From NCBI GenBank assembly GCA_028823345.1, contig JAPKBR010000018.1:1-64000 (forward strand): a stretch of DNA of 64,000 nt, read 5' to 3'. A model generated the notes under the pieces. It had not been told where the DNA came from, did no database searches, and saw only the letters and a list, made by a program, of their open reading frames with translations. Shown here piece by piece: positions 1-64,000 of this stretch; position 1 is the stretch's first letter, and each line of letters opens with the position of its first letter. The position numbers were made by a program, and so were the translations under genes. Source of the stretch: Planctomycetota bacterium (GTDB lineage Bacteria; Planctomycetota; UBA1135; GCA-002686595).

Positions 1-36
1 TCATCCAATAGACGAGCTTCCGGGAAAGCCAAATGG

Positions 37-75
37 AAGCCGCCCACCTCGAGTTCAACTCGGGGTGGGCGGCTT
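37..75 (-). terminator. Strong hairpin downstream of typA
   Basis: A 17-bp stem (one G-U pair) with a 5-nt loop lies 24 bases past the typA stop codon. On the minus strand it is followed by a short T-containing stretch, not a clean U-tract. Placement fits a terminator for typA; the weak U-tract leaves the mechanism open. Confidence 0.6.
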
Positions 76-99
76 GCTTGGCTGCTAGAGCGGAGAGGT

Positions 100-1923
100 T
101 CAGACCCCTGCGGCCTTGCGCTTTTCGCGCTTGCGCACGTTGGGGTCCAGCTCAATCTTCCGCAGACGGAGGGACTTGGGGGTGATCTCGACCACTTCGT
201 CATCTTCCACGTACTCGAGCATCTCTTCGAGGCTCATGCGGATGGGAGGTGCGATCTTGGCGTTGTCGTCCCGGCCAGATGCGCGCATGTTGGTGAGCTT
301 CTTGGCCCGGCAAACGTTGAGTTCGAGGTCCGCGTCCTTGCCGTTTTCGCCCACGATCATGCCTTCGTAAACCGTGTCGCCGGGAGCGATGAAGAACTTG
401 CCCCGGTCCTGCAAGCCGTCGAGGGCGTAGGCCACCACTGGGCCGTTGCGGTCAGAGATCAGGACTCCGCTCGTGCGGCGCGGGATGACGCCACCGTCCG
501 GGCCCCAGCAATCGAACACGTGGCTTAGGACCGCTTCGCCCTGGGAGAGGGTCAAGAGCGCGGTTCGTGCGCCGATCAGTCCGCGAGCGGGGATCTTGAA
601 CTCGACCTTGGCAAAGGCGCCGATGTGGGTCATGTCGAGCATCTCGCCCCGGCGGCGACCGAGGTATTCGATGATGCGGCCAGCACTGTCGGCGGGGACT
701 TCGACCGCAGCCCGTTCATAGGGCTCGCAAATCTGTCCATCGACATCCTTGAGGATGACGTGGGGTTTGCCCACGGAAAACTCGTAGCCCTCCCGTCGCA
801 TCTCTTCGATCAACACCGACAGGTGCATCACGCCCCGTCCACAGACTTCGAAAGAGTCGGCAGAATCGGTGGACCTGATCAATAGGGCCACGTCCCGGGT
901 AGCGGCGCGTTCTAGGCGCGAGACGATGTGGCGGCTGGTGACGAACTGTCCCTCGGTGCCCGCCATGGGGGAATTGTTGATGCGGAAGATCATGGAGATC
1001 GTCGGCTCGTCAATGGCGATTGCCGGGAGGGGCTCGATGTGCTCGGGATGGCAAAGGGTGTCACCGATGCCGATATCCTCGATGCCCGTGACCACCGCCA
1101 CGTCGCCCGCCATAACGGTTTCGCAGGGGACGCGCTTCAGGCCTTCGTAGCGGAAGAGGTTCTTGAGGGTCACTGTCACGGGCTTGCGGCGATCGGGGTG
1201 TGCCACTGCCAGGCGTTCACCGGCGCGCAGTTTGCCCCGGTGCACGCGGCCCACGGCAATGCGACCAAGGTAGTCATCCCGGTCAAGGGTCGCCGCTTGG
1301 AACAACACGGGACCATCGGGGTCCGTCTCGGGGATCGGCAGCTTATCCATCAGCATGTCCATCAGGGCTTGCAGATTGTCGCTGGTTTCGTGGGAATCGT
1401 TCACTGCCCAAGCGTCACGGCCAGAGCCATAGACCACGGGGAAGTCCAGTTGTTCATCGGTGGCACCCAGATCAACGAAGAGGTCGAAGATCTCGTTCAA
1501 CACATCTTCCGGCCGGGCGTCCGGGCGGTCGACCTTGTTGATCATCACCAGTGCGGGCAGCCCGTGCTCGAATGCCTTGCTCAGCACGAAACGGGTCTGA
1601 GGCATGGGACCTTCATAAGCGTCCACCAACAGCAGCACTGCATCGGCCATGGATAGGGTCCGTTCCACCTGGCCACCAAAGTCGGCGTGTCCAGGGGTGT
1701 CCACGATATTGATGCGTTGGCCGTGGTATTCGATCGCGGTGTTCTTGGCCAGAATCGTGATACCCCGTTCTCGTTCTTGGGCGTTTGAGTCCAGAACTCG
1801 CTCCTGTACATGTTGACCGGAGCGGAAGGTGCCGGCGAAGCGGAAGAGGGCATCGACGAGGGTCGTCTTGCCGTGGTCCACGTGTGCCACGATGGCCACG
1901 TTTCGGATGGTGTTGGGGGACAT
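100..1923 (-). CDS. typA: Ribosome-associated GTPase TypA/BipA
   Basis: Translational GTPase of the TypA/BipA family, which binds the 70S ribosome and is linked to ribosome assembly and stress adaptation. The 607 residues match the family's usual length. The N-terminus carries the G1 P-loop HVDHGKTT (about residues 14-21), then RGITI (switch I), DTPGHADFGG (G3) and NKVD (G4). The C-terminal half has the EF-G-like domain III/V region and the TypA-specific tail, including RGLIGARTALLTLS and ending in a lysine/arginine-rich segment. The ATG start sits a few residues before the P-loop, as expected. It appears monocistronic, with a strong hairpin after the stop and a 137-bp gap before the next gene upstream. 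Identity is secure; no oddity seen. Confidence 0.97.
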   Translation of the reverse strand: MSPNTIRNVAIVAHVDHGKTTLVDALFRFAGTFRSGQHVQERVLDSNAQERERGITILAKNTAIEYHGQRINIVDTPGHADFGGQVERTLSMADAVLLLVDAYEGPMPQTRFVLSKAFEHGLPALVMINKVDRPDARPEDVLNEIFDLFVDLGATDEQLDFPVVYGSGRDAWAVNDSHETSDNLQALMDMLMDKLPIPETDPDGPVLFQAATLDRDDYLGRIAVGRVHRGKLRAGERLAVAHPDRRKPVTVTLKNLFRYEGLKRVPCETVMAGDVAVVTGIEDIGIGDTLCHPEHIEPLPAIAIDEPTISMIFRINNSPMAGTEGQFVTSRHIVSRLERAATRDVALLIRSTDSADSFEVCGRGVMHLSVLIEEMRREGYEFSVGKPHVILKDVDGQICEPYERAAVEVPADSAGRIIEYLGRRRGEMLDMTHIGAFAKVEFKIPARGLIGARTALLTLSQGEAVLSHVFDCWGPDGGVIPRRTSGVLISDRNGPVVAYALDGLQDRGKFFIAPGDTVYEGMIVGENGKDADLELNVCRAKKLTNMRASGRDDNAKIAPPIRMSLEEMLEYVEDDEVVEITPKSLRLRKIELDPNVRKREKRKAAGV

Positions 1924-2060
1924 GTTGGTGTTCTCTTTACAGAATTTCGAGCCAAAGAGAATACATGATAGATGTCCATTTAGGACCCGGGCAAATCAGG
2001 GCTTTTTGATTGTCTTTGCCCGAGGCCCGGGCGGGGCCCCTGGGAAGGGGGTGGGCGGCC

Positions 2061-2882
2061 CTAACTTCCCACTGAAGAGACCCGTTTGACTTTGTCGAGT
2101 AGATAGGTCTTGAGTAAGCCCGATCGCAGGCATTCGGCCTCGAGGTAGCCCTTCTTCTTTCGCTCGAAGAGGAACCGCGGGAGCACCGGCAAGGTGCTGC
2201 CGGCTCCCGTTGCCCCCGTGTACAGCAGGTTGATCTCTTCCTCTTCGGCCACCGCCCGCTCCAATCCGCGTAAGCGACCGGGCACGCGTGGTGGGCTGGG
2301 GGTGTGGCTTGCCACCGTGATGGGCACCCTTCCTAAGAGTTTCGCTTGGGTCCAGTCGTCCGGGTTGTTCTTGGCCTCTTCCGCGCAGGCCTCAAAAACT
2401 CGCCAGCACCAAACCGCGTCATCCAACGCTCGGTGGTGGCGGCCGGATTCAAAATTCAAGAATTGGCAGAGGGTCTGCAGCTTGTGATCAGGAGAATCAG
2501 GCAGGTGGCGCTTGGCCAGGGAAAGAGTGTCGAGGAACGCGCCGCTGGGGGGCGTGACCGATCCTCGGGCGCATTCGTATGCCAGTACCCGCGCGTCGAA
2601 GGCGGCGTTGTGGGCGACCATCCAGTCGTCCCCGACAAACTCACAAAAACGCCGCAGCACAGCTGGCGCGAAATCCGCTTGCCGTACTTGATCTTCCTGG
2701 ATGCCGTGGATCTCCGTGGCCTCTGGATCGATTGGTACAGGGGGAAGAACAAGTTCCTGGAACGTTTCCTGGGCTTCCCCATCAACCACGCGCACCGCGC
2801 CGATCTCCAATAGGAACGGTGCACCGCGCACATTGGCGGTCTCGGTGTCCATGAACACCAACGACTGGAGAGCTGTGCTCAT
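2061..2882 (-). CDS. DEDDh 3'-5' exonuclease with C-terminal WYL-like domain
   Basis: A DnaQ/RNase T-type exonuclease domain fills about residues 5-170. Visible catalytic residues are D12 and E14 (DTET), D96 (HNAAFD), and H150 with D155 (HRALDD), the full DEDDh set, so 3'-5' nuclease activity is likely. After a linker rich in Pro and Arg, residues about 206-269 have the pattern of a WYL domain: a hydrophobic strand with INLLYTG, a conserved Pro-Arg-Phe-Leu-Phe, YLEAEC, then TYLLDKVKRV. WYL domains are known as ligand or nucleic-acid-sensing modules in transcription regulators. The ATG overlaps the stop of the upstream Ser/Thr kinase gene (ATGA), implying translational coupling. The exonuclease call is strong; the WYL call rests on pattern alone. 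This is not the Pol III epsilon subunit proper, given the extra domain. Confidence 0.85.
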   Translation of the reverse strand: MSTALQSLVFMDTETANVRGAPFLLEIGAVRVVDGEAQETFQELVLPPVPIDPEATEIHGIQEDQVRQADFAPAVLRRFCEFVGDDWMVAHNAAFDARVLAYECARGSVTPPSGAFLDTLSLAKRHLPDSPDHKLQTLCQFLNFESGRHHRALDDAVWCWRVFEACAEEAKNNPDDWTQAKLLGRVPITVASHTPSPPRVPGRLRGLERAVAEEEEINLLYTGATGAGSTLPVLPRFLFERKKKGYLEAECLRSGLLKTYLLDKVKRVSSVGS

Positions 2883-4999
2883 CGCAGAAGGGCTTGGAAG
2901 TCTGCGCGGCCGCGCAGTGGATCGAATGCCGGGTTGTGGGCAATCTCTCCACCGACGAAATAGCCCCGGTCTATGGCCCGTTGGAGATGTTGGACCGCAT
3001 CTTCTTCGTCTCCTAAAACCGCCAAGGCGAGGCCGCAGTGAAAGGCAACAAACCCATCCTTGGGCCCCAATTGGCGGGCCGCTGTGATGGTTTCCCGGGC
3101 GAGGTCAGCCCGGCCTAACCGTGAATAGAGCAAGCCCATGTGGGTCATGGTGTCCAGGTCCGTGGGGTGTTCCAGGAGGTGCGCCCGTGCATGATCGATG
3201 CCGCGCACGGCTTCCTCGTCTGCCAGTTCGCGCTTGTCGAGGCGAACGAGGGTCTCCCAAAGGTGGTCATAGGCAGCGGCTTCGAAGGGCCGGATGGCGA
3301 CCGCCCGTTCCAGGTGCGTCCGCGCCGAGGTGAACACTCCACCGGCTTTTTGTAGGGAGCCCATCAAACGGTGGGCAAACCACTCGTTGGGGTCGTTGTC
3401 GAAGGCCAGGCGGTATTCGCGGCGGGCGTCGCTCGTGCGTCCTTGCAGGTGATAGCCAAAGCCCAAGGCCACGTGGGCCACGGCGCTCTCCGCGTCCAAG
3501 TCCAGGGCTCTTGCGGCGGATCGGCGGGACTCGAGCAGGTACTCTTCTTCTCCTTCGTAGTGCAAGAATTTGAAGACCAAGGCCTCGGCCATCTGAGCAT
3601 GGGCGGCGGCGCACAGGCGATCCAGTTCCAAGGCTTGCCGTAAACGCAGGAGTGCCCGGGTCAACATGCGGTTGGTTCCCTGATGGACCAGGTCACGTGC
3701 CTCTTTCGCGAGCTCCTTGGCTCGCGCACCGTTCTCGGGGTTCTTGTTGTTCTTCAGGTCCCGGGCAGCGGATGCGAGCAGCTTGCGAATGACCCGGGCG
3801 GTTCCAAATGCCAAGTCCTGCTGCAGGATGATCAGGTCCGTGTCGTCTTCCTCGCGCCGGACCCGGACTGCATCGACAACCGAATCGGATGAGATCACCT
3901 TGGCCCCATCCCATTGCAGTCGTGTTAGATCCACTTGCATCGAACCAGAAGTCTCGTCCAATTTGAATTGCATCAAGACGCGCGCATCCACCTGGTTTGT
4001 TTCGCTGGGCGGAGCATCGTTGGCATTTAGGTTACGAGCACGGTTGAGCACGCCGAGGATCTCGTGGTGCATCTCTTCGGCGATCTGCGGGTGGCTGGTG
4101 GATCCCGTGCCCGTGGGCTTAGAAATGCTGATGTCGCCTCCCGATTGGGGACGCACCGTAGAACCGCTCAAACGGTCATCCAGCTGGAGCAGTGCCGCAT
4201 GCACTTCGGCACCATTGGCGTAACGGTCTTCGGGTTCGGGCTGCATGCAGTGCATCAAGAGGTCCTCGATGGCGGACTGCAAGCCGGGGCGCGCTACAGA
4301 GGGTCTCTCCGCCGGCCGAGCGTCGAGGATCGCCATGCAAACTTCTGGGAAGCTACGGCCTGGGAAGGGGAACTTTCCGGTGAACAGGTTGTAGAGCACG
4401 GCTCCCAAGGAGAAAACGTCCGAGGCCGGGGTGAGCTGGTCTCCACGCACTTGTTCTGGAGACATGAACAGCACCGTGCCCACCATCATTCCTGCCTGGG
4501 TGATGCTGGATTCGTTCTTCGTGCGCGCGATCCCGAAGTCCATCAACTTGACGACGCCATCCGAGGTCAAGAACACATTGGCCGGTTTCAGATCCCGGTG
4601 CACCATGTTGCCATGGTGCACTGCACTCACCGCATCGGAGAAGTCTGTGGCAATGCGAATGCACTCGTCGATACCAAGTAGGCGCCCGGCGATCACATCG
4701 TCAAGGGTGTGACCCTCAAGCAGTTCCATTGCGATGTAGTGTTGGTCCTCCCCTTGCTCGGTCTGCATGGTGCCCAACTCATGGATCTTGGTAATGCCCG
4801 GATGGCTCAAGGAAGCCTGCATCTTGCCCTCGCGCATGAAGCGCTTGTCGCTCATGGGGTCGAATTCAGCGGTGGAGCGCAGGATCTTGAGGGCAACCGA
4901 ACGCTCGAGCTGAGTGTCCTTGGCGCGGTAGACCTCCGATAGGGGTCCTTCTCCCAGACGGTCTTCCGTCGGGTTAAATTCAAAATGGCCGAGTTGCAT
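2879..4999 (-). CDS. Ser/Thr protein kinase with C-terminal TPR array
   Basis: Hanks-type kinase of 706 residues. The kinase domain spans about residues 5-275: glycine loop RLGEGPLSEVYRA, lysine K38 (VALKIL), catalytic loop HRDLKPAN (D136, N141), DFG (D154), and the SPEQ activation-segment end. All catalytic residues are present. Residues about 330-410 resemble the small TolB/FlgO-like domain often found between a signalling domain and TPRs, with a motif ending LIILQQDLAFGTARV. From about residue 450 to the end there are TPR-like helical pairs (ADARREYRLAFDNDP and similar). No membrane helix is visible, so the protein looks cytosolic, unlike PknB-type receptor kinases. Its stop overlaps the start of the downstream exonuclease-WYL gene by 4 bases. 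Substrates are unknown. Confidence 0.93.
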   Translation of the reverse strand: MQLGHFEFNPTEDRLGEGPLSEVYRAKDTQLERSVALKILRSTAEFDPMSDKRFMREGKMQASLSHPGITKIHELGTMQTEQGEDQHYIAMELLEGHTLDDVIAGRLLGIDECIRIATDFSDAVSAVHHGNMVHRDLKPANVFLTSDGVVKLMDFGIARTKNESSITQAGMMVGTVLFMSPEQVRGDQLTPASDVFSLGAVLYNLFTGKFPFPGRSFPEVCMAILDARPAERPSVARPGLQSAIEDLLMHCMQPEPEDRYANGAEVHAALLQLDDRLSGSTVRPQSGGDISISKPTGTGSTSHPQIAEEMHHEILGVLNRARNLNANDAPPSETNQVDARVLMQFKLDETSGSMQVDLTRLQWDGAKVISSDSVVDAVRVRREEDDTDLIILQQDLAFGTARVIRKLLASAARDLKNNKNPENGARAKELAKEARDLVHQGTNRMLTRALLRLRQALELDRLCAAAHAQMAEALVFKFLHYEGEEEYLLESRRSAARALDLDAESAVAHVALGFGYHLQGRTSDARREYRLAFDNDPNEWFAHRLMGSLQKAGGVFTSARTHLERAVAIRPFEAAAYDHLWETLVRLDKRELADEEAVRGIDHARAHLLEHPTDLDTMTHMGLLYSRLGRADLARETITAARQLGPKDGFVAFHCGLALAVLGDEEDAVQHLQRAIDRGYFVGGEIAHNPAFDPLRGRADFQALLR

Positions 5000-5094
5000 G
5001 AGGATGCGAACGGCCGGCAGGTTGGGCCTTGAAACCTTGTAACCTGTGGGGACGACCTATCGTTCCGTTGATCTTACCGACAACCGCCAGTCCT

Positions 5095-5874
5095 GTGACA
5101 AATCCATCTAAAGAACCCACTCCCTCCGAGCCCAAGGGCACTTTGAGAGGCCCTTTCGAACCCTGGGATTTTGAAGCCCTCAGTGGCTCTCGGTCGCGCA
5201 GCCCCGAATACAACGAGAAGCGACTTGAGGCTCGGCGTCGATTGTTAGCCCTGGGCAAGGATGCGGCCAAAAAGGTCAAGAGCATTGGGGTGTCCCTCGA
5301 AGCGCGCTCGAGCCTGCACAATCCTCATGCGTTCAATGGAAATCGGGTTTCCCGCCTGTGGACCTACTTGGTGCGTGCCAAAGCCGAAAAGGCGCGCTTG
5401 CGTAAGGTGCTTGGATCGGACCTGGCCAAGGATTTGGACCGGGCCTACAAGAACATCTACCTGTGCTTGGCCATCGAGCACGATGCTTTGGAGGTCAGCC
5501 TGCGCATCCACGCGGACGCTTGGTACGACGGGCAAAACCTGCTGCGCAGGGTGAAGGCCGAGGGGCTCGACGGCTGGCTCTCGGTGCTCAATACACTTGA
5601 GGGCTTCCGCTTAGGCCTGGACGATTGGAAAGGGGAATGGCGTTGCGGCAAGCTGACCCGGGAAAGCCTGGAGGAATACCTGCGCCATTACACCCCCGGT
5701 GAGCACCAGCTTCTTGTGGAACGCCGCTGGCCCGTGCCCACGGACCCCGAGCAGCGCAAGGCGATCTTGGCGGGGGAAGTGTCCGAGACCATGCTGGCGG
5801 AAGTCCTGCGCTTGGTACCGCTCTACGAATACTGCGCTTGGTCGCGCACGAGCGACTTTCTGTTTGAGTCTTGA
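5095..5874 (+). CDS. Unrecognised soluble protein, helix-rich
   Basis: I do not recognise the family. With the GTG start at 5095 the product is 259 residues; an upstream TTG at 5029 would add 22 residues rich in Pro and Leu that look like untranslated leader, so GTG is preferred. There is no signal peptide or membrane segment. The N-terminus is low-complexity (Pro, Glu, Ser, Lys) and the rest is charged and probably helical, with many Arg/Lys-Leu heptad-like stretches and a Trp-rich middle. The gene is transcribed divergently from the kinase gene and stands alone before a convergent histidine kinase gene. Confidence 0.75.
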   Translation: MTNPSKEPTPSEPKGTLRGPFEPWDFEALSGSRSRSPEYNEKRLEARRRLLALGKDAAKKVKSIGVSLEARSSLHNPHAFNGNRVSRLWTYLVRAKAEKARLRKVLGSDLAKDLDRAYKNIYLCLAIEHDALEVSLRIHADAWYDGQNLLRRVKAEGLDGWLSVLNTLEGFRLGLDDWKGEWRCGKLTRESLEEYLRHYTPGEHQLLVERRWPVPTDPEQRKAILAGEVSETMLAEVLRLVPLYEYCAWSRTSDFLFES

Positions 5875-5923
5875 ACGGAAGGGGGCCTCAGTCTGGGCCC
5901 AAGGAGCAATCTCGGCGGGCAGT

Positions 5924-7534
5924 TCAGTCCAACAGGGGCACTTCCAGACGGAAGAGCGCACCCTCGGTTTCCTTGCGGTTGCGCGCGGTCAGCTGGCCTC
6001 CGTGGGCTTCCGCTACCTTGCGCACCACGGTCAAACCCAAGCCCGCCGAATCCGGGCGGGAACGCAGTCCCGTCAAGGAGGTGAAGTCTACCTGGCCGCC
6101 ATCTTCCAAGGGCAAACCTGGGCCGTCGTCGCGCACTTCGAAGGCGATGCCGGCTGGTGATTCCAGTACGCGTAAATCGACTTGGGATGTGGCGTGTTCA
6201 AGGGCGTTGCGCACGAGATTCTCCAGGGCGCGCAAGAGACGCGAGCCATCCGCTTCGATGGTGGGTAGGCCGCGGGCCACTTCCACCAGCAGGGCGCACT
6301 TTTTCTCTTCCGCAAAGCCGTCCATGATTGCCTTTGTTTGGCGCGCGAGTTCACCAGGGGGCACGGGTTCCAAGGCTAGGGCTTTTTCCGTGTCCAAGCG
6401 CGCGATGTCGAGCAAGTCATCGGTCAGGGTGCGAAGGCGGATGGCATCGGTGAGGGCCAGGGAAACTCGCCGCTGGACCTCGTCGGTCTGTTCGCTGGTG
6501 GGAACCTGAAGCAGCTCCCCCTGCGCCCCTTCCAGGCAGGTTGTCAAGGCTGTTAGGGGGGTGCGCAGGTCGTGGGAAATCATCGCAATCCAGCGCCGGC
6601 GCTCGCTGTCCTGGTCGGTCAAGTCTCCGATTAAGGTACGCGCTCGATTGCGGAGATCGCCCAGGGCTAGGGTCAGCACAGCAATCTCGTCGCCTCCTGC
6701 GGCCGCCTCCAAGGGAGTGTCGTCCCCGTCCTCTAGGGGGGTCGCCGCGTGGCTAGCTAACATGGAAAGCCGTCGGGTCACCATGCGCGTCAACATCAAA
6801 CTGCTCAAGAGAGCCACCCCTAGAAACAGGGTTAACTCGATCCAAGCCCCCAAGCGCTCGCGGCGGGCCAGTCGCGCGGGGCTCATGCCCGCTTCGGGTT
6901 CGTCCTCGGGACTACCGGGAGCCATCAGTCCTTCGACTGGCCTGGTCCTGGTGAATAGGTGCAAGCGACCGCAGGATTCGCCGGCCATGACCACTGGCAT
7001 GATCACCTCAAACACGTTGGGGTGGTCGAGCTCTTTGGCCGCAGCCTTGAGCAGTTCGGATTCCGCGTGGGGCCGACTGATGGGGATCTTTTCACCTGGG
7101 ACCAATTCGAGTTCCGGGCTGGCGGCGATCATGCGGCCCCCAGCATCGGTCCAAGCAAAGGCTTGCCCATAAATCGCGAGCTCGCTGGCTAACTGTTCCA
7201 CGACCGCTTTGGGGGGCACCCAGTACCCCGGCGATTCCTCTTCAGACCAGGCCAGCAGACGGTGAACCAGGTCACTTTCGTCCATGGGTACGTGCAAGAG
7301 GTCCACATAGGGCGCTTGCAATTCTCCACCGAGGGTTACGTCCACATGGGGTGGTGCAGATTCCGCTGGTAAGGGCGAGAAGCGATCGAGGAGGTTTCCG
7401 CCTAAGCCCTCTAGGCTTGGGGCGGCGAAGTACGAAACCAGCAGGAGACTTACGAGGATCAGTGCAAACCGCACCCACAGTCGACGCCAGGGCCGAATGG
7501 GAGGGGCAACGGGTTGCTGGTTGGGTGCGTTCAT
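5924..7534 (-). CDS. Membrane sensor histidine kinase (HAMP/HisKA/HATPase)
   Basis: A 536-residue sensor kinase. One membrane helix lies at about residues 20-38, an extracytoplasmic sensor region of about 185 residues follows, then a second helix at about 230-250 and a HAMP-like linker. The phosphoacceptor motif is ISHDLRTPL with H321. The ATP-binding domain shows the N-box (ENLVRNALEHA, N443), the G1 box DDGPGLP (about 469-475) and the G2 box AGLGLTVVRKVAEAHGG. The sensor region is a unique sequence with no motif I can name. It lies 11 bp downstream of the OmpR-type regulator gene, so the two form one two-component system. The signal is unknown. Confidence 0.94.
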   Translation of the reverse strand: MNAPNQQPVAPPIRPWRRLWVRFALILVSLLLVSYFAAPSLEGLGGNLLDRFSPLPAESAPPHVDVTLGGELQAPYVDLLHVPMDESDLVHRLLAWSEEESPGYWVPPKAVVEQLASELAIYGQAFAWTDAGGRMIAASPELELVPGEKIPISRPHAESELLKAAAKELDHPNVFEVIMPVVMAGESCGRLHLFTRTRPVEGLMAPGSPEDEPEAGMSPARLARRERLGAWIELTLFLGVALLSSLMLTRMVTRRLSMLASHAATPLEDGDDTPLEAAAGGDEIAVLTLALGDLRNRARTLIGDLTDQDSERRRWIAMISHDLRTPLTALTTCLEGAQGELLQVPTSEQTDEVQRRVSLALTDAIRLRTLTDDLLDIARLDTEKALALEPVPPGELARQTKAIMDGFAEEKKCALLVEVARGLPTIEADGSRLLRALENLVRNALEHATSQVDLRVLESPAGIAFEVRDDGPGLPLEDGGQVDFTSLTGLRSRPDSAGLGLTVVRKVAEAHGGQLTARNRKETEGALFRLEVPLLD

Positions 7535-7545
7535 GGGTAGGGCCT

Positions 7546-8247
7546 TCAGTCCGAGGCTGCGGTGTCCGACATGCGATAACCCACGCCCCAGACCGTGTGG
7601 ATCAAGTGCGGATCCCCCGGGTCATCTTCAATGCGCGTGCGCACACGGCGCACGTGTAGGTCTACCGTGCGTGCGTCCCCTTTGTAGTCGTTGCCCCAAA
7701 TCTCATCCAATAATTGGTCCCGGGTGAAGGTCTTACCGGGATGTTGCACCAGGAACAGTAGCAACTCGAACTCCCTGGGCTTGAGGGTCAGGGATTTGCC
7801 AGCGCGATGGGCCGTGCGGGCTTCCGGGTCGACAACGAGGTCCGAGTAGTGAATAGGTCCCGAACCAAACGTTCGGCCGGAGCGCCGTAAAAGGTTTTTG
7901 ATGCGCGCGATCAATTCGGGCAGGTGAAAGGGCTTGACCACATAGTCATCCGCGCCGGCCTCCAAGCCCTGGACCCTCTCTTCGGGGGCATCTCGGGCGG
8001 TCAGAATTAGGATCGGAAGGCCGCGGCCCTTGGCGCGCAGTTCGCGTACCAGATCCAGGCCATTCCCATCGGGCAAACCCAGGTCCACGATCACTGCGCC
8101 AAACGAGGTCTCCAAAGCGACGCGGGCATCCTTGAGGGAGACGGCGACTTGGGTGTCAAAACCCTCCTGGTTCATGGCCTCCATCAGTTCACAGCGGATG
8201 CGGTGGTCGTCTTCAATCACGAGCAGGCGGTCGTCGTGTCGGTGCAT
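7546..8247 (-). CDS. OmpR/PhoB-type response regulator
   Basis: 233 residues. The receiver domain has the acidic pair D13/D14, the phosphoacceptor D55 (VDLGLPDG), T83 and K105 (VVKPF). A winged-helix DNA-binding domain fills the C-terminal half, with the family patterns LTLKPREFELLLFLVQHPGK, TRDQLLDEIWG, RTVDLHVRRVRTRIE and VWGVGYRM. It is the first gene of a two-gene unit with the histidine kinase. The gene is divergent from the transhydrogenase genes across a 268-bp gap, so regulation of those genes is possible but not shown. Confidence 0.95.
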   Translation of the reverse strand: MHRHDDRLLVIEDDHRIRCELMEAMNQEGFDTQVAVSLKDARVALETSFGAVIVDLGLPDGNGLDLVRELRAKGRGLPILILTARDAPEERVQGLEAGADDYVVKPFHLPELIARIKNLLRRSGRTFGSGPIHYSDLVVDPEARTAHRAGKSLTLKPREFELLLFLVQHPGKTFTRDQLLDEIWGNDYKGDARTVDLHVRRVRTRIEDDPGDPHLIHTVWGVGYRMSDTAASD

Positions 8248-8442
8248 GGGCTAGGTGAGGGGTGGGTTGGGCAGGTTTTAGGGTAGCCAGTGATCAGGCC
8301 TGCTCAGAGGGCCGAAGTGGGGCTGAGCTGCTGAGGATGGCGTACCTGCCTGGAGGAAGGCCGGGGGCATAGCCTACCCAATCTCAGAAGGCTGGTTTCG
8401 TACTTGTACCGAACCCTTGCGCATCCCACCATCGTGCCCTCA

Positions 8443-8463
8443 TGCCTGGGCTCGTTCCAGGCA
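8443..8463 (+). promoter_or_regulatory. Small hairpin in the pnt leader
   Basis: A perfect 7-bp inverted repeat (TGCCTGG/CCAGGCA) with a 7-nt loop lies about 50 bases before the transhydrogenase start codon, between the response-regulator gene and pntAA. It may be an operator-like palindrome or a leader hairpin. No U-tract follows, so it is not a terminator. Confidence 0.25.
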
Positions 8464-8515
8464 GAGACCGGCCGATCGGCTGTGACCCCTGGAATTGAAG
8501 AATCTTAGAAGCCCC

Positions 8516-9643
8516 ATGGACAACACTCAAATCCGCGTCGGAATTCTCAGGGAGACTTTCTCTGGCGAAACCCGTGTGGCCCTTGTGCCCGACGCTGTAC
8601 CTAAGCTGCAGAAGCTGGGCGTGGAAATCCTGATCGAGCCCGGTGCGGGCCTTGCTTCGGGTTTCACCGACGAGGCTTACCTGGCCAAGGGCGCCAAGAT
8701 CGACGGAGCAGCTGGCGAGGCCGAGGTGGTGATTGCCGTGCGCCCGCCGGAAGGTGCGAGTTGGAAGGCGGGTCAAGTGCTGGTGTGCATGATGGACCCT
8801 CTTGGATCTCCCGCTGCCATCGGCGAGTTATCCAAGACAGGAGTCAGTGGCTTTGCATTGGAGATGGTGCCGCGCATCAGTCGCGCCCAAGCCATGGACG
8901 TGCTCTCCTCCATGGCGAACGTGGCGGGCTACAAGGCGGTGCTGTTGGCCGCTGCGCGCAGTCCTAAGTTGTTCCCACTGATGATGACCGCTGCTGGCAC
9001 CGTGCGACCGGCCAAAGTCTTTGTTCTGGGCGCGGGGGTTGCGGGCTTGCAAGCGATCGCAACCGCTCGGCGGCTGGGCGCTGTGGTAGAAGCCTATGAC
9101 ATCCGTTCCGATACCAAGGAACAGGTCGAGAGTTTGGGCGCGCGCTTCGTCGAGTTTGATCTCGGGGGTGCCGAGATGCAGGACGCAGGCGGTTATGCGA
9201 AAGAGCTGACCGATGATCAAAAGGCTCTGCAGGCCAAACTGATGGCCGAGGTGATTCAGGCGGCGGACGCGGTGATCACCACCGCACAAGTTCCTGGCCG
9301 CAGGGCACCGCGCTTGATCCCCGAAGAAGTGGTGGAGGGCATGAAACCTGGCGCCGTGGTGGTGGACATGGCCGCCGAGAGCGGTGGCAACTGCGCCTAT
9401 TCCGTGCCCGACGAGGAAGTAAACCGCGGTGGGGTGATCATCCTTGGCCCCAGCAACTTGCCCGCCACCGTAGGCTCGACCACCAGCCAGCTCTATGGCC
9501 AGAACCTGATCGCTTTCCTGGGCCTGATTGTCCAAGAGGGCGTTATTTCCATTGATACCGAGGACGAAATCCTCGCAGCCGCCCTGGTTTGCCAGGGGGG
9601 CGAGATCACTTCCGAACGGGTCCGGGAGGCCCTCAAAAACTGA
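8516..9643 (+). CDS. pntAA: NAD(P) transhydrogenase alpha subunit part 1
   Basis: Soluble NAD(H)-binding domain I of the proton-translocating transhydrogenase, which transfers hydride between NADH and NADP+ at the cytoplasmic face. The 375 residues show the AlaDH/PNT N-terminal pattern (VGILRETFSGETRVALVP) and the NAD-binding Rossmann region (VFVLGAGVAGLQAIATARRLGAVVEAYDIR). ATG at 8516 is chosen over a TTG 21 bases upstream because the protein then begins right at the conserved domain. The stop overlaps the next start (TGATG). The domain I chain is separate from its membrane part, as in Rhodospirillum rubrum. Confidence 0.95.
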   Translation: MDNTQIRVGILRETFSGETRVALVPDAVPKLQKLGVEILIEPGAGLASGFTDEAYLAKGAKIDGAAGEAEVVIAVRPPEGASWKAGQVLVCMMDPLGSPAAIGELSKTGVSGFALEMVPRISRAQAMDVLSSMANVAGYKAVLLAAARSPKLFPLMMTAAGTVRPAKVFVLGAGVAGLQAIATARRLGAVVEAYDIRSDTKEQVESLGARFVEFDLGGAEMQDAGGYAKELTDDQKALQAKLMAEVIQAADAVITTAQVPGRRAPRLIPEEVVEGMKPGAVVVDMAAESGGNCAYSVPDEEVNRGGVIILGPSNLPATVGSTTSQLYGQNLIAFLGLIVQEGVISIDTEDEILAAALVCQGGEITSERVREALKN

Positions 9644-9981
9644 TGTTTGCTGTTCTTGTTGAAGCCGCGCCGCCTGAGCTCTCCCCCGAGACCTTGATCG
9701 CGGCGGTGACCGTACTGGTGCTTTCGATATTCTTGGGATTCGAGCTCATTAGTAAGGTTCCGCCGACTCTGCACACGCCCCTGATGAGTGGCGCGAACGC
9801 AATCAGTGGCATCACCATCGTCGGTGCTTTGACCGCAGCCAGCGTGAGCGGCGGAATTGGAATGGAAGGCCTGTCGGTCATCCTGGGCAGTTTAGCCCTA
9901 GCCCTTGCGACCATCAATGTGGTCGGCGGGTTCATGGTCACCGGACGCATGTTGTCCATGTTCAAGAAGAAGGCGGACTGA
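9643..9981 (+). CDS. pntAB: NAD(P) transhydrogenase alpha subunit part 2 (membrane)
   Basis: A 112-residue membrane subunit with about four hydrophobic helices. It carries the typical stretch around HTPLMSGANAISGI, the membrane-domain signature of PntA, and a basic tail (FKKKAD). The ATG overlaps the pntAA stop by one base, so translation is likely coupled. A longer in-frame reading starting at 9589 would run inside pntAA and is rejected. Confidence 0.94.
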   Translation: MFAVLVEAAPPELSPETLIAAVTVLVLSIFLGFELISKVPPTLHTPLMSGANAISGITIVGALTAASVSGGIGMEGLSVILGSLALALATINVVGGFMVTGRMLSMFKKKAD

Positions 9982-9983
9982 TC

Positions 9984-11432
9984 ATGATTTCGATCGAAAA
10001 TCAATTGGAGTTGTGCTACCTGGTAGCAGCGGCCTTGTTCATCTTTGGCATCAAGGGCCTTGGTTCCCCGCGCACGGCTGTTCGTGGTAACCGGCTAGGT
10101 TCCATCGGCATGTTGATCGCCGTGATCGCCACGGTGATCATGATTCAGCGCGACGGCAGTGGGGGCGATTCGCCTGCCCAATGGACCTGGGTCCTGATCG
10201 GCCTTGGTGCCGGAGCTCTTGTGGGAGCGGTGATGGCCAAGCGGGTCGAGATGACGGGCATGCCCGAAATGGTTGCCTTGCTCAACGGCTTTGGCGGCGC
10301 TGCATCAGCGTTGGTGGGCTTGTCCGAGTTGCTGCGACTGGGTCCCCAGGTGTTGATTTGGGACCAAGCGGGTGCGGGGAGTGACTACCACCTTTGGCGC
10401 ACGGTATTGGTGGTGGCGGTTGGCGCCTCTTCCTTGATCGGTTGGCTGACCCTGACTGGGTCCGTGGTGGCCATGCTGAAACTCGCGGGGAAATGGAAAT
10501 GGAATCTTGCCTTTGGCGGGGTCAACTTCATCAAGGGCGGCTTGCTGTTGCTGGCGGTGGTTTCCAGCGGAATGTTGCTCCAGGACCCGACTCAGATGCT
10601 TTGGATTGGTCTCTTGACCGGATCTTCCGCGTTGCTCGGGGTGATCTTTGTGGCGCCCATCGGCGGCGCGGACATGCCGGTGGTGATTTCCTTCCTGAAC
10701 TCTCTCTCGGGCCTCGCCGCTACCGCCACAGGTTTCGTGGTCGGCAATAACGCGTTGATTATCTCTGGTGCCCTGGTAGGCGCTGCGGGTTTGATCCTGA
10801 CCGCGATTATGTGCAAGGCCATGAACCGCTCGTTCCTCGATGTGATGTTCAAGGCCTATGGGGCGAGTTCCGCCGGGGCCTCCGGCGATGGCGAGAAGCG
10901 CTCCGCCCGGGGATACGATGCGGATGAAGCGGCCTTGGCCTTCGATGGTGCGCGGCTGGTGATCGTGGTTCCCGGCTACGGCATGGCAGTCAGCCAAGCC
11001 CAACACGCGGTGCGCGAATTGGCCGAAGAACTTGAGTCCAAGGGCACGGATGTGCGCTATGCCATCCATCCGGTGGCGGGGCGCATGCCCGGTCACATGA
11101 ACGTGCTCTTGGCTGAGGCGAACGTGTCTTATGACAAGCTCTTTGAGCTCGATGACATCAACAGCGCATTTTCCGAATGCGATGTGGCTTTGATTGTCGG
11201 CGCCAATGACACGATCAACCCTGCGGCCCACACGGACCCGGGGGGCCCCTTGGGGGGCATGCCCATCCTCGATGTGGAAAAGGCACGGACCACGATCATC
11301 GTCAAGCGTTCCCTGTCACCGGGATACGCGGGCGTGGACAACGACCTCTTCTATCGCACCAGCACGATGATGCTGTTTGGTGACGGCAAGAAGAAGATTG
11401 TCGAGTTGCTGGGAGCAGTCAAGGAACTCTAG
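9984..11432 (+). CDS. pntB: NAD(P) transhydrogenase beta subunit
   Basis: A 482-residue subunit beginning 2 bp after pntAB. The N-terminal two-thirds hold several membrane helices that complete the proton channel. The C-terminal domain III binds NADP(H): VPGYGMAVSQAQ is the modified Rossmann fingerprint, followed by HPVAGRMPGHMNVLLAEA, GANDTINPAA and RSLSPGYAGVDN. All are typical and intact. With pntAA and pntAB it forms a complete three-gene operon for NADPH supply driven by the proton gradient. Confidence 0.97.
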   Translation: MISIENQLELCYLVAAALFIFGIKGLGSPRTAVRGNRLGSIGMLIAVIATVIMIQRDGSGGDSPAQWTWVLIGLGAGALVGAVMAKRVEMTGMPEMVALLNGFGGAASALVGLSELLRLGPQVLIWDQAGAGSDYHLWRTVLVVAVGASSLIGWLTLTGSVVAMLKLAGKWKWNLAFGGVNFIKGGLLLLAVVSSGMLLQDPTQMLWIGLLTGSSALLGVIFVAPIGGADMPVVISFLNSLSGLAATATGFVVGNNALIISGALVGAAGLILTAIMCKAMNRSFLDVMFKAYGASSAGASGDGEKRSARGYDADEAALAFDGARLVIVVPGYGMAVSQAQHAVRELAEELESKGTDVRYAIHPVAGRMPGHMNVLLAEANVSYDKLFELDDINSAFSECDVALIVGANDTINPAAHTDPGGPLGGMPILDVEKARTTIIVKRSLSPGYAGVDNDLFYRTSTMMLFGDGKKKIVELLGAVKEL

Positions 11433-11515
11433 GCCGATCCGCTCTAGGCCCGATGACTAGATCGCGGGGCCAGCTTGGGTTAAGAGCAGTAGGACGGGCA
11501 GGGTCCGGGCCGTGT

Positions 11516-12214
11516 TTAGTCCTCGGGACCGAGGGAGTCCACCAGCATTTCGTGAAAGTCCAGCATCTCTTGGCAGGTGTCTTCGCCCTTATCACTGACC
11601 TCTTGCAGAACGATGAAGGTCTTGGCTAGCCGGCGTTTCTTGCCTTGTAGAATGCCATACACATTGGTGCGGAATTCCATTGCGCCCCAGGGGATGACCA
11701 TGCGCTTACCCGCGATTCTGAGTCCGTTCACCGTGAGAGCAGGGGCATCTTCCCAGATCACCGTGCCGTCCCCGACTCCGCTCAGAGCGTCGGAGAAGTA
11801 CTCGGCAAATTCATCGAGGTCGGTCGCGAGAGGCATGGCCTGCACGATCACGGTTAGGTCGTTGCCCGAAAGGGTCCAGGTGCTTGAGCCCTCGCTTCCG
11901 TCAAACTCAAAGGTGAACAGACTCGGGTAATCAAAGCAGGCTCCAGGGACACACAGGCGGCGGGTAGGCAAGAGATCAAGGGTTACCGTGTGCGTGTCGT
12001 CCCCAAGTTGGATCTGGAAGGGCGTGTTGAGGGATACGACCCGTTCCGGCCCAAGGCCTTGGACGCGGACGCTCAAGGGTGGTTCATGGCCCTGCTTGAT
12101 CTCGCCTGATGGAAGGGCGCGCGAGAAAGCGATTAGGCTACTGCCGAGGAGGAGGCTTGCCAGGAGGGAATTGCTCAGGAGGGAATTCCATCGGAGATAT
12201 TGGGAACCAATCAT
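11516..12214 (-). CDS. Exported protein of unknown function
   Basis: A 232-residue protein with an N-terminal signal segment (about residues 8-32, core SLLASLLLGSSLIAF). The mature part is probably beta-rich, with two nearby cysteines (about residues 88 and 93) that could form a disulfide. No family recognised. The signal-peptide core is encoded by a short duplicated DNA stretch (copies of a 12-mer at 12161 and 12176). It stands alone and is convergent with pntB. Confidence 0.7.
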   Translation of the reverse strand: MIGSQYLRWNSLLSNSLLASLLLGSSLIAFSRALPSGEIKQGHEPPLSVRVQGLGPERVVSLNTPFQIQLGDDTHTVTLDLLPTRRLCVPGACFDYPSLFTFEFDGSEGSSTWTLSGNDLTVIVQAMPLATDLDEFAEYFSDALSGVGDGTVIWEDAPALTVNGLRIAGKRMVIPWGAMEFRTNVYGILQGKKRRLAKTFIVLQEVSDKGEDTCQEMLDFHEMLVDSLGPED

Positions 12215-12270
12215 GGGCCCATTCTAGGGCGAGGTCGTCCCCTACGCGCACGGGGTTTGCTCAGGTGCTC

Positions 12271-12912
12271 TTAGACCGCAACGGGGATCTCCATCATCAC
12301 CGCTCCATATAGGCAAGCGCAGCCACCGAGAACGAATAGGTGCCAGATCAGGTGAAAGCCCCGGCGATGGTCGTTGCGATAGAAAACCACCCCAGTGGTA
12401 AACAGGAGTCCCGCGATCACAAGCAGTGCGAGGGACACCGCCAGCATGTTCTCTAGCATGGGCCCCACGGCCACTAAGCTCATCCAGCCCATGCCCAAGT
12501 ACATCCCCAGGGACAGTCGTTCGTAGCGGCCCGTGTGGAATAATTTCAGCACTACACCGAAGGCTGCGCAAGTCCAAACGATTCCCAGCAAGCTGATGCC
12601 CATGGCGCCGCGAATGCTCATCAGGCAAAAGGGCGTGTAGCCCCCCGCAATCAGTGTGAAAATCGTCGCGTGGTCCGCGATGCGCAACAGTCGTTTGCGC
12701 GCAGGATGCTGAGTCCCGTGGTAAAGGGCGGATGCGCCAAAGGTGGCGAACATGGTCGATCCAAAAATGGCACAGGCAACCATGTGCCATAGGTTGTCGC
12801 TCTTGGCCGCCTGCATCAGCAGCAAGGGAAGGCCAACCGCGCTCAAGAGGGCTCCCAGTCCGTGGGACAGAGAGTTGAGCATTTCTTCGGTGGAACGAGC
12901 TGTTTGGGCCAT
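12271..12912 (-). CDS. Hemolysin III / PAQR-family membrane protein
   Basis: 213 residues with seven hydrophobic segments. Conserved PAQR/hemolysin-III features are visible: SHGLGALLS near the N-terminus, SALYHG in helix 2, DHATIFTLIAGGYTPF in helix 3, and HLIWHLFVLGG near the C-terminus. The Ser-His, Asp and HxxxH residues are those that bind zinc in this superfamily. Despite the name, most bacterial members are thought to act in membrane lipid homeostasis, possibly as hydrolases; no activity is shown here. A longer antisense-like frame covering the same DNA is rejected. Confidence 0.9.
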   Translation of the reverse strand: MAQTARSTEEMLNSLSHGLGALLSAVGLPLLLMQAAKSDNLWHMVACAIFGSTMFATFGASALYHGTQHPARKRLLRIADHATIFTLIAGGYTPFCLMSIRGAMGISLLGIVWTCAAFGVVLKLFHTGRYERLSLGMYLGMGWMSLVAVGPMLENMLAVSLALLVIAGLLFTTGVVFYRNDHRRGFHLIWHLFVLGGCACLYGAVMMEIPVAV

Positions 12913-13117
12913 GAACCTTCATCGTAAGAGTGGCGGTGGATTTTGATTCCGCAGCTGGGGCCGGTCCCAGGGTGGGGTTCATGAGCAGGCATGGGGGGCT
13001 CCCCCTGAGCCTCAGTCCCTCCTCAAATGGCCAGGGCAAACCCCGTGGGTGAAAATGGGACTGCCCCGGGGGCGTGGGGTATGTGGCTTCATTAAGGTAC
13101 GGCACGGAGATAACCCC

Positions 13118-15595
13118 ATGAAAAAGACATTCATTCTCGGCCTCTTGGCTCTCTTGGCTTTCGCTGCCTTCTATCTCAACCTGTTTGGCTCCTTGATCGG
13201 CGAATCGAAGATGGTCGAGGAGCCCCTGCAGGTGACCTTCCGGGCGTTGGAGCCGGCTCCCCTGGAAGGGTCCGAGCCAATCTCTGAAGTCCGGATTACG
13301 GAGGCGGCTCTGAGTGAGTCCGATACGGCGGACGAAGCTGCGGCACCTCTTGAGCAAACCACTTGTCGCGTGCGCTTTGTGGACCCTGACGGATTTCCTG
13401 TGTCTGGGGTTAAGGCTTACTTTCACCGACACGAGGATACCGCCACACTTTCGAATGGTTTGGGGGATGTCTCGGTGAGCAAGGCCGTGGGTGTACGGAA
13501 TTCGTACTTAGGGTGGGGACTCTCTTACAGTCATCCAGACTTTGCCACGGGGACGGTCGCCGCTCAAATCCCAGCGGGGGTCGAGACACATTTGGGAGAG
13601 GTGATGCTGTTGCCCGCGGGTTCGGTGGAGGTCTTAGTCTTGGATCCAGAGGGTGCGCCCCTTGCGGGAGCCGGGGTGCAGTGGACGGAACTTGGTGCCC
13701 ACGATCAGATGCAGTCCCAGCTTGAGGAGGAGCGATTAGATGCCACGGCCGCTGGATTGAATTGGAATAAGGTCTTTTCCCGTCAAGAGGTGCCGCTGAC
13801 CAATGATCGCGGGATCACCTACTTGAATCGGATTCCAGAAGGCCAGATTCGGCTGTGGGCCGGGGCGAAGGGAATGGGGGCGGTTTGGTCGTCGCCGGTG
13901 GAAATTCGACGGGGGATGATGACCAGTCAAGTGACCTTGACCCTTGGGGTCATCAATTTCAATAACTTCATTCGCGTGCATGTTCTTCGGCCCGATGGAG
14001 AACCCTGCGCACATGTACAGCTCAAGCATGAGTTTCGGACTCCGTTTAGGTCGGGACGCGGTTCGAGGGACCTGAATGAAGCGGGCTTTGGAGTGATTGC
14101 TTGTGATTCCAAACGCACCTATGACCTCCGTGTAAATGATCGCTTGGGGCGTTATGCCAGCGTGCGGTATGAAGGCGCTGAGGCCGGAGATGACTTGGTG
14201 CTGCAATTGACCGAGGCCCAGTTCACCGATTTGCGGATCACTGTCGACAACGGGCCGCTGCAGACCTTGAGCGTGGACGTTCTCGATAACGACCATGGCT
14301 ACCTGCCTGGCCTGAAAAACATAGATCCCCTAGGGGAAACACAGCGTTTGGCCCTGCCGACGGAAGATTTCATGCTGGTCGTCAAGGCCGCTGGACACGA
14401 GGCTTTGGAGCTCGGCCCCTTCCCTGGCCTCGAAACCCCGAAGGAGATCAGCATCCACTTGAAGGCGATTCCCACGATCTCTGGCCGTGTACTTGCGAAC
14501 GGTCAGCCTCTGGGTGAGGCAAAGGTGGAGCTCTACAAAATAAGGGATAGTGAAGGGACGGTGAACGGCTATTCCACCCGGGTGGACCACAGCGCCAAGG
14601 CGAATGGAGTCAGCCGTGGTAATGGGACCTTTGAATTGACCCTCCGAGCGTCTGGCCGGTACTTCTTGCGGGTAGAGGCCCGGGGCTACGCGCCTTTCGA
14701 GCAGGGCCCCTTCGGGATCGACGTGGATAAAGGACTTGCAGACCTCGAAGCAAACTTGACCCCCGGTGGCACGATCGAAGGTCAGATACTTGGACTCGCA
14801 GGAAATGCGGGACACATCGTGGTGGCTTCCCGGGGTGATGGAAAAGCAAGCACCACGCGCAGCGCTGGGGATGGTTCCTTTCAATTCGAACGACTGACCC
14901 CCGGCCCCTGGTATGTGGGTTTCGCTGAAGAGGAGATATCACCCCGTTCCACTAGTGGTTCGAGCTCATCTGATCCTTTCCAGGAGTCCCAAATTGACGT
15001 CAATTGCACTGTGCTCGAGGGCCAGATCACCAAGCACACTTTGCTCCTCCCGGATGCAAACAGCAACCTGTTGGAGGGGACGTTGATGCTCGATGGCCTG
15101 CCGGCCAGCGGTTGGGTTGCGAGCATCCGCAGGGGCGGCGTGCTGGACTTGAGTTCCGGGCGAACGATCGAATGCGAGGTGGGTTCGGATGGGGCGTACC
15201 GGCTGCAAGCGCCTGAAGAGGGGGCTTACACCTTGGTCCTGCGACACCCCAATTCCATCCTCATACTGACCACCACGGTGGACATCGGCGTCGCCCCAGC
15301 CACCTGTAAATGGGCCTTCCAAACCGGGGCCTTGCGACTGACCCAGATGGTCCCCACGAGCGCCGAAAACCCGGTGGTCACGATGGTTCGAGGCACCCAC
15401 GGGTCCATGAATCTGTTGATCGCCCCTCGGCCGGATGCGGCGGGCTCGATACTCATCGAGGGGATTCCCATCATGCCCAGTGAGCTGATCCGGCCGGATG
15501 TCTCTGGGTTCGGCGACCCATTCACCGGTGGCAAGGTCCTCGCGGCAATTGAGCTTCTGCCTGGGGAGACCTTGGAAGTTGCTGTACCGAAGTGA
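13118..15595 (+). CDS. Membrane-anchored protein with carboxypeptidase-regulatory-like repeats
   Basis: 825 residues. ATG at 13118 is preceded by a GGAGA motif and directly begins a signal anchor (MKKTFILGLLALLAF), so it is chosen over an upstream start at 13049. The remainder is extracytoplasmic and contains repeated beta-sandwich units of the carboxypeptidase-regulatory/Cna-B kind. Each begins with a strand such as VRFVDPDGFPVSGV, VLVLDPEGAPLAGAGV, VHVLRPDGEPCAHV or ISGRVLANGQPLGEA and is followed by a short DGSF-type hairpin. No catalytic domain is visible. Such proteins are common in planctomycetes and may be structural or adhesive; function is unknown. It ends 3 bp before the convergent radical SAM gene. 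Confidence 0.8.
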   Translation: MKKTFILGLLALLAFAAFYLNLFGSLIGESKMVEEPLQVTFRALEPAPLEGSEPISEVRITEAALSESDTADEAAAPLEQTTCRVRFVDPDGFPVSGVKAYFHRHEDTATLSNGLGDVSVSKAVGVRNSYLGWGLSYSHPDFATGTVAAQIPAGVETHLGEVMLLPAGSVEVLVLDPEGAPLAGAGVQWTELGAHDQMQSQLEEERLDATAAGLNWNKVFSRQEVPLTNDRGITYLNRIPEGQIRLWAGAKGMGAVWSSPVEIRRGMMTSQVTLTLGVINFNNFIRVHVLRPDGEPCAHVQLKHEFRTPFRSGRGSRDLNEAGFGVIACDSKRTYDLRVNDRLGRYASVRYEGAEAGDDLVLQLTEAQFTDLRITVDNGPLQTLSVDVLDNDHGYLPGLKNIDPLGETQRLALPTEDFMLVVKAAGHEALELGPFPGLETPKEISIHLKAIPTISGRVLANGQPLGEAKVELYKIRDSEGTVNGYSTRVDHSAKANGVSRGNGTFELTLRASGRYFLRVEARGYAPFEQGPFGIDVDKGLADLEANLTPGGTIEGQILGLAGNAGHIVVASRGDGKASTTRSAGDGSFQFERLTPGPWYVGFAEEEISPRSTSGSSSSDPFQESQIDVNCTVLEGQITKHTLLLPDANSNLLEGTLMLDGLPASGWVASIRRGGVLDLSSGRTIECEVGSDGAYRLQAPEEGAYTLVLRHPNSILILTTTVDIGVAPATCKWAFQTGALRLTQMVPTSAENPVVTMVRGTHGSMNLLIAPRPDAAGSILIEGIPIMPSELIRPDVSGFGDPFTGGKVLAAIELLPGETLEVAVPK

Positions 15596-15598
15596 CCC

Positions 15599-17218
15599 TC
15601 AGTTATCTCCGCCGTGATGGTCCACTAGGTTGGCGTGGGTCTCGGGTTGGAGTTGCTGGTATTCTTCGCTCACATGGTCGCCGGGTTGGGCTTGTCCGGT
15701 CACGCGCACATACATGTCGTAGAGCTTGCGCTCGATGCCTAGGCCATAGGAGCCGTGCTTGAGGCGCTGGCCAGCGATTTTGGAAAGCAGCTTGCGCATC
15801 CAAAGGGGGCCTTCCTGGTTGTGCATGTCGTAGATCGCAGCGGTGTGGTTGTAGCGCTGCCAGGTTTGACGCACGGAGGCCGGAAGCTCGCTGTTCTGGT
15901 CGTTGTACTTGTACTCAAAGCAATTGCCCCACTCGTCGAAATTGGTGGGGGCCTTGTAGCCAAGGCGTACGGCGTGGTCGAAATCTTCGGTGCCCGGGAT
16001 CGGACGGAAGGGATAGACATCGGACCCTGCGGTGGGGAACTGGCGCTTGACCCGCGCGGCTTGGCGCAGGGTGGCTTCCATAGACTCTTGGGATTCCCCG
16101 GGGTAGCCGATGATCCAAAAGGCGCCAGGAACAATGTTGCGCTTGACTAGTTCACCGATGGCAGTGGGGATGTTCTCAATGCCGATGTTCTTCTTGATGC
16201 GCTCCTGCGTCTCTTTCGTGCCGGCTTCGGCGCCGAGCCAAAGTAGGTGACACTTGGCTGCTTCGAGGGCATCCAGAGTCTTCTCTTTGTAGCGCATGAT
16301 GGTCTCGATCTCGATGGTGCCGTTCCAATGGATAGGCACATTGAGGTCCACAAGTCCATCGCAGAATTCCTTGGTGCGCTTTTCCGCCACACCGAAGTTA
16401 GCGTCCTGGAAGCGGAGCACATCGAAGCCGAAGCGCTCCTGCAACTCGGCGATTTCCTCTGCTAGCTTTCGTCCCGGGATTGCCCGCCAGCGGCGGCCTG
16501 TGATCAGTGGTGAGCAGCAAAAGGTGCAGGGCTCGGGGCAGCCGAAGCTAGAGAAGAAGCTGAAACCCTTGGGTGGGTTCTCGGGAGTCCAGTGTCCGGG
16601 TAAGGGGAAGCGGTGGCGGATCTTTAGGTTGCGGTGGGGCTGAAGCTGTAGATCCACATAGCGATCGTATTCCAGCAATTCCCAGGGCACGCGTTCTAGG
16701 GTTTCAAAGCCCACCACTTCGCGGTGCGCTGTGTAAAGAGTCTTGCCATCACGGGGGACAGCCAGACCCGCCACATCTGCCAGGTCTTCACCATTGTCGA
16801 CAGCCTGCACCACTTCGCGGAAAGTGATTTCGCCTTGACCGATGCACACAGCTTCGGCGATGTCGTGTTCGAAGTACAGTTCTGGGATTACGCTGGGGAA
16901 CCAACCGCCCCAGATGATGGGCAGGTCCGGGAACTTGCCACGCACCATTTTGGCGGTGAGGTAGCCGTCGTAAACTTGATAACCAAGGATGCAGCTGGAC
17001 GCAAACAGGAGTGCCCCTTCGCATGCTTCAGCGACCTTGGCCATGTAGTCCGGCTCGATCATGGCATCGATCATCACCACTTCGTAGCCGTCTGCAATGG
17101 GGCCGCTGGCGATCTGGAGCAACTCCAGAGGCAAAAGATCAGCACTGAAAGTTTCGCCACGGCCCGGGTCGGCGCGGTGGGGAAGGAACAATACGATGCG
17201 CTTCTTGCGTTGGATCAT
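15599..17218 (-). CDS. B12-binding-domain radical SAM protein (copy 2)
   Basis: 539 residues. The N-terminal about 150 residues resemble a cobalamin-binding Rossmann domain (LLPLELLQIA, YEVVMIDAM, IWGGWFPSVIPELYF), but the DxHxxG lower-ligand motif is not seen, as in class B enzymes that bind B12 base-off. The radical SAM domain begins at SSFGCPEPCTFCCSP, giving the CxxxCxxC cluster motif, and continues with GAEAGTKETQERIKK and WIIGYPGES. A C-terminal extension of about 120 residues follows. It lies 14 bp downstream of a paralogue with the same layout, so the two are one operon. The substrate is unknown; this class includes methyltransferases and other C-C-bond or ring-forming enzymes. Confidence 0.9.
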   Translation of the reverse strand: MIQRKKRIVLFLPHRADPGRGETFSADLLPLELLQIASGPIADGYEVVMIDAMIEPDYMAKVAEACEGALLFASSCILGYQVYDGYLTAKMVRGKFPDLPIIWGGWFPSVIPELYFEHDIAEAVCIGQGEITFREVVQAVDNGEDLADVAGLAVPRDGKTLYTAHREVVGFETLERVPWELLEYDRYVDLQLQPHRNLKIRHRFPLPGHWTPENPPKGFSFFSSFGCPEPCTFCCSPLITGRRWRAIPGRKLAEEIAELQERFGFDVLRFQDANFGVAEKRTKEFCDGLVDLNVPIHWNGTIEIETIMRYKEKTLDALEAAKCHLLWLGAEAGTKETQERIKKNIGIENIPTAIGELVKRNIVPGAFWIIGYPGESQESMEATLRQAARVKRQFPTAGSDVYPFRPIPGTEDFDHAVRLGYKAPTNFDEWGNCFEYKYNDQNSELPASVRQTWQRYNHTAAIYDMHNQEGPLWMRKLLSKIAGQRLKHGSYGLGIERKLYDMYVRVTGQAQPGDHVSEEYQQLQPETHANLVDHHGGDN

Positions 17219-17232
17219 GTCTTGGGGCGGGG

Positions 17233-18834
17233 CTAGAGAGGCGCGGAGGGGGTCACACCCGGAGTTCGGTCAAGCTCTTGGCCTGACTTGGCTGTGTTGG
17301 CTTTGAGGTTTTGGCCGGTGGACTTCACGTAGGCGTGGAAGAGGCGGCCTTCGATCGGTACGGAGTAGTTGTTGTTACGCAGTCGCCAGCCGGAGATGCC
17401 GCGCATTAGGTCGTGCACCCAACCGGCGCCTTCCTTGGCTAAGCCGTCGTAGAACGTGGATGCAACCCCATAGCGACGCCAGGTGCGCACCACGTCCTCG
17501 GGCAGTTGCAGGTCGTCGATCTCTAGGCGGTACTCGAGCATCGCGCCCCAGCCTTCCAGGGTGGTGGGAGGCTGGTAGCCCATCTTGACCGTGGTGTCGA
17601 AATCCTCTGTGCCAGGGATCGGGCGGAAGGGGAAGATATCCGAGGCGGAGCGACGGAACTTGTACTTCATCTCGGCCGCCACGCGAATGGTCTCGCGCAT
17701 GGACTCGGGGGTTTCGTTGGGGTATCCGATGATCCACGAACAACCGGTGGTGATGTCCCGATCGTTCATCTCGCGCAAGGAAGACTCGAAGTGACTGACG
17801 TCAATTTTCTTCTTGATCCTATCCTGCTGCTCCTCGGATCCAGCTTCTGCGCCCACGCTGATCATGTGGCAGTGTGAATCACGCATGAGATCCATGGACT
17901 CTTTCTTATAGCGATGGATGGTCTCGATTTCGTAACAGCCTGACCACCAGAAAGGGGAGCCGGCTTCGATCAATGCCTCGCTGAAAACGTTGGAGCGATG
18001 TTCCTTGACGCCAAAGTTGGCATCCTGAAAGCGCATGACGTTGAACTTGAAACGATCCTGAAGACCTAGCAGGCGCTCGGCTAGCACATCGCCGGGGATC
18101 GCCTTCCAACGGCGGCCGGTGACAACGGGTGAGCAGCAAAAGGTGCAGGGCTCAGGGCAGCCAAAGCTTGAATAGTAGCTGAAGCCCCGAACAGGTTCGT
18201 TCGGGTCCATTTTCCAGGGATCCGGGTACTTGTGGCGCACCTTCCAGGGACCCGTGTCGTTTTGGCGGGCGACGTATTCTTCGAAGTCGATCAGGTGCCA
18301 GGGGACATCAGGGATCTTCTCGAAACCCACCACGGCCCGGTGGGGTGTGTAGAAGGGCTTGCCGTCGCGCTCCAACACAAGGCCCGCCACGCTCTCCAGG
18401 CTTTCGCCGGCGGTGAGGGCTTGAACAACATCCCAAAAGGTCAACTCCCCTTGGCCTAGGGCCACCGCATCAGCGATGCCTTCTTGTAGGTAGAGTTCGG
18501 GAGCAACCGACGGAAACCATCCACCCCAAATCATGGGCAGGTTCGGGTACTTGGCACGGATCTTTTTGGCTACCCGGGCCCCGTGGGCCACCTGGAAACC
18601 AAGGATGCACGAACTGGCGAACAGCAGGGCGCCATCGCACAATTGATCGAGGCGCTCCATGTAATCCTCATGGACCATCGCATCGATGATGTGCACCTCG
18701 TAGCCATTGGCCTCGGGCAGGGCGGCGATCTGCAAGAGCTCTAGGGGCAGCAGGTCTGCGGCCACACGCACCCCTTGATCCGGGTCAGCCCGGTGGGGGA
18801 GGAACAAGACTAGGCGCTTCTTGGGTTGGGTCAT
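17233..18834 (-). CDS. B12-binding-domain radical SAM protein (copy 1)
   Basis: 533 residues from ATG at 18834; the longer frame to 18969 adds a non-conserved tail and is rejected. The layout is the same as the downstream gene: cobalamin-type domain (LLPLELLQIAALPEANGYE), cluster motif CPEPCTFCC, GAEAGSEEQQDRIKKK, WIIGYPNETPES, and a matching C-terminal extension. The two proteins share many identical blocks, including FRPIPGTEDFD, so they arose by tandem duplication. Both keep all three cluster cysteines and are probably active. Divergence at the N-terminal third and C-terminus suggests different substrates or successive steps. It is divergent from the SGNH-like gene. Confidence 0.9.
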   Translation of the reverse strand: MTQPKKRLVLFLPHRADPDQGVRVAADLLPLELLQIAALPEANGYEVHIIDAMVHEDYMERLDQLCDGALLFASSCILGFQVAHGARVAKKIRAKYPNLPMIWGGWFPSVAPELYLQEGIADAVALGQGELTFWDVVQALTAGESLESVAGLVLERDGKPFYTPHRAVVGFEKIPDVPWHLIDFEEYVARQNDTGPWKVRHKYPDPWKMDPNEPVRGFSYYSSFGCPEPCTFCCSPVVTGRRWKAIPGDVLAERLLGLQDRFKFNVMRFQDANFGVKEHRSNVFSEALIEAGSPFWWSGCYEIETIHRYKKESMDLMRDSHCHMISVGAEAGSEEQQDRIKKKIDVSHFESSLREMNDRDITTGCSWIIGYPNETPESMRETIRVAAEMKYKFRRSASDIFPFRPIPGTEDFDTTVKMGYQPPTTLEGWGAMLEYRLEIDDLQLPEDVVRTWRRYGVASTFYDGLAKEGAGWVHDLMRGISGWRLRNNNYSVPIEGRLFHAYVKSTGQNLKANTAKSGQELDRTPGVTPSAPL

Positions 18835-19050
18835 GGACCGGTGGGAGTTGCTAAAGCTGATGTGTACGGAAGAGGGCTGCCATGGAAGGGCACTCTCTCT
18901 CCTCGACCAAAAGGGGGCTGAGCCTTCAGCCTGATGGGTGTAGTGGAGTCGAGGTGGGCAATTTGACACCCCCGAAGGTCCCAGGATACCTCCTTGAGCC
19001 GCTTTGGGGGGGGTGATTTCGCACCCCTATCTGGTTAGAATCGGCCCATC

Positions 19051-20601
19051 ATGGCCCGTTCTCGCCCCCGATCTCTGCTCTTTTGGTCCCTCCGGGTGGG
19101 AGGGGTTCTACTGGCTACGATTCTGGGGGTCGAGGGGGTTCTGAGGCTGGCCCTCTTTCATCCAGGGTTGGTGCCCTACTCAGGCAGGCTGGGCAATCCC
19201 GAGCAGTACTTTTATGGGGAGACCCCGGATTTTTGGCTTCTGAGGGCCATGATTCGGGGCCGCGGGGAGGATGGCCCGGCGGAATATGCCCATCCCCTGC
19301 TGGGTTGGACCAGCGGGCGATTTGACTCGGAAACTTATTCCCATGTGGACGAGCTCACTCTCGCCGGGCGCCGGCCAGTGATTCTGCTGGGAGATTCCTT
19401 TGCCGCTTGCCACGGGCAGTTGGACCGCCGGTTTGAGGAGATCTTGGACGAGGGGCCCTTCGGCGAGACCCATGCCCTGCTCAACTATGGCGTGGGTGGC
19501 TACGGGGTGGACCAAATTGCACTTCTCGGGTTGGAAACTCTCAAGCGCTTCAAAGGGCAGGACGCCGTTTTCGTTCTTAGCATCCTGGTGGATGACGATC
19601 TCAATCGCGTGATCCTTCCGTTTCGCGGCCATCCCAAACCATGGATCAAGGCAGAAACCCAGCGCACCATAGGCATCGTTCGCTTGCCCCAGCCCTTGGA
19701 CCCGGGGGAATACCTCGACCAATACACGCCCAATGTTCCCTGGTGGACCCTGCGCTTGGTGCGTCAGCAACTGTTGATGAGCCCTACTGAGATGCGCGCC
19801 GCATCCGGCATTATTCAGATGCAGGAAGAAATGCGTAAGAGCGTCGCTGCGGCGATCCTGCAGTTTCACGATCAACTCAAGGCCCAGGGGGACGAGGGGT
19901 TTGTGATGCTCTTTCTCAATCGCAGTCGGCAAGAGGGGCAACCTCGCCCTGGGAGTTGGCTCGGTTGGCTCGAGAGTCTGTTGGAGGGTCACCAGGTTCC
20001 TTGGGTGCGAGCTTCCCGCGAGATCGATCTTCACCGCGGGCGTACGGGCAGGTCTATGGATGCTTACTTCACCACGGAAGGACCAGGGAAGGGACACTAC
20101 AGCGCCTTGGGGAATGAGCTGACCCAGTTAGCACTTGAGCGCGGAATACGAGGAACCTATGACGGCCCAAGCTATGTCCTGCATGAGAGTGCGGCCCGGG
20201 GAAAGGAGGGCGAAGGGGCCTATTCCCGCTGGGAGCGCTTCGCCTATGGGGGGTATCAGGAGGCGGACCTACCCCACACTTTGATGCGCCCGGGGGTGGC
20301 TGGCTTTGCGAGTCAAAAGTTCGACTTGTCGCAAAATGCGCGCCGCTTCCAGGCCCTCTTGCGCCCGGTGTCCAAGGCGGAGGGTGCCACGCGGCTGGTG
20401 TTACGCACAGAGGCTGGTGACGTAGCCGAGTTCATGGTCCAAGCAGGTGCGGAAGACCTCTCGATCAGCGTTCCCCTGGGCGAAGTCAGGGAGTTGGAGC
20501 TGTTGGCCTTCCCGGTGGAAGGGCAAGCGCCCCTTGCATTCTTCTTGATCCACCCCAGCTTGGACCATCACCGCCACGGTCCGATGTTGAAGGCCGACTA
20601 G
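19051..20601 (+). CDS. Membrane-anchored SGNH-like protein
   Basis: 516 residues with an N-terminal signal anchor (about residues 10-32). A motif LLGDSFAACHG (about residues 111-121) matches SGNH hydrolase block I with its nucleophile serine, and the following YGVGGYGVDQIALL fits block II. I could not assign the catalytic Asp/His with confidence; residues near the HYSALGNELTQLALE stretch (about 350-365) have the usual block V-like context. The C-terminal 120 residues are beta-rich and not recognised. It may be an acyl- or acetyl-transferase/esterase for a surface polymer. It is convergent with the next gene (16-bp gap). Confidence 0.72.
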   Translation: MARSRPRSLLFWSLRVGGVLLATILGVEGVLRLALFHPGLVPYSGRLGNPEQYFYGETPDFWLLRAMIRGRGEDGPAEYAHPLLGWTSGRFDSETYSHVDELTLAGRRPVILLGDSFAACHGQLDRRFEEILDEGPFGETHALLNYGVGGYGVDQIALLGLETLKRFKGQDAVFVLSILVDDDLNRVILPFRGHPKPWIKAETQRTIGIVRLPQPLDPGEYLDQYTPNVPWWTLRLVRQQLLMSPTEMRAASGIIQMQEEMRKSVAAAILQFHDQLKAQGDEGFVMLFLNRSRQEGQPRPGSWLGWLESLLEGHQVPWVRASREIDLHRGRTGRSMDAYFTTEGPGKGHYSALGNELTQLALERGIRGTYDGPSYVLHESAARGKEGEGAYSRWERFAYGGYQEADLPHTLMRPGVAGFASQKFDLSQNARRFQALLRPVSKAEGATRLVLRTEAGDVAEFMVQAGAEDLSISVPLGEVRELELLAFPVEGQAPLAFFLIHPSLDHHRHGPMLKAD

Positions 20602-20617
20602 GTCCCGTCCAGGGCCC

Positions 20618-21859
20618 TTACTTGGTTCCGTAGGTCTCCAGCACCCAAGCCTGCCACGCTCGCTCGAAGCCTACCATGGTCATGCTCAGCCGCTCCTTGA
20701 AGAACTCGCGGGTTACGTCATTCACTCGGCCGCCATTGGGCATGAACTCGGCGTTCAACAATCCTGAGACTTCGCCTAAGAGATCGCCAATCAGCCTTGG
20801 GTCCCTCTTTTGCAAGTAGTCCACCATGGACCAGGTAGTGAAGTGTTCGGGCAGCTCGAACTCGCCAAAGCCATTGATGCGCATTAGTTTCCCCATGCTC
20901 GAACTGTCGCCGCTGGACACGAGCCGCCTGGTGGGGGGTTCCCAGTTCTCCTTACGCGTGATCGATGCGCTGGCTCCTTCACCACCGTCAAAGGTGTTGT
21001 ACTTAGTGGTGATGCGTCTTTCGAACCAGTGAGCCAAACCTTCCATCAGCCAAAGGGGCTTGTCATAGGAATAGTACTTGTAGCCGTTCAGCAAGTTGTG
21101 CACGAGGTTGAAAACCACATGCCCGTGCAGGGCTTCATCGACTCGAAGCTTGCCCTGTTCCAAGTGAGTGATCACGATCAGCACACCGCGATCAATGATG
21201 TGCCAGCGTTGGGCCGACTTAGTTAAGAGCCCAAAAGTAGAGCGCAGCCACCCCGAGCAGTTGTTCATGTTTCGAATGACAAGCAGCTCGTGCTGTTTCT
21301 TCATACCCAGGTGAGGCCCCAAGCCCCAGTAGGGCTTGGCCGGATCGAAAGTCGTGACCGCCGTCTTAGGGAAGGGCGAATCTTCCACACCTAGCAGACT
21401 GACCAAGTCCTTGTAGAGACTCTGGACCCGTGCCGCGAAGATATGGGATCGCAGCCAAGGGTCGAGGACACGCACTTTGCCGGGAATTTCCGGCATGACC
21501 TTGCGTAGCTCCGCGAGCTCGGCTTCGAGCTTGTCCTTTTCTTTTTGGGGGATCTTGTAGGATTTGAGTTCCAGCCCCAGCTTGAAGTGTTCGGTTTCGA
21601 TCCAGAAGATGTCGAAGCCTTCGAAATCTTGATCCACCGTGGCTGTGGTGCCTTTGGCGAACTCGAAACCACCGTGGCTGATGATGCCGGCCGCTTCCAT
21701 GCGCTTGGGGTCACCGCCGCAATAGGGGCATTGCTTAGGGTGGTTGACCGGCAAGTCCTTGAAGAGTTTCTTTTGAGCCGTGACGGGCGCGGCGAGGATC
21801 CCCATGAGAACCAACGCGCTGAGCAAGCCGCGAAGCACCATAAATTTGGGGTGGCTCAC
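20618..21859 (-). CDS. Exported gluzincin-like protein lacking the HExxH motif
   Basis: 413 residues from GTG at 21859, chosen because a GGAGG lies 8 bases upstream and the GTG overlaps the previous stop (GTGA). ATGs at 21874 and 21841 are alternatives. The signal peptide (SALVLMGILAAPVTA) points to export. The C-terminal half has the arrangement of MA-clan metallopeptidases: a helix ending at H254, then KPLWLMEGLAHWFE, where E273 matches the third zinc ligand. But the HExxH position reads F-N-L-V-H (250-254): the first histidine and the catalytic glutamate are replaced. The protein is therefore probably not a normal protease. A CPYCGG motif near the mature N-terminus could bind metal. Last gene of a four-gene unit. 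Confidence 0.78.
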   Translation of the reverse strand: MSHPKFMVLRGLLSALVLMGILAAPVTAQKKLFKDLPVNHPKQCPYCGGDPKRMEAAGIISHGGFEFAKGTTATVDQDFEGFDIFWIETEHFKLGLELKSYKIPQKEKDKLEAELAELRKVMPEIPGKVRVLDPWLRSHIFAARVQSLYKDLVSLLGVEDSPFPKTAVTTFDPAKPYWGLGPHLGMKKQHELLVIRNMNNCSGWLRSTFGLLTKSAQRWHIIDRGVLIVITHLEQGKLRVDEALHGHVVFNLVHNLLNGYKYYSYDKPLWLMEGLAHWFERRITTKYNTFDGGEGASASITRKENWEPPTRRLVSSGDSSSMGKLMRINGFGEFELPEHFTTWSMVDYLQKRDPRLIGDLLGEVSGLLNAEFMPNGGRVNDVTREFFKERLSMTMVGFERAWQAWVLETYGTK

Positions 21860-22761
21860 AGGCGTGCCCTCCATTCCTTAGCCAACTCAATGGCCTGGAA
21901 CGCGGAGAGACGCGGCAAGGGCGGGTCCCCATCGACGAGGCCTCGGCAGGTGTTGATTGCCTCTACACGGATCGAATTGTCCGTGCTGTCGAGGTGCGCG
22001 GCGACTTGCATGAGGACCGAATCGTCACCGCATCCCGCCAGCATGCGCAGGGACTGAACCACGGCTTGGCGTTCGCCCGAAAGGCCCTCGGCGCACAGCT
22101 TGGAGGCGGCTGCCCCCCGCGTACCTTCCAGGGCGGTGCGTAGGCTGACTCCTTCCTTACCCCAGTGCTTGGATGCCATTAAACCCAAGATGTCAAAGCC
22201 CTTGAGCGATCCTGCGGCTCCGCTGGCCAGAGCCGCTGCGAACCGTTCATCCTCGATCTCTTCATCTGTGCCTCGTTTGCGCTTGCGCGCGGCGACCAGC
22301 GCTTTCTCTGCGGCCGCTTGCAATGCACTGTCGGGAAAGAGGGCGGTGCGCCGCAAACTCCACACCCGCACGACGAGCGTGCGGTTTCCAAAGGCCGGCT
22401 CAATCAAGCGTGTGTGGGTGCCATCGGTTACCAGGTCTAAAACCGCCACCATCCGTGTTTGGGCTTCTAGGTTTCGCTCCTTGCCGAGGCCCGCGATCAA
22501 GAGCGGAGCGACGCCCGCGCCCATATCCACCAGTGCGGCGTGGGCTTGGGTGCCCATTTCTTCCGTGCGCGCCTTGCGCAGGCGCGTGACCTCGGTCTTA
22601 CCCCCGGGCAAGCTCTTGAGTTTGGGCCACTGCTTGAGGTGCTTGTCCTTCTTGGCTGGAACTTCAGGCGCGGGCTTTTCAACGGGCTCTTGGGGAGAGC
22701 CTGGAAGGTCCAGAGGGCCGAGCCCTGCAAGGGCCAGCAGTAAATAGAGGTTCAAGGTCAT
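21856..22761 (-). CDS. Exported helical-repeat protein, unknown function
   Basis: 301 residues from ATG at 22761, which overlaps the stop of the preceding gene (ATGA). A hydrophobic N-terminus (NLYLLLALAGLGPL) suggests a signal peptide, followed by a Pro/Lys-rich linker. The rest is Ala/Leu-rich with HEAT-like or armadillo-like helical pairs, e.g. HAALVDMGAGVAPLLIAGL and QAVVQSLRMLAGCGDDSV. No catalytic motif is visible. It probably serves as a scaffold. It overlaps the following gluzincin-like gene by 4 bases, so the two are translationally coupled. Confidence 0.72.
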   Translation of the reverse strand: MTLNLYLLLALAGLGPLDLPGSPQEPVEKPAPEVPAKKDKHLKQWPKLKSLPGGKTEVTRLRKARTEEMGTQAHAALVDMGAGVAPLLIAGLGKERNLEAQTRMVAVLDLVTDGTHTRLIEPAFGNRTLVVRVWSLRRTALFPDSALQAAAEKALVAARKRKRGTDEEIEDERFAAALASGAAGSLKGFDILGLMASKHWGKEGVSLRTALEGTRGAAASKLCAEGLSGERQAVVQSLRMLAGCGDDSVLMQVAAHLDSTDNSIRVEAINTCRGLVDGDPPLPRLSAFQAIELAKEWRARL

Positions 22762-23483
22762 GGGGTTTCGTCGGTCACCAGGTGGTCGTAAAACACGGGC
22801 AAAATATCGCGCCATTCTTGATCAATGACGAGGATCGGGAGTTTTTCGAGGGCACCCTCAATTTCGCGTTTCATGGTCGCTGGATCCAAGTAATAGAAAG
22901 TCACATGGTCAATGGTTACATCTGAATTAGGCATCCACTTTTTCGGGGTCGAGGGGGCGCGCATGACCGTCCAGCCGCCGAGGGTCTCCAGCAGTTGCCA
23001 TTCGCCCGGGTTTTCACGCCGCGCCGCACCCCAGCGATCCAGGCCGATGTCCTGTTCGATGTCGTTCCAAACGCCCCGCACCTGGGTGACTTGGGGGCCT
23101 TCACCAGAGAGTTCATTTCCCCCGCGCAGATCCTCGAGGGCGCCCATGGCTTGCTGCCGGGCGCGCTCGCATTCAGCGGGCAGAATCTGGCGCGCAACCT
23201 TCTTGTGCAGAACCAAGTTGGTGAGTGCCTTGCGCAGATGATTTCGCCTGGAGAGGGAAGGCTCCACCAGCGCGACCGTATCCACCCAGGCTTCAATCTC
23301 CGAGGCGAGAATCGGCTCCTTGCCCACGACGATCACGGTGCCCGCCGGCCAGTCTTGCGCGCTGGTCACTTGCACCGGTTCTTCGCTGCTTATTTTGGGC
23401 AGCGGTGGTTCACATGCGGTGAGCAGCAGCCCAAGGAAGCAAGCGCCCAGTAATGGGCTTAGCAATCGGTGATGCGCAAACAC
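22758..23483 (-). CDS. Lipoprotein with SurA-like N-terminal domain
   Basis: 241 residues from GTG at 23483, 1 base after the previous stop; an ATG at 23549 lies inside the upstream gene and is less likely. The lipobox LLTAC puts the lipidated cysteine at residue 24. The region after it (VIVVGKEPILASEIEAWVD, then a helical LRKALTNLVLHKKVARQI) resembles the N-terminal chaperone region of SurA/PrsA-type peptidyl-prolyl isomerases. A parvulin core is not clear. It may be a membrane-tethered folding factor or adaptor. Neighbouring genes overlap on both sides. Confidence 0.72.
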   Translation of the reverse strand: MFAHHRLLSPLLGACFLGLLLTACEPPLPKISSEEPVQVTSAQDWPAGTVIVVGKEPILASEIEAWVDTVALVEPSLSRRNHLRKALTNLVLHKKVARQILPAECERARQQAMGALEDLRGGNELSGEGPQVTQVRGVWNDIEQDIGLDRWGAARRENPGEWQLLETLGGWTVMRAPSTPKKWMPNSDVTIDHVTFYYLDPATMKREIEGALEKLPILVIDQEWRDILPVFYDHLVTDETP

Positions 23484-23484
23484 C

Positions 23485-24174
23485 CTAGGCCCCCCGCGGT
23501 CGATCAAAGCGCGAGATGAAATCCAACACGGGCCCGGTGAGCTGGGCATAGGACTCGTGAATCCGTTGCTCGATGTCCCCCAGACCGCGTTCGACCACTA
23601 GGGGACCAAAGGTTGTTTGGGTTTCAAGGAAAAGTGAACGCGGGTCGGCGTTGTAGGACTCTACGCGCACGGCCATGGCGGGATTCCCCGGGCTGGCGGT
23701 GGGGAATGCCATGCGCAAACCGAGGGTGGCGGGGGGTTGCGTGAAGGCATCGAGGCCGGTGCTGATGCCCAGCAAATCCTTCGATAGGAATTCCCGGGTG
23801 TCCCGCCGGTTCTTTGCATTGACTAGGGACCTCAAGGTCACCACTTGGGCGAGGAAAACGCCGATCTTGCGCTCTGCGGACATACGCTCGCAGACCTTGC
23901 GCACGCGCTCGGCAAATTGATCGGTTAGGAGGCCGCCCATCTCTTCGCGGAAGAGGATCCGGTCCTGGAGGAAGGACACCGAGGAGACCGCCCCTGGTCG
24001 CGAGGCGGGATTGGAGAGGGTTGGGCCCGCATCGCTCACGTGAAATGAGGAGTAGGTAGGGTCGTTCTCCTGAAAAAACTCGTTGTGCAGCCGCTGGACC
24101 GACCGGGGATCGGGGGCCAGGGGGGGGTGCATCACCTCGGCGAGGTAGGCAATTGTGCGCGGTTGGTAGGTCAT
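23485..24174 (-). CDS. Unrecognised protein, first gene of exported-protein operon
   Basis: 229 residues with no signal peptide and no membrane helix, so probably cytosolic. The pattern is mixed alpha/beta, with conserved-looking motifs RTIAYLAEVMHPPL near the N-terminus and RIHESYAQLTGPVLDFISRF at the C-terminus. A faint resemblance to the TIGR04255 family of unknown function is possible but unproven. It heads a unit of four genes that are overlapping or nearly abutting. Confidence 0.68.
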   Translation of the reverse strand: MTYQPRTIAYLAEVMHPPLAPDPRSVQRLHNEFFQENDPTYSSFHVSDAGPTLSNPASRPGAVSSVSFLQDRILFREEMGGLLTDQFAERVRKVCERMSAERKIGVFLAQVVTLRSLVNAKNRRDTREFLSKDLLGISTGLDAFTQPPATLGLRMAFPTASPGNPAMAVRVESYNADPRSLFLETQTTFGPLVVERGLGDIEQRIHESYAQLTGPVLDFISRFDRPRGA

Positions 24175-24533
24175 CTGGGGTGGGGTGAGGCCATCAGGAT
24201 AGCGGCAAGGCGGCCCCTGGGGGCTCCCAGGGGCCCCGAGGCCGGAGTAGCCCCATTAGATGAGGGGATCCTTTGGGCCTCTTCAGTGAGATGCCCGGGG
24301 GAGGGTCGAAAAACCGAAAAAGCGGTTCCTGAAGCCCTAGAGCGCGGATTAAACCCCTGGCTCACGCCCGAAAGAACCTGCGCCTCTCGAAAGCCCCGTC
24401 GCAGGTTCCCATTCATGGTCAAGGCCTGAAGGTGATTCATCCGATCGAAAACCTCTCACACCACCGCTTGGATCCGTACTATCTCGGCCCCGCCGGGGAT
24501 CGGTCTCTTCAGCCTCGCGGCACTCTTGCATCC
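24175..24533. other. Divergent intergenic region with two inverted repeats
   Basis: 359 bases between the first genes of two divergent units. It holds a 10-bp hairpin with a 4-nt loop (24212-24235) and a 9-bp inverted repeat GAACCTGCG/CGCAGGTTC at 24374-24382 and 24400-24408. No ORF with convincing coding pattern and no tRNA was found. The region presumably carries the promoters for both units; no promoter was assigned. Confidence 0.5.
24374..24408. repeat. 9-bp perfect inverted repeat, 17-nt spacer
   Basis: GAACCTGCG and its exact complement flank a 17-base spacer, about 126 bases before the SurA-like gene at 24534. It could be an operator palindrome or a leader hairpin. It is not followed by a T-tract on either strand. 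Confidence 0.35.
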
Positions 24534-26519
24534 ATGAACTACTCCAGCCAAGCGCTCTCCAGCGCCTTCTTCCTCCTCTTCACTCCAATTCTTGCCAGCC
24601 AGGATGTGGTTCCCGAGGTCCTTCCCGCCGGCTCTGCGGGGTCATTCCAAGCATCGATCACCGTCGAGGATGATGGCAGCCCGTCGATCTTCGGCGAGCC
24701 CCTGATCGTGAATGGTAAGCGGATCCCTGACCTCGAGCTCATGCGCTACCTCTGCTACGGCAAGGGCCGTGGTGGCTTGGAGTCGCGCAAGATGGAAGTC
24801 CTCTTGTCCCAGGAAATGGAACTACGCGCCTTCATGCGCACCGAAGAGATCCTCGACGAGAATTACGACAGTAAGGACCTTTCCGAACTCAGCGAAGAGG
24901 AACGGGCCACCGTGAATGGCCTTGTGGATGAGGCCTTGGCGATGTTCCGTTACAATCCCAAGGAACTCGAAGAGCGCCTCATTCGTGAAGAGAAGCAATT
25001 CTACAAGCGCTACCCCAGTTTGGACCTGCGCACGGAAATCGAGCGTTCCTACCAGGACTGGGACTGGTACATCGATCAGGTCGGGCAAACCATTCGTTTC
25101 GACACGATTTTCTTTCCCGGCAGCACCGAGAATTGGCCCGATATCACCATTGAAGCGGTGCACGCGGGTTCTCCCGCATTCGACTTGGTCGAGGACTACC
25201 AAGAGGCCTACGACATGCGCAAGACCATCTGGGAAGACGCCAGAACAATGACCGGAAACCGTTTGCTTCAGGAGCAATACGACGGCCGCTTGCGCGATGC
25301 TCTTACGGATGATGAGCGCGCCGCAGTGGATACGTTGGTGAGCAAGGAGCACGGTACATTCATGCCGCGTGAGGACGAGATGATGATGTCTCTCTTGCGT
25401 GATTTCGTGATCGGGACCCTCAGCGACCCTAACGTGGTGACCATCCTGGGCAAGCTCGATGGCCTGCCCTCCGATACCTTGATTACCGTTTCTGGCGGTG
25501 GGCTCGAAACAACCATCAAAACCGCGGATGTGTTTGAGGAGTTCAAAGGCGCCTTCAATGCCCAGGACATTCTCGAGGCAAAGACGTTCCTAGCCCTCTA
25601 TGTTGCGGTTACGGATGTGTTGGAGGACAGCGACCAGCTTGTACCTTGGGATGACTTTTTGAACCTCCTGCTCGAGACGCGCGTCTCTTTGCAGGGCAGC
25701 ATGTTCAACCTGGACTTCCTCGCCCTGCAGGGACACAACTTCCCTTCCATGGAGGTTTACAACGACTACCTATACCTTGTTGAGTCTTACCGCCGCTCGA
25801 TTACCCACAAGACCCAGCTCGATGGCAACAGCAACCTGTCGAAGGAAATGCAAGCCTATATTCCCGTGGGTAACGGGATCATGGGATTGGCCAAAGTGCA
25901 AGCGGAAGCTCTGATGGTCAGCGCTTTCGACTACCCCAACAACAAGTGGAAAGAAAACGGTTGGGAGGATGCTGAAGAGGAAGCCTTCCGCCTGCGTGCC
26001 CTAGCCGATGCTCACATCGACGAATTGATTGCCGAGGAAGGACTCCGTCGCATCGCTTTGGAAAAAGGCGTTGACTTCGAAGGCAAGGTTCAGCCCTTTG
26101 ATCAGTGGTGGGCGCAGTTGCTCGACCTAAACAGTGACTACTGGGATGCGCCCATGCCCGCCACCGGCAAAATGCCCGCCATGGTGGGTATGCGAAACAA
26201 GGGACGTTTCAATGGTCAGGCCCAAACCCGCAACGATCTCAAGCGCGCTCTCAACGAGAGCACCTGGGCCCACTACCTGTCCGGCGACAATGTTGTGGAC
26301 CAAGTCTTCTTCGAGTTGGAAGAAGGCCAAGTGGGCGGACCTTATCGCGGAACCAAGGGCTACTACTTGGTTTACAACGTGAGGAAGTTGCGCCCCATAC
26401 AGCCTGTGAACTACCGGGACGAGCGTCAGCTCGGTCTCCTGCAAGAGGACTTCGTGCGCCGCGAGTTCGCTCGGTTCGCCCACGAAACTCTGGCCAACGC
26501 CGAAGTTTCGGGCCTCTAG
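24534..26519 (+). CDS. Exported SurA/PrsA-like foldase relative
   Basis: 661 residues from ATG at 24534, which begins a signal peptide (ALSSAFFLLFTPILAS). After it, PLIVNGKRIPDLELMRYLC resembles the N-terminal SurA chaperone motif. The C-terminal part (VVDQVFFELEEGQVGGPYRG, then KGYYLVYNVRKLRP) matches the end of parvulin domains, where GxVGGP and GYYLV are typical. A complete parvulin catalytic core is not obvious, and the 450 residues between are acidic and unrecognised. This may be a chaperone without isomerase activity. It ends before a GC-rich hairpin and is divergent from the 20.6-24.2 kb unit. Confidence 0.75.
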   Translation: MNYSSQALSSAFFLLFTPILASQDVVPEVLPAGSAGSFQASITVEDDGSPSIFGEPLIVNGKRIPDLELMRYLCYGKGRGGLESRKMEVLLSQEMELRAFMRTEEILDENYDSKDLSELSEEERATVNGLVDEALAMFRYNPKELEERLIREEKQFYKRYPSLDLRTEIERSYQDWDWYIDQVGQTIRFDTIFFPGSTENWPDITIEAVHAGSPAFDLVEDYQEAYDMRKTIWEDARTMTGNRLLQEQYDGRLRDALTDDERAAVDTLVSKEHGTFMPREDEMMMSLLRDFVIGTLSDPNVVTILGKLDGLPSDTLITVSGGGLETTIKTADVFEEFKGAFNAQDILEAKTFLALYVAVTDVLEDSDQLVPWDDFLNLLLETRVSLQGSMFNLDFLALQGHNFPSMEVYNDYLYLVESYRRSITHKTQLDGNSNLSKEMQAYIPVGNGIMGLAKVQAEALMVSAFDYPNNKWKENGWEDAEEEAFRLRALADAHIDELIAEEGLRRIALEKGVDFEGKVQPFDQWWAQLLDLNSDYWDAPMPATGKMPAMVGMRNKGRFNGQAQTRNDLKRALNESTWAHYLSGDNVVDQVFFELEEGQVGGPYRGTKGYYLVYNVRKLRPIQPVNYRDERQLGLLQEDFVRREFARFAHETLANAEVSGL

Positions 26520-26569
26520 GGGCCTGCAGATTAGCCCGCCGGCCGCCACCTTTGAGCAGCCGACCCCAT

Positions 26570-26608
26570 GCGCGGGGCGCCCTTACGGGTGCCCCGCGCT
26601 CATTTATG
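26570..26608 (+). terminator. Hairpin downstream of the SurA-like gene
   Basis: A 13-bp GC-rich stem (one G-U) with a 4-nt loop, followed by TCATTTAT, lies 50 bases after the stop at 26519. It is a likely transcription end, with a short and interrupted T-stretch. Confidence 0.55.
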
Positions 26609-26666
26609 GCTAGATCTTGCTCTTGCTCGTTGACGGAGCCCCGTTGCTCCCCCTATAGATCCCCCC

Positions 26667-28661
26667 GTGTTCAGTCGTCCCCGGGGTCTTTTTCGCCTTC
26701 TGGCGCCCTACGCCAAGCCCTTCGTCGGGGCTCTGGCTCTCGTCTTCGTGCTCAACGGACTAGGGGCGCTGCTCCAGCAGGGCACCTACTTACTGCTACA
26801 GCCCACCTGGACCCTGCTGTTTGCGGATGACCCAGCCGACCAAGTGGACTTGGACCGGGCTCGGGAAGTCCTTACGGAGGCCCAAGCTCAGAATCCCGAG
26901 GATGCCCAGTTGGCCCAGGCCCTCGAAGCCTTGGCCCTTCCTACGGTCCCGCCGGCTGAACCCGACGATGCGTTGGATCAAGCCCGGGGCTGGCTCAATG
27001 ACCAGCTACTCGGGGACCCTGGCGAGTTGACCCCGGAGCGCCGCCTGCAGCTCCTTGGCGTGGTGGCCATCGTGATCTCGATCATGGCAGTGATCGCGGC
27101 CCTCGCCCAATACTTGGCCGCGATTCTCAGCGCGCGGGTGGGGCACGGCATGATCGTCGCCCTGCGTCAGGACCTGGCCGGGCATTTGATGAAACTGTCC
27201 TTGGGGTTCCACGGAAGGCGGCGTTTTGGAGACCTCTTGTCGCGCATCAGTGCCGACGTGGGCCAGACCCTGACCGTGGTCAACTTGTTCCTGCGCGACC
27301 TGGTGCAAGAGCCCCTGATGGCGATCACCGCCATGGGGTGGGCATTCTTCGTGGCGCCCGAGGCAACCCTCGTTGTGCTGCTCGGCACGCCGCTGTTGGT
27401 GATCCCGGTTGGTTTGATTCTGAAGAAGGTCAAGAAGCGTAGCACGAAGAGTTTGACCAAGCTCGGCGCCTCCATGCAGGTGTTGACCCAGATGCTGCAG
27501 GGCATTCGCACGGTCAAGGCTTATCGCGCGGAAGACCGCGAGCTGGCCCGCTTCAAACAGGCCAATGACCAATACGTGCACGAAGCCGTGCGCCTCGCCA
27601 AGGTCACGGCGATCTCCAGTGCTTGGACGATTCTCTACACCCATGCGGGGCTTGGAATGATCGTCGTGCTGGTGGGTTGGTTGGCGGTGAGTGGGGGAGT
27701 ACAGCGGGATCCGGGCGAGATGCTGACCTTCTTCATGCTGATCAGTCGCAGCTATGCCTCGATCAAACGCACGACTCGGGCCCTTGGGCAAGTGGCCCAG
27801 GCGGAGGGCGCGGCGGATCGTCTGCGCGAATTGTTTGACGAACCAATTGACATCATCGAGCAGGCTGGTGCCCAGACCGTTGATGGTCTCGGCGGTGGGC
27901 TCGTGCTGCGAGATGTGACTTTCACCTATCCGGGCAGCGACAAGCCGGCCCTCAAGAACTTCAACCTGACGATCCCCGCGGGTGAGACCCTGGCTTTGGT
28001 GGGGCCATCCGGCTGTGGCAAGAGCACCCTGGTGGACTTGGTCGCGCGCTTTCTGGATCCAGACGAGGGTTCTATCGAAGTGGGCGATGGCTTGGACCTG
28101 CGCAAGATCAGCCTGGATTCCTGGACCAAGCAGTACGCCATGGTGACCCAGGTTCCGTTTCTCTTCCACACCACTGTGGGTGCGAACATTCGCTATGGCC
28201 GCGAGGATGCCCCTCAGGCCGAGGTGGATGCGGCCGCCGACGCCGCAGGAATCGCGGACTTCGTCCGTGAACTACCCGAAGGTTTCGATACGAATGTGGA
28301 GGACGCGGGCGCGCGACTTTCAGGGGGCCAATGCCAACGGATTACCATCGCTCGGGCTTTTCTGCGAGGGGCGCCTCTCTTGCTGCTCGATGAGGCCACC
28401 AGTGCTCTCGACAGCGAGAGCGAACGCCTTGTGCAGCAGGCCTTGAACCGTTTGATGATGAACCACACGGTTTTGGTTGTGGCCCACCGACTTTCCACCG
28501 TGCGCCGCGCCGATCGTATCGCGGTCTTGGACGAGGGCGAGTTGAAGGAACTTGGCACCCACGAGGAGTTGCTGGCCAAGGGCGGGCTCTACAGTCGTCT
28601 CTGGAATCTTCAGGATGGCAGCCTGGGGTCCGGAGATCCGGACCAGAACCACGACACCTGA
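26667..28661 (+). CDS. ABC exporter half-transporter (MsbA-like)
   Basis: 664 residues: an N-terminal six-helix membrane domain and a C-terminal nucleotide-binding domain. Walker A is GPSGCGKST (about residues 445-453), the signature is LSGGQCQR (about 551), Walker B is LLLLDEATSALDSE (about 571), and the switch histidine lies in VVAHRLSTV. The membrane part begins with helix 1 at about residues 17-48. An inserted soluble segment of about 75 residues (52-126), TPR- or coiled-coil-like, separates helix 1 from helix 2, where MsbA has a short loop. The GTG start at 26667 gives a normal N-terminus. The substrate is unknown; lipid or peptide export is possible. Confidence 0.93.
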   Translation: MFSRPRGLFRLLAPYAKPFVGALALVFVLNGLGALLQQGTYLLLQPTWTLLFADDPADQVDLDRAREVLTEAQAQNPEDAQLAQALEALALPTVPPAEPDDALDQARGWLNDQLLGDPGELTPERRLQLLGVVAIVISIMAVIAALAQYLAAILSARVGHGMIVALRQDLAGHLMKLSLGFHGRRRFGDLLSRISADVGQTLTVVNLFLRDLVQEPLMAITAMGWAFFVAPEATLVVLLGTPLLVIPVGLILKKVKKRSTKSLTKLGASMQVLTQMLQGIRTVKAYRAEDRELARFKQANDQYVHEAVRLAKVTAISSAWTILYTHAGLGMIVVLVGWLAVSGGVQRDPGEMLTFFMLISRSYASIKRTTRALGQVAQAEGAADRLRELFDEPIDIIEQAGAQTVDGLGGGLVLRDVTFTYPGSDKPALKNFNLTIPAGETLALVGPSGCGKSTLVDLVARFLDPDEGSIEVGDGLDLRKISLDSWTKQYAMVTQVPFLFHTTVGANIRYGREDAPQAEVDAAADAAGIADFVRELPEGFDTNVEDAGARLSGGQCQRITIARAFLRGAPLLLLDEATSALDSESERLVQQALNRLMMNHTVLVVAHRLSTVRRADRIAVLDEGELKELGTHEELLAKGGLYSRLWNLQDGSLGSGDPDQNHDT

Positions 28662-28676
28662 ATCGGGACAGGTGGT

Positions 28677-29168
28677 TCAGACTTGCTTGCTGCGCTGCAG
28701 CAGCACCACGGCTTGCACCGCCACCGAATTCCCTTTGGCCAGAGCTACTAGGCCTTCCAGGGACTTGCCCTTCACGTTGACCGAATCCGGTTGGATGTCC
28801 AGGCATTTTGCGATCTGCTTGCGCATGGCATCCCGATAAGGGGCGATACGCGGGCCGTCGGTCGCGATCACTATGTCTAGATTGCCGACTTGCCAGCCCG
28901 TACTAAGCACCCGTTGGTACACATCTCGAAGGAGGGCGCTGGAGTCCGCGTCCTTCCAAGCATTGTCCGTGTCTGGGAACAGGGTGCCCAGGTCGTCCAG
29001 CCCCGCGGCCCCGAGCACCGCGTCCGCAACCGCATGCAATACCGCATCCCCATCGGAATGTCCGGCGGGTCCGGTGGGGTGCTCAAGAAGAACTCCCCCC
29101 AGCATGCAGGGCCGCCCCGTAACCAACTGATGGGAGTCGAATCCCAGGCCCACTCGAGTGTGAATCAT
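28677..29168 (-). CDS. ispF: 2-C-methyl-D-erythritol 2,4-cyclodiphosphate synthase
   Basis: Enzyme of the MEP isoprenoid pathway that cyclises CDP-methylerythritol 2-phosphate. The 163 residues match the family length. Signatures: GFDSHQL for the metal-binding Asp/His, HSDGDAVLHAVADAVLGAAG for the second metal histidine, and FPDTD. The ATG overlaps the ispD stop (ATGA). It is convergent with the ABC transporter gene (15-bp gap). Confidence 0.95.
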   Translation of the reverse strand: MIHTRVGLGFDSHQLVTGRPCMLGGVLLEHPTGPAGHSDGDAVLHAVADAVLGAAGLDDLGTLFPDTDNAWKDADSSALLRDVYQRVLSTGWQVGNLDIVIATDGPRIAPYRDAMRKQIAKCLDIQPDSVNVKGKSLEGLVALAKGNSVAVQAVVLLQRSKQV

Positions 29169-29887
29169 GTTGTTGGCTCCGTTTGGCGCGCTTGCAGGAT
29201 GGCTTGGAAAAGGGCCAAGTCCGAGGCCCAGGTGAACTTTGGATTGGGGGCGCTAGAGCGCATGAGGGGGATCGGGCCCACGAACATCTCGTGCAGGGTG
29301 GCTTCGTCCGTGGGGGAGAGGCCCTGTTCCTGCGCTCGGTCTAGCAGTCCCAGCAAAAGGTCCCGGTCCATGATCTGCGGAGTCTCGGCCGCCCAGAGGT
29401 TCTTGCGGGGGACTGCTTCAAGGGCCCGGTCGTCCTCAGCTCGATGCAGGCTATCCCGCACCGGACTGGCCAAGAGGGCGGAGCCTGAGGCGCGGGCGAC
29501 TTCTACCAAGCGGTCGATATCCGAAGGCAGCACCAAGGGGCGGGCCGCGTCATGCACGAGCACCAAGCCCGCACCTTCTTCCAAGGCCAAAAGACCCTGG
29601 CGCACGGAATCCGCCCGCTCGTCTCCCCCCGTGGTGCAGGTCGCTGGCCCGAGACCCTGCTCTTGCACCAATGCTTGGATCGCCCCGTGGTCGGATTCTT
29701 GAGCGACCACCACGATGGTGCCCACGCTTTTCGCCCTGCGTAGTGCGCGCAAGGAGTGCAGGAGCACGGGCTCTCCCATGAGCTCGATCCACAGCTTGGG
29801 CAGGGGACCGCCCACCCTACGGGAGCGCCCCGCCGCCACCAGGATTGCCGGGACGGAGGCATTTGTTGAGTTAGGGGGAGGGGTCAT
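29165..29887 (-). CDS. ispD: 2-C-methyl-D-erythritol 4-phosphate cytidylyltransferase
   Basis: 240 residues from ATG at 29887; an upstream start at 29935 adds only a Ser/Pro-rich tail. The N-terminal nucleotide-binding motif is AAGRSRRVGGPLPKL, with the catalytic Arg and Lys in the expected places, and HDAARPLV is typical. It uses CTP to make CDP-methylerythritol for IspF, whose gene follows with a 4-base overlap. Confidence 0.93.
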   Translation of the reverse strand: MTPPPNSTNASVPAILVAAGRSRRVGGPLPKLWIELMGEPVLLHSLRALRRAKSVGTIVVVAQESDHGAIQALVQEQGLGPATCTTGGDERADSVRQGLLALEEGAGLVLVHDAARPLVLPSDIDRLVEVARASGSALLASPVRDSLHRAEDDRALEAVPRKNLWAAETPQIMDRDLLLGLLDRAQEQGLSPTDEATLHEMFVGPIPLMRSSAPNPKFTWASDLALFQAILQARQTEPTT

Positions 29888-29922
29888 GGGATCGCTGGGT
29901 CCAGAAGAGTAGGGTGCGGGGG

Positions 29923-30480
29923 ATGCCCCGTCCAAGCTCTAGGGTCCGAGACTTTCTTCCCCAACTGCCCGAGGGGCACGGTAAGGAAATCCTCGTGGGA
30001 ATCGATCCAGGCACCCGGATGGTGGGCTATGGGGCCTTGGTGATCAGCAAATCCGGCCCCCGGCTCCTGGGGGCGGGCACCCTCAAGGCCCCCGCAACCC
30101 TCAGCCCAGCCGCTCGGTTGGCCTATTTGCGCCAGGAATTGGACGATGTATTTGCTTGCCTGCGTCCGGTGGCGGTGGCTATTGAGAGTGGCTTCAGCGG
30201 AAAAAACCCTGCCACAGCCCTCAGGATCGGAGAGGGAAGGGGAGTGGCTCTGGCCTGCGCGGCGGCGGTGACCTCTGATGTGTTGGAGATCACACCGGCG
30301 GAGGTCAAAAAGACGCTGGTGGGAAATGGTCAGGCCACCAAGGAGCAGGTGGGGGCGATGGTGGCCCAGGCACTGGGGCTCGACGGGCCCCTAGAGTCTC
30401 TGGATGCCTCGGATGCCCTGGCGGTTGCCCTGACCCTGCACAACCGGCGGCGGTTCGCGGCCAGGACGCTAGGGCTCTAG
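29923..30480 (+). CDS. ruvC: Holliday junction resolvase RuvC
   Basis: 185 residues from ATG at 29923; a GTG at 29914 is an alternative. Active-site acids are visible: IDPGT, then IESGFSGKNP, EITPAEVKK and DASDALAVAL, matching the known D, E, D, D set. It cuts Holliday junctions during recombinational repair. No ruvA or ruvB is next to it. It is divergent from ispD with only 35 bases between the start codons. Confidence 0.94.
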   Translation: MPRPSSRVRDFLPQLPEGHGKEILVGIDPGTRMVGYGALVISKSGPRLLGAGTLKAPATLSPAARLAYLRQELDDVFACLRPVAVAIESGFSGKNPATALRIGEGRGVALACAAAVTSDVLEITPAEVKKTLVGNGQATKEQVGAMVAQALGLDGPLESLDASDALAVALTLHNRRRFAARTLGL

Positions 30481-30579
30481 GAGCTAGGTCCGTGATTTTT
30501 ATTTGTGTGCCGCTCCGCCGTGGTATTCACCGTCAGAATTGAATTGGTGAAATTGAGCCTCTAGGGTGGGGCCTCCCCC

Positions 30580-31419
30580 ATGGAACCTTCCCTCCTTGAT
30601 CAAGGCCTTGAGCTACCTCAAGAACTGACTTTTTGCCTCCAGAACGCGTTCCCTGACGCGCGCCTGGTGGACGAAGGATTGCAGGCGGGCCCATTCGACG
30701 CAGACTACCTGTTGGTGGATGGGGATGGCCGTTTGCTCCTCGTGCTCGTGGAGCAAGAGTCGGGTGCGCCCGTCGCCCTTCGGACCTTGGATCTGCTCGC
30801 AGCTCTGCCGCACTTGACTCAATGGTTGCCGCGGTTGCTTGATGACTCGGCCCTCGATTGGGAGCAAGCGCCCGAGGTGGTTGTGGTGGGCACCGGTGGT
30901 GATCCAGCCCTTGAAGAACGTCTGGAAGTGATGATCGGAGACTTGCGCCTGTTCATGTTGTGCGAAGCGGTCACGCGCAAAGCTAGTGGAGCTTGGCTGT
31001 CGGAGGTTTTCTTGAACGGAGACGCCTCCCGAGAATGCGGACCGCCGGTCGCTGCGGGGTTGGACTCCACCAGCGAAGAGCGCCTCGCGTTCTTGACCGA
31101 TCGCTTGACCCGCATCGACGATGAAGTCCAAGTGGAAGAGCGCGGCGGGCAAATTCGCTGGCGCGTGCGCGGGGCTCTCTTGGCCCGGGCGCGATCCGAT
31201 CAGGGCCGACTGGTTGGCTGGGCCGGGAGCTCATCCGAGATTGACCTTTCAAGCACAGCAGGAGTGGAGGAATTCCTAGAGAGCTGTGTGGGGCGGGTGG
31301 TGGACTTGCTTGAGGAACACTCCGGCGACGAACCCGCTTTGCAGCAGTTTGAAATAGTACCCCGTGATCCGGGCATGACTCTGAGCCCGGAGGAGCTCGA
31401 CGCTTTTCGGGTCCCTTGA
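30580..31419 (+). CDS. Unrecognised protein, possibly degenerate PD-(D/E)xK fold
   Basis: 279 residues, acidic, with no signal peptide. The N-terminal domain contains FDADYLLVDGDGRLLLVLVE, a strand-hairpin-strand pattern like that of PD-(D/E)xK nucleases (D42, E58), but the expected E-x-K reads E-Q-E, so nuclease activity is doubtful. The C-terminal half is mixed alpha/beta, unrecognised. It stands alone between ruvC and the MinD-like gene. Confidence 0.62.
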   Translation: MEPSLLDQGLELPQELTFCLQNAFPDARLVDEGLQAGPFDADYLLVDGDGRLLLVLVEQESGAPVALRTLDLLAALPHLTQWLPRLLDDSALDWEQAPEVVVVGTGGDPALEERLEVMIGDLRLFMLCEAVTRKASGAWLSEVFLNGDASRECGPPVAAGLDSTSEERLAFLTDRLTRIDDEVQVEERGGQIRWRVRGALLARARSDQGRLVGWAGSSSEIDLSSTAGVEEFLESCVGRVVDLLEEHSGDEPALQQFEIVPRDPGMTLSPEELDAFRVP

Positions 31420-31637
31420 CATGGAGCGAGGGGGCGATGTTGGCCGTGACTGAAACTTGTCATGGGAAATTATTGTCAGCAAGCATTCAGTGACAAAAGG
31501 CGGGTCTCCCTGCGGAGGCCAGTGCCCCCCTGCGTTCCTTTGCGCTGGCTTGCTGGGGACCAAGCAGGATGGATAGGCCGCGTGAATTTCGGTGCGCGCA
31601 GTAGCTGCAACCCTTGGGGCAGCGAGGTGCAGGTCCG

Positions 31638-32567
31638 ATGAATTGGGCCACTGCTCGACGGCTCCTGCACTTGCCGGCCAAACAGTCTGCGCCCATTGCG
31701 CGGCCCCTTGGGCTCCCTCCCTCTGACCCGCTGGCGGCTGTTCGCGCCCGTTCCATGTGCGTCGTCAGTGGCAAGGGCGGTACCGGGAAGTCCACCCTGA
31801 CAGCATCCCTTGCCGCGAGCCTTGAGCGCCATGGACGTGTGCTTTTGGTGGATGCGGACCTTGGGGTGGGAAATGCTCACCTGTTCTGCGACCTGCAACC
31901 CGAGCAAACCTTGGCGAATGTGGTACGCGGGGAATGCAGTGCCCGGGAAGCGGTGGTGCCCGTGCGCGGACAGTTGGATCTGCTCGCGGGAGGGTCGGGT
32001 TGCTTGGGTGTGGCGAGCCTCGACCGGAAGCAGCTCCAACTCTTGGGCAAGGGCTTGTATTCCCTGGAGGAACGCTATCGGTCGATCTTGATTGATGGGG
32101 CCGCCGGGCTCAGTTCTCAAACTCTGCAACTCGCTGCTGCGGCGGACATTGTGTTGGTGGTGACCACTCCCGATGTGACCGCCATGACTGACGCCTATGC
32201 TCTGATCAAGGTTCTCTGTGCCGAGCGCCCTGGCCTCGTGCCGTACTTAGTAGTGAACCGGGTACTTGATGCCAGCGAGGGCCATGCTGCGGCGGAACGC
32301 ATGCGAGCCGTTGCTCGAAGGTTCCTTGATGTGGAAATAAGGCTTCTAGGCTTGCTGCCCGAGGACCGCAGCGCGTACCGCTGCACCCAACGCCGCCAGC
32401 CGGTTGTGTTGGGGGAGCCCGATGAACCCCTCGGGCTGGCCCTCGCGGATCTAGCTCAGCGATTGCAGAGGGAATTGGATCACCTGCATCCCCACGGGGT
32501 AGGGCGCGTGTTGTGTCATCGGCTGGGGCGAGATGGGCTGGCCGAGTCGGAATCCTGCGGGGCTTGA
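31638..32567 (+). CDS. MinD/FlhG-type ParA-family ATPase
   Basis: 309 residues from ATG at 31638; a TTG at 31614 is less likely. The deviant Walker A is SGKGGTGKST, with signature lysine K46 and K51. VDADLGVGNAHLF, IDGAAGLSSQ and VTTPDVTAMTDAYALIK are the A', B and later motifs typical of the FlhG/YlxH branch, which sets flagellum number or placement. The N-terminal 40 residues carry a basic stretch instead of a clear DQAxxLR helix. No flagellar or min gene is nearby, so the exact role is open. Confidence 0.87.
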   Translation: MNWATARRLLHLPAKQSAPIARPLGLPPSDPLAAVRARSMCVVSGKGGTGKSTLTASLAASLERHGRVLLVDADLGVGNAHLFCDLQPEQTLANVVRGECSAREAVVPVRGQLDLLAGGSGCLGVASLDRKQLQLLGKGLYSLEERYRSILIDGAAGLSSQTLQLAAAADIVLVVTTPDVTAMTDAYALIKVLCAERPGLVPYLVVNRVLDASEGHAAAERMRAVARRFLDVEIRLLGLLPEDRSAYRCTQRRQPVVLGEPDEPLGLALADLAQRLQRELDHLHPHGVGRVLCHRLGRDGLAESESCGA

Positions 32568-32713
32568 GCTTTCTCGTAGTCCCTATAGCCCGCTCAGTTT
32601 GCCGTGGTTTTCTTGAGGCGCGGCTCCCGGATAGGGTGCCTCTGCCCTGGTCCGTCGAGGTTTCTGACTGAAGAGAACTGACACCCGCGGCTCCTTGGCA
32701 ACGTTCTTGTCCT

Positions 32714-33181
32714 GTGCAGCAAGACCATCATCCACGGGGCCCGGATCTGCTGGCCCTCGCCCTGTTTCTTTTGGGCTGGTCCTCGGCGACCTCTCTCTGG
32801 CCAGGTTTTGTGCCGCTTCCCGAGCTGCCCCTCGCTCTAGCCCTGCCAGGAGGCCCTGGGGGCGGGCAGCCACCCCTGGGACCCCCGGGGGTAGGCAGTC
32901 TCCTGAGCCTGGAGCACCTTGGGATCTGGCGGGCGGAACGGGTGGCGGAGGCCCTTTGGGAGGGGCTCGATCCCCACTCGCCTAGGGCTCAGGGAGAACT
33001 CGAATCCCTGCCGGGTATTGGTCCGGTTTCCGCCGGGGCACTGCTTGCGGGTTATCCCAGGCTTGTTCGCCTCTTACACTGGCGCAGGCCCGGGCCTCTT
33101 GCTCCGACACCCTCCGGGATCCCATCCAATGCCGAATCTACCTCCCTCCCTTCTGCCCGCTCCCCGGCGCGGTCTCCCTGA
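32714..33181 (+). CDS. Small helix-hairpin-helix protein, ComEA-like
   Basis: 155 residues from GTG at 32714. A hydrophobic N-terminus (residues 11-27, possible membrane anchor) and a Pro/Gly-rich middle lead to one helix-hairpin-helix motif, ELESLPGIGPVSAGALL (96-112), as in ComEA-type DNA-binding proteins. The C-terminus is Arg/Pro-rich. The last 53 bases overlap the start of nadC in another frame. The motif supports translation of this frame, but the overlap and composition lower confidence. Confidence 0.6.
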   Translation: MQQDHHPRGPDLLALALFLLGWSSATSLWPGFVPLPELPLALALPGGPGGGQPPLGPPGVGSLLSLEHLGIWRAERVAEALWEGLDPHSPRAQGELESLPGIGPVSAGALLAGYPRLVRLLHWRRPGPLAPTPSGIPSNAESTSLPSARSPARSP

Positions 33182-34052
33182 TGCTCTGCCCCCCGGTGCG
33201 GTGAGCGACTGGGTGAGAACTGCACTTGCGGAGGACCTGGGCCAGGGGGACCTGACTAGCTTGGGAGTGGTGGCAGTCGATGCCCGTGGGATCGCACGCT
33301 TGGTTGCCAAAGAGGAAGGGGTGCTTGCTGGGCAGGACGTGTTCGCCAGTGCCTTTCGCTTGCGAGATTCCGCTCTTGAGATCGAGTGGAACAAGAACGA
33401 CGGGGACGAACTGTTCCCGGGAGATGAAATTGCGCGGCTTGAGGGTTCGGCGCGTGCCCTCTTGGAAGCTGAGCGCACGGCCCTGAATTTTCTCCAGCGC
33501 ATGAGTGGTACGGCCACCATGACCCGCGAATTCGTGCGAGCCGTCGCGGATTTCCCGGGGACGCGTATCTTGGATACGCGCAAGACCACACCTGGGTTGC
33601 GTTTGCTGGAGAAGTACGCAGTGCGCTGTGGCGGTGGAGAAAACCATCGCTTCGGCCTGTTTGACGAGGCAATGATTAAAGAGAATCACGTAGCTCTCGC
33701 GGGCAAGCCCTTGGCCCAAGCTCTGGCGGACTTGCGTTCTACCGTGGGGCCCGAAACCCGGATCACCTGTGAGGCCGAAACCGAGGACGAAGCGCTCGCG
33801 GCCATCGAAGGCGGCGCGGATGTGGTTTTGCTCGACAACTTCAAACCCGCTGACTTGGGCCCTGTCTGCCAGAGACTGCGCACCTCTGCACGGGAAGCGG
33901 GCCGCCGAGTGGAACTAGAGGCCTCTGGCGGCATCACTCTTCAGACTGCCGCGGCCTTTGCTGCCAGTGGGGTTGACCGCCTTTCGGTAGGTGCCTTGAC
34001 CCATTCAGCTCCGGCTCTGGACTTGTCCCTCTTGTTGGAGTGCGCGCCTTGA
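33129..34052 (+). CDS. nadC: Quinolinate phosphoribosyltransferase (nicotinate-nucleotide pyrophosphorylase)
   Basis: Third step of de novo NAD synthesis: quinolinate plus PRPP gives nicotinate mononucleotide and CO2. 307 residues from ATG at 33129, close to the usual size. Signatures: RMSGTATMT, RILDTRKTTPGLRLLEKYAVRCGG with the substrate-binding Arg/Lys, NHRFGLFDEAMIKENH, and EASGGI. The N-terminal extension of about 30 residues is Pro/Ser-rich. The longer frame from 32919 is rejected. The stop overlaps the next start. Confidence 0.95.
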   Translation: MPNLPPSLLPAPRRGLPDALPPGAVSDWVRTALAEDLGQGDLTSLGVVAVDARGIARLVAKEEGVLAGQDVFASAFRLRDSALEIEWNKNDGDELFPGDEIARLEGSARALLEAERTALNFLQRMSGTATMTREFVRAVADFPGTRILDTRKTTPGLRLLEKYAVRCGGGENHRFGLFDEAMIKENHVALAGKPLAQALADLRSTVGPETRITCEAETEDEALAAIEGGADVVLLDNFKPADLGPVCQRLRTSAREAGRRVELEASGGITLQTAAAFAASGVDRLSVGALTHSAPALDLSLLLECAP

Positions 34053-34537
34053 ACGGTCAGCCCTCCGATCCCGAAGGCCTCAAATTGGACCTGCCCGCCA
34101 CCCACGCCGCTGGCCGCATGGCCCGCAGGGTGGCTCACGAATATGCCGCCACCCGCGGCTTGGCGGGGGAGGGGCTCGATCGCTTGGTATTTGTCGTGGG
34201 CGAGTTGCTCGACAATGCGGTGGATCACGGTGGAGGGCAGGCCGCCTTGGACCAATCAGAGCTTGATGGGGACGTGCGCGTTCACTTAGAAATGAAAGTA
34301 CACGGCGAGTCCTGCTGGGAGGTGCATGTGGAAGACGAGAGTGACCTTTCACCCGAGGCCCTGACCAAACTGTTGGGCGCGGATGCGGAAATGCCCGACC
34401 TAGAAGATCCCCGCGGGCGCGGACTCCTGCTGCTGCGAGGGTTCGCCGATTCAGTCACCGCTAGCGCCAGTTCAAGGGGCAAGGGTCTGAGGGTCAGCGT
34501 GCACCTGGGATCCTCACCGGATACTCCCACCCCATGA
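34049..34537 (+). CDS. Anti-sigma-type ATP-binding protein (HATPase_c_2)
   Basis: 162 residues. TTG at 34049 overlaps the nadC stop (TTGA) and has a GGAG 8 bases before it; GTG at 34040 is the alternative. The GHKL fold is supported by GELLDNAVDHGG (N-box) and RGRGLLLLRGFADS (G2 region), as in RsbW/SpoIIAB kinases that phosphorylate an anti-anti-sigma partner. The usual central G1 box is weak. No STAS or sigma-factor gene is nearby. It overlaps the VanZ gene by 4 bases. Confidence 0.82.
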   Translation: MNGQPSDPEGLKLDLPATHAAGRMARRVAHEYAATRGLAGEGLDRLVFVVGELLDNAVDHGGGQAALDQSELDGDVRVHLEMKVHGESCWEVHVEDESDLSPEALTKLLGADAEMPDLEDPRGRGLLLLRGFADSVTASASSRGKGLRVSVHLGSSPDTPTP

Positions 34538-35109
34538 GTTCTCAGGAATCCAGTCCTCACCAACCGCACCGGACAGGAGCACCTCTGTCCAGCGAGATGC
34601 TGAATGGAATTGGCACGCGCCTGATGGCCTTGCCCCGCTTCTTGCGTTTGATGCTGCCCCCGCTTTGGGGCGCCGGCCTCTGGTGGCTCTCTTCTCAGCC
34701 GGGCTCGCGAATCCGAGAGGACGAGGCGTTCTTCCAATCCTGGACCTATAACACGGGCCACGCTTTTCTCTACGGGATCTTGGCTCTCCTGTGCGTCGCG
34801 TGCTTGCCTCGCCGAGAGGGTGGGGTTGCCTTGAGCCGGGGACGAGTCTTTTGGATCTTGGGTCTTGTGATGGCCTATGGATGTATAGACGAGCTACACC
34901 AGTCTTGGGTGCCGGATCGATCGGCCTCGGGATTGGATCTCTTGACCGACTTGGTGGGGGCTTGCGCGACTCTTGCCGTGATCTTCCACCTGGATAAGCG
35001 GAGTCCAGAAGACCCCGTGGCCCATGCGACCCATTTGCGGCGCTTGCTCTGGATCGGCCTGATCCTCAGTTGGGCCGCTGGCCTGGCGGCGACGGTTCTG
35101 GATACGTGA
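34534..35109 (+). CDS. VanZ-like membrane protein
   Basis: 191 residues with four hydrophobic helices. The VanZ pattern is clear: HAFLYGILALL, then YGCIDELHQSWVPDRSASG and a DLVGA motif. These small proteins have poorly known function; the first one described affects teicoplanin resistance. The ATG overlaps the preceding anti-sigma gene stop (ATGA). Confidence 0.83.
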   Translation: MSSQESSPHQPHRTGAPLSSEMLNGIGTRLMALPRFLRLMLPPLWGAGLWWLSSQPGSRIREDEAFFQSWTYNTGHAFLYGILALLCVACLPRREGGVALSRGRVFWILGLVMAYGCIDELHQSWVPDRSASGLDLLTDLVGACATLAVIFHLDKRSPEDPVAHATHLRRLLWIGLILSWAAGLAATVLDT

Positions 35110-35376
35110 CCGGCTTTAGGGTGACGAGCCCGTGACAGAGTGCCCGGCTATCGAGTTCGCAAGGGCACCCAGTGATAGAGCGCCAGGGGCCCTTTGCTCG
35201 GGAACCTAGGGCCCTCGACAATGAAATTGCAAAAAGCTGGGGCAATAGGAGGCCGTGTTTGGGCCAGCGCCATCCCTCTGGGGCGTAGGGGCGGGTGGGC
35301 TCTGCCGTCTCCAGGCGCGGCGTTGTTTTTTGTCCCGGCCACCGCCTAGCCGATCGAAGTAGACTAGCTGCCGTTC

Positions 35377-36810
35377 ATGAGCAATCCCCAGTCCTACACG
35401 AGCCCTCTCTCGACCCGCTACGCCAGCGCGGCCATGCAATATGTCTTCTCAGATGAGCGGAAATTCCTCACTTGGCGCAAGTTGTGGATCGCTCTCGCAG
35501 AGTCCGAGCAGGAACTTGGCTTGCCGATTAGTGATGAGCAATTACAGGAGATGCGCGATCACTTTGAGCCTCTCGATCTTGATCTGGCCGCTCGTTACGA
35601 GCGAGATTTGCGCCACGATGTGATGGCGCATGTGCATGCTTGGGGAGACTCGTGCCCCAAGGCCCGCCCAATTCTGCACCTGGGCGCGACTTCTTGCTAT
35701 GTGGGGGACAACACGGACCTGATCGTCATGCGTGATGGCTTGCGCCTGATCCGCGGCCAACTGCTGGCCGTGGTTGAGAACCTCAAGACATTCGCCAGGG
35801 AACAGAAGGCCCTGCCCACCCTGGGGTTCACCCATTTCCAACCGGCTCAAGCCACTACCGTGGGCAAGCGCGCCTGCCTTTGGTTGCAAGATATTTTGCA
35901 AGATATAGAGGACCTGGAACACGCCGAAAAGGCGATACGCTTCCGCGGGGTCAAGGGCACCACTGGAACCCAGGCTTCCTTCCTCGATCTGTTCGATGGG
36001 GATCACGACAAGGTGCGCGAGCTCGACCGTAAGGTCACCAAGCGCATGGGGTTTGCAAGTACCTTTGGCGTCACCGGTCAAACCTATCCGCGGAAACTTG
36101 ACTTCCGCGTGTCCCAGGTGCTTTCGTCCATCGCCCAATCGGCCCACAAGTTTGCCACGGACATTCGCCTCCTGGCCAATCGCCGAGAAATCGAGGAGCC
36201 CTTTGGCACGAAACAGGTTGGATCCTCCGCCATGCCTTGGAAACGCAACCCCATGCGCTCTGAGCGGATTTGCGCCCTCTCGCGGTTCGTAATGGAAGCC
36301 CTTGGTAACATGGCTCACACCGCTGCCAACCAGTGGCTCGAACGCACCCTCGACGATTCAGCCAACCGCCGCTTGGCACTGGCCGAGTCCTTCCTGGCCA
36401 CGGATGCGATCTTGAATCTCTACGTGAATGTCTCCTCCGGGCTCGTGGTTTATCCCGCCGTAATCAAGCGCAACCTCGATGCTGAACTGCCCTTCCTAGC
36501 CACCGAATCCCTGATGATGGAAGCCGTCCGCGCCGGCGGCGACCGACAGGATCTCCACGAGCGGATTCGCATCCACTCCCACGCAGCCGCTGCCGAAATC
36601 AAGGCCGGAGGCGAATCCGACCTGCGCGAACGCATCAGCCAAGACCCTGCCTTTGTCACCGTTGCCGGTCGCTTGGATGAGCTACTGGACGGCTCCCGTT
36701 TCATAGGCCGCGCCTCCGAGCAGGTGGATGAGTTCATCTCTGAAGAGGTCGAACCCGTCCTCGCCGCCTGGGCCGAGGTGCCCGTGGTTGAGGCCGAAGT
36801 GCGGGTCTAG
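35377..36810 (+). CDS. purB: Adenylosuccinate lyase, animal-type
   Basis: 477 residues. It catalyses two purine-pathway eliminations releasing fumarate (SAICAR and adenylosuccinate). The fumarase-superfamily signature SSAMPWKRNPMRSE is present, and THFQPAQATTVGKR carries the catalytic histidine region. Beyond the family motifs, the N-terminal part (YTSPLSTRYASAAMQYVFS, then FLTWRKLWIALAESEQ) and blocks such as LRHDVMAHVHAWG and GATSCYVGDNTDLI read like the animal ADSL enzymes, as I recall them, not like the shorter typical bacterial PurB. Single gene; no purine neighbours in the window. Confidence 0.95.
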   Translation: MSNPQSYTSPLSTRYASAAMQYVFSDERKFLTWRKLWIALAESEQELGLPISDEQLQEMRDHFEPLDLDLAARYERDLRHDVMAHVHAWGDSCPKARPILHLGATSCYVGDNTDLIVMRDGLRLIRGQLLAVVENLKTFAREQKALPTLGFTHFQPAQATTVGKRACLWLQDILQDIEDLEHAEKAIRFRGVKGTTGTQASFLDLFDGDHDKVRELDRKVTKRMGFASTFGVTGQTYPRKLDFRVSQVLSSIAQSAHKFATDIRLLANRREIEEPFGTKQVGSSAMPWKRNPMRSERICALSRFVMEALGNMAHTAANQWLERTLDDSANRRLALAESFLATDAILNLYVNVSSGLVVYPAVIKRNLDAELPFLATESLMMEAVRAGGDRQDLHERIRIHSHAAAAEIKAGGESDLRERISQDPAFVTVAGRLDELLDGSRFIGRASEQVDEFISEEVEPVLAAWAEVPVVEAEVRV

Positions 36811-36973
36811 GCGCAGAACGGCAAAAGAAGGCTGTGCGCTGTTCTCCTTGTACCTTTGGCGGAGAGTCTAGTAGCTGCAAGAAGGCGATGCCGGGAATAG
36901 CAACTTCGTGACCTACTGATTCAAGTCCTGACGAGGAAGACTTCAGGCCTCTTGGACGTGGGAGGCTTCAGCA

Positions 36974-38395
36974 TCAGGCCAGAATCTTCTTTAGCACATT
37001 GCCGTGGACATCCGTCAAGCGCACGTCTCGGCCAGCGTATCGGTAGGTGAGGCGCTTGTGATCGAGCCCCAGTTGGTGAAGGACCGTGGCCCACAGGTCG
37101 TAGGTGTCGCAACGGTCTTCCACCACGTGGTAGCCGAACTCATCCGTCTGGCCATAGACCGTTCCCCCACGAATTCCCCCGCCAGCAAGGAAGACGCTGA
37201 AGCCATAGGGGTTGTGATCCCGTCCGTCCGAGCCTTGAGAGAAAGGCGTGCGACCGAATTCTCCGGCCCAGACGATCAAGGTCTGCTCAAGCAGGCCCCT
37301 GGAGCGCAGGTCCTTGATGAGTCCCGCGATTGGTTGGTCCACCTGGTAGGCCATTGCGCTGTGCCCAGCCTTGAGCGCTCCGTGCTGATCCCAGGGGTTG
37401 GGCGCTCCACCGGCGCCGATGTTCTTCGTGATACAGCTCAGTTCGATGAAGCGCACACCGCGCTCCACTAGACGGCGGGCCAGAAGACACTGGCGTGCAT
37501 AGGCGGCCTTCGTCGGCTCCGCGTCATCTAACCCATAGAGCTTACGCGTCGCCGCGCTCTCCCCCGACACGTCACACGCCTCCGGCACCGCGGCCTGCAT
37601 GCGATAGGCCGTTTCGTAGTTGCGAATGGCCGCATCAAGCTGTGGATCCGCCGTGCCCCGGGCAAAGCGGCGGTCGAGACGTCCGATCAAGTCCAAATGA
37701 CGCAACTGCTCGCCGTCCTCGAGCGCGGGCGCGATATTGCGCACCGCGGGAATGTGGCCCGCCCGAACGATCGAGGCCTGATGGTGGGCCGGTAGGAAGC
37801 CGCTGCTGAAAAGACCCACTCCCCCGTGGGGGGTGACTGAGCCACCAGACTGCAGCACGACAAAACCCGGCAGGTTCTCGTTCTCACTACCCAGCCCATA
37901 GTTCATCCACGCGCCAGCGCTTGGGTGCCCCATGAACGGGAAGCCCGTGTGCATGAGGTAGTTGCCTTGTGCGTGCTCGTTGACGGAACTCGTCATTGAA
38001 CGCACGACCGCGAGTTCATCGGCCACGCTCCCGATCTCGGGGAACATGGAACTGATCGGGAGCCCGCTTTGCCCGTAGCGGCGGAATGTGAAGGGCGAAG
38101 CCATCACGTTGCCGTTTTGATTGAACTGCGTGCGTTCGACCTTGACAGGCATGGGCTTGCCATGAAACCGCTCCAGTTCTGGCTTCGGGTCGAAAGAATC
38201 GACCTGTGACACGCCGCCAGACATGTAACAAAATATCACGTGTTTCGCCCGCGGAATGTGGTGGGCCAGGGGCCTGTCATCCACCTGGCCTGCGAAGCCG
38301 GTCTCTGCCATCAGACCCTGCAAGGCCAAGAGGCCAAAGCCGTTGGAAGTCTGCCGCAGGAGCTCGCGTCGTGAGAAATTGGATCCGCTCATCAT
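36974..38395 (-). CDS. DUF1501 exported sulfatase-like protein
   Basis: 473 residues. The N-terminus [20 protein letters not shown] suits a Tat-type signal. DUF1501 family features include [53 protein letters not shown] and [15 protein letters not shown]. These proteins are characteristic of planctomycetes and are related to alkaline phosphatase/sulfatase folds, but no activity is established. It starts 5 bases after the stop of the PSCyt1-type gene, with AGGGG in its leader, so the two are cotranscribed. A second in-frame ATG at 38392 is possible. Confidence 0.93.
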
Positions 38396-38400
38396 CCCCT

Positions 38401-41400
38401 CTACCTGAGGTAGAGGAACTCCTTCAGGTTGTAAAGTGCGTGGGCCACACGAGCCCAGGATTCGTCTTCGCGAACGGGTGGCCCCAACTTTTCTATGCCA
38501 CGACGAGCGCCCGCGATGGCCACCTCAATTTCTAAGACCGCGGCCCTATCCTCCGGACCCAATGCCGCGAGCACCTCGGTGCGCCCCTTCCACCCCCGCT
38601 GCCACCAGACCCACATGGAATCCAACGCAGCTAGGTTGCTTGCGAGCCCCGCCTCGAGCTCCCGACGGCGCTCCCGGTCTATCCGGAAGGCGGAACGGCA
38701 CTCGTCCGCGTACGCACAAAGAGCCGCGAGCTCATCGGCTCCTGGCTCCCGTCCAGTGACGGCCTCGAACATGAGGGCAAAGCTCTCGCCCTCATGCTTA
38801 CCCTTGCCACTGGAACGCATACGGGCGCCCCAACTCTTGGCGAGATCTCCCACCATGGGATCGTTCAACATGGTCAGCGCCTGGGCCGGGACGTTGGTCA
38901 CATGACGCGAGCCCAGCGTGTCGAACGGCACGGGCGCATCGAAGCTCTGCAGGAAGGCGTCCAAGGCATTGCGGCGAGACTCCACGTAGACGCTGCGGCG
39001 AGGGGTACTGGAGTTCGGCCCGAAGCCGGGGCCGAACATGCGCTGGTCCAAACGCCCTGCCGCCGAGAAGAGCGAGTCCCGGATCGCCTCGGCATCCAGC
39101 CGTCGGACATTCGCATGGGAGAGCCACTTGTTCCCTGGGTCCAGGGCCAGGGCTATCGGAGACGCTGCGGAACTCATCCGCCAGGTCTTGGAAAGGAGCA
39201 AGAAGCGAATCATCTCCTTGATGGACCAACTCTTCTCAACCATGCGCCCCGAGAGGTAATCCAACAGCTCGGGATGGGAGGGCTTCGTACCCAAGCGTCC
39301 GAAGTTGTCCGGGGTGGTCACGAGCCCTTGACCAAAAAGGTGGTGCCAGATCCGATTGGTGATCACCCGCGATGTGAGTGGATTGTCCGCACGCAGAAGA
39401 TCCTCCGCCAGCTCCAGGCGTCCTCCCGTACCGGGGGCGTAGGGCTCGGGGTCAATCGCCTCAAGGAATCGACGTGGGATAATCGCCCCGGGGTTTCGGT
39501 GATCACCACGCACATAGAGCGCCTGGTCTGAAGCGTCGGCCTCGACGATGCCCGGTACCCGTGTCGGCAGGGGCACTGCGGCATCCAGCTCGCGATACGC
39601 CCCGACCAGCTTGGCAACCTGCGGCAGCTGGGCCAGGTCATTGGCGAGCAGGCCCTCACGCAGACAGGCATCAAGCAACAGAGCTTGCGAGTCGGTCGCC
39701 GCAGATCGCTTCCAGCTCTCGATAGCCTCGTCGATGCGTTGCGCGATTCGCCCCGCAAGCTCGACTCTGGACTGAGGTACTTCCTCGAAGACTTGCCCCG
39801 ATACCATGGGATCGGCGGGCCTGCCCGCTCCTTTCTTGCGCAGCCGGACTTCCCGCACGCCAAACCACGAGCGGTCGCTACCGCCCACCTCGATGGGAGC
39901 GTCCTGGCCCGTGTAGAGTTCCAGGTGGACGCTGTCCCCATCCCAGTAGGACAGGTCGAGACGCAACCACGACCATGTGTCGCTCTTGATTTCGGTGATG
40001 GGAAAGACCGTGCCTGAGCGCGGGTAGTTATGCACCGCATAACGCAGCTTGGCCCCTCCTCCGCCCAGAACCCGAAACCAGAGTTCGTATTCTCCCTCGA
40101 GAGAGAAGTGCGCGGACTGCAGGACCCCGCGGTGCCGACTGGACAGAAGGTGGGTATAGACCCCTGCCGGATAGATCCCACTCAGCACCTGCTCGCCCGC
40201 CGGAGCTACCGCGAATTCACCCGCGGAAGAGATTCCCCCGGCGAGGCCATTCCCCGAGGGATACCACTCGTCCATTTCCGTGGTGCTGGCGAGGTTCCAT
40301 CGCCGCTCGTAATCCAGGGATGGCTCGGTATTCTGCGCGCCTGCGCTCGCCGCCTCCCAAGCCGCTTCGAAGCCGAGTCCCGCGCCCATGCGTTGGTCGA
40401 TGTCCCAGAGCAGGTGCAGGGGATGATCAAGGCTCTTGGCCTGCTCCGGCAGCTCGTCTGGCGACAACTTCCACGTACTCCAAGCCTCAGCCAGGGCCGT
40501 CCGGATTTCGGCCTTGAGCTCCACGAGGTCGCTCTTGTTGCGCTGCTGGATTTCGGCCGTATTGACATCCAGCATGGCCGGACGGCTCGAACCCAGGATG
40601 CCAAAGAGCGCGTAGTAGTCCGCCTGGCTGATCGCATCGAACTTATGGTCGTGGCAACGCGCGCAGGAAACAGTCTGGGCCAGAAAGGTCTTGCTGAAGA
40701 CATTGATCTGGTCGTCAGTGAAGCGCACCTTTTCATCGAGTGCATCGGTGGGCGCGAACCCATGGAACACAAAGCGCCATTGCGCCGTACCGATCGCGGA
40801 TTCGTTGATCCCCAGCTCGGAGTTCAACCGCGGCTCGCTGAGCAGGTCGCCGGCGATCTGCTCGCGCACGAACTGGTCAAAGGGCAGGTCCTGGTTGAAA
40901 GCCCGGATCAGATAGTCGCGATACTGATAGGCGTGAGGGATGCGAGGATCCCCCTCTGATCCGTGGGAGTCTGCGTAACGGACGAGATCCATCCAGTGCC
41001 GCGCCCACCGCTCGCCGTAGCGCGGTGAGGCGAGCAACTGATCGATAAGGCGTGCCAGCGCATCGGGATCCTCGTCCGCAAGAAAGTGGCGAATCTCATC
41101 CGGCGTTGGGGGCAAACCGAGGAGGGTGTAGTACAGGCGGCGGACCAACGTCCGGCGGTCCGCCTCAGGGCTGGGCAGCAGTCCATTCTCCACCATCCCT
41201 TGCTGGATGAAACGATCGACGGGATGCTCGGACCAGTCCCCGGCCTCCGGCAGCACAGGTACCACAATGGGCTGGAGACTCCACCACTGCTTGCGAAGCT
41301 CGAACTTCGCGGCCCAGGAGATTAACGCCTCGAGCTCTTGGTTGGTAGGCGCTGCATCCCTCGGATCGTAGGCGCCGTTACGAATCCATTCCTCGAAGTC

Positions 41401-41748
41401 TGCGACCACCGACGCGTCTAGCTTTCCACCGTCCCTGGGCATCTCAAGACCATCTATCTCGTGGCGCATAACAGCCAAGATCAGGCTTTGATCAGGATCA
41501 CCCGGTACAACCGCAAACCCCGAGTCGGACTCCATGCGCATCGGCTCCCGACCATCAAGAGCCAGGCCGCCACGGGCCTTGTCCACGCTATTGTGACAGG
41601 TGTAGCAGTGCTCGATCAGGACAGGGCGAATGCGCGCCTCGAAATGCTCTCTATCCTGCGCCGTGGAGCTCTGCACCTGCGCCCCAAGTACACTGCTCGC
41701 GACAGCTATCAGGAGCGGGGGGGGCAGCAGATAGTGGAGAGGGCTCAT
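38401..41748 (-). CDS. PSCyt1/DUF1549/DUF1553 exported haem-binding protein
   Basis: 1115 residues with a signal peptide ([13 protein letters not shown]). A c-type haem motif CYTCH (C48, C51, H52) lies in the PSCyt1 region. A second [10 protein letters not shown] motif at about residue 366 follows, normal for DUF1549. DUF1549 is at about residues 160-390, with [18 protein letters not shown] carbohydrate-binding-like segment (about 510-640) precedes DUF1553 (about 760-1040), with [13 protein letters not shown] and [17 protein letters not shown]. It is exported and paired with the DUF1501 gene, a hallmark planctomycete combination thought to act on complex carbohydrates outside the cytoplasm; the reaction is unknown. 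Confidence 0.94.
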
Positions 41749-42103
41749 GGTCTACGAGGCAGGCTCTCGCCAGTAGGGAGATTGTAGCCGCCTGGGCGAC
41801 CTACGGACTCGGGGACTTGGGTGGATGTAGTGCGGCCACCCCAGGGCATTTAGGCCCCAGACCTAGGGTCCCATGTGAGCAGGGCCCCTTGGATCCTCAT
41901 GCCTCCGGGGGTGACGCCTCATTGTCCCGGTCATCCCTGGGCCCAGGAATGAAGCACGTACGTACCACAATGGTGCGAACTTCCGAGCACCGGGTTGCGT
42001 CAAAGGGGTGACGGGGCCTCTCTCCGGTCAGGGGGGTACCTTTTTTGTACTGGACCCTGTGATTTTACCGGGCCGGCACGAGACGCCCCCAATATTATTT
42101 ATT
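41749..42103. other. Intergenic region before the sugar isomerase-like gene
   Basis: 355 bases between the divergent PSCyt1-type gene and the start proposed at 42104. It ends with an AT-rich stretch (AATATTATTTATT) just before the GTG, possibly part of a promoter or unstructured leader. A T-tract (TTTTTT at about 42041) is present. I see no gene, tRNA or clear riboswitch. Confidence 0.4.
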
Positions 42104-43030
42104 GTGACTCAACCAGGTATTCCGAACGATTTGGTGCTCAGCACCGCTTGCTACGGCCCCCGCCTTGGCCGTATCGAAGACCAGGCGTTCTCCGCCGTGG
42201 CCATGGGCTTTCGCCGGCTCGAACTCGGTATCGCTGATAGTCCCTGCGAGCTAAGCGGTTGGCTCGATGCCCACCGAGAGACTGGCATCACAGCGGAATC
42301 TGTGGTGGTGGGGGCCCTCTACCCCAAGAAAGACGCGGTCAGTGGCAGCTTTCTGGGATCCCTGGACGCCGAGCTGCGAGACCGGGCTCTCAACCTGACT
42401 CGCCGGCACATCTGCATCGCCCAACAGCTAGGAGCTCCCGTGGTGGTGGTGCGTGGATGTGCTGTGGAAGACGAAGCTTTGACCCAGGAGGCAATAGCCC
42501 TCTCGGCTCGCTTGGAAGTGGCCCAACTCGATGACTTGGATGCGGTCCAAGTCGAGATCCGAGACCTGGTGCAACGCGTCCAGAAACTCGGGCAAAAACA
42601 GCTAGAGAGTTTTTGTCGTTCCTTGCACAGCTTGCGCAGGGCCTACCCCGATCTGAAGTTGGCCCTCGAACCGGGCTTTACGTTCAACGACTTGCTGAAT
42701 TTTGAAGCGATGCAATGGGTGCTTGATGACCTAGACCAATCACGGGTGGGTTATTGGCACGACACGGGCGGACTTCATTCTCGCGAGTTGGCAGGGTTGC
42801 CAGGCCAAGGGCCTTGGCTGGATGCCTTCGCCAGCAAACTCCGTGGCGTGCACTTGAGCGATTCTACGTTCAAAGAACAGGGATTGCCCCCGGGGATGGG
42901 GGATGTGGATTTCCAGCTAGTGGCGAGCTATCTGCCAGAGGCAGCGGTGCGGGTGATTGAAGCGAACTCGATTCATGGACGGGCCGAGATCTTGGCTTCT
43001 GTGAACCATCTCATGAGCAAGGGCTTCTAG
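42104..43030 (+). CDS. Sugar phosphate isomerase/epimerase-like TIM-barrel protein
   Basis: 308 residues from GTG at 42104; a GTG at 42008 is an alternative giving 340 residues, but the extra segment is not domain-like. Metal-site residues typical of the xylose-isomerase-like (AP endonuclease family 2) fold appear in order: LALEPGFTFND, YWHDTGGLH, GVHLSDS and VIEANSIHG. The catalytic substrate is not evident. It is a single gene with an isolated promoter region. Confidence 0.8.
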   Translation: MTQPGIPNDLVLSTACYGPRLGRIEDQAFSAVAMGFRRLELGIADSPCELSGWLDAHRETGITAESVVVGALYPKKDAVSGSFLGSLDAELRDRALNLTRRHICIAQQLGAPVVVVRGCAVEDEALTQEAIALSARLEVAQLDDLDAVQVEIRDLVQRVQKLGQKQLESFCRSLHSLRRAYPDLKLALEPGFTFNDLLNFEAMQWVLDDLDQSRVGYWHDTGGLHSRELAGLPGQGPWLDAFASKLRGVHLSDSTFKEQGLPPGMGDVDFQLVASYLPEAAVRVIEANSIHGRAEILASVNHLMSKGF

Positions 43031-43045
43031 GGACTGTCCCTTTTT
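43029..43045 (+). terminator. Small hairpin with T-tract after the isomerase gene
   Basis: AGGGA/TCCCT with a 3-nt loop overlaps the end of the gene and is followed by TTTT. The stem is only 5 bp, so it is a weak candidate terminator. Confidence 0.35.
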
Positions 43046-43121
43046 ACACCGTCTCGTTTTGCGCAGCCTCGTATGAGTGTGATGCAACCCAGGGGGTTGA
43101 CCTAGGAAGGCTGCCTCGGTG

Positions 43122-43571
43122 TTAGTCCCACCACCACTGCAGGAACCCCGCCGGCGCCAGCGCTGTCAGGGCTAGACACAACCAGCAGGCCGTCCCACAG
43201 AATGCGGGGTAGATCATGTTGGAGCGTAGCTGCGGCACCAGGGCAAGCAATGCCAGCACAGTAGGTATGACGAGTGCCAGCACCAATGCAATGACGAAGA
43301 ATCCGTTGGAAATGCCCTGATGTGTGATCAGATCCGGTGGAAATCCATCTGTACCGATGCGTTCGGGCCAGCCACTCAGGCGAACGTGCATATGCACCGC
43401 CAGTGAATAGAAGGAGACGAGCGCAAGCAGACCCGGAAGGGTCAGGAGTGCGAGCCACCGGCGAGACCGCCCAGAACCCTGTCCTTGGATGTAAGACCAG
43501 GCCATGGCTACAGCAATCGAGACGATGGACAAGGCAGCCAGCACGATCGGTTGAAAGATCGAATGATTCAT
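43122..43571 (-). CDS. Small four-helix membrane protein, unknown function
   Basis: 149 residues, four hydrophobic helices (about 8-26, 40-60, 90-112, 122-140), with a short soluble stretch between helices 2 and 3. No recognised motif. A charged Arg/Ser-rich loop follows helix 1. It is divergent from the phosphoesterase gene (136 bp). Confidence 0.68.
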   Translation of the reverse strand: MNHSIFQPIVLAALSIVSIAVAMAWSYIQGQGSGRSRRWLALLTLPGLLALVSFYSLAVHMHVRLSGWPERIGTDGFPPDLITHQGISNGFFVIALVLALVIPTVLALLALVPQLRSNMIYPAFCGTACWLCLALTALAPAGFLQWWWD

Positions 43572-43707
43572 TGCGAGCAGAGTCGCATGCCTTCCTTTGG
43601 CCTGCTGGAGTCCCTCGTGGGAGGTGAGGAGCAGGGGTGCCGAGGGGGCGCTGAGAGTTGGTTTTCAACACCGAAAGGGGCCAGTGCCGGGGTATCGTGA
43701 GGCCTCA

Positions 43708-44796
43708 ATGCCCACGCCCCCGCCCGAACCCTCTGGTCGCCTAGATCAACTCAAAGCCGCCCTCGCCGCCGCCAGCGCTGCGGCTGACCTCAAGGCCCGA
43801 GGCCGCTTCCTAGTCCTCACCCACCGAGGTCCCGATCCGGACGCCCTCGGGGCTTGTGAAGGCCTGCGCCAACTATTGAACGAGGGCATGGGCTATGAAC
43901 CTGTGGTCGCGACGCTCGGGGAAATCCATCGGGCCGAGAACATCGCCTTGGTTGAAGAGCTCGAGCTCGACCTGGAAGATTACGACAGCATCGATCATTC
44001 ACGTTTCGCGGGAGTCTTGCTCGTGGACACGCAGCCGGAGTTTGGCCACACGGTCGTGCCCGATGACCTGCCCGTTGTGGCGGTGTTCGATCACCACGTG
44101 AAGCCCACCACCGAGCCGGAAGCCTCCGTGCCGGTGGCATTTTCTGATGTGCGTCTCAAAGTTGGAGCCACGAGCTCCATGATTCAGGGCTATCTCGAAG
44201 AGGCTGGGCTTGAGGCGGACAGCACCACGGCCAGCGCGCTTTTCTGCGGCGTGCGTTACGACACCGCGGACCTTTCGAGGAATGCGACGCCCGTGGACGA
44301 GGATGCCTACCTCAAGACCTTCCAAAATGCAGACCGGGGTGCGATTGCGCGCATCGCCCATCCGCCTCTGCCTTTGAATTACTACAGCGAGCTGTCCGGA
44401 GCCTTGTCTTGCGCTCGACGGCATGGGCCATTGGTTTTGGCATTGATGGGGCAAGTAGAGAATCCTGCGTCCGTGGCAGAGATGGCGGATTTGTTCCTGC
44501 GCATGGAGGGGTGTTCGTGGGCCCTTGTCGGGGCAGGATACGGGGATGAATATGTTCTCTCCCTGCGCACGGACCCTGCCTTTGGTCGGGCGTATCCCCT
44601 GATGGAGCGTGTTCTTGATGGTCAGGGTTCCTTTGGTGGGCATGGGCACATTGCTGGGGGGCGCATTTTCTTGAGCGATGCGGGAGAGAGCACGGTGCGT
44701 GCCACCGAGCGTGAGATACGCACCCATGCCCTCGCGCTCTTGGGCAGCAAGGGAGAGGATGGCATCCCCGAAGAGGGGCGGCCGCTCACATCGTGA
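43708..44796 (+). CDS. DHH/DHHA1 phosphoesterase, NrnA-like
   Basis: 362 residues from ATG at 43708; the upstream frame from 43597 is rejected. The catalytic DHH domain shows LTHRGPDPDALGA (D43, D45), LLVDTQPEFG, FDHHVKP and GVRYDTADLS. A DHHA1 domain ends with GHGHIAGGRI. The family includes NrnA, which degrades short oligoribonucleotides and pAp. Here the role in RNA decay or nucleotide turnover is inferred by homology. Its stop overlaps the thiD GTG by 4 bases. Confidence 0.88.
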   Translation: MPTPPPEPSGRLDQLKAALAAASAAADLKARGRFLVLTHRGPDPDALGACEGLRQLLNEGMGYEPVVATLGEIHRAENIALVEELELDLEDYDSIDHSRFAGVLLVDTQPEFGHTVVPDDLPVVAVFDHHVKPTTEPEASVPVAFSDVRLKVGATSSMIQGYLEEAGLEADSTTASALFCGVRYDTADLSRNATPVDEDAYLKTFQNADRGAIARIAHPPLPLNYYSELSGALSCARRHGPLVLALMGQVENPASVAEMADLFLRMEGCSWALVGAGYGDEYVLSLRTDPAFGRAYPLMERVLDGQGSFGGHGHIAGGRIFLSDAGESTVRATEREIRTHALALLGSKGEDGIPEEGRPLTS

Positions 44797-45590
44797 CTGC
44801 GCCGCTTGTCCTATGCGTGGGAGGAGTTGCTCAAAATGGGCCTGGACTCCATGCTGATCGTGAGGCAATCGAAGCTGCGGGGGCTCGATTCGCTGGATCA
44901 GTGACTGCAAACACGGTGCAGGACGCGCTCGGCTTGGTGGAGTTGGGTGCGCGTCGTCCGGAGGCCTGGCTGTTTGATGCTTTGGCGGCCGTCTCCATAG
45001 AAAACCCAGCTTGCTTGAAGAGTGGCTTGCTACCCGGACCAGAGCACGTGAACGAGATGCGCAGTCTCTTGACCCAGTTGCGATTCGATGCCCCGGGCCT
45101 GCCGTGGGTCCTCGATCCGGTTTTGAGTTCCTCGAAAGGGGACGAGTTCTTGGGGGAAGCGGGCCAGCGGGCCATGCTGGAGCTTTTGGATTTGGGACCG
45201 ATCCTATGCCCCAATCTGGAGGAGGCTGCCCTGTTGGCGGGGGTTCCGATTGAGGGCTTGATCGAGAAGCCTGAACAGCGCATCCACGCGGCGAAGATAT
45301 TCCTGAATCGGGGCGCGGCGGCGGTGGTTCTAAAGGGTGGGCATGGAAAAGAGGACCCGTTGTTGGACCTGCTGGTAGCCCAAGGGCAGGAACCAATTTG
45401 GGTTGCCCATGCCCGAGTGAAGGGCTCTATGAGGGGTTCTGGGTGCCGCCACGCGGCTTTTCTCAGCGCTCTTGTGGCCCGTGGGCACTCGCTTGAGAAG
45501 GCGGTAAGTGGGGCGGGTGAGTGGGTCGCGAGCGAGTTAGTGAAAAGAAGTGGGGACGATGGCTTGCCTCCCATCCTCTCCGCGCTATAG
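44793..45590 (+). CDS. thiD: Hydroxymethylpyrimidine (phosphate) kinase, divergent
   Basis: 265 residues from GTG. Ribokinase-fold motifs: LCVGGVAQNGPGLHADREA near the N-terminus, a divergent form of the family's GxDxxGGAG; WVLDPVL; CPNLEEAALLAGV; LKGGHG; and GSGCRHAAFLSALVARG, the anion-hole region with a GSGC in place of GTGC. It most likely phosphorylates HMP-P for thiamine synthesis. The divergent N-terminal motif leaves a chance of a related pyridoxal or sugar substrate. No other thiamine gene is nearby. It is translationally coupled to the NrnA-like gene, and tRNA-Gly begins 17 bp after it. Confidence 0.78.
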   Translation: MTAPLVLCVGGVAQNGPGLHADREAIEAAGARFAGSVTANTVQDALGLVELGARRPEAWLFDALAAVSIENPACLKSGLLPGPEHVNEMRSLLTQLRFDAPGLPWVLDPVLSSSKGDEFLGEAGQRAMLELLDLGPILCPNLEEAALLAGVPIEGLIEKPEQRIHAAKIFLNRGAAAVVLKGGHGKEDPLLDLLVAQGQEPIWVAHARVKGSMRGSGCRHAAFLSALVARGHSLEKAVSGAGEWVASELVKRSGDDGLPPILSAL

Positions 45591-45607
45591 TTCCCCTCCT
45601 CAAGCGG

Positions 45608-45682
45608 GCGGCTGTAGCTCAGTGGTAGAGCGCAACCTTGCCAAGGTTGATGTCGACGGTTCAAATCCGTTCAGCCGCTCCA
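45608..45682 (+). tRNA. tRNA-Gly (anticodon GCC)
   Basis: All four arms fold: 7-bp acceptor (45608-45614 with 45672-45678), D-arm, anticodon stem with GCC in the loop (45640-45642), and T-arm with GG-TTC. The 3' CCA is encoded (45680-45682), after discriminator U. It lies 17 bp after thiD and may be cotranscribed. Confidence 0.96.
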
Positions 45683-45853
45683 CTTTTACACCTTTTGGCC
45701 CCGATGTCCAGGCACGCGCATGTCGCTGAGCCAGGAGTCGGAGAAGGAGTACCAAGCGTGTTCAGGGACACAATTCCCGAAGTGGTGTTCGATACGCTTT
45801 CGCAGGTGCGGCTCGCCCCGACTTGCAGCTTGAACCTGGCAGTACGGCCAGTT

Positions 45854-47878
45854 TCAGCGGGGCTCAAGCAGGAGGTGTCCGCCGCGGGTCACGCGGCCTT
45901 GCCAATTCCGTGGTAGCCAGGTGGTGGTGGTGGATTCTTCCACGAGGCAGGGGCCGGCGAATTCCATTCCCGGTTGCAGTTGGTTGCGGTCCAGGACCGG
46001 CACCCGGGCGCGTTCCCCGTCCACTTTGCGCTTGGCCACTTCAGCCGCTGGGCTGAGCTTCTTGCGCCGCGGCTTGCGTCCTGTATCGGCGTCGGGGCCG
46101 GGGACAATGGCGCGGCTGGCAAGGTGCACCAACTCAATTTCCCCGGTGGGCGGATTCCAGCCATAGCGTTGCTCATGGGCGGCGAGGAATTCGGCGCTGG
46201 GATCAGAACCTTCGGGGATTGCCAACTCGTGGGATTGGCCGCAAAACCGCAGCTCCAAAACACGCTCATACTGGCAGTCCTTGTGGCGATGTCCTGCGGC
46301 TATAAAGTGCTGCAGGCTCTGTTGTTCCAATTGCTTGAAAGCGCGCGCTCGCTTGGTCTTGCTCCACTTGGCTAAGGGTTCGAGCACGGTTTGCGCCCGG
46401 TCCAGGGTCGCGTCCGCGTGCACCATGCCCCAAGCGGAAAGCACCCCTGCGTGGGCCGGTACGAGGACCCGCAGCATGCCCAAGTCCTGGGCGAGTTCCA
46501 CCCCGAACAAACCGCCGCCGCCTCCAAAGGCCACCAGGGAAACCATGGCCGGGTCCTTGCCGCGTTGCATGGTCATGACTGTAAGTGCCCGACGCATGGC
46601 AGCCCGTGCCACTTGCAGAGAACCACGGGCGGCGCCCATGGCCGTGACTCCGAGGGCGTCTCCGAGTTTTTCGAACGCGCGCCGGACTCCCTCGTGGTCC
46701 AACTCCAGCTGGCCCTTGAGGAAACGCCCTGCATCAATGCGCCCCGTGAACAAGAGCGCGTCGGTCAATGTGGGTTCGCTGCCGCGTCCGTAGGCGATGG
46801 GTCCGGGATCCGCCCCCGCGCTTTGGGGGCCGACCTGCAAGACGCCGGTGTTGTCCAAGCGCACCAGCGATCCACCACCACAGCCGATGCAATGCACATC
46901 GAGGGAGGGCAAGGCCAAAGCATGGCCCGCCACCGAAGAGCCACTGGTCGCCCCCGCTCGTCCCGCCCCCGGGTCATGGAAAGCCACGTCCGTGCTGGTG
47001 CCTCCCAAATCCAAAGTGACCACGGGCCCAAGCTCCGCTTCCGCCGCCGCGCGAGCAGCACCCACGACTCCACCCGCGGGTCCACTGAGCACCACCCGTG
47101 CAGGTTGCTCGGCCGCGAGTTCCGCAGAAATAGTGCCCCCTGAACTCTGCAAGAGCGCTAACCGCCGCTTCCCAATCACAGCGTGCAAGCGCTCGATGTA
47201 GCGTCCCATGACCGGGGTCAAGCAGGCATTGATCAAGGCGGTGGACATGCGCTCGTATTCCCGGTGGGTGTTCAGCAAAGCCGCGGAGGTGGTCACGTTC
47301 AAGCCTGCTTCGCGCAAGGGCTGCGCCACTTGTTCTTCGATGGCCGGATCCCCGTAGGCGTGCAAGAGGCAAACGCAAACCGTATCGACTCCGCTGCGCC
47401 GAATGCGCTTGGCGAGTTTGCTCAACTCAGTCTTGCTGGGGGCGCTGACCTCGATGATGTTCCCATTCAAGTCCGGCCAACTACGTTGGGAAACCTGATG
47501 CCGGTCGGCCCGTGCGACCAGGGGCTCGGGCACCACAGGATGCAAGGCATAGAGGTCTGGCCGATCCTGCCGCCGGATCTCGATCAGGTCCAAGAATCCT
47601 TCGTTGGTCACCAGCGCCACGCGCCCCGCGTTTCCGGTCAAGAGCGCGTTCAAACCCACCGTGCTGCCATGCACCACCTCCGTGACTGCGGTGGCGTCCC
47701 CGTCCCCATCCAGCAACTCCAGGCCAGCGACGATGGCCTCCTCGGGAGCTCCGAGAGTGGAGAGGACCTTTTCTACCCGCACGACCCCATCGGTGATGAC
47801 CACTAGGTCCGTAAAGGTGCCGCCGGTGTCGACGCCGATGCGGGGAGTGGGGGGCGGGGAGCTCATGAGTGCGGTCAT
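45854..47878 (-). CDS. Hydantoinase A/oxoprolinase-type protein
   Basis: 674 residues of the HyuA type. The N-terminal ATP-binding region has GVDTGGTFTDLVVI and later LDLGGTSTDVAFHDPG; LQSSGGTISAELAAEQPARVVLSGPAGGVVGA is the core hydantoinase A stretch. These enzymes open lactam rings such as 5-oxoproline or hydantoins with ATP. They usually need a HyuB partner, but no hyuB is in the window. Starts at 47878 (ATG) or 47866 (ATG) are both possible. Confidence 0.9.
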   Translation of the reverse strand: MTALMSSPPPTPRIGVDTGGTFTDLVVITDGVVRVEKVLSTLGAPEEAIVAGLELLDGDGDATAVTEVVHGSTVGLNALLTGNAGRVALVTNEGFLDLIEIRRQDRPDLYALHPVVPEPLVARADRHQVSQRSWPDLNGNIIEVSAPSKTELSKLAKRIRRSGVDTVCVCLLHAYGDPAIEEQVAQPLREAGLNVTTSAALLNTHREYERMSTALINACLTPVMGRYIERLHAVIGKRRLALLQSSGGTISAELAAEQPARVVLSGPAGGVVGAARAAAEAELGPVVTLDLGGTSTDVAFHDPGAGRAGATSGSSVAGHALALPSLDVHCIGCGGGSLVRLDNTGVLQVGPQSAGADPGPIAYGRGSEPTLTDALLFTGRIDAGRFLKGQLELDHEGVRRAFEKLGDALGVTAMGAARGSLQVARAAMRRALTVMTMQRGKDPAMVSLVAFGGGGGLFGVELAQDLGMLRVLVPAHAGVLSAWGMVHADATLDRAQTVLEPLAKWSKTKRARAFKQLEQQSLQHFIAAGHRHKDCQYERVLELRFCGQSHELAIPEGSDPSAEFLAAHEQRYGWNPPTGEIELVHLASRAIVPGPDADTGRKPRRKKLSPAAEVAKRKVDGERARVPVLDRNQLQPGMEFAGPCLVEESTTTTWLPRNWQGRVTRGGHLLLEPR

Positions 47879-47951
47879 GGTACTGATGGGATGCCAAATA
47901 CGGAACCTGGTTCCCTACTTGCAGCATCCCAGGGGTTATGCTCGGCTCTGC

Positions 47952-48611
47952 ATGTTGCACCTCCCCCTAGCCCTGATCGAGTTGGACTCTGTGCCCCCCT
48001 GGGCCTTGATCCTCGCGTCGTATCTGCTGGGTGCGATCCCCTTTGGCCTCATTTTGGCCAAAGGAATCAAAGGAGTCGATCCGCGCACCGTGGGCAGTGG
48101 CAACATCGGGGCGACCAACACGATCCGCGCCGCCGGCAAGGCGGTTGGCGGGAGCTCCTTCCTCTTGGACGTGTTCAAGGGTGCAGCCCTGGTGTTACTG
48201 CTCAAGGGCAGCGCCCAGGAACACTTGGCGCCCTATTGTTTCGGCGCCGCAGTGGTGGGGCATTGCTACCCGGTCTACCTTGGTTTCCAGGGCGGCAAAG
48301 GGGTCGCCACTTTGGTGGGAGGCATCTTGTCGATCGATCCCATGCTGTTGGTCTATGGCGTTTTGGCATGGCTCCTGGTCTTGTTCAGCACGCGTCTCGT
48401 AGGCCTTGCATCCCTCGCTATGGTTGCTGCCTTTGCAATTGGTTCGGGTATTCGCCATGGCTTCGGCGATCCAGCGACCCTAGTGGAGTTCGGCCTCTTA
48501 GCAATGATCCTCTGGCGTCATCGGGGCAACCTAAAACGCATCTTGGACGGCAGCGAACCTAAGGCCTTCGAAGCTAAACCGGATAACTTTGACGAGGCCC
48601 CCAATGACTGA
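47952..48611 (+). CDS. plsY: Glycerol-3-phosphate acyltransferase PlsY
   Basis: 219 residues, membrane protein with several helices. Conserved motifs: YLLGAIPFGLILAKGIKGVD, GSGNIGATNTIRAAGK and GHCYPVYLGFQGGKGVAT, which form the active-site loops. It transfers acyl from acyl-phosphate to glycerol-3-phosphate. ATG at 47952 is chosen; a longer frame reading is mostly antisense to the hydantoinase gene. It overlaps gpsA by 8 bases, forming a phospholipid-precursor operon. Confidence 0.93.
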   Translation: MLHLPLALIELDSVPPWALILASYLLGAIPFGLILAKGIKGVDPRTVGSGNIGATNTIRAAGKAVGGSSFLLDVFKGAALVLLLKGSAQEHLAPYCFGAAVVGHCYPVYLGFQGGKGVATLVGGILSIDPMLLVYGVLAWLLVLFSTRLVGLASLAMVAAFAIGSGIRHGFGDPATLVEFGLLAMILWRHRGNLKRILDGSEPKAFEAKPDNFDEAPND

Positions 48612-49635
48612 TTCTCAGCCCAACATTCTCATCCTGGGGAATGGCTCCTGGGGAACGGCACTGGCCCTCGTTCTAGCGCGAAAGGGCTTGGATGTTTGCC
48701 TCTGGGGCCGTGATCCTGAGCAGATCGCCGCCTTGGAAAAAAACCGTGTCAACGAACGTTACCTGCCGGGTATTTCCCTGCCGGAGAACCTGCGCTTCTC
48801 TGCTGACCCCAGCCAAGCTGCCTCCGGCGTCGAACTCGTGATCTCGGTCATCCCCACCCAACATTTGCGCGGGGTACTGGAGCAATTCGAGGACGTACTG
48901 CCGGGGACCATGCCAGTGGTGAGCGCGTCCAAGGGCCTCGAAGTGGAAACTTTCCAGCCGCCCACCAAGATCATTACAGACGTTTTGGGCGTGCGCCCCC
49001 TATGCGTTCTCACCGGCCCAAGTCACGCGGAAGAAGTGGCCCGCGGCCTCCCGGCATCCCTGGTGGCTTGCTCTACGGACAACGCCGTGGCCGAGCAGGT
49101 TCAAGCTGCCCTTTCTTGCAAGTCCCTCAGGGTCTACACCAACCCCGATCCCGTGGGAGCAGAGTTTGCTGCGGCCCTCAAGAACGTGATCGCTATTGGC
49201 GCAGGTATTTGCGATGGGCTCTCCCTAGGCGACAATGCGAAAGCTGCTCTGATCACCCGCGGAGTGGTGGAAATCGCACGTTTCGGCAATCGCCATGGGG
49301 CACAACCCGAGACCTTCTTTGGTCTCGCAGGCATTGGCGATTTGATGACCACCTGCTTCTCCAAGCACTCGCGCAACCGCGCAGTGGGGGAGGCCATCGG
49401 CGGTGGTGAAAGCCTCGATCACTTGCTTGCGCGCATGCATATGGTGGCCGAAGGGGTTTGGACAACCCGCGCCCTCTTCGGTCCTGAAGCCGAAACCGAA
49501 GGCATTTCCATGCCGATCGCCCAGCAAGTGCACGCTTGCCTCTTCGAAGGCAAAGATCCCAGTCAAGCAGTTTCTGATTTGATGACCCGCTCTCCCCAAG
49601 AGGAGCTCGCAGGCATCATGCAGGACCCCTCATAG
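48604..49635 (+). CDS. gpsA: Glycerol-3-phosphate dehydrogenase [NAD(P)+]
   Basis: 343 residues from ATG at 48604. NAD-binding motif LGNGSWGTALALVLARKG; GPSHAEEVARGLPASLV and KNVIAIGAGICDGLSLGDNAKAAL are the catalytic lysine and substrate regions. It makes sn-glycerol-3-phosphate for PlsY, whose gene overlaps upstream. All conserved features are intact. Confidence 0.96.
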   Translation: MTDSQPNILILGNGSWGTALALVLARKGLDVCLWGRDPEQIAALEKNRVNERYLPGISLPENLRFSADPSQAASGVELVISVIPTQHLRGVLEQFEDVLPGTMPVVSASKGLEVETFQPPTKIITDVLGVRPLCVLTGPSHAEEVARGLPASLVACSTDNAVAEQVQAALSCKSLRVYTNPDPVGAEFAAALKNVIAIGAGICDGLSLGDNAKAALITRGVVEIARFGNRHGAQPETFFGLAGIGDLMTTCFSKHSRNRAVGEAIGGGESLDHLLARMHMVAEGVWTTRALFGPEAETEGISMPIAQQVHACLFEGKDPSQAVSDLMTRSPQEELAGIMQDPS

Positions 49636-49652
49636 ATCCTGCGCCCGATACG

Positions 49653-50039
49653 ATGACCATATTCATTGCCTTTTTCTGCCTGACCGTCGTCTTGCTCTTG
49701 GCCACCGCATGGACTGGCAAGCTCGCTAGGCGCAAGATTCATTTGATCCTTGTGGCCTGCACTGTCAGTGGTCTCTCCATCACGATTTACTATGCGGTTC
49801 AATTGGGTTTGGAATACGATCTCGAAAGCGCCGGGTCCATCTTTCCCGTGCACATGTTCCTTGCGCGTCTGGCCGCATTTTCATACATCGCGCCGGTGGT
49901 CAGTGGTATCGCCACGATTCGAAACGGCCGGCACCGTGCCTTGCACGGAAAGATCGCAGGGGTGGTCATCGCGCTGACGGTTATCGCCGCCATCACTGGT
50001 ATTTGGATGATCATGGCCGCTGATAAGATCGCGGTCTAG
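49653..50039 (+). CDS. Small four-helix membrane protein, unknown function
   Basis: 128 residues with four hydrophobic helices. Histidines fall near helix ends (H30, H67, H94, H98), reminiscent of cytochrome b561/DUF420-like proteins, but the match is weak. It follows gpsA by 17 bp and overlaps the next gene's end by 4 bases tail-to-tail. Confidence 0.65.
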   Translation: MTIFIAFFCLTVVLLLATAWTGKLARRKIHLILVACTVSGLSITIYYAVQLGLEYDLESAGSIFPVHMFLARLAAFSYIAPVVSGIATIRNGRHRALHGKIAGVVIALTVIAAITGIWMIMAADKIAV

Positions 50040-50380
50040 GTGGCTGCGCTGAAAAGCATGGCGAGCTCACGATCAAAGAGCCAAGGCAAGGTCAGTACCG
50101 CTCCGTTAGCCGTGATCGGGATGCTCGCAAGAGCAATCCAGATATCCCGTGCGCGAATGGTGACGATGGCGAGCAGCAAGCCCACCAGTGCCGGCAAGCT
50201 GGAGAGCACCCCCAGAAGTTTGAGGCTCGGCAACCACTCGGGCATCCAATGGGAGAGGGCCAGAGCCACCCACCAGACCCCCCAGGCCAAACTGGCACAA
50301 ACCATCGCCCCCATCCACGTCCGATGCCGCCGCCGGATGTGTAGGGTCTTGGGATAAAGGTTGCGCAGGGGCCTTGCCAT
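50036..50380 (-). CDS. Small membrane protein, unknown function
   Basis: 114 residues with about three hydrophobic helices and an Arg-rich N-terminus (RNLYPKTLHIRRRHR). Tail-to-tail overlap of 4 bases with the preceding membrane-protein gene. No family recognised. Confidence 0.6.
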   Translation of the reverse strand: MARPLRNLYPKTLHIRRRHRTWMGAMVCASLAWGVWWVALALSHWMPEWLPSLKLLGVLSSLPALVGLLLAIVTIRARDIWIALASIPITANGAVLTLPWLFDRELAMLFSAAT

Positions 50381-50497
50381 GCTCTTTATCTAGCCCACCT
50401 GTGCTCCAAAGCGCAAGTCTGGGCCGAAAGTTATCCTCTTCTTCCCCTTGTGGATTGACGGCCACCCACCCAACCACTAAAGTCCTCAGCCCTCGGT

Positions 50498-50574
50498 CGG
50501 GGCGTGGCGCAGCCTGGTAGCGCGCTGCAATGGGGTTGCAGAGGCCGGAGGTTCAAATCCTCTCGCCCCGACCA
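50498..50574 (+). tRNA. tRNA-Pro (anticodon GGG)
   Basis: Acceptor 50498-50504 pairs with 50564-50570, beginning with C1 as expected for bacterial proline tRNA. The anticodon loop is ATGGGGT with GGG. The T-arm and encoded CCA (50572-50574) are present. Both flanks are intergenic. Confidence 0.96.
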
Positions 50575-50635
50575 TTTCTCTTCATCGCTCGTCTCCCCAT
50601 CGAGCGCCCTCCTGTTGGAGACGGAATAAGAGAAA
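50575..50635. repeat. Interrupted inverted repeat next to tRNA-Pro
   Basis: TTTCTCTT at 50575-50582 pairs with AAGAGAAA at 50628-50635, and inside it CGTCTCC (50590) pairs with GGAGACG (50617), with a 20-nt loop. It begins directly after the tRNA CCA. It may be part of a tRNA 3' trailer structure or a terminator. Confidence 0.35.
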
Positions 50636-50661
50636 GAAACCAAGGAGAGCCCGTCGTTCGC

Positions 50662-50988
50662 TCAGGGTTTCGGTGGACGGGCGCCGTAAAGGGCCATAGC
50701 ACCTATCAGTCCCAGGCCCAACCCGATGGCCCAACCGGACGAGTGCAGTAGGGCGCCAAGGAGACCAATAACGATCGGCCCGACTAGCGAGGCGTTTGAC
50801 GATTCGTCCTTGGAGGTGGACTGGCTCCAGACCATCTTGGCCGCGAGCAAGATCAAGAGCATGCCACCGGAGGAGGAGAGCGCACCATTTCCATAGAGCA
50901 GTAATGGGGCACCCCCACTACCGCTAAGTGCTAGCGCGAGAGCACCAAGTGAAATGAACACGAGTATTGCTGGGAAGTATGTAGTCAT
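50662..50988 (-). CDS. Small membrane protein, unknown function
   Basis: 108 residues from ATG at 50988; a longer frame to 51189 is rejected, since its N-terminal part has no membrane or domain pattern. Three to four hydrophobic helices with a Ser/Lys/Asp-rich loop between the second and third. No family recognised. Confidence 0.62.
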   Translation of the reverse strand: MTTYFPAILVFISLGALALALSGSGGAPLLLYGNGALSSSGGMLLILLAAKMVWSQSTSKDESSNASLVGPIVIGLLGALLHSSGWAIGLGLGLIGAMALYGARPPKP

Positions 50989-51325
50989 AATGCTAAGGTG
51001 GTTTGAGATTCTCTTGGGGCCGTACTTTTCGATTGTACACGCGGAAGCCATCCGGGTCCGAGCCCCAAGCCCAAGAACACGCCCCAAATAGAACTCCTGT
51101 TGAATCAGCCCAAGGGCGCTACGCCCGGAGCCAGGTTCAGACACAGCACCAGCATTCATCCGCTGCGCCCTCGGGTGCAGCGGTTTCATTTTTGCTGGAT
51201 CTTTAGAGGTCCTCTCTTTCAGTTGCTGCCCCTGAATCCGGCACCGAGCGTGCGCAAAGAAAGGCCGCAGGAATCTGACGCCGTATGGGCGTCAACCGCC
51301 AACCGCTAACCGCCACCTAAGTATT
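50989..51325 (+). promoter_or_regulatory. Structured region upstream of the SulP gene
   Basis: 337 bases with no supportable gene. It holds a 10-11-bp hairpin at 51160-51182 followed by TTTCATTTTT, a terminator-like form on the plus strand. A 7-bp perfect hairpin TGACGCC/GGCGTCA lies at 51276-51294, then a 7-bp unit in three copies, the middle with one change (AACCGCC at 51294, AACCGCT at 51301, AACCGCC at 51308). The layout could be an attenuation or regulatory leader, but no riboswitch class was matched. Confidence 0.45.
51160..51195 (+). terminator. Terminator-like hairpin in the SulP leader
   Basis: CCGCTGCGCC and its GU-containing complement close a short loop, followed by a T-rich stretch. 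No plus-strand gene ends before it (the previous gene is minus strand), so it would act as a leader attenuator of the gene at 51326. Confidence 0.45.
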
Positions 51326-52882
51326 TTGTTCGATATTCAAAAACATCCTGAATTCCGGTTCAGGACTGACCTTCTCTCTGGATTGACCGTTGCCTTGGCA
51401 CTTGTTCCCGAGGCCGTTGCATTCGCCTTTGTCGCCGGGGTTGACCCGCTGGTGGGGCTCTACGGTGCATTCATTGTGGGCTTGATCACGGCGGTCTTTG
51501 GCGGTCGGCCGGGAATGATTTCCGGTGCGACTGGTGCAATCGCGGTGGTTCTGGTGACGCTGGTTGCCCAGCACGGAATCGAGTATATGTTTGCGGCGGT
51601 GGTCTTGATGGGCTGCTTGCAGGCGCTCGCAGGGGTTCTGCACATGGGGAAGTTCATCCGCATGGTCCCGCACCCGGTGATGCTGGGTTTTGTCAATGGC
51701 CTTGCGATCGTGATTTTCCTTGCCCAGCTCGGGCAGTTTAAGGCCCCCGATGTTTCCGGAGAACTCCAGTGGATCGCAGGTACGCCCCTGTTCACGATGC
51801 TCGGTTTGGTGGCTGCCACCATGGCGATCACTCACTTTCTCCCAAGGTGGACGAAGGCTGTCCCCTCGTCTTTGGTTGCAATCGTCTGCATCACCCTTGT
51901 GGCCACGGGCTTCAATCTGGACGCCCCGACCATCGTTGATTACCTGCGCACCATGAGCGGAGACGCCGACGCCTCCCTAGCGGGGGGGCTGCCGACCTTC
52001 TCGATTCCAATGGTGCCCCTGAACTTTGAGACCCTCTGGATCGTGCTGCCCTTTGCGGTAATTCTCGCAGCGGTGGGATTGATCGAGTCACTGTTGACCT
52101 TGACCCTTGTGGATGAGATCACCGATACCCGCGGCCGGGGCAACCGTGAATGCGTGGCCCAGGGGGCTGCAAACATCGCTTGTGGGTTCTTCGGAGGCAT
52201 GGGCGGTTGCGCGATGATCGGGCAGAGCATGATCAACATCAATTCCGGAGGTCGCGGGCGCACCTCGGGAATCACCGCAGCGCTGACCTTGCTTGCCTTT
52301 GTGGTTTTTGCTTCGCCGCTTATCGAAATGGTTCCCGTTGCGGCCCTTGTGGGGGTCATGTTCATGGTCGTCTTGGGCACTTTTGAATGGTCCAGTTTCC
52401 GGGTCATGAAGAAGATTCCCCTGAGTGATGCATTCGTGCTTGTCCTGGTTTCAGGGGTCACTGTTGCGGCGGATCTCGCTGTTGCTGTTTTCGTGGGCGT
52501 TGTGGTATCGGCCCTTGTGTTTGCCTGGAAACACGCCAAGGTCATTCATGTGGTCACGGAAACGGATCCCACTGGTGCTAAGGTTTACTCCCTGCGGGGG
52601 CCACTGTTCTTCGGCTCCAGCAAGAGCTTCCAAGAGCTGTTCGACCCCAAGAATGACCCCAATGAGGTGATTGTTGAGTTCCAGCATGCGCGAGTTTCCG
52701 ATCACTCAGCAATCGAAGCGATCGACAACCTGGCCGAACGCTACTTGGCCCTGGGCAAGAAACTCCACCTGCGACACCTCAGTCCCGACTGCCGTCAGCT
52801 TCTTCACAAGGCTGGCAACATGGTCGAAGTCAACATGATCGAAGACCCGCAGTACCATGTGGCCGATGACGAGTTGGCCTAG
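51326..52882 (+). CDS. SulP-family inorganic anion transporter with STAS domain
   Basis: 518 residues. The N-terminal region is typical of SulP transporters ([24 protein letters not shown] is a conserved start; then about 11 hydrophobic helices). A C-terminal STAS domain lies at about residues 430-510, with [13 protein letters not shown] and [10 protein letters not shown]. Sulfate or bicarbonate is the likely substrate. The start is TTG with no Shine-Dalgarno; no other start was found in the open frame, which begins after a stop at 51233. Confidence 0.93.
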
Positions 52883-52934
52883 TCCTGCGGCGAGCAGCCC
52901 CTTGATGATTGAACGCGCTGACGCGGAACAGCTC

Positions 52935-53312
52935 TCAGGAGGCTCCGTCCACAGTCTCTTTCCCATCGAACACCGCGGGGGTCAAGATCGCCAGGAACAC
53001 TAGCGGTTCGGCGAAGGGATTGTGGGTCGCATGGGGGACTCCCATAGGAATGTGCACCGTGTCTCCAGCTGAGAGCTCTTGTTTTTCTTCGGCCACCGAT
53101 TGGATGCAACGGCCGCTGAGCACGTAGAGGATCTCTTCCATGGCCGGGTGGGAATGGAATTCGTGGGATTGACCGCTCTCCATGGTCACGCGCACCATGG
53201 CCAAGTCGCCCTCGCCGGTGAGTCCGTCGCGCACAAGCCACTCGTGCTTTTGGTCACGAGCCCACTCCACCTGGGCGGCGCTTGTGGGAACAAATCGTTG
53301 GGGACTGCTCAT
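52935..53312 (-). CDS. Cupin-domain protein
   Basis: 125 residues from ATG at 53312, chosen over an upstream start. Cupin motif 1 reads HEFHSHPAMEEILYVLSG (metal-binding His and Glu), and motif 2 is near IPMGVPHATHNP. It probably binds a metal and a small ligand. It is the third gene of the Tm-1-like/PEP-hydrolase-like operon (7-bp gap). Confidence 0.82.
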   Translation of the reverse strand: MSSPQRFVPTSAAQVEWARDQKHEWLVRDGLTGEGDLAMVRVTMESGQSHEFHSHPAMEEILYVLSGRCIQSVAEEKQELSAGDTVHIPMGVPHATHNPFAEPLVFLAILTPAVFDGKETVDGAS

Positions 53313-53319
53313 GGAATTC

Positions 53320-54177
53320 TTAGGCCTTGGGCAAGCGCAGGGCTTTGAATGCGCGGATTTGTTCGGCGATGGCGATTTCTGTGGGGAAGCGTTCGGTGGA
53401 ACTGGCCCCATAAAAGCCATCGATGCCCTCGACCCGTTGCAGGACGAAGTCCGCGTCGGGGGGCATGGCGATGGGACCGCCATGGCAGAGGCAGATCACA
53501 TCTTCGCGAACACTCTTGGCGGCGGCCACGATTTCTTCAATCAGACCGATGCAGTCTTCGAGGGGATCGACGGTCTCTGCGCCGATGGTCCCACCGCTGG
53601 TGCAACCCATGTGGGCCACTACGATGTCGGCACCGGCCTCTGTCATCTGGCGCGCTTCGTCGGCGTTGAAGGCGTAGGGAGTGGTCAAGAGATCCATTCC
53701 GTGGGCCCGCCGCACCATGTCAACCTCAAGGCCATAACCCATGCCGGTTTCTTCGAGGGTTGCGCGCAGACGGCCTTCGATCAGTCCGACCGTGGGAAAG
53801 TTCTGGATACCACTGAAACCGAGGGCGACCAACTCGTCCAAGAAGAGCTGGGGCATGATGAAGGGGTCTGTGCCGCAGACTCCAGCCAGGACCGGCGTGT
53901 GCTTGACCACAGGGATTACCTCAAAGGCCATCTCTTTCACGATCTGGTTGGCGTTGCCATAGGGCATGAGCCCGGCCGTGGATCCGCGACCCGCCATGCG
54001 ATAGCGGCCAGAGTTGTAGAGGATCAACAGGTCGATGCCGCCGGCCTCTTCGCTCTTGGCCGAGATGCCGGTGCCTGCGCCTCCGCCGATGATCGGTTCC
54101 CCACGGGCGATTTGAGCCCGGAAGCGGGTCAGGATGCCGGAGCGCGAGTTGTCGTTTTGAATTTCGGTGGAGGACAT
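53320..54177 (-). CDS. Phosphoenolpyruvate-hydrolase-like TIM-barrel protein
   Basis: 285 residues matching the PEP_hydrolase family (Pfam PF09370 as I recall it), which is fused to or paired with UPF0261/Tm-1-like proteins. Motifs include [20 protein letters not shown] near the N-terminus and [14 protein letters not shown]. The reaction is not experimentally settled. It follows the Tm-1-like gene by 4 bases. Confidence 0.87.
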
Positions 54178-54181
54178 GGGG

Positions 54182-55393
54182 CTAGATTAATGAAAGGAGG
54201 GCTTGGGCCGCGGCTCGGGCGAAGTCAGGGTCGTTGATGTGGGCGTCGATGATAGAACAAGGCACAGAGCCTCTGTTGCTTTGAACTGCCTCGAACAGTT
54301 GTTTGCGTGCGAGGGGGTCGTCAAAGGGCTGGCCTTCTGCATCCAATGCGGAAACGCCCCGACCCGGGAGCAGGATCGCTGCGGGGCCGGTGGACTCTGC
54401 CACGCGCTCACCGATCATGCGCCCGATGGCGGAGCACTCGGTGGGAGTGGTGCGCATCAGGGTGACCTGCTCGTTGTGGGTGTACAGTTGGCGTTCGCCA
54501 AAGACCGCCGGGACCGTGTCCCGGGCAGCGAAATTCACCATGTCCGTGGCGCCCACGGAAACCACCTGGGGGACCCCCTTGGATGCTGCCCCGCGCAATC
54601 GCTGGGGGCCCGCGGAGAGTGTTCCGCCCACATGTTCATCCGCCAATTCGGTGGTGGTGATGTCGAGAACCCCTGCCAGGAGACCCTCGTGAATCAGAGC
54701 TTCCATGGTTTGACCGCCGATGCCCGTGGCATGGAACACCAGCACCTCGTAGCCGGCCTCTTCCAAGATTGTGCGCGCTGCTTCCACACAGGGGGTCGTG
54801 ACCCCAAACATGCTGGCGGCGATCAACGGCCGGTCTGCGCCCTCATCGGGGGTTGCGTTGGACTCTTGCCGAACGCGCACCATGCCCGCCATAGCCCCGG
54901 CTCCGTTGCGTAAAATCGGTCGGCTGATACGGTTCAGCCCGCTGATGTCGACCACGGAGTTCAGCATCAAGATGTCCTTGTCGCCCACATAGGGTCGCAC
55001 CTGCCCTGCTGCCATGGTGGAGATCATGACCTTGGGCACACCTAGGGGCAGAGCACGCATGGCACTGGTCCCGATCATGGTCCCGGCTCCGCCTCCCAGA
55101 CTGATCACCCCATCCAGTTCGCCCGCGACGAAGGCTTGCAGCACAATGGCTCGGACTCCGCGCGCCGCCGCATCCACGGCGAGTGCTCGATTGTTTTGTT
55201 GGGTGAGCTCCAGCACCGAAGTGCCCGCCGCTTCAAACACCTCGTCTCGAGAAATGTGTGCATCAATCGTGCACTCCCCTAAACAACCCACATCCACAAT
55301 CCGCACATTCATCCCCTGGCGACTGAGCTCCTGCCCAAGGAAGTTTGCTTCGGCACCCTTGGTGTCACATGTGGCGATCAGATAAACATTCAT
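54182..55393 (-). CDS. Tm-1-like ATP-binding protein (UPF0261)
   Basis: 403 residues of the UPF0261/Tm-1-like family. Motifs: [19 protein letters not shown] at the N-terminus, then [29 protein letters not shown] and [14 protein letters not shown]. In plants such a domain is the tomato Tm-1 virus-resistance protein, fused to a PEP-hydrolase-like domain; here the two are separate genes. It begins a three-gene operon with the PEP-hydrolase-like and cupin genes. The bacterial function is unknown. Confidence 0.88.
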
Positions 55394-55521
55394 GGGACAA
55401 GGGTATCATTTCCATATGGGGCCGCACTTTTCCGGCTTGTGCCCCAGGGGCTATGGAGCTGGACAACCCCGCGGGAATCATCGGGGCGTGCTCAAGGGCG
55501 CAGATCTCCCAGGAGGTGGAG

Positions 55522-58500
55522 TTACTGTTTGCTCTCGAGCCAATTGACCCCGGAACGCATCAGGGATTGGAAGGCGGCAAGTTGGTGGGCGCGGCCGTCG
55601 TGGCCCAGGGTGACGACGAGCACGCGGCCTGCCCCCGTGTCGGGGACCCAGACGCAGGGGAACGAGTCGCCCCCGTGGCGGGACATGGCGCGGGCGAGGA
55701 CTTCGATGGGTAGGTCGGCGTCGGCGGGCGCTTTGACCCGGTAGAGCTCGTCAACGATTTCGAATGTGAGGGGCACGCCTTGGATAGCAGGGTGGCGGGC
55801 AGATTCGATGCGCACATCGAAGCCGCGCAGAGCCTCGTGGCTGAAGGCGCCGGCGCCCAAGATCTTGGTGTGGAGTTCGGGCCACTCGGCCCAATTGAAC
55901 CAGACTCCTGGGTGTAGGGCCAAGAGGCTCCCGCCTTCTGCCACATGGCGGTTGATGAGGTCTTGGGTTTTCTCTGCCAAGGCTTGGTTGGTGCAGAAGA
56001 TTAGGGTGTCGCCTGTTTCGAGTCCGGCCCAGAGGGTCTCCTCGTCGTCCGTGTATTGAACCTGGCGCTCTGGCGTCGTCAGGAATTTGACGTCCTCTTG
56101 CTGGTACCAACGGGCAAAGTCATGGCTTGAGCCACCGCCGAAGATCCAGGTGTTGATGGGGGAGAGGTCCTTGGTGGGGCGCGTGGGAAGGCTGGGAGGG
56201 GAGACCTCTTTACCCGGATTGATATCACTTGTCATGGCTAAGAAAACAGGTGCTGCGTAAACATCACGGCTCTCGAGCACGATGGCCTGCACATGGCGAG
56301 TTTCGGAAAGAGACACCGTGAAACGCCGCACCTGTCCTGGACCGTGGGCCAACAAATCCGGCACAAAGATTGATCCGGGCACATCGTGGTGCCCAATCCA
56401 ATCGGCAAAGTGAATGCCGTTGGACAGAACCTGAGTCTCGCTACTGCCGTCCTCGAACATAAAGGTCATGTCCACCAGGGGAGAGATTTCCTTGGTGCCA
56501 TAGGGATGGCCCCAGCCTGCGACTCCGCCCAAGATATGCACCCGGGCTAGGGTTTGGTTCACGGGGATGACAACGCGCTGGGGATAATCGGTCTTGGCTG
56601 CTTGGCTCTTGTCTGGGCCGCCCTTGAGCACGAGAATGTTATTTCCGCTGGGTAGGGACGCTGGATCGCGCAGGCTGTAAGGCACGCCTTCGATTTCCAA
56701 GATTCCCATGCGCTTGAAGGTGTAGCCCTCGTTGCGTTGATCATCGAATAGGTATTCCCCGGAGTTCACATTGGCCACCAACTCCAGGTCCAAAATCTGC
56801 AACCCTTGGGAATCTTGGGTTAGGTAGGTCATGATGTCACGCAACACATCGGTACCCAAATCCCCGAGGCCTGTGGGCATCAGCGAGATTCCCGTCGAGC
56901 GCAAACTTTCCAGGTCACGCCGTGCCACACTCGCATCGCCGCCGGTGTTGCGCAGCACGATGCCTTCGGCGGTTTCCCGTACCATGATTCCAGTGTGGGT
57001 TTCGCCGTTGACGGTTTGGGCCACATACTCCACATAGGCTTGGTCCACTTCTCGGTTGGGATCGAGCACGATGTTCAAGAGCTCTTCGATTCCATGGGCG
57101 CCCATGCCTGTGAGGTCGGGCCCAACCGCTTTACCTTGGCCCTCAAAACTGTGGCAGACGCCACAGTGTTCCCCAAAGAGGGTCGCGCCTAGTTTTGGAT
57201 CCCCCGGAACGCTTACCAGGGGCAACATGCTTTCCAGTTGGGCCAAGACCGAGTCGTTCGTGTTGTAGGAGTCGAGGATCCGCACGGCCTCTTGGGCGAT
57301 TGCTGGGGAGGGGTGGTGCCGCAAGCGGTGCAGCAGGCGCGGTCCAAGATCCAAAGGTCGTAGAGTGCGTTCCTCCAAGGCCCCCAAGAGGGCCGGCACC
57401 CGTTCCGTGCGGGTCATGATTCCTTCAAACGCAGCATCCCGTGCCTGGCGCCCGAGTCCCGGCAGACTGCTGGCTAGCAAAGTCCCGATCTGGTCATCCA
57501 AGCAGGCGCTGAGCAATTGAATCACTTCTAATTGCACTTCGAGGGGTGCGTGCGGCACGAGCATTTTTCCCGCAATCTGCACCGCGTCCCTGCGTAAATT
57601 CTGGATCGGCAAGAGGGCCCGGATGGCGTTCATGCAGGTTGCATAGGAGGCTTCCGGATCTTGTGCCGTATGCAGGAGCCGTTGTCCGAAAGCGGCGGCG
57701 GAGGCATTCAGTGCAGTGCTTTCAAATCGTTCAGTCCAGGCCAGTGCGGCACGGGCCAAGGGAATGGAATCTTGGTCAAGGAGTTGCGTCACCGCAGCAA
57801 TTGCAGCGGGATCACCTTGCGCTCGAAAGTGCTGGCCGAGGGCGGTATCCATGGCGCCCAGGGCGGCGATTCGGGCCGGTACATGACCTTCCGTTGCGGC
57901 CAAGACAATCAGGGCTTGGTTCGTCAAAGGTCCTTCCCGCCGTGAGCCGATCTGCTGACCCAGGTCGGCCACCAAGGCGTCGAGGGCCGGGGACTCCTCC
58001 GCATCCAGCAAGGCGCGTAGGCTCGCACGGGGATCGCTCAAGAGAGCCGCCGTGAGGCCCGAGCGAGTCCAGTCTTCAGTGATATTCGGGGCTAGCGCCA
58101 ACAGCTGACTCAGCCCTGCAATCTGCAAGTCGCCGTGTTCCAGAGCAAGCAGCGCTGCCATGCGCGTGCGTGCGTCCTCTGTGGTGATGGCAAGGTGCAG
58201 GAGGGTTTCGGTTATGCTGTGGGCCGCTTCGCTCTTGGACATCAAGGGGCCTGCCAAGAACGCCGCTCGTCTGCTCACCGCCGGATCTCGATCTTGCAGG
58301 GCCCAGGCCACTGCGGCCAGGACCTTGTCAGGGTCGCCATCAAGATCATGAATCAGAGACAGGCAGCGCATGCGCACGGCTGCTGAATCCGATTCTCGCA
58401 GGGATTCCCATAGGGGCAGTGTGGTTCCCCGGGTGGCTTCCTCACGCAGAAGTCGTTCCGCTGTGCGTCTCTGCCAGGAACCGGGGTGACCCAAGCTCGC

Positions 58501-60519
58501 GATCAAGCCCGCCGTATCCTGTGGTAGGAGCGCCCGGTTCGCGGGAGCATTCTTGTGCTGGACTCGCCAGATACGCCCGTGCAACTTGTCCCTGTCCGGG
58601 CGTACCGCTGCGTTGGTGGGGCCATGATCGGGTCCACGAGGGTCGTTGTGGACTGTTGCTTGGTTGTAGAAGTCCAAGACATACATTGCTCCGTCGGGAC
58701 CTGTACGCAGGTGCACCGGGCGGAACCAAAGATCTCGCGAGGCGAGAAACTCGGCCTGGCGCGGTTTGCTGGCATTGAAGGTGACTCCTTGGGGGCTCAG
58801 GCTGTCCCGGTGCACCAGGTTTACCGTGGGCTCGCAAACAAAATGATCTCCTGCGAATTCAGAGGGCCAGGCTCCGCCGCTTTGAACTAGGCAACCGGCC
58901 GCTGCGGTGAAGCCGCCTACGAAATCAATTTGCGCATAAACCATGCGCTCATCATGGGCGGCGGGGAAAACCTTGCGGTGGTCGACAATATCCTTCCATG
59001 AGTTCACCCCTCCTGATCGGTGCCCTTCCAGCCGGCGCTCGGGCAAAACCACATGGCGGGCGTGGGACCCGTTGGCCATGGTGAAGAACAGCTCTCCATC
59101 CGGGTCAAAATCCAAACCCCAGGTATTGCTGCCATAGGAGGAGACCATTTCGATGGCCGACCCGTCCGGGCGAAAGCGCAAGAGACCGTTTCGAATAGCG
59201 CCTAGGCTCTTATCTGGATCTGCCGACCCGCGAATGTCTCTTGAAGCGCCGCCGCTATAGCCCTGGGTTCCATAGACCCAGCCATCCGGGCCCCAGCAGA
59301 GATTGCTGATCACCGCATGGGTGTCTCCGTACCCAAAGCCGGAGTAAAGCACTGTTGTCTTGTCCGCACGGTCATCCCCATCCGTGTCTTCGAGGTACAG
59401 GATCTCTGGCGCAGCCGTGACGATCACCCCTTGCCCGTGGCGCACCAAACCGGTCACCAGGTCGAGGCCTTGGTAGAAAACTTGCTGCTCATCCATGATC
59501 CCGTCACCGTCCCGATCCGTCAGGATCAGGATCTCGTCGTGGGCTGGAATCCCAGAAAACTTCTCCTTGTCGGGATATCCGGGCGTGGAGGCCACCCACA
59601 TGCGGCCACCCGCGTCCCAGTCAATGGCGATGGGGTTCACCACCATGGGTTCCGCGGCCACGCAGGCTATTTCAAAGTCCGGGTGCAATTCGAAACTGTC
59701 CAGGGCCTCGTGTGCCGGTGTCGGTCCCCCGGGCGGATAGCGCAAGTCGGCGATTTCTGCGGCCTGCAAGAACAGGTTCGCATCACGGTTTCCAGCCCAA
59801 GCGATTCCGCGCAGGACAATCGCCTGCCATGCGGGGTGGTCGAAGGTCTTGGTGAAGTGTCCTTGAATGCTGACGAAGGCCCGATAGGTTCCGGGCTCAT
59901 AGGTCCACATTTGGGGTGTCACATCAAACACGGTGTGAAAGCTGTTGGCGAGAACCTGGGCTTTGGGATCGAGGTGCAAGTCAAAATAAAGTTCATCCTC
60001 CAAATCAAAGTGGGGGATGCCTTTCGTGATGGGGTGGGGCGTGCCATCCATGTACAGCCCGAGCTTGCCGACCTTCCACTTGGAATGCCCGTGTTCCCAA
60101 GCGCCGCCGATGATGGTCTTGAACCACTGGGCGTCGTTCCCACAAACCGCGTCGTGTAGGGCAACGATGCCTCCGCCTCTTTTCAAGTAGCGATCCAAGT
60201 CCTTCCGTTGCTTGGGATCAAGCGTCCCGCCTTCCGCCGCATAGAACACCAGCACATCGGTTTGCTCTAGGTCCTTGCCGCTTGGGAAGTTTAGGGAACC
60301 GTTCACGAGGGCTCCCCGTTCGGTCAAGAGCTTGGTCCAGTCCTCTAGGAATTTGGGGTGGTCGTGTTCCCCGGGTCCATGGGTCTTGGGCCCAGCGCGC
60401 AAGTAAACCCGCAGGGGCGTTTCAGAGTCTTGGGCCGCAAGCCCATTCCAGCCTGAAGCCAAAAAGATAAGGCCAAGCGAGCAAAAAAGAATACGTGAGG
60501 CGCCAAGGAGATTTCTCAT
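55522..60519 (-). CDS. Giant exported protein: ThuA, PVC-dehydrogenase, HEAT, haem, ThuA
   Basis: 1665 residues with a signal peptide (FLASGWNGLAAQ). Domains by pattern: ThuA-like (about 37-245), with YLKRGGGIVALHDAVCG; a PVC-type dehydrogenase/beta-propeller region (about 270-640); HEAT-like helices (about 680-1090); a c-type haem motif CGVCH in LFGEHCGVCHSFEGQGKAVG (about residue 1120); an NPCBM-like beta segment (about 1290-1400); and a second ThuA-like domain at the C-terminus (about 1440-1665). Such proteins are typical of planctomycetes and are thought to act on carbohydrates outside the cytoplasm. Two ThuA-like domains at both ends are notable. It appears alone in its transcript. Confidence 0.9.
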   Translation of the reverse strand: MRNLLGASRILFCSLGLIFLASGWNGLAAQDSETPLRVYLRAGPKTHGPGEHDHPKFLEDWTKLLTERGALVNGSLNFPSGKDLEQTDVLVFYAAEGGTLDPKQRKDLDRYLKRGGGIVALHDAVCGNDAQWFKTIIGGAWEHGHSKWKVGKLGLYMDGTPHPITKGIPHFDLEDELYFDLHLDPKAQVLANSFHTVFDVTPQMWTYEPGTYRAFVSIQGHFTKTFDHPAWQAIVLRGIAWAGNRDANLFLQAAEIADLRYPPGGPTPAHEALDSFELHPDFEIACVAAEPMVVNPIAIDWDAGGRMWVASTPGYPDKEKFSGIPAHDEILILTDRDGDGIMDEQQVFYQGLDLVTGLVRHGQGVIVTAAPEILYLEDTDGDDRADKTTVLYSGFGYGDTHAVISNLCWGPDGWVYGTQGYSGGASRDIRGSADPDKSLGAIRNGLLRFRPDGSAIEMVSSYGSNTWGLDFDPDGELFFTMANGSHARHVVLPERRLEGHRSGGVNSWKDIVDHRKVFPAAHDERMVYAQIDFVGGFTAAAGCLVQSGGAWPSEFAGDHFVCEPTVNLVHRDSLSPQGVTFNASKPRQAEFLASRDLWFRPVHLRTGPDGAMYVLDFYNQATVHNDPRGPDHGPTNAAVRPDRDKLHGRIWRVQHKNAPANRALLPQDTAGLIASLGHPGSWQRRTAERLLREEATRGTTLPLWESLRESDSAAVRMRCLSLIHDLDGDPDKVLAAVAWALQDRDPAVSRRAAFLAGPLMSKSEAAHSITETLLHLAITTEDARTRMAALLALEHGDLQIAGLSQLLALAPNITEDWTRSGLTAALLSDPRASLRALLDAEESPALDALVADLGQQIGSRREGPLTNQALIVLAATEGHVPARIAALGAMDTALGQHFRAQGDPAAIAAVTQLLDQDSIPLARAALAWTERFESTALNASAAAFGQRLLHTAQDPEASYATCMNAIRALLPIQNLRRDAVQIAGKMLVPHAPLEVQLEVIQLLSACLDDQIGTLLASSLPGLGRQARDAAFEGIMTRTERVPALLGALEERTLRPLDLGPRLLHRLRHHPSPAIAQEAVRILDSYNTNDSVLAQLESMLPLVSVPGDPKLGATLFGEHCGVCHSFEGQGKAVGPDLTGMGAHGIEELLNIVLDPNREVDQAYVEYVAQTVNGETHTGIMVRETAEGIVLRNTGGDASVARRDLESLRSTGISLMPTGLGDLGTDVLRDIMTYLTQDSQGLQILDLELVANVNSGEYLFDDQRNEGYTFKRMGILEIEGVPYSLRDPASLPSGNNILVLKGGPDKSQAAKTDYPQRVVIPVNQTLARVHILGGVAGWGHPYGTKEISPLVDMTFMFEDGSSETQVLSNGIHFADWIGHHDVPGSIFVPDLLAHGPGQVRRFTVSLSETRHVQAIVLESRDVYAAPVFLAMTSDINPGKEVSPPSLPTRPTKDLSPINTWIFGGGSSHDFARWYQQEDVKFLTTPERQVQYTDDEETLWAGLETGDTLIFCTNQALAEKTQDLINRHVAEGGSLLALHPGVWFNWAEWPELHTKILGAGAFSHEALRGFDVRIESARHPAIQGVPLTFEIVDELYRVKAPADADLPIEVLARAMSRHGGDSFPCVWVPDTGAGRVLVVTLGHDGRAHQLAAFQSLMRSGVNWLESKQ

Positions 60520-60663
60520 GGGCTAAGGATACAGCTTGTCCCCGTCCCCTTTCCGAGGCCAGGTTGCGGTTGAGGGCCATCACTTCGGCATCAGTTCACC
60601 CGAGACGTCGAGTCCTGGGGGGTCCCCCAAGGCACGGGTCAAAATGGGCAATCGGGGGCCAGC

Positions 60664-61218
60664 CTAAGGCCGCTGCACGAGGATCTGATCCCCAACGTGA
60701 ATCGTGCCCGCTTCTGTCACCAGGCAAAGAACCCCTCGCCCGCGTAGACCCGTGGCATTGCCGCGGGCCACGCGCTTCGTTGCGCGTGCTCCATAGCGCT
60801 GATAGAAAGAGCCGCACGGCCGATGGATCACATCGCTGACTTGCAGTACGGCGCTGCCCATCACAAGGCGCGTGCCAATTGGCAAGTTGGCTTCCGAAAG
60901 GTCCAGGTCCACGTGCAGGTTGTCACCAGAGAGTTCCATGGGGGTCTTTCCAGCGAGGGCCGCAAGCATGTGAGTGTTGATCAGGCTCACCTGACTGCCT
61001 GGGCAGCGCTCGGGGTTCTCGTGCCAGCGATCTCCGAAGATGCCTTGCTCGGGGCTGAGCTCGATGGACTCATGGCATTCGCGCTCGCCGCTGGTTTCCG
61101 CCCCCGGACGAATGACGAGGCGGGTCACTCGCCCTTCATCGGTGGGAGAGGTGGGCAGCTTCTGGAGCCAACGGTCGTGACGGCGGGAGAAATCCATGGG
61201 CAGAATGTTCCCCTTCAA
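60664..61218 (-). CDS. MOSC-domain protein
   Basis: 184 residues. MOSC features: EQGIFGDRWHENPERCPGSQVSLIN, and HRPCGSFYQRYG with the cysteine typical of this domain. MOSC domains handle sulfur or molybdenum-cofactor-linked chemistry. No Moco biosynthesis gene is nearby. Confidence 0.85.
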   Translation of the reverse strand: MKGNILPMDFSRRHDRWLQKLPTSPTDEGRVTRLVIRPGAETSGERECHESIELSPEQGIFGDRWHENPERCPGSQVSLINTHMLAALAGKTPMELSGDNLHVDLDLSEANLPIGTRLVMGSAVLQVSDVIHRPCGSFYQRYGARATKRVARGNATGLRGRGVLCLVTEAGTIHVGDQILVQRP

Positions 61219-61321
61219 TATACAAACCGAGGACGCCGGGTGAAGGACGTCCTGGGCTCGATTGCTTGGATCCCAAGCGGGGTACGTGCCAAGAGTCGAG
61301 ACCCTAGGCGAGTCATCGGGT

Positions 61322-61633
61322 TTACTTGGTCATGATCTTAGTCGCGATGAACTTACCGTCCATCACGTGGCCTTCCAGGTCGGCGGCCACGGGGCCTTGC
61401 TTGCACCACTCCATGTGCCCCAGTTCCATTTCCTTATCGTTGCCGATGGGAATGTACTTGGAGTCGATCTTGACGTAGTTACCGCAGGCGCCTATGCCCT
61501 CGATGGTGCAGCCGCACTCCACGTGGGTGTCGAAGGAGGTGCTGACAGCGGGTGCAGGCTCGGGGTCAGCGGGCTTGTCGCTGCTGCAGGCGGTCAACGG
61601 AAGGGCAAGAAGCAGAAGTGCAAGAAGTTTCAT
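61322..61633 (-). CDS. Cysteine-bearing lipoprotein next to efflux pump gene
   Basis: 103 residues from ATG at 61633. Lipobox LPLTAC puts the lipidated cysteine at residue 16. The mature part has cysteines at about 40, 42, 50 and 77 and histidines at 37 and 73, a possible metal- or disulfide-forming set. It resembles small DUF6370-type proteins, a weak match. The gene lies 138 bp downstream of the CusA/CzcA-like gene on the same strand. Confidence 0.72.
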   Translation of the reverse strand: MKLLALLLLALPLTACSSDKPADPEPAPAVSTSFDTHVECGCTIEGIGACGNYVKIDSKYIPIGNDKEMELGHMEWCKQGPVAADLEGHVMDGKFIATKIMTK

Positions 61634-61771
61634 GGGAGCTAAGGGTTTGTTGTGTGTGTGGGGGGAGAATCCCCGGGGAGCCAAACTGCGGGGGGGCCGC
61701 ATAAAGCTGTGGGCGGGACGCCCCGCAGGAACTGACAGGGTAGCGGGGCAAAGGCCCCTCTTGGCAAAGAT

Positions 61772-64000
61772 CTAGCTGGTGGTAACGGCTTTCAAGCGCC
61801 GCTCCTGAACCCAGCAAAACAGGACCGGGACGATGAACATGCTGATCAGTACCACGCTCATGCCCCCAAAGGAGGGGATAGCCATGGGCACCATCACATC
61901 CGCACCGCGACCGCTAGAGGTCAGCACGGGCAACAGGGCCAGAATCGTGGTGGCGGAAGTCATCAGGCAGGGACGGCAACGTCGCTTGCCCGCCACCACA
62001 ACCGCATCGCGCATTTGTTCCACGGTCTTGGGCTGGAGCTTGTCAAAGGACTGACGCAGGTAAGTCGCGATCACCACGCCGTCGTCCGTGGCAATGCCAA
62101 ACAGCGCCAGGAATCCGACCCAAACAGCGACACTCAAGTTCACGGGATGCACGCTGAAGAGTTCACGCATATGCACGCCGAACACATGGAAATCCAAGAA
62201 CCAGGGCATGCCATAGAGCCAGATCATGATGAAGCCGCCGGACCAAGCCACGAACACACCGCTGAAAACCATCAGGGTGGTGGAGACCGCTTTGAACTGG
62301 AAGTAGAGGATCAGGAAGATCAATAACAGAGCCAGGGGTAGCATCACCGCCAGGGTCTTAGCGGCCCGGACTTGACTTTGGTAGGAACCGGCAAAGGTGT
62401 AGGAAACCCCCGCTGGCAGGATGAACTCGCCCTTGTCCATCTTGTCTTGCAGGTACTCTTGGCACAGCTCGACCACGTCCACCTCGGCCAGGCCAGCTTG
62501 GCGATCAAAGATCACATAGGAGGTCAGGAATGTGTCCTCGGTCTTGATCATCTGGGGACCCCGTGAGTAGCGGATCTCGGCCAATTGACTCAAGGGGATC
62601 TGGGCGCCGTCTTGGGTCGGCACCAGGACGCGTTCCATATTCTCGACGGTGTCACGCAACTCGCGCTGGTAGCGCACACGCACTGGGTAACGCTCACGCC
62701 CTTCCACCGTGGTGGTCACCTGCCGGCCCCCGAGGGCGATTTCGATTACCGATTGCACCTTGGCGATGGACACTCCATAGCGAGCCGCAGCTTTGCGGTC
62801 CACGTCAATCAGTAGATAGGGCTTGCCGATCACGCGATCTGCAAACGTAGCCTCGGCTTTGACCTCTGGAATCTCCTTGAGGTATTTTTCTAACTGCAGG
62901 CCGACCTCTTCGATGACCTCAAGGCTAGGGCCCTTGATCTTGATGCCCATGGGGGCACGCATGCCGCTGGCCAGCATGACCAGTCGCGCAGCGATGGGTT
63001 GTAGGCGCGGGGCGGTCACCGTGCCGGTGAGGCGTGCGGCGTCGATGATCTCATCCCAAATGTCATCGGGCTTCTTGATCTTAGGACGCCAGTTGCGGAA
63101 GGGGCGGCCATCCTCGTCAGCAATTAGATTTCCATCACCATTGCGGACATAGCTGTTGGCGTTCTCGTTGAAGCGGAAGTTGATGCGTTTGCCGCTCTCA
63201 TCGATGATGAACTCGGGCTTGTAGTTGATGATCGTCTCCACCATGGAAACCGGCGCGGGGTCGAGGGCGCTTTCCACCCGTCCGATTTTGCCCACGGCCA
63301 ATTCCACTTCGGGCACGCTCTCGATGGCTTGATCGAGCTTCTGCAACACATCCAAGGCCTCGCCAATTGAGGCGTGGGGCATGGTGGTGGGCATGAAGAG
63401 GTACGAGCCCTCGTCCAGGGGCGGCATGAATTCTTTGCCCAGGCCTGGAAAGGCGTCGGTGCCCTTGGACCAGAGCGTCGTGGAGTACACAGCGTCTCGA
63501 TCCGCGCCCATCTTGACCAGGGAATTGGGGATGAAACCCAAAACCCGATCCATGCCCAGCCAAACCGTCAAGCCCATCACCATCAGGGTCAGAGGCAGAG
63601 ACAGGAACAGAAGCTTGTGGTCTAGACACCAGCGCAGGATTGGTTCATAGGCCCTCAGGAAGAGGGTGAAGAACAGCAGCAAACCAATGATGGCCAGCAA
63701 CACGAAGGCCAGGTTGCGTACCGAGCCGCGCTCGGGACCCAGGGGTTCCCAGTGGGTGGCAAGCATGGAGGCAACCAGCAAGATCACCAGACCATTCAGA
63801 AGGTAGGGCCAGCTAACGCGCAGCAACTTGCGTCGGTCCAGGAACTTCTTCCAGGCTCGACCCAGGAATCCGCCCTTTGCGGGGAGCAACCAAAGGGCCA
63901 TGGGCGGAATGATCAAGAGCGCGACCACAATCGATCCCAAGAGGGCACAGGTTTTGGTGAAGGCCAAGGGGCGGAACAGCTTGCCCTCTTCCCCGATCAT
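61772..64000 (-). CDS. CusA/CzcA heavy-metal RND transporter, C-terminal part (partial)
   Basis: 742 residues are visible; the gene continues beyond the right edge, so the N-terminus is missing. Features of the heavy-metal RND family: a porter-domain region GKEFMPPLDEGSYLFMPTTM, MLASGMRAPMGIKIKGP, where the VML may correspond to a metal-binding methionine of CusA, and late membrane helices with FLALFGIATDDGVVIATYL and RCRPCLMTSATTILALLPVL. It exports metal ions, probably Cu(I)/Ag(I) or Zn/Co/Ni, across the envelope. Substrate specificity is unproven. Confidence 0.93.
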   Translation of the reverse strand: MIGEEGKLFRPLAFTKTCALLGSIVVALLIIPPMALWLLPAKGGFLGRAWKKFLDRRKLLRVSWPYLLNGLVILLVASMLATHWEPLGPERGSVRNLAFVLLAIIGLLLFFTLFLRAYEPILRWCLDHKLLFLSLPLTLMVMGLTVWLGMDRVLGFIPNSLVKMGADRDAVYSTTLWSKGTDAFPGLGKEFMPPLDEGSYLFMPTTMPHASIGEALDVLQKLDQAIESVPEVELAVGKIGRVESALDPAPVSMVETIINYKPEFIIDESGKRINFRFNENANSYVRNGDGNLIADEDGRPFRNWRPKIKKPDDIWDEIIDAARLTGTVTAPRLQPIAARLVMLASGMRAPMGIKIKGPSLEVIEEVGLQLEKYLKEIPEVKAEATFADRVIGKPYLLIDVDRKAAARYGVSIAKVQSVIEIALGGRQVTTTVEGRERYPVRVRYQRELRDTVENMERVLVPTQDGAQIPLSQLAEIRYSRGPQMIKTEDTFLTSYVIFDRQAGLAEVDVVELCQEYLQDKMDKGEFILPAGVSYTFAGSYQSQVRAAKTLAVMLPLALLLIFLILYFQFKAVSTTLMVFSGVFVAWSGGFIMIWLYGMPWFLDFHVFGVHMRELFSVHPVNLSVAVWVGFLALFGIATDDGVVIATYLRQSFDKLQPKTVEQMRDAVVVAGKRRCRPCLMTSATTILALLPVLTSSGRGADVMVPMAIPSFGGMSVVLISMFIVPVLFCWVQERRLKAVTTS

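Follow-up and report, generated by a model that had tools for sequence, protein, structure and literature searches.

The window analysed here, a stretch of 64,000 nucleotides from the genome of a Planctomycetota bacterium, carries near its start a gene for a Hanks-type Ser/Thr kinase and, directly behind it on the same strand, a gene for a predicted exonuclease with a WYL domain, here called exo-WYL (Table 1). The end of the kinase gene (...CTT CTG CGA TGA) shares ATGA with the start of exo-WYL (ATG AGC ACA); no obvious Shine-Dalgarno sequence lies right upstream of that start, and scans for promoters and terminators returned matches at chance level only. The order seen at this locus, with W3 divergent from the kinase and the kinase followed by exo-WYL and then bipA, is kept across the window's family of Planctomycetota, and the adjacency of kinase and exo-WYL is not due to chance, because many genera of that family have their genes in this order too.

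Table 1. Features of the kinase/exo-WYL locus, in window coordinates
Feature	Position	Strand	Remarks
bipA/typA	100-1923	-	next gene downstream, 137 nt past the exo-WYL stop
exo-WYL gene	2061-2882	-	273 aa; DEDDh 3'-5' exonuclease (predicted) with C-terminal WYL domain
WYL domain of exo-WYL	2079-2273	-	residues 204-268; helix and five strands (Sm-like SH3 barrel), predicted
DEDDh (RNase_T) domain of exo-WYL	2397-2858	-	residues 9-162; PF00929
ATGA overlap of kinase stop and exo-WYL start	2879-2882	-	4 nt
Hanks-type Ser/Thr kinase gene	2879-4999	-	706 aa; soluble, C-terminal TPRs
TPR region and TPR end-of-group domain	2885-3712	-	about residues 430-705
Protein kinase domain	4217-4966	-	residues 12-261; PF00069
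W3	5053-5874	+	divergent conserved protein; steady neighbour of the kinase

Beyond W3, and adjoining it, is a histidine kinase gene (5924-8247, minus strand) preceded by a response-regulator-like ORF. A reading of the locus in terms of defence was tried and rejected: PADLOC matched only the generic kinase and DEDDh domains, with no system-specific model, and the named neighbours, TypA/BipA and the two-component system, are housekeeping genes.

The kinase matches PF00069 (E 4.5e-46) and has several TPRs, with TPR_END_plus at its C-terminus. Its glycine loop, VALK motif with the invariant lysine, HRDLKxxN, DFG and SPE are all intact, and its hydrophobicity (maximum Kyte-Doolittle value 1.25) nowhere reaches the level of a membrane helix. 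The N-terminal part of exo-WYL matches PF00929 (E 2.7e-27) and retains all five catalytic residues, D12, E14, D96, H150 and D155. AlphaFold models the whole protein with a pLDDT of 89; the top Foldseek matches to the exonuclease part are DnaQ epsilon and ExoX, the nearest solved structures to exo-WYL are the PolC exonuclease and DnaQ epsilon, and the match of the AF2 model to the latter (2gui) has a TM score of 0.84 on the target. By fold and catalytic residues exo-WYL belongs to the DEDDh (DnaQ-like) 3'-5' exonucleases, a class whose activity is here predicted from sequence.

The C-terminal tail matches PF13280 at E 7e-5 and 23.2 bits, just over the curated cut-off of 21.8, and in the exo-WYL family alignment all but one of the 28 proteins match the same model (at E 0.01). 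With the family profile, PafBC (6sj9) is matched at E 2.4e-11, followed by PafC, BrxR, an AAA ATPase (8bnv, C-terminal match) and DriD. Modelled alone, the tail forms a helix and five strands (pLDDT 85), and the best 30 Foldseek matches to this model are all WYL proteins (BrxR, PafBC, CapW and DriD among them), with Hfq lower down. Judged by Pfam, profile match and predicted structure together, the tail is a WYL fold. The preliminary description of this DNA had thus identified its parts correctly, in that a soluble TPR kinase overlaps, by ATGA, a DEDDh exonuclease with intact catalytic residues and a WYL-like tail; the search that it proposed for the pair in other planctomycetes found it beyond the source genome, in many genera of the family.

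The WYL domains of PafBC and SiwR bind single-stranded DNA through two arginines spaced by three, both of which are needed (PMC11804915, PMC10693628). The corresponding residues of PafC, R201 and R204, align with residues 261 and 264 of exo-WYL (window positions 2091-2102), which are L261/K264 in this genome and L261/R264 in some relatives, with arginine at both in 33 of the 51 family copies; from this alignment, binding of single-stranded DNA in the manner of PafBC may be weakened in the window protein. One divergent exo-WYL (locus L136, genome G306) has F, E, H and T in place of the Y, K, Y and R of the WYL motif.

Whether the two genes form a unit was assessed in 81 genomes of the family, 29 of them of high quality, with kinase orthologues called by a profile of the kinase C-terminal part and exo-WYL genes at the loci recovered by HMM searches of stop-to-stop frames. 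The kinase occurs in 75 of the 81 genomes and in all 29 of high quality, exo-WYL in 55 and 20 respectively; both genes are present in 53 genomes, the kinase alone in 22, exo-WYL alone in two (in one of these, G021, the contig ends just upstream of the gene) and neither in four. Some of these MAGs are fragmented and single absences are weak evidence, but the high-quality subset gives the same pattern, with the kinase lacking exo-WYL in 9 of 29. Where both occur they lie close together on the same strand in many genera, at spacings from -4 nt to several kb, the -4 nt spacing being found in six genomes, all of the window's genus. A conserved gene between kinase and exo-WYL was sought and none was found; the spacers carry different, unrelated ORFs in different genera, one of which (in L059) looks by eye like a Fur regulator. 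Long open frames in two genomes had suggested a fused kinase-exonuclease; in G003 the two genes overlap by 4 nt but are read in different frames, and about 1.7 kb separates them in G035, so that fusion was rejected for both.

The two genes also part company. In four genomes (G382, G441, G442 and G443) exo-WYL sits beside bipA and apart from the kinase; where kinase and exo-WYL lie far apart, exo-WYL is in some genomes still by bipA and the kinase still by W3; and in two loci that lack exo-WYL (L144 and L145) bipA comes directly behind the kinase, at 58 and 219 nt. The steadier neighbours are bipA for exo-WYL and W3 for the kinase. At 35 of 51 family exo-WYL loci bipA comes behind exo-WYL within 240 nt, in the same order. 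Among the 43 loci with enough DNA upstream, W3 and the kinase lie within 1 kb of each other in 36, including 11 of the 15 fetched loci where exo-WYL does not adjoin the kinase. It is strongly conserved (mean column identity 62% over 20 family members) and more widely spread in the phylum than the kinase, with 36 of 199 planctomycetote genomes carrying it; searches of Pfam, NCBIfam and PADLOC gave no match to it, and searches of solved structures no significant one. Since it accompanies the kinase more constantly than exo-WYL does, W3 may offer the better clue to the kinase's role.

Many families of Planctomycetota besides this one also have full-length exo-WYL, as does a single actinomycetote MAG (L006). 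No relative of the kinase was found near it there, within the DNA fetched around the loci, and no orthologue of the kinase was found outside the family among 199 genomes of the phylum (E 1e-60). In a sister family exo-WYL often stands between the gene of a queuosine-precursor transporter, upstream, and that of an NYN-domain nuclease, downstream; four of its loci (L073, L075, L076 and L077) have a conserved gene behind exo-WYL, which in L077 is the NYN-domain nuclease, and in L073 the transporter gene is just upstream. A profile search of viral contigs found no relative, and the matches in phages and plasmids are distant, at less than 60% identity and mostly over the exonuclease part only. Many family genomes retain the kinase but have no exo-WYL, and elsewhere exo-WYL occurs with no such kinase; the co-occurrence expected of a dedicated two-gene kinase-nuclease system is therefore not seen, and the two are probably not one dedicated machine.

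On balance, and with moderate confidence, we favour the view that exo-WYL is a 3'-5' exonuclease of the DnaQ/ExoX/RNase T (DEDDh) kind, and an accessory one because the family can dispense with it. Single-stranded nucleic acid is the most likely ligand of its WYL barrel, which would either hold the substrate for the nuclease site or gate that site. The upstream kinase would be a core signalling protein specific to the family, a neighbour of exo-WYL on the chromosome that is loosely linked to it and not an obligate partner; in the window's genus the two are probably carried on one mRNA. The role of exo-WYL is presumably a housekeeping one, and its neighbours (bipA, the queuosine transporter and the NYN nuclease) incline us weakly towards RNA and translation rather than DNA. 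That much of the family retains the kinase-exonuclease order could reflect some functional link, and exo-WYL may have a regulatory link to the kinase, which the data do not require.

A stronger link was inferred in the preliminary description, which proposed a kinase-controlled nuclease module, possibly for DNA stress or defence. Spelled out, this would mean a kinase whose TPRs detect stress and which phosphorylates the exonuclease in response to DNA damage or for defence. The ATGA overlap in the window, adjacency of the pair over much of the family and the intact kinase motifs are all consistent with such a module, as are the action of WYL domains in DNA-damage and phage responses (PMC11804915, PMC10693628) and a few well-conserved serines and threonines in the exonuclease, such as T119, T137 and T259. 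However, this proposal finds no support in the distribution of the genes, which are lost and separated independently: 22 genomes keep the kinase without exo-WYL, exo-WYL occurs elsewhere without the kinase, other genes are inserted between them or the pair is apart altogether, and the named neighbours are housekeeping rather than defence genes. We therefore regard a kinase-controlled module as unlikely. Still further from what we would expect is a part in replication, whereby exo-WYL would stand in for a missing epsilon subunit as the proofreading exonuclease. It is the sole PF00929 match, as well as the sole PF13280 match, found in the source genome, and its closest solved structures are the PolC exonuclease and DnaQ epsilon; but the source genome is 88% complete, and PF00929 matches nothing in 18 of the 81 family genomes, among them 4 of the 29 of high quality, so that exo-WYL is not an obligate proofreader and this role appears very improbable.

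The remaining alternatives turn on catalysis. All five catalytic residues are retained in 46 of 51 family copies, and among the other five one has its N-terminal residues cut off by a contig end. The genus g23 (G028, G434 and G435; loci L061, L159 and L160) has G, Q, A, R and D at the catalytic positions, so four of the five residues (D12, E14, D96 and H150) are lost, while the frame is open in all three genomes, the WYL motif is kept and the neighbouring kinase is intact. Across the entire protein its dN/dS, an approximate ratio by the Nei-Gojobori method from three sequences, comes to about 0.04-0.08, with a similar value when the exonuclease part is taken separately. Judging from this ratio, the g23 protein, with a dead nuclease domain, is still under purifying selection, so loss of catalysis need not make the protein useless, at least in this genus. 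A separate loss, by different changes, is seen in L068 (G026), with E, L, V, G and R at the catalytic positions and the WYL motif again kept. These lineages would suit a protein led by binding, in which the WYL barrel and exonuclease fold serve mainly as a sensor or scaffold that binds nucleic acid and catalysis is dispensable in some lineages. Against this, the 46 catalytically complete copies imply that catalysis is selected for in most lineages, and as a general account we think it improbable. It is likewise doubtful, and if anything slightly more so, that exo-WYL works mainly as a regulator that binds nucleic acid and is tied to the pathway of the kinase, and that in g23 it would be a pure pseudonuclease about 13 nt behind an intact kinase; if true, the family would document the conversion of a nuclease to an adaptor in signalling. 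An accessory exonuclease remains the account we prefer, with the proviso that nuclease activity may not be the sole role of exo-WYL, because a dead copy can stay conserved, and g23 offers a natural test of what the protein does without catalysis.

The comparison of 81 genomes shows how little the overlap of two genes, taken by itself, says about whether they form a functional module. It also provides, across one planctomycete family, a conserved example of the little-studied fusion of an exonuclease with a WYL domain.

The components of this locus have analogues in known systems, from each of which they depart. With PknB-type Hanks kinases that carry TPRs, the window kinase has in common a kinase domain and C-terminal TPRs, but it lacks PASTA domains and a membrane segment, and its score of 264.7 bits against the PknB_PASTA_kin model is far under the cut-off of 450. 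With PafBC, DriD, BrxR, CapW and SiwR, exo-WYL shares the WYL fold, by profile and structure search; these are transcription factors with an HTH, whereas exo-WYL has no HTH and its WYL domain is partnered by a nuclease, and the first of the arginines with which PafBC-type domains bind single-stranded DNA is leucine in the window's genus. With DnaQ epsilon, the PolC exonuclease, ExoX and RNase T it shares the fold and all five catalytic residues, but differs in its C-terminal WYL domain, and its scores against the closest NCBIfam equivalogs fall far under their curated cut-offs. A search of the literature in which few subscription journals were covered found no paper on the kinase/exo-WYL gene neighbourhood. 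The closest precedent lies in the main-text passages on fusions of Makarova et al. 2014 (PMC4012209), where fusions of WYL to 3'->5' exoRNase domains are listed and WYL is proposed to sense nucleotides or nucleic-acid fragments; the planctomycete family, the kinase and bipA neighbours and the dead-nuclease lineage are absent from those passages. The fusions listed there have the same combination of WYL and 3'-5' exonuclease as exo-WYL, an architecture thus already known in 2014, to which the window protein adds a member.
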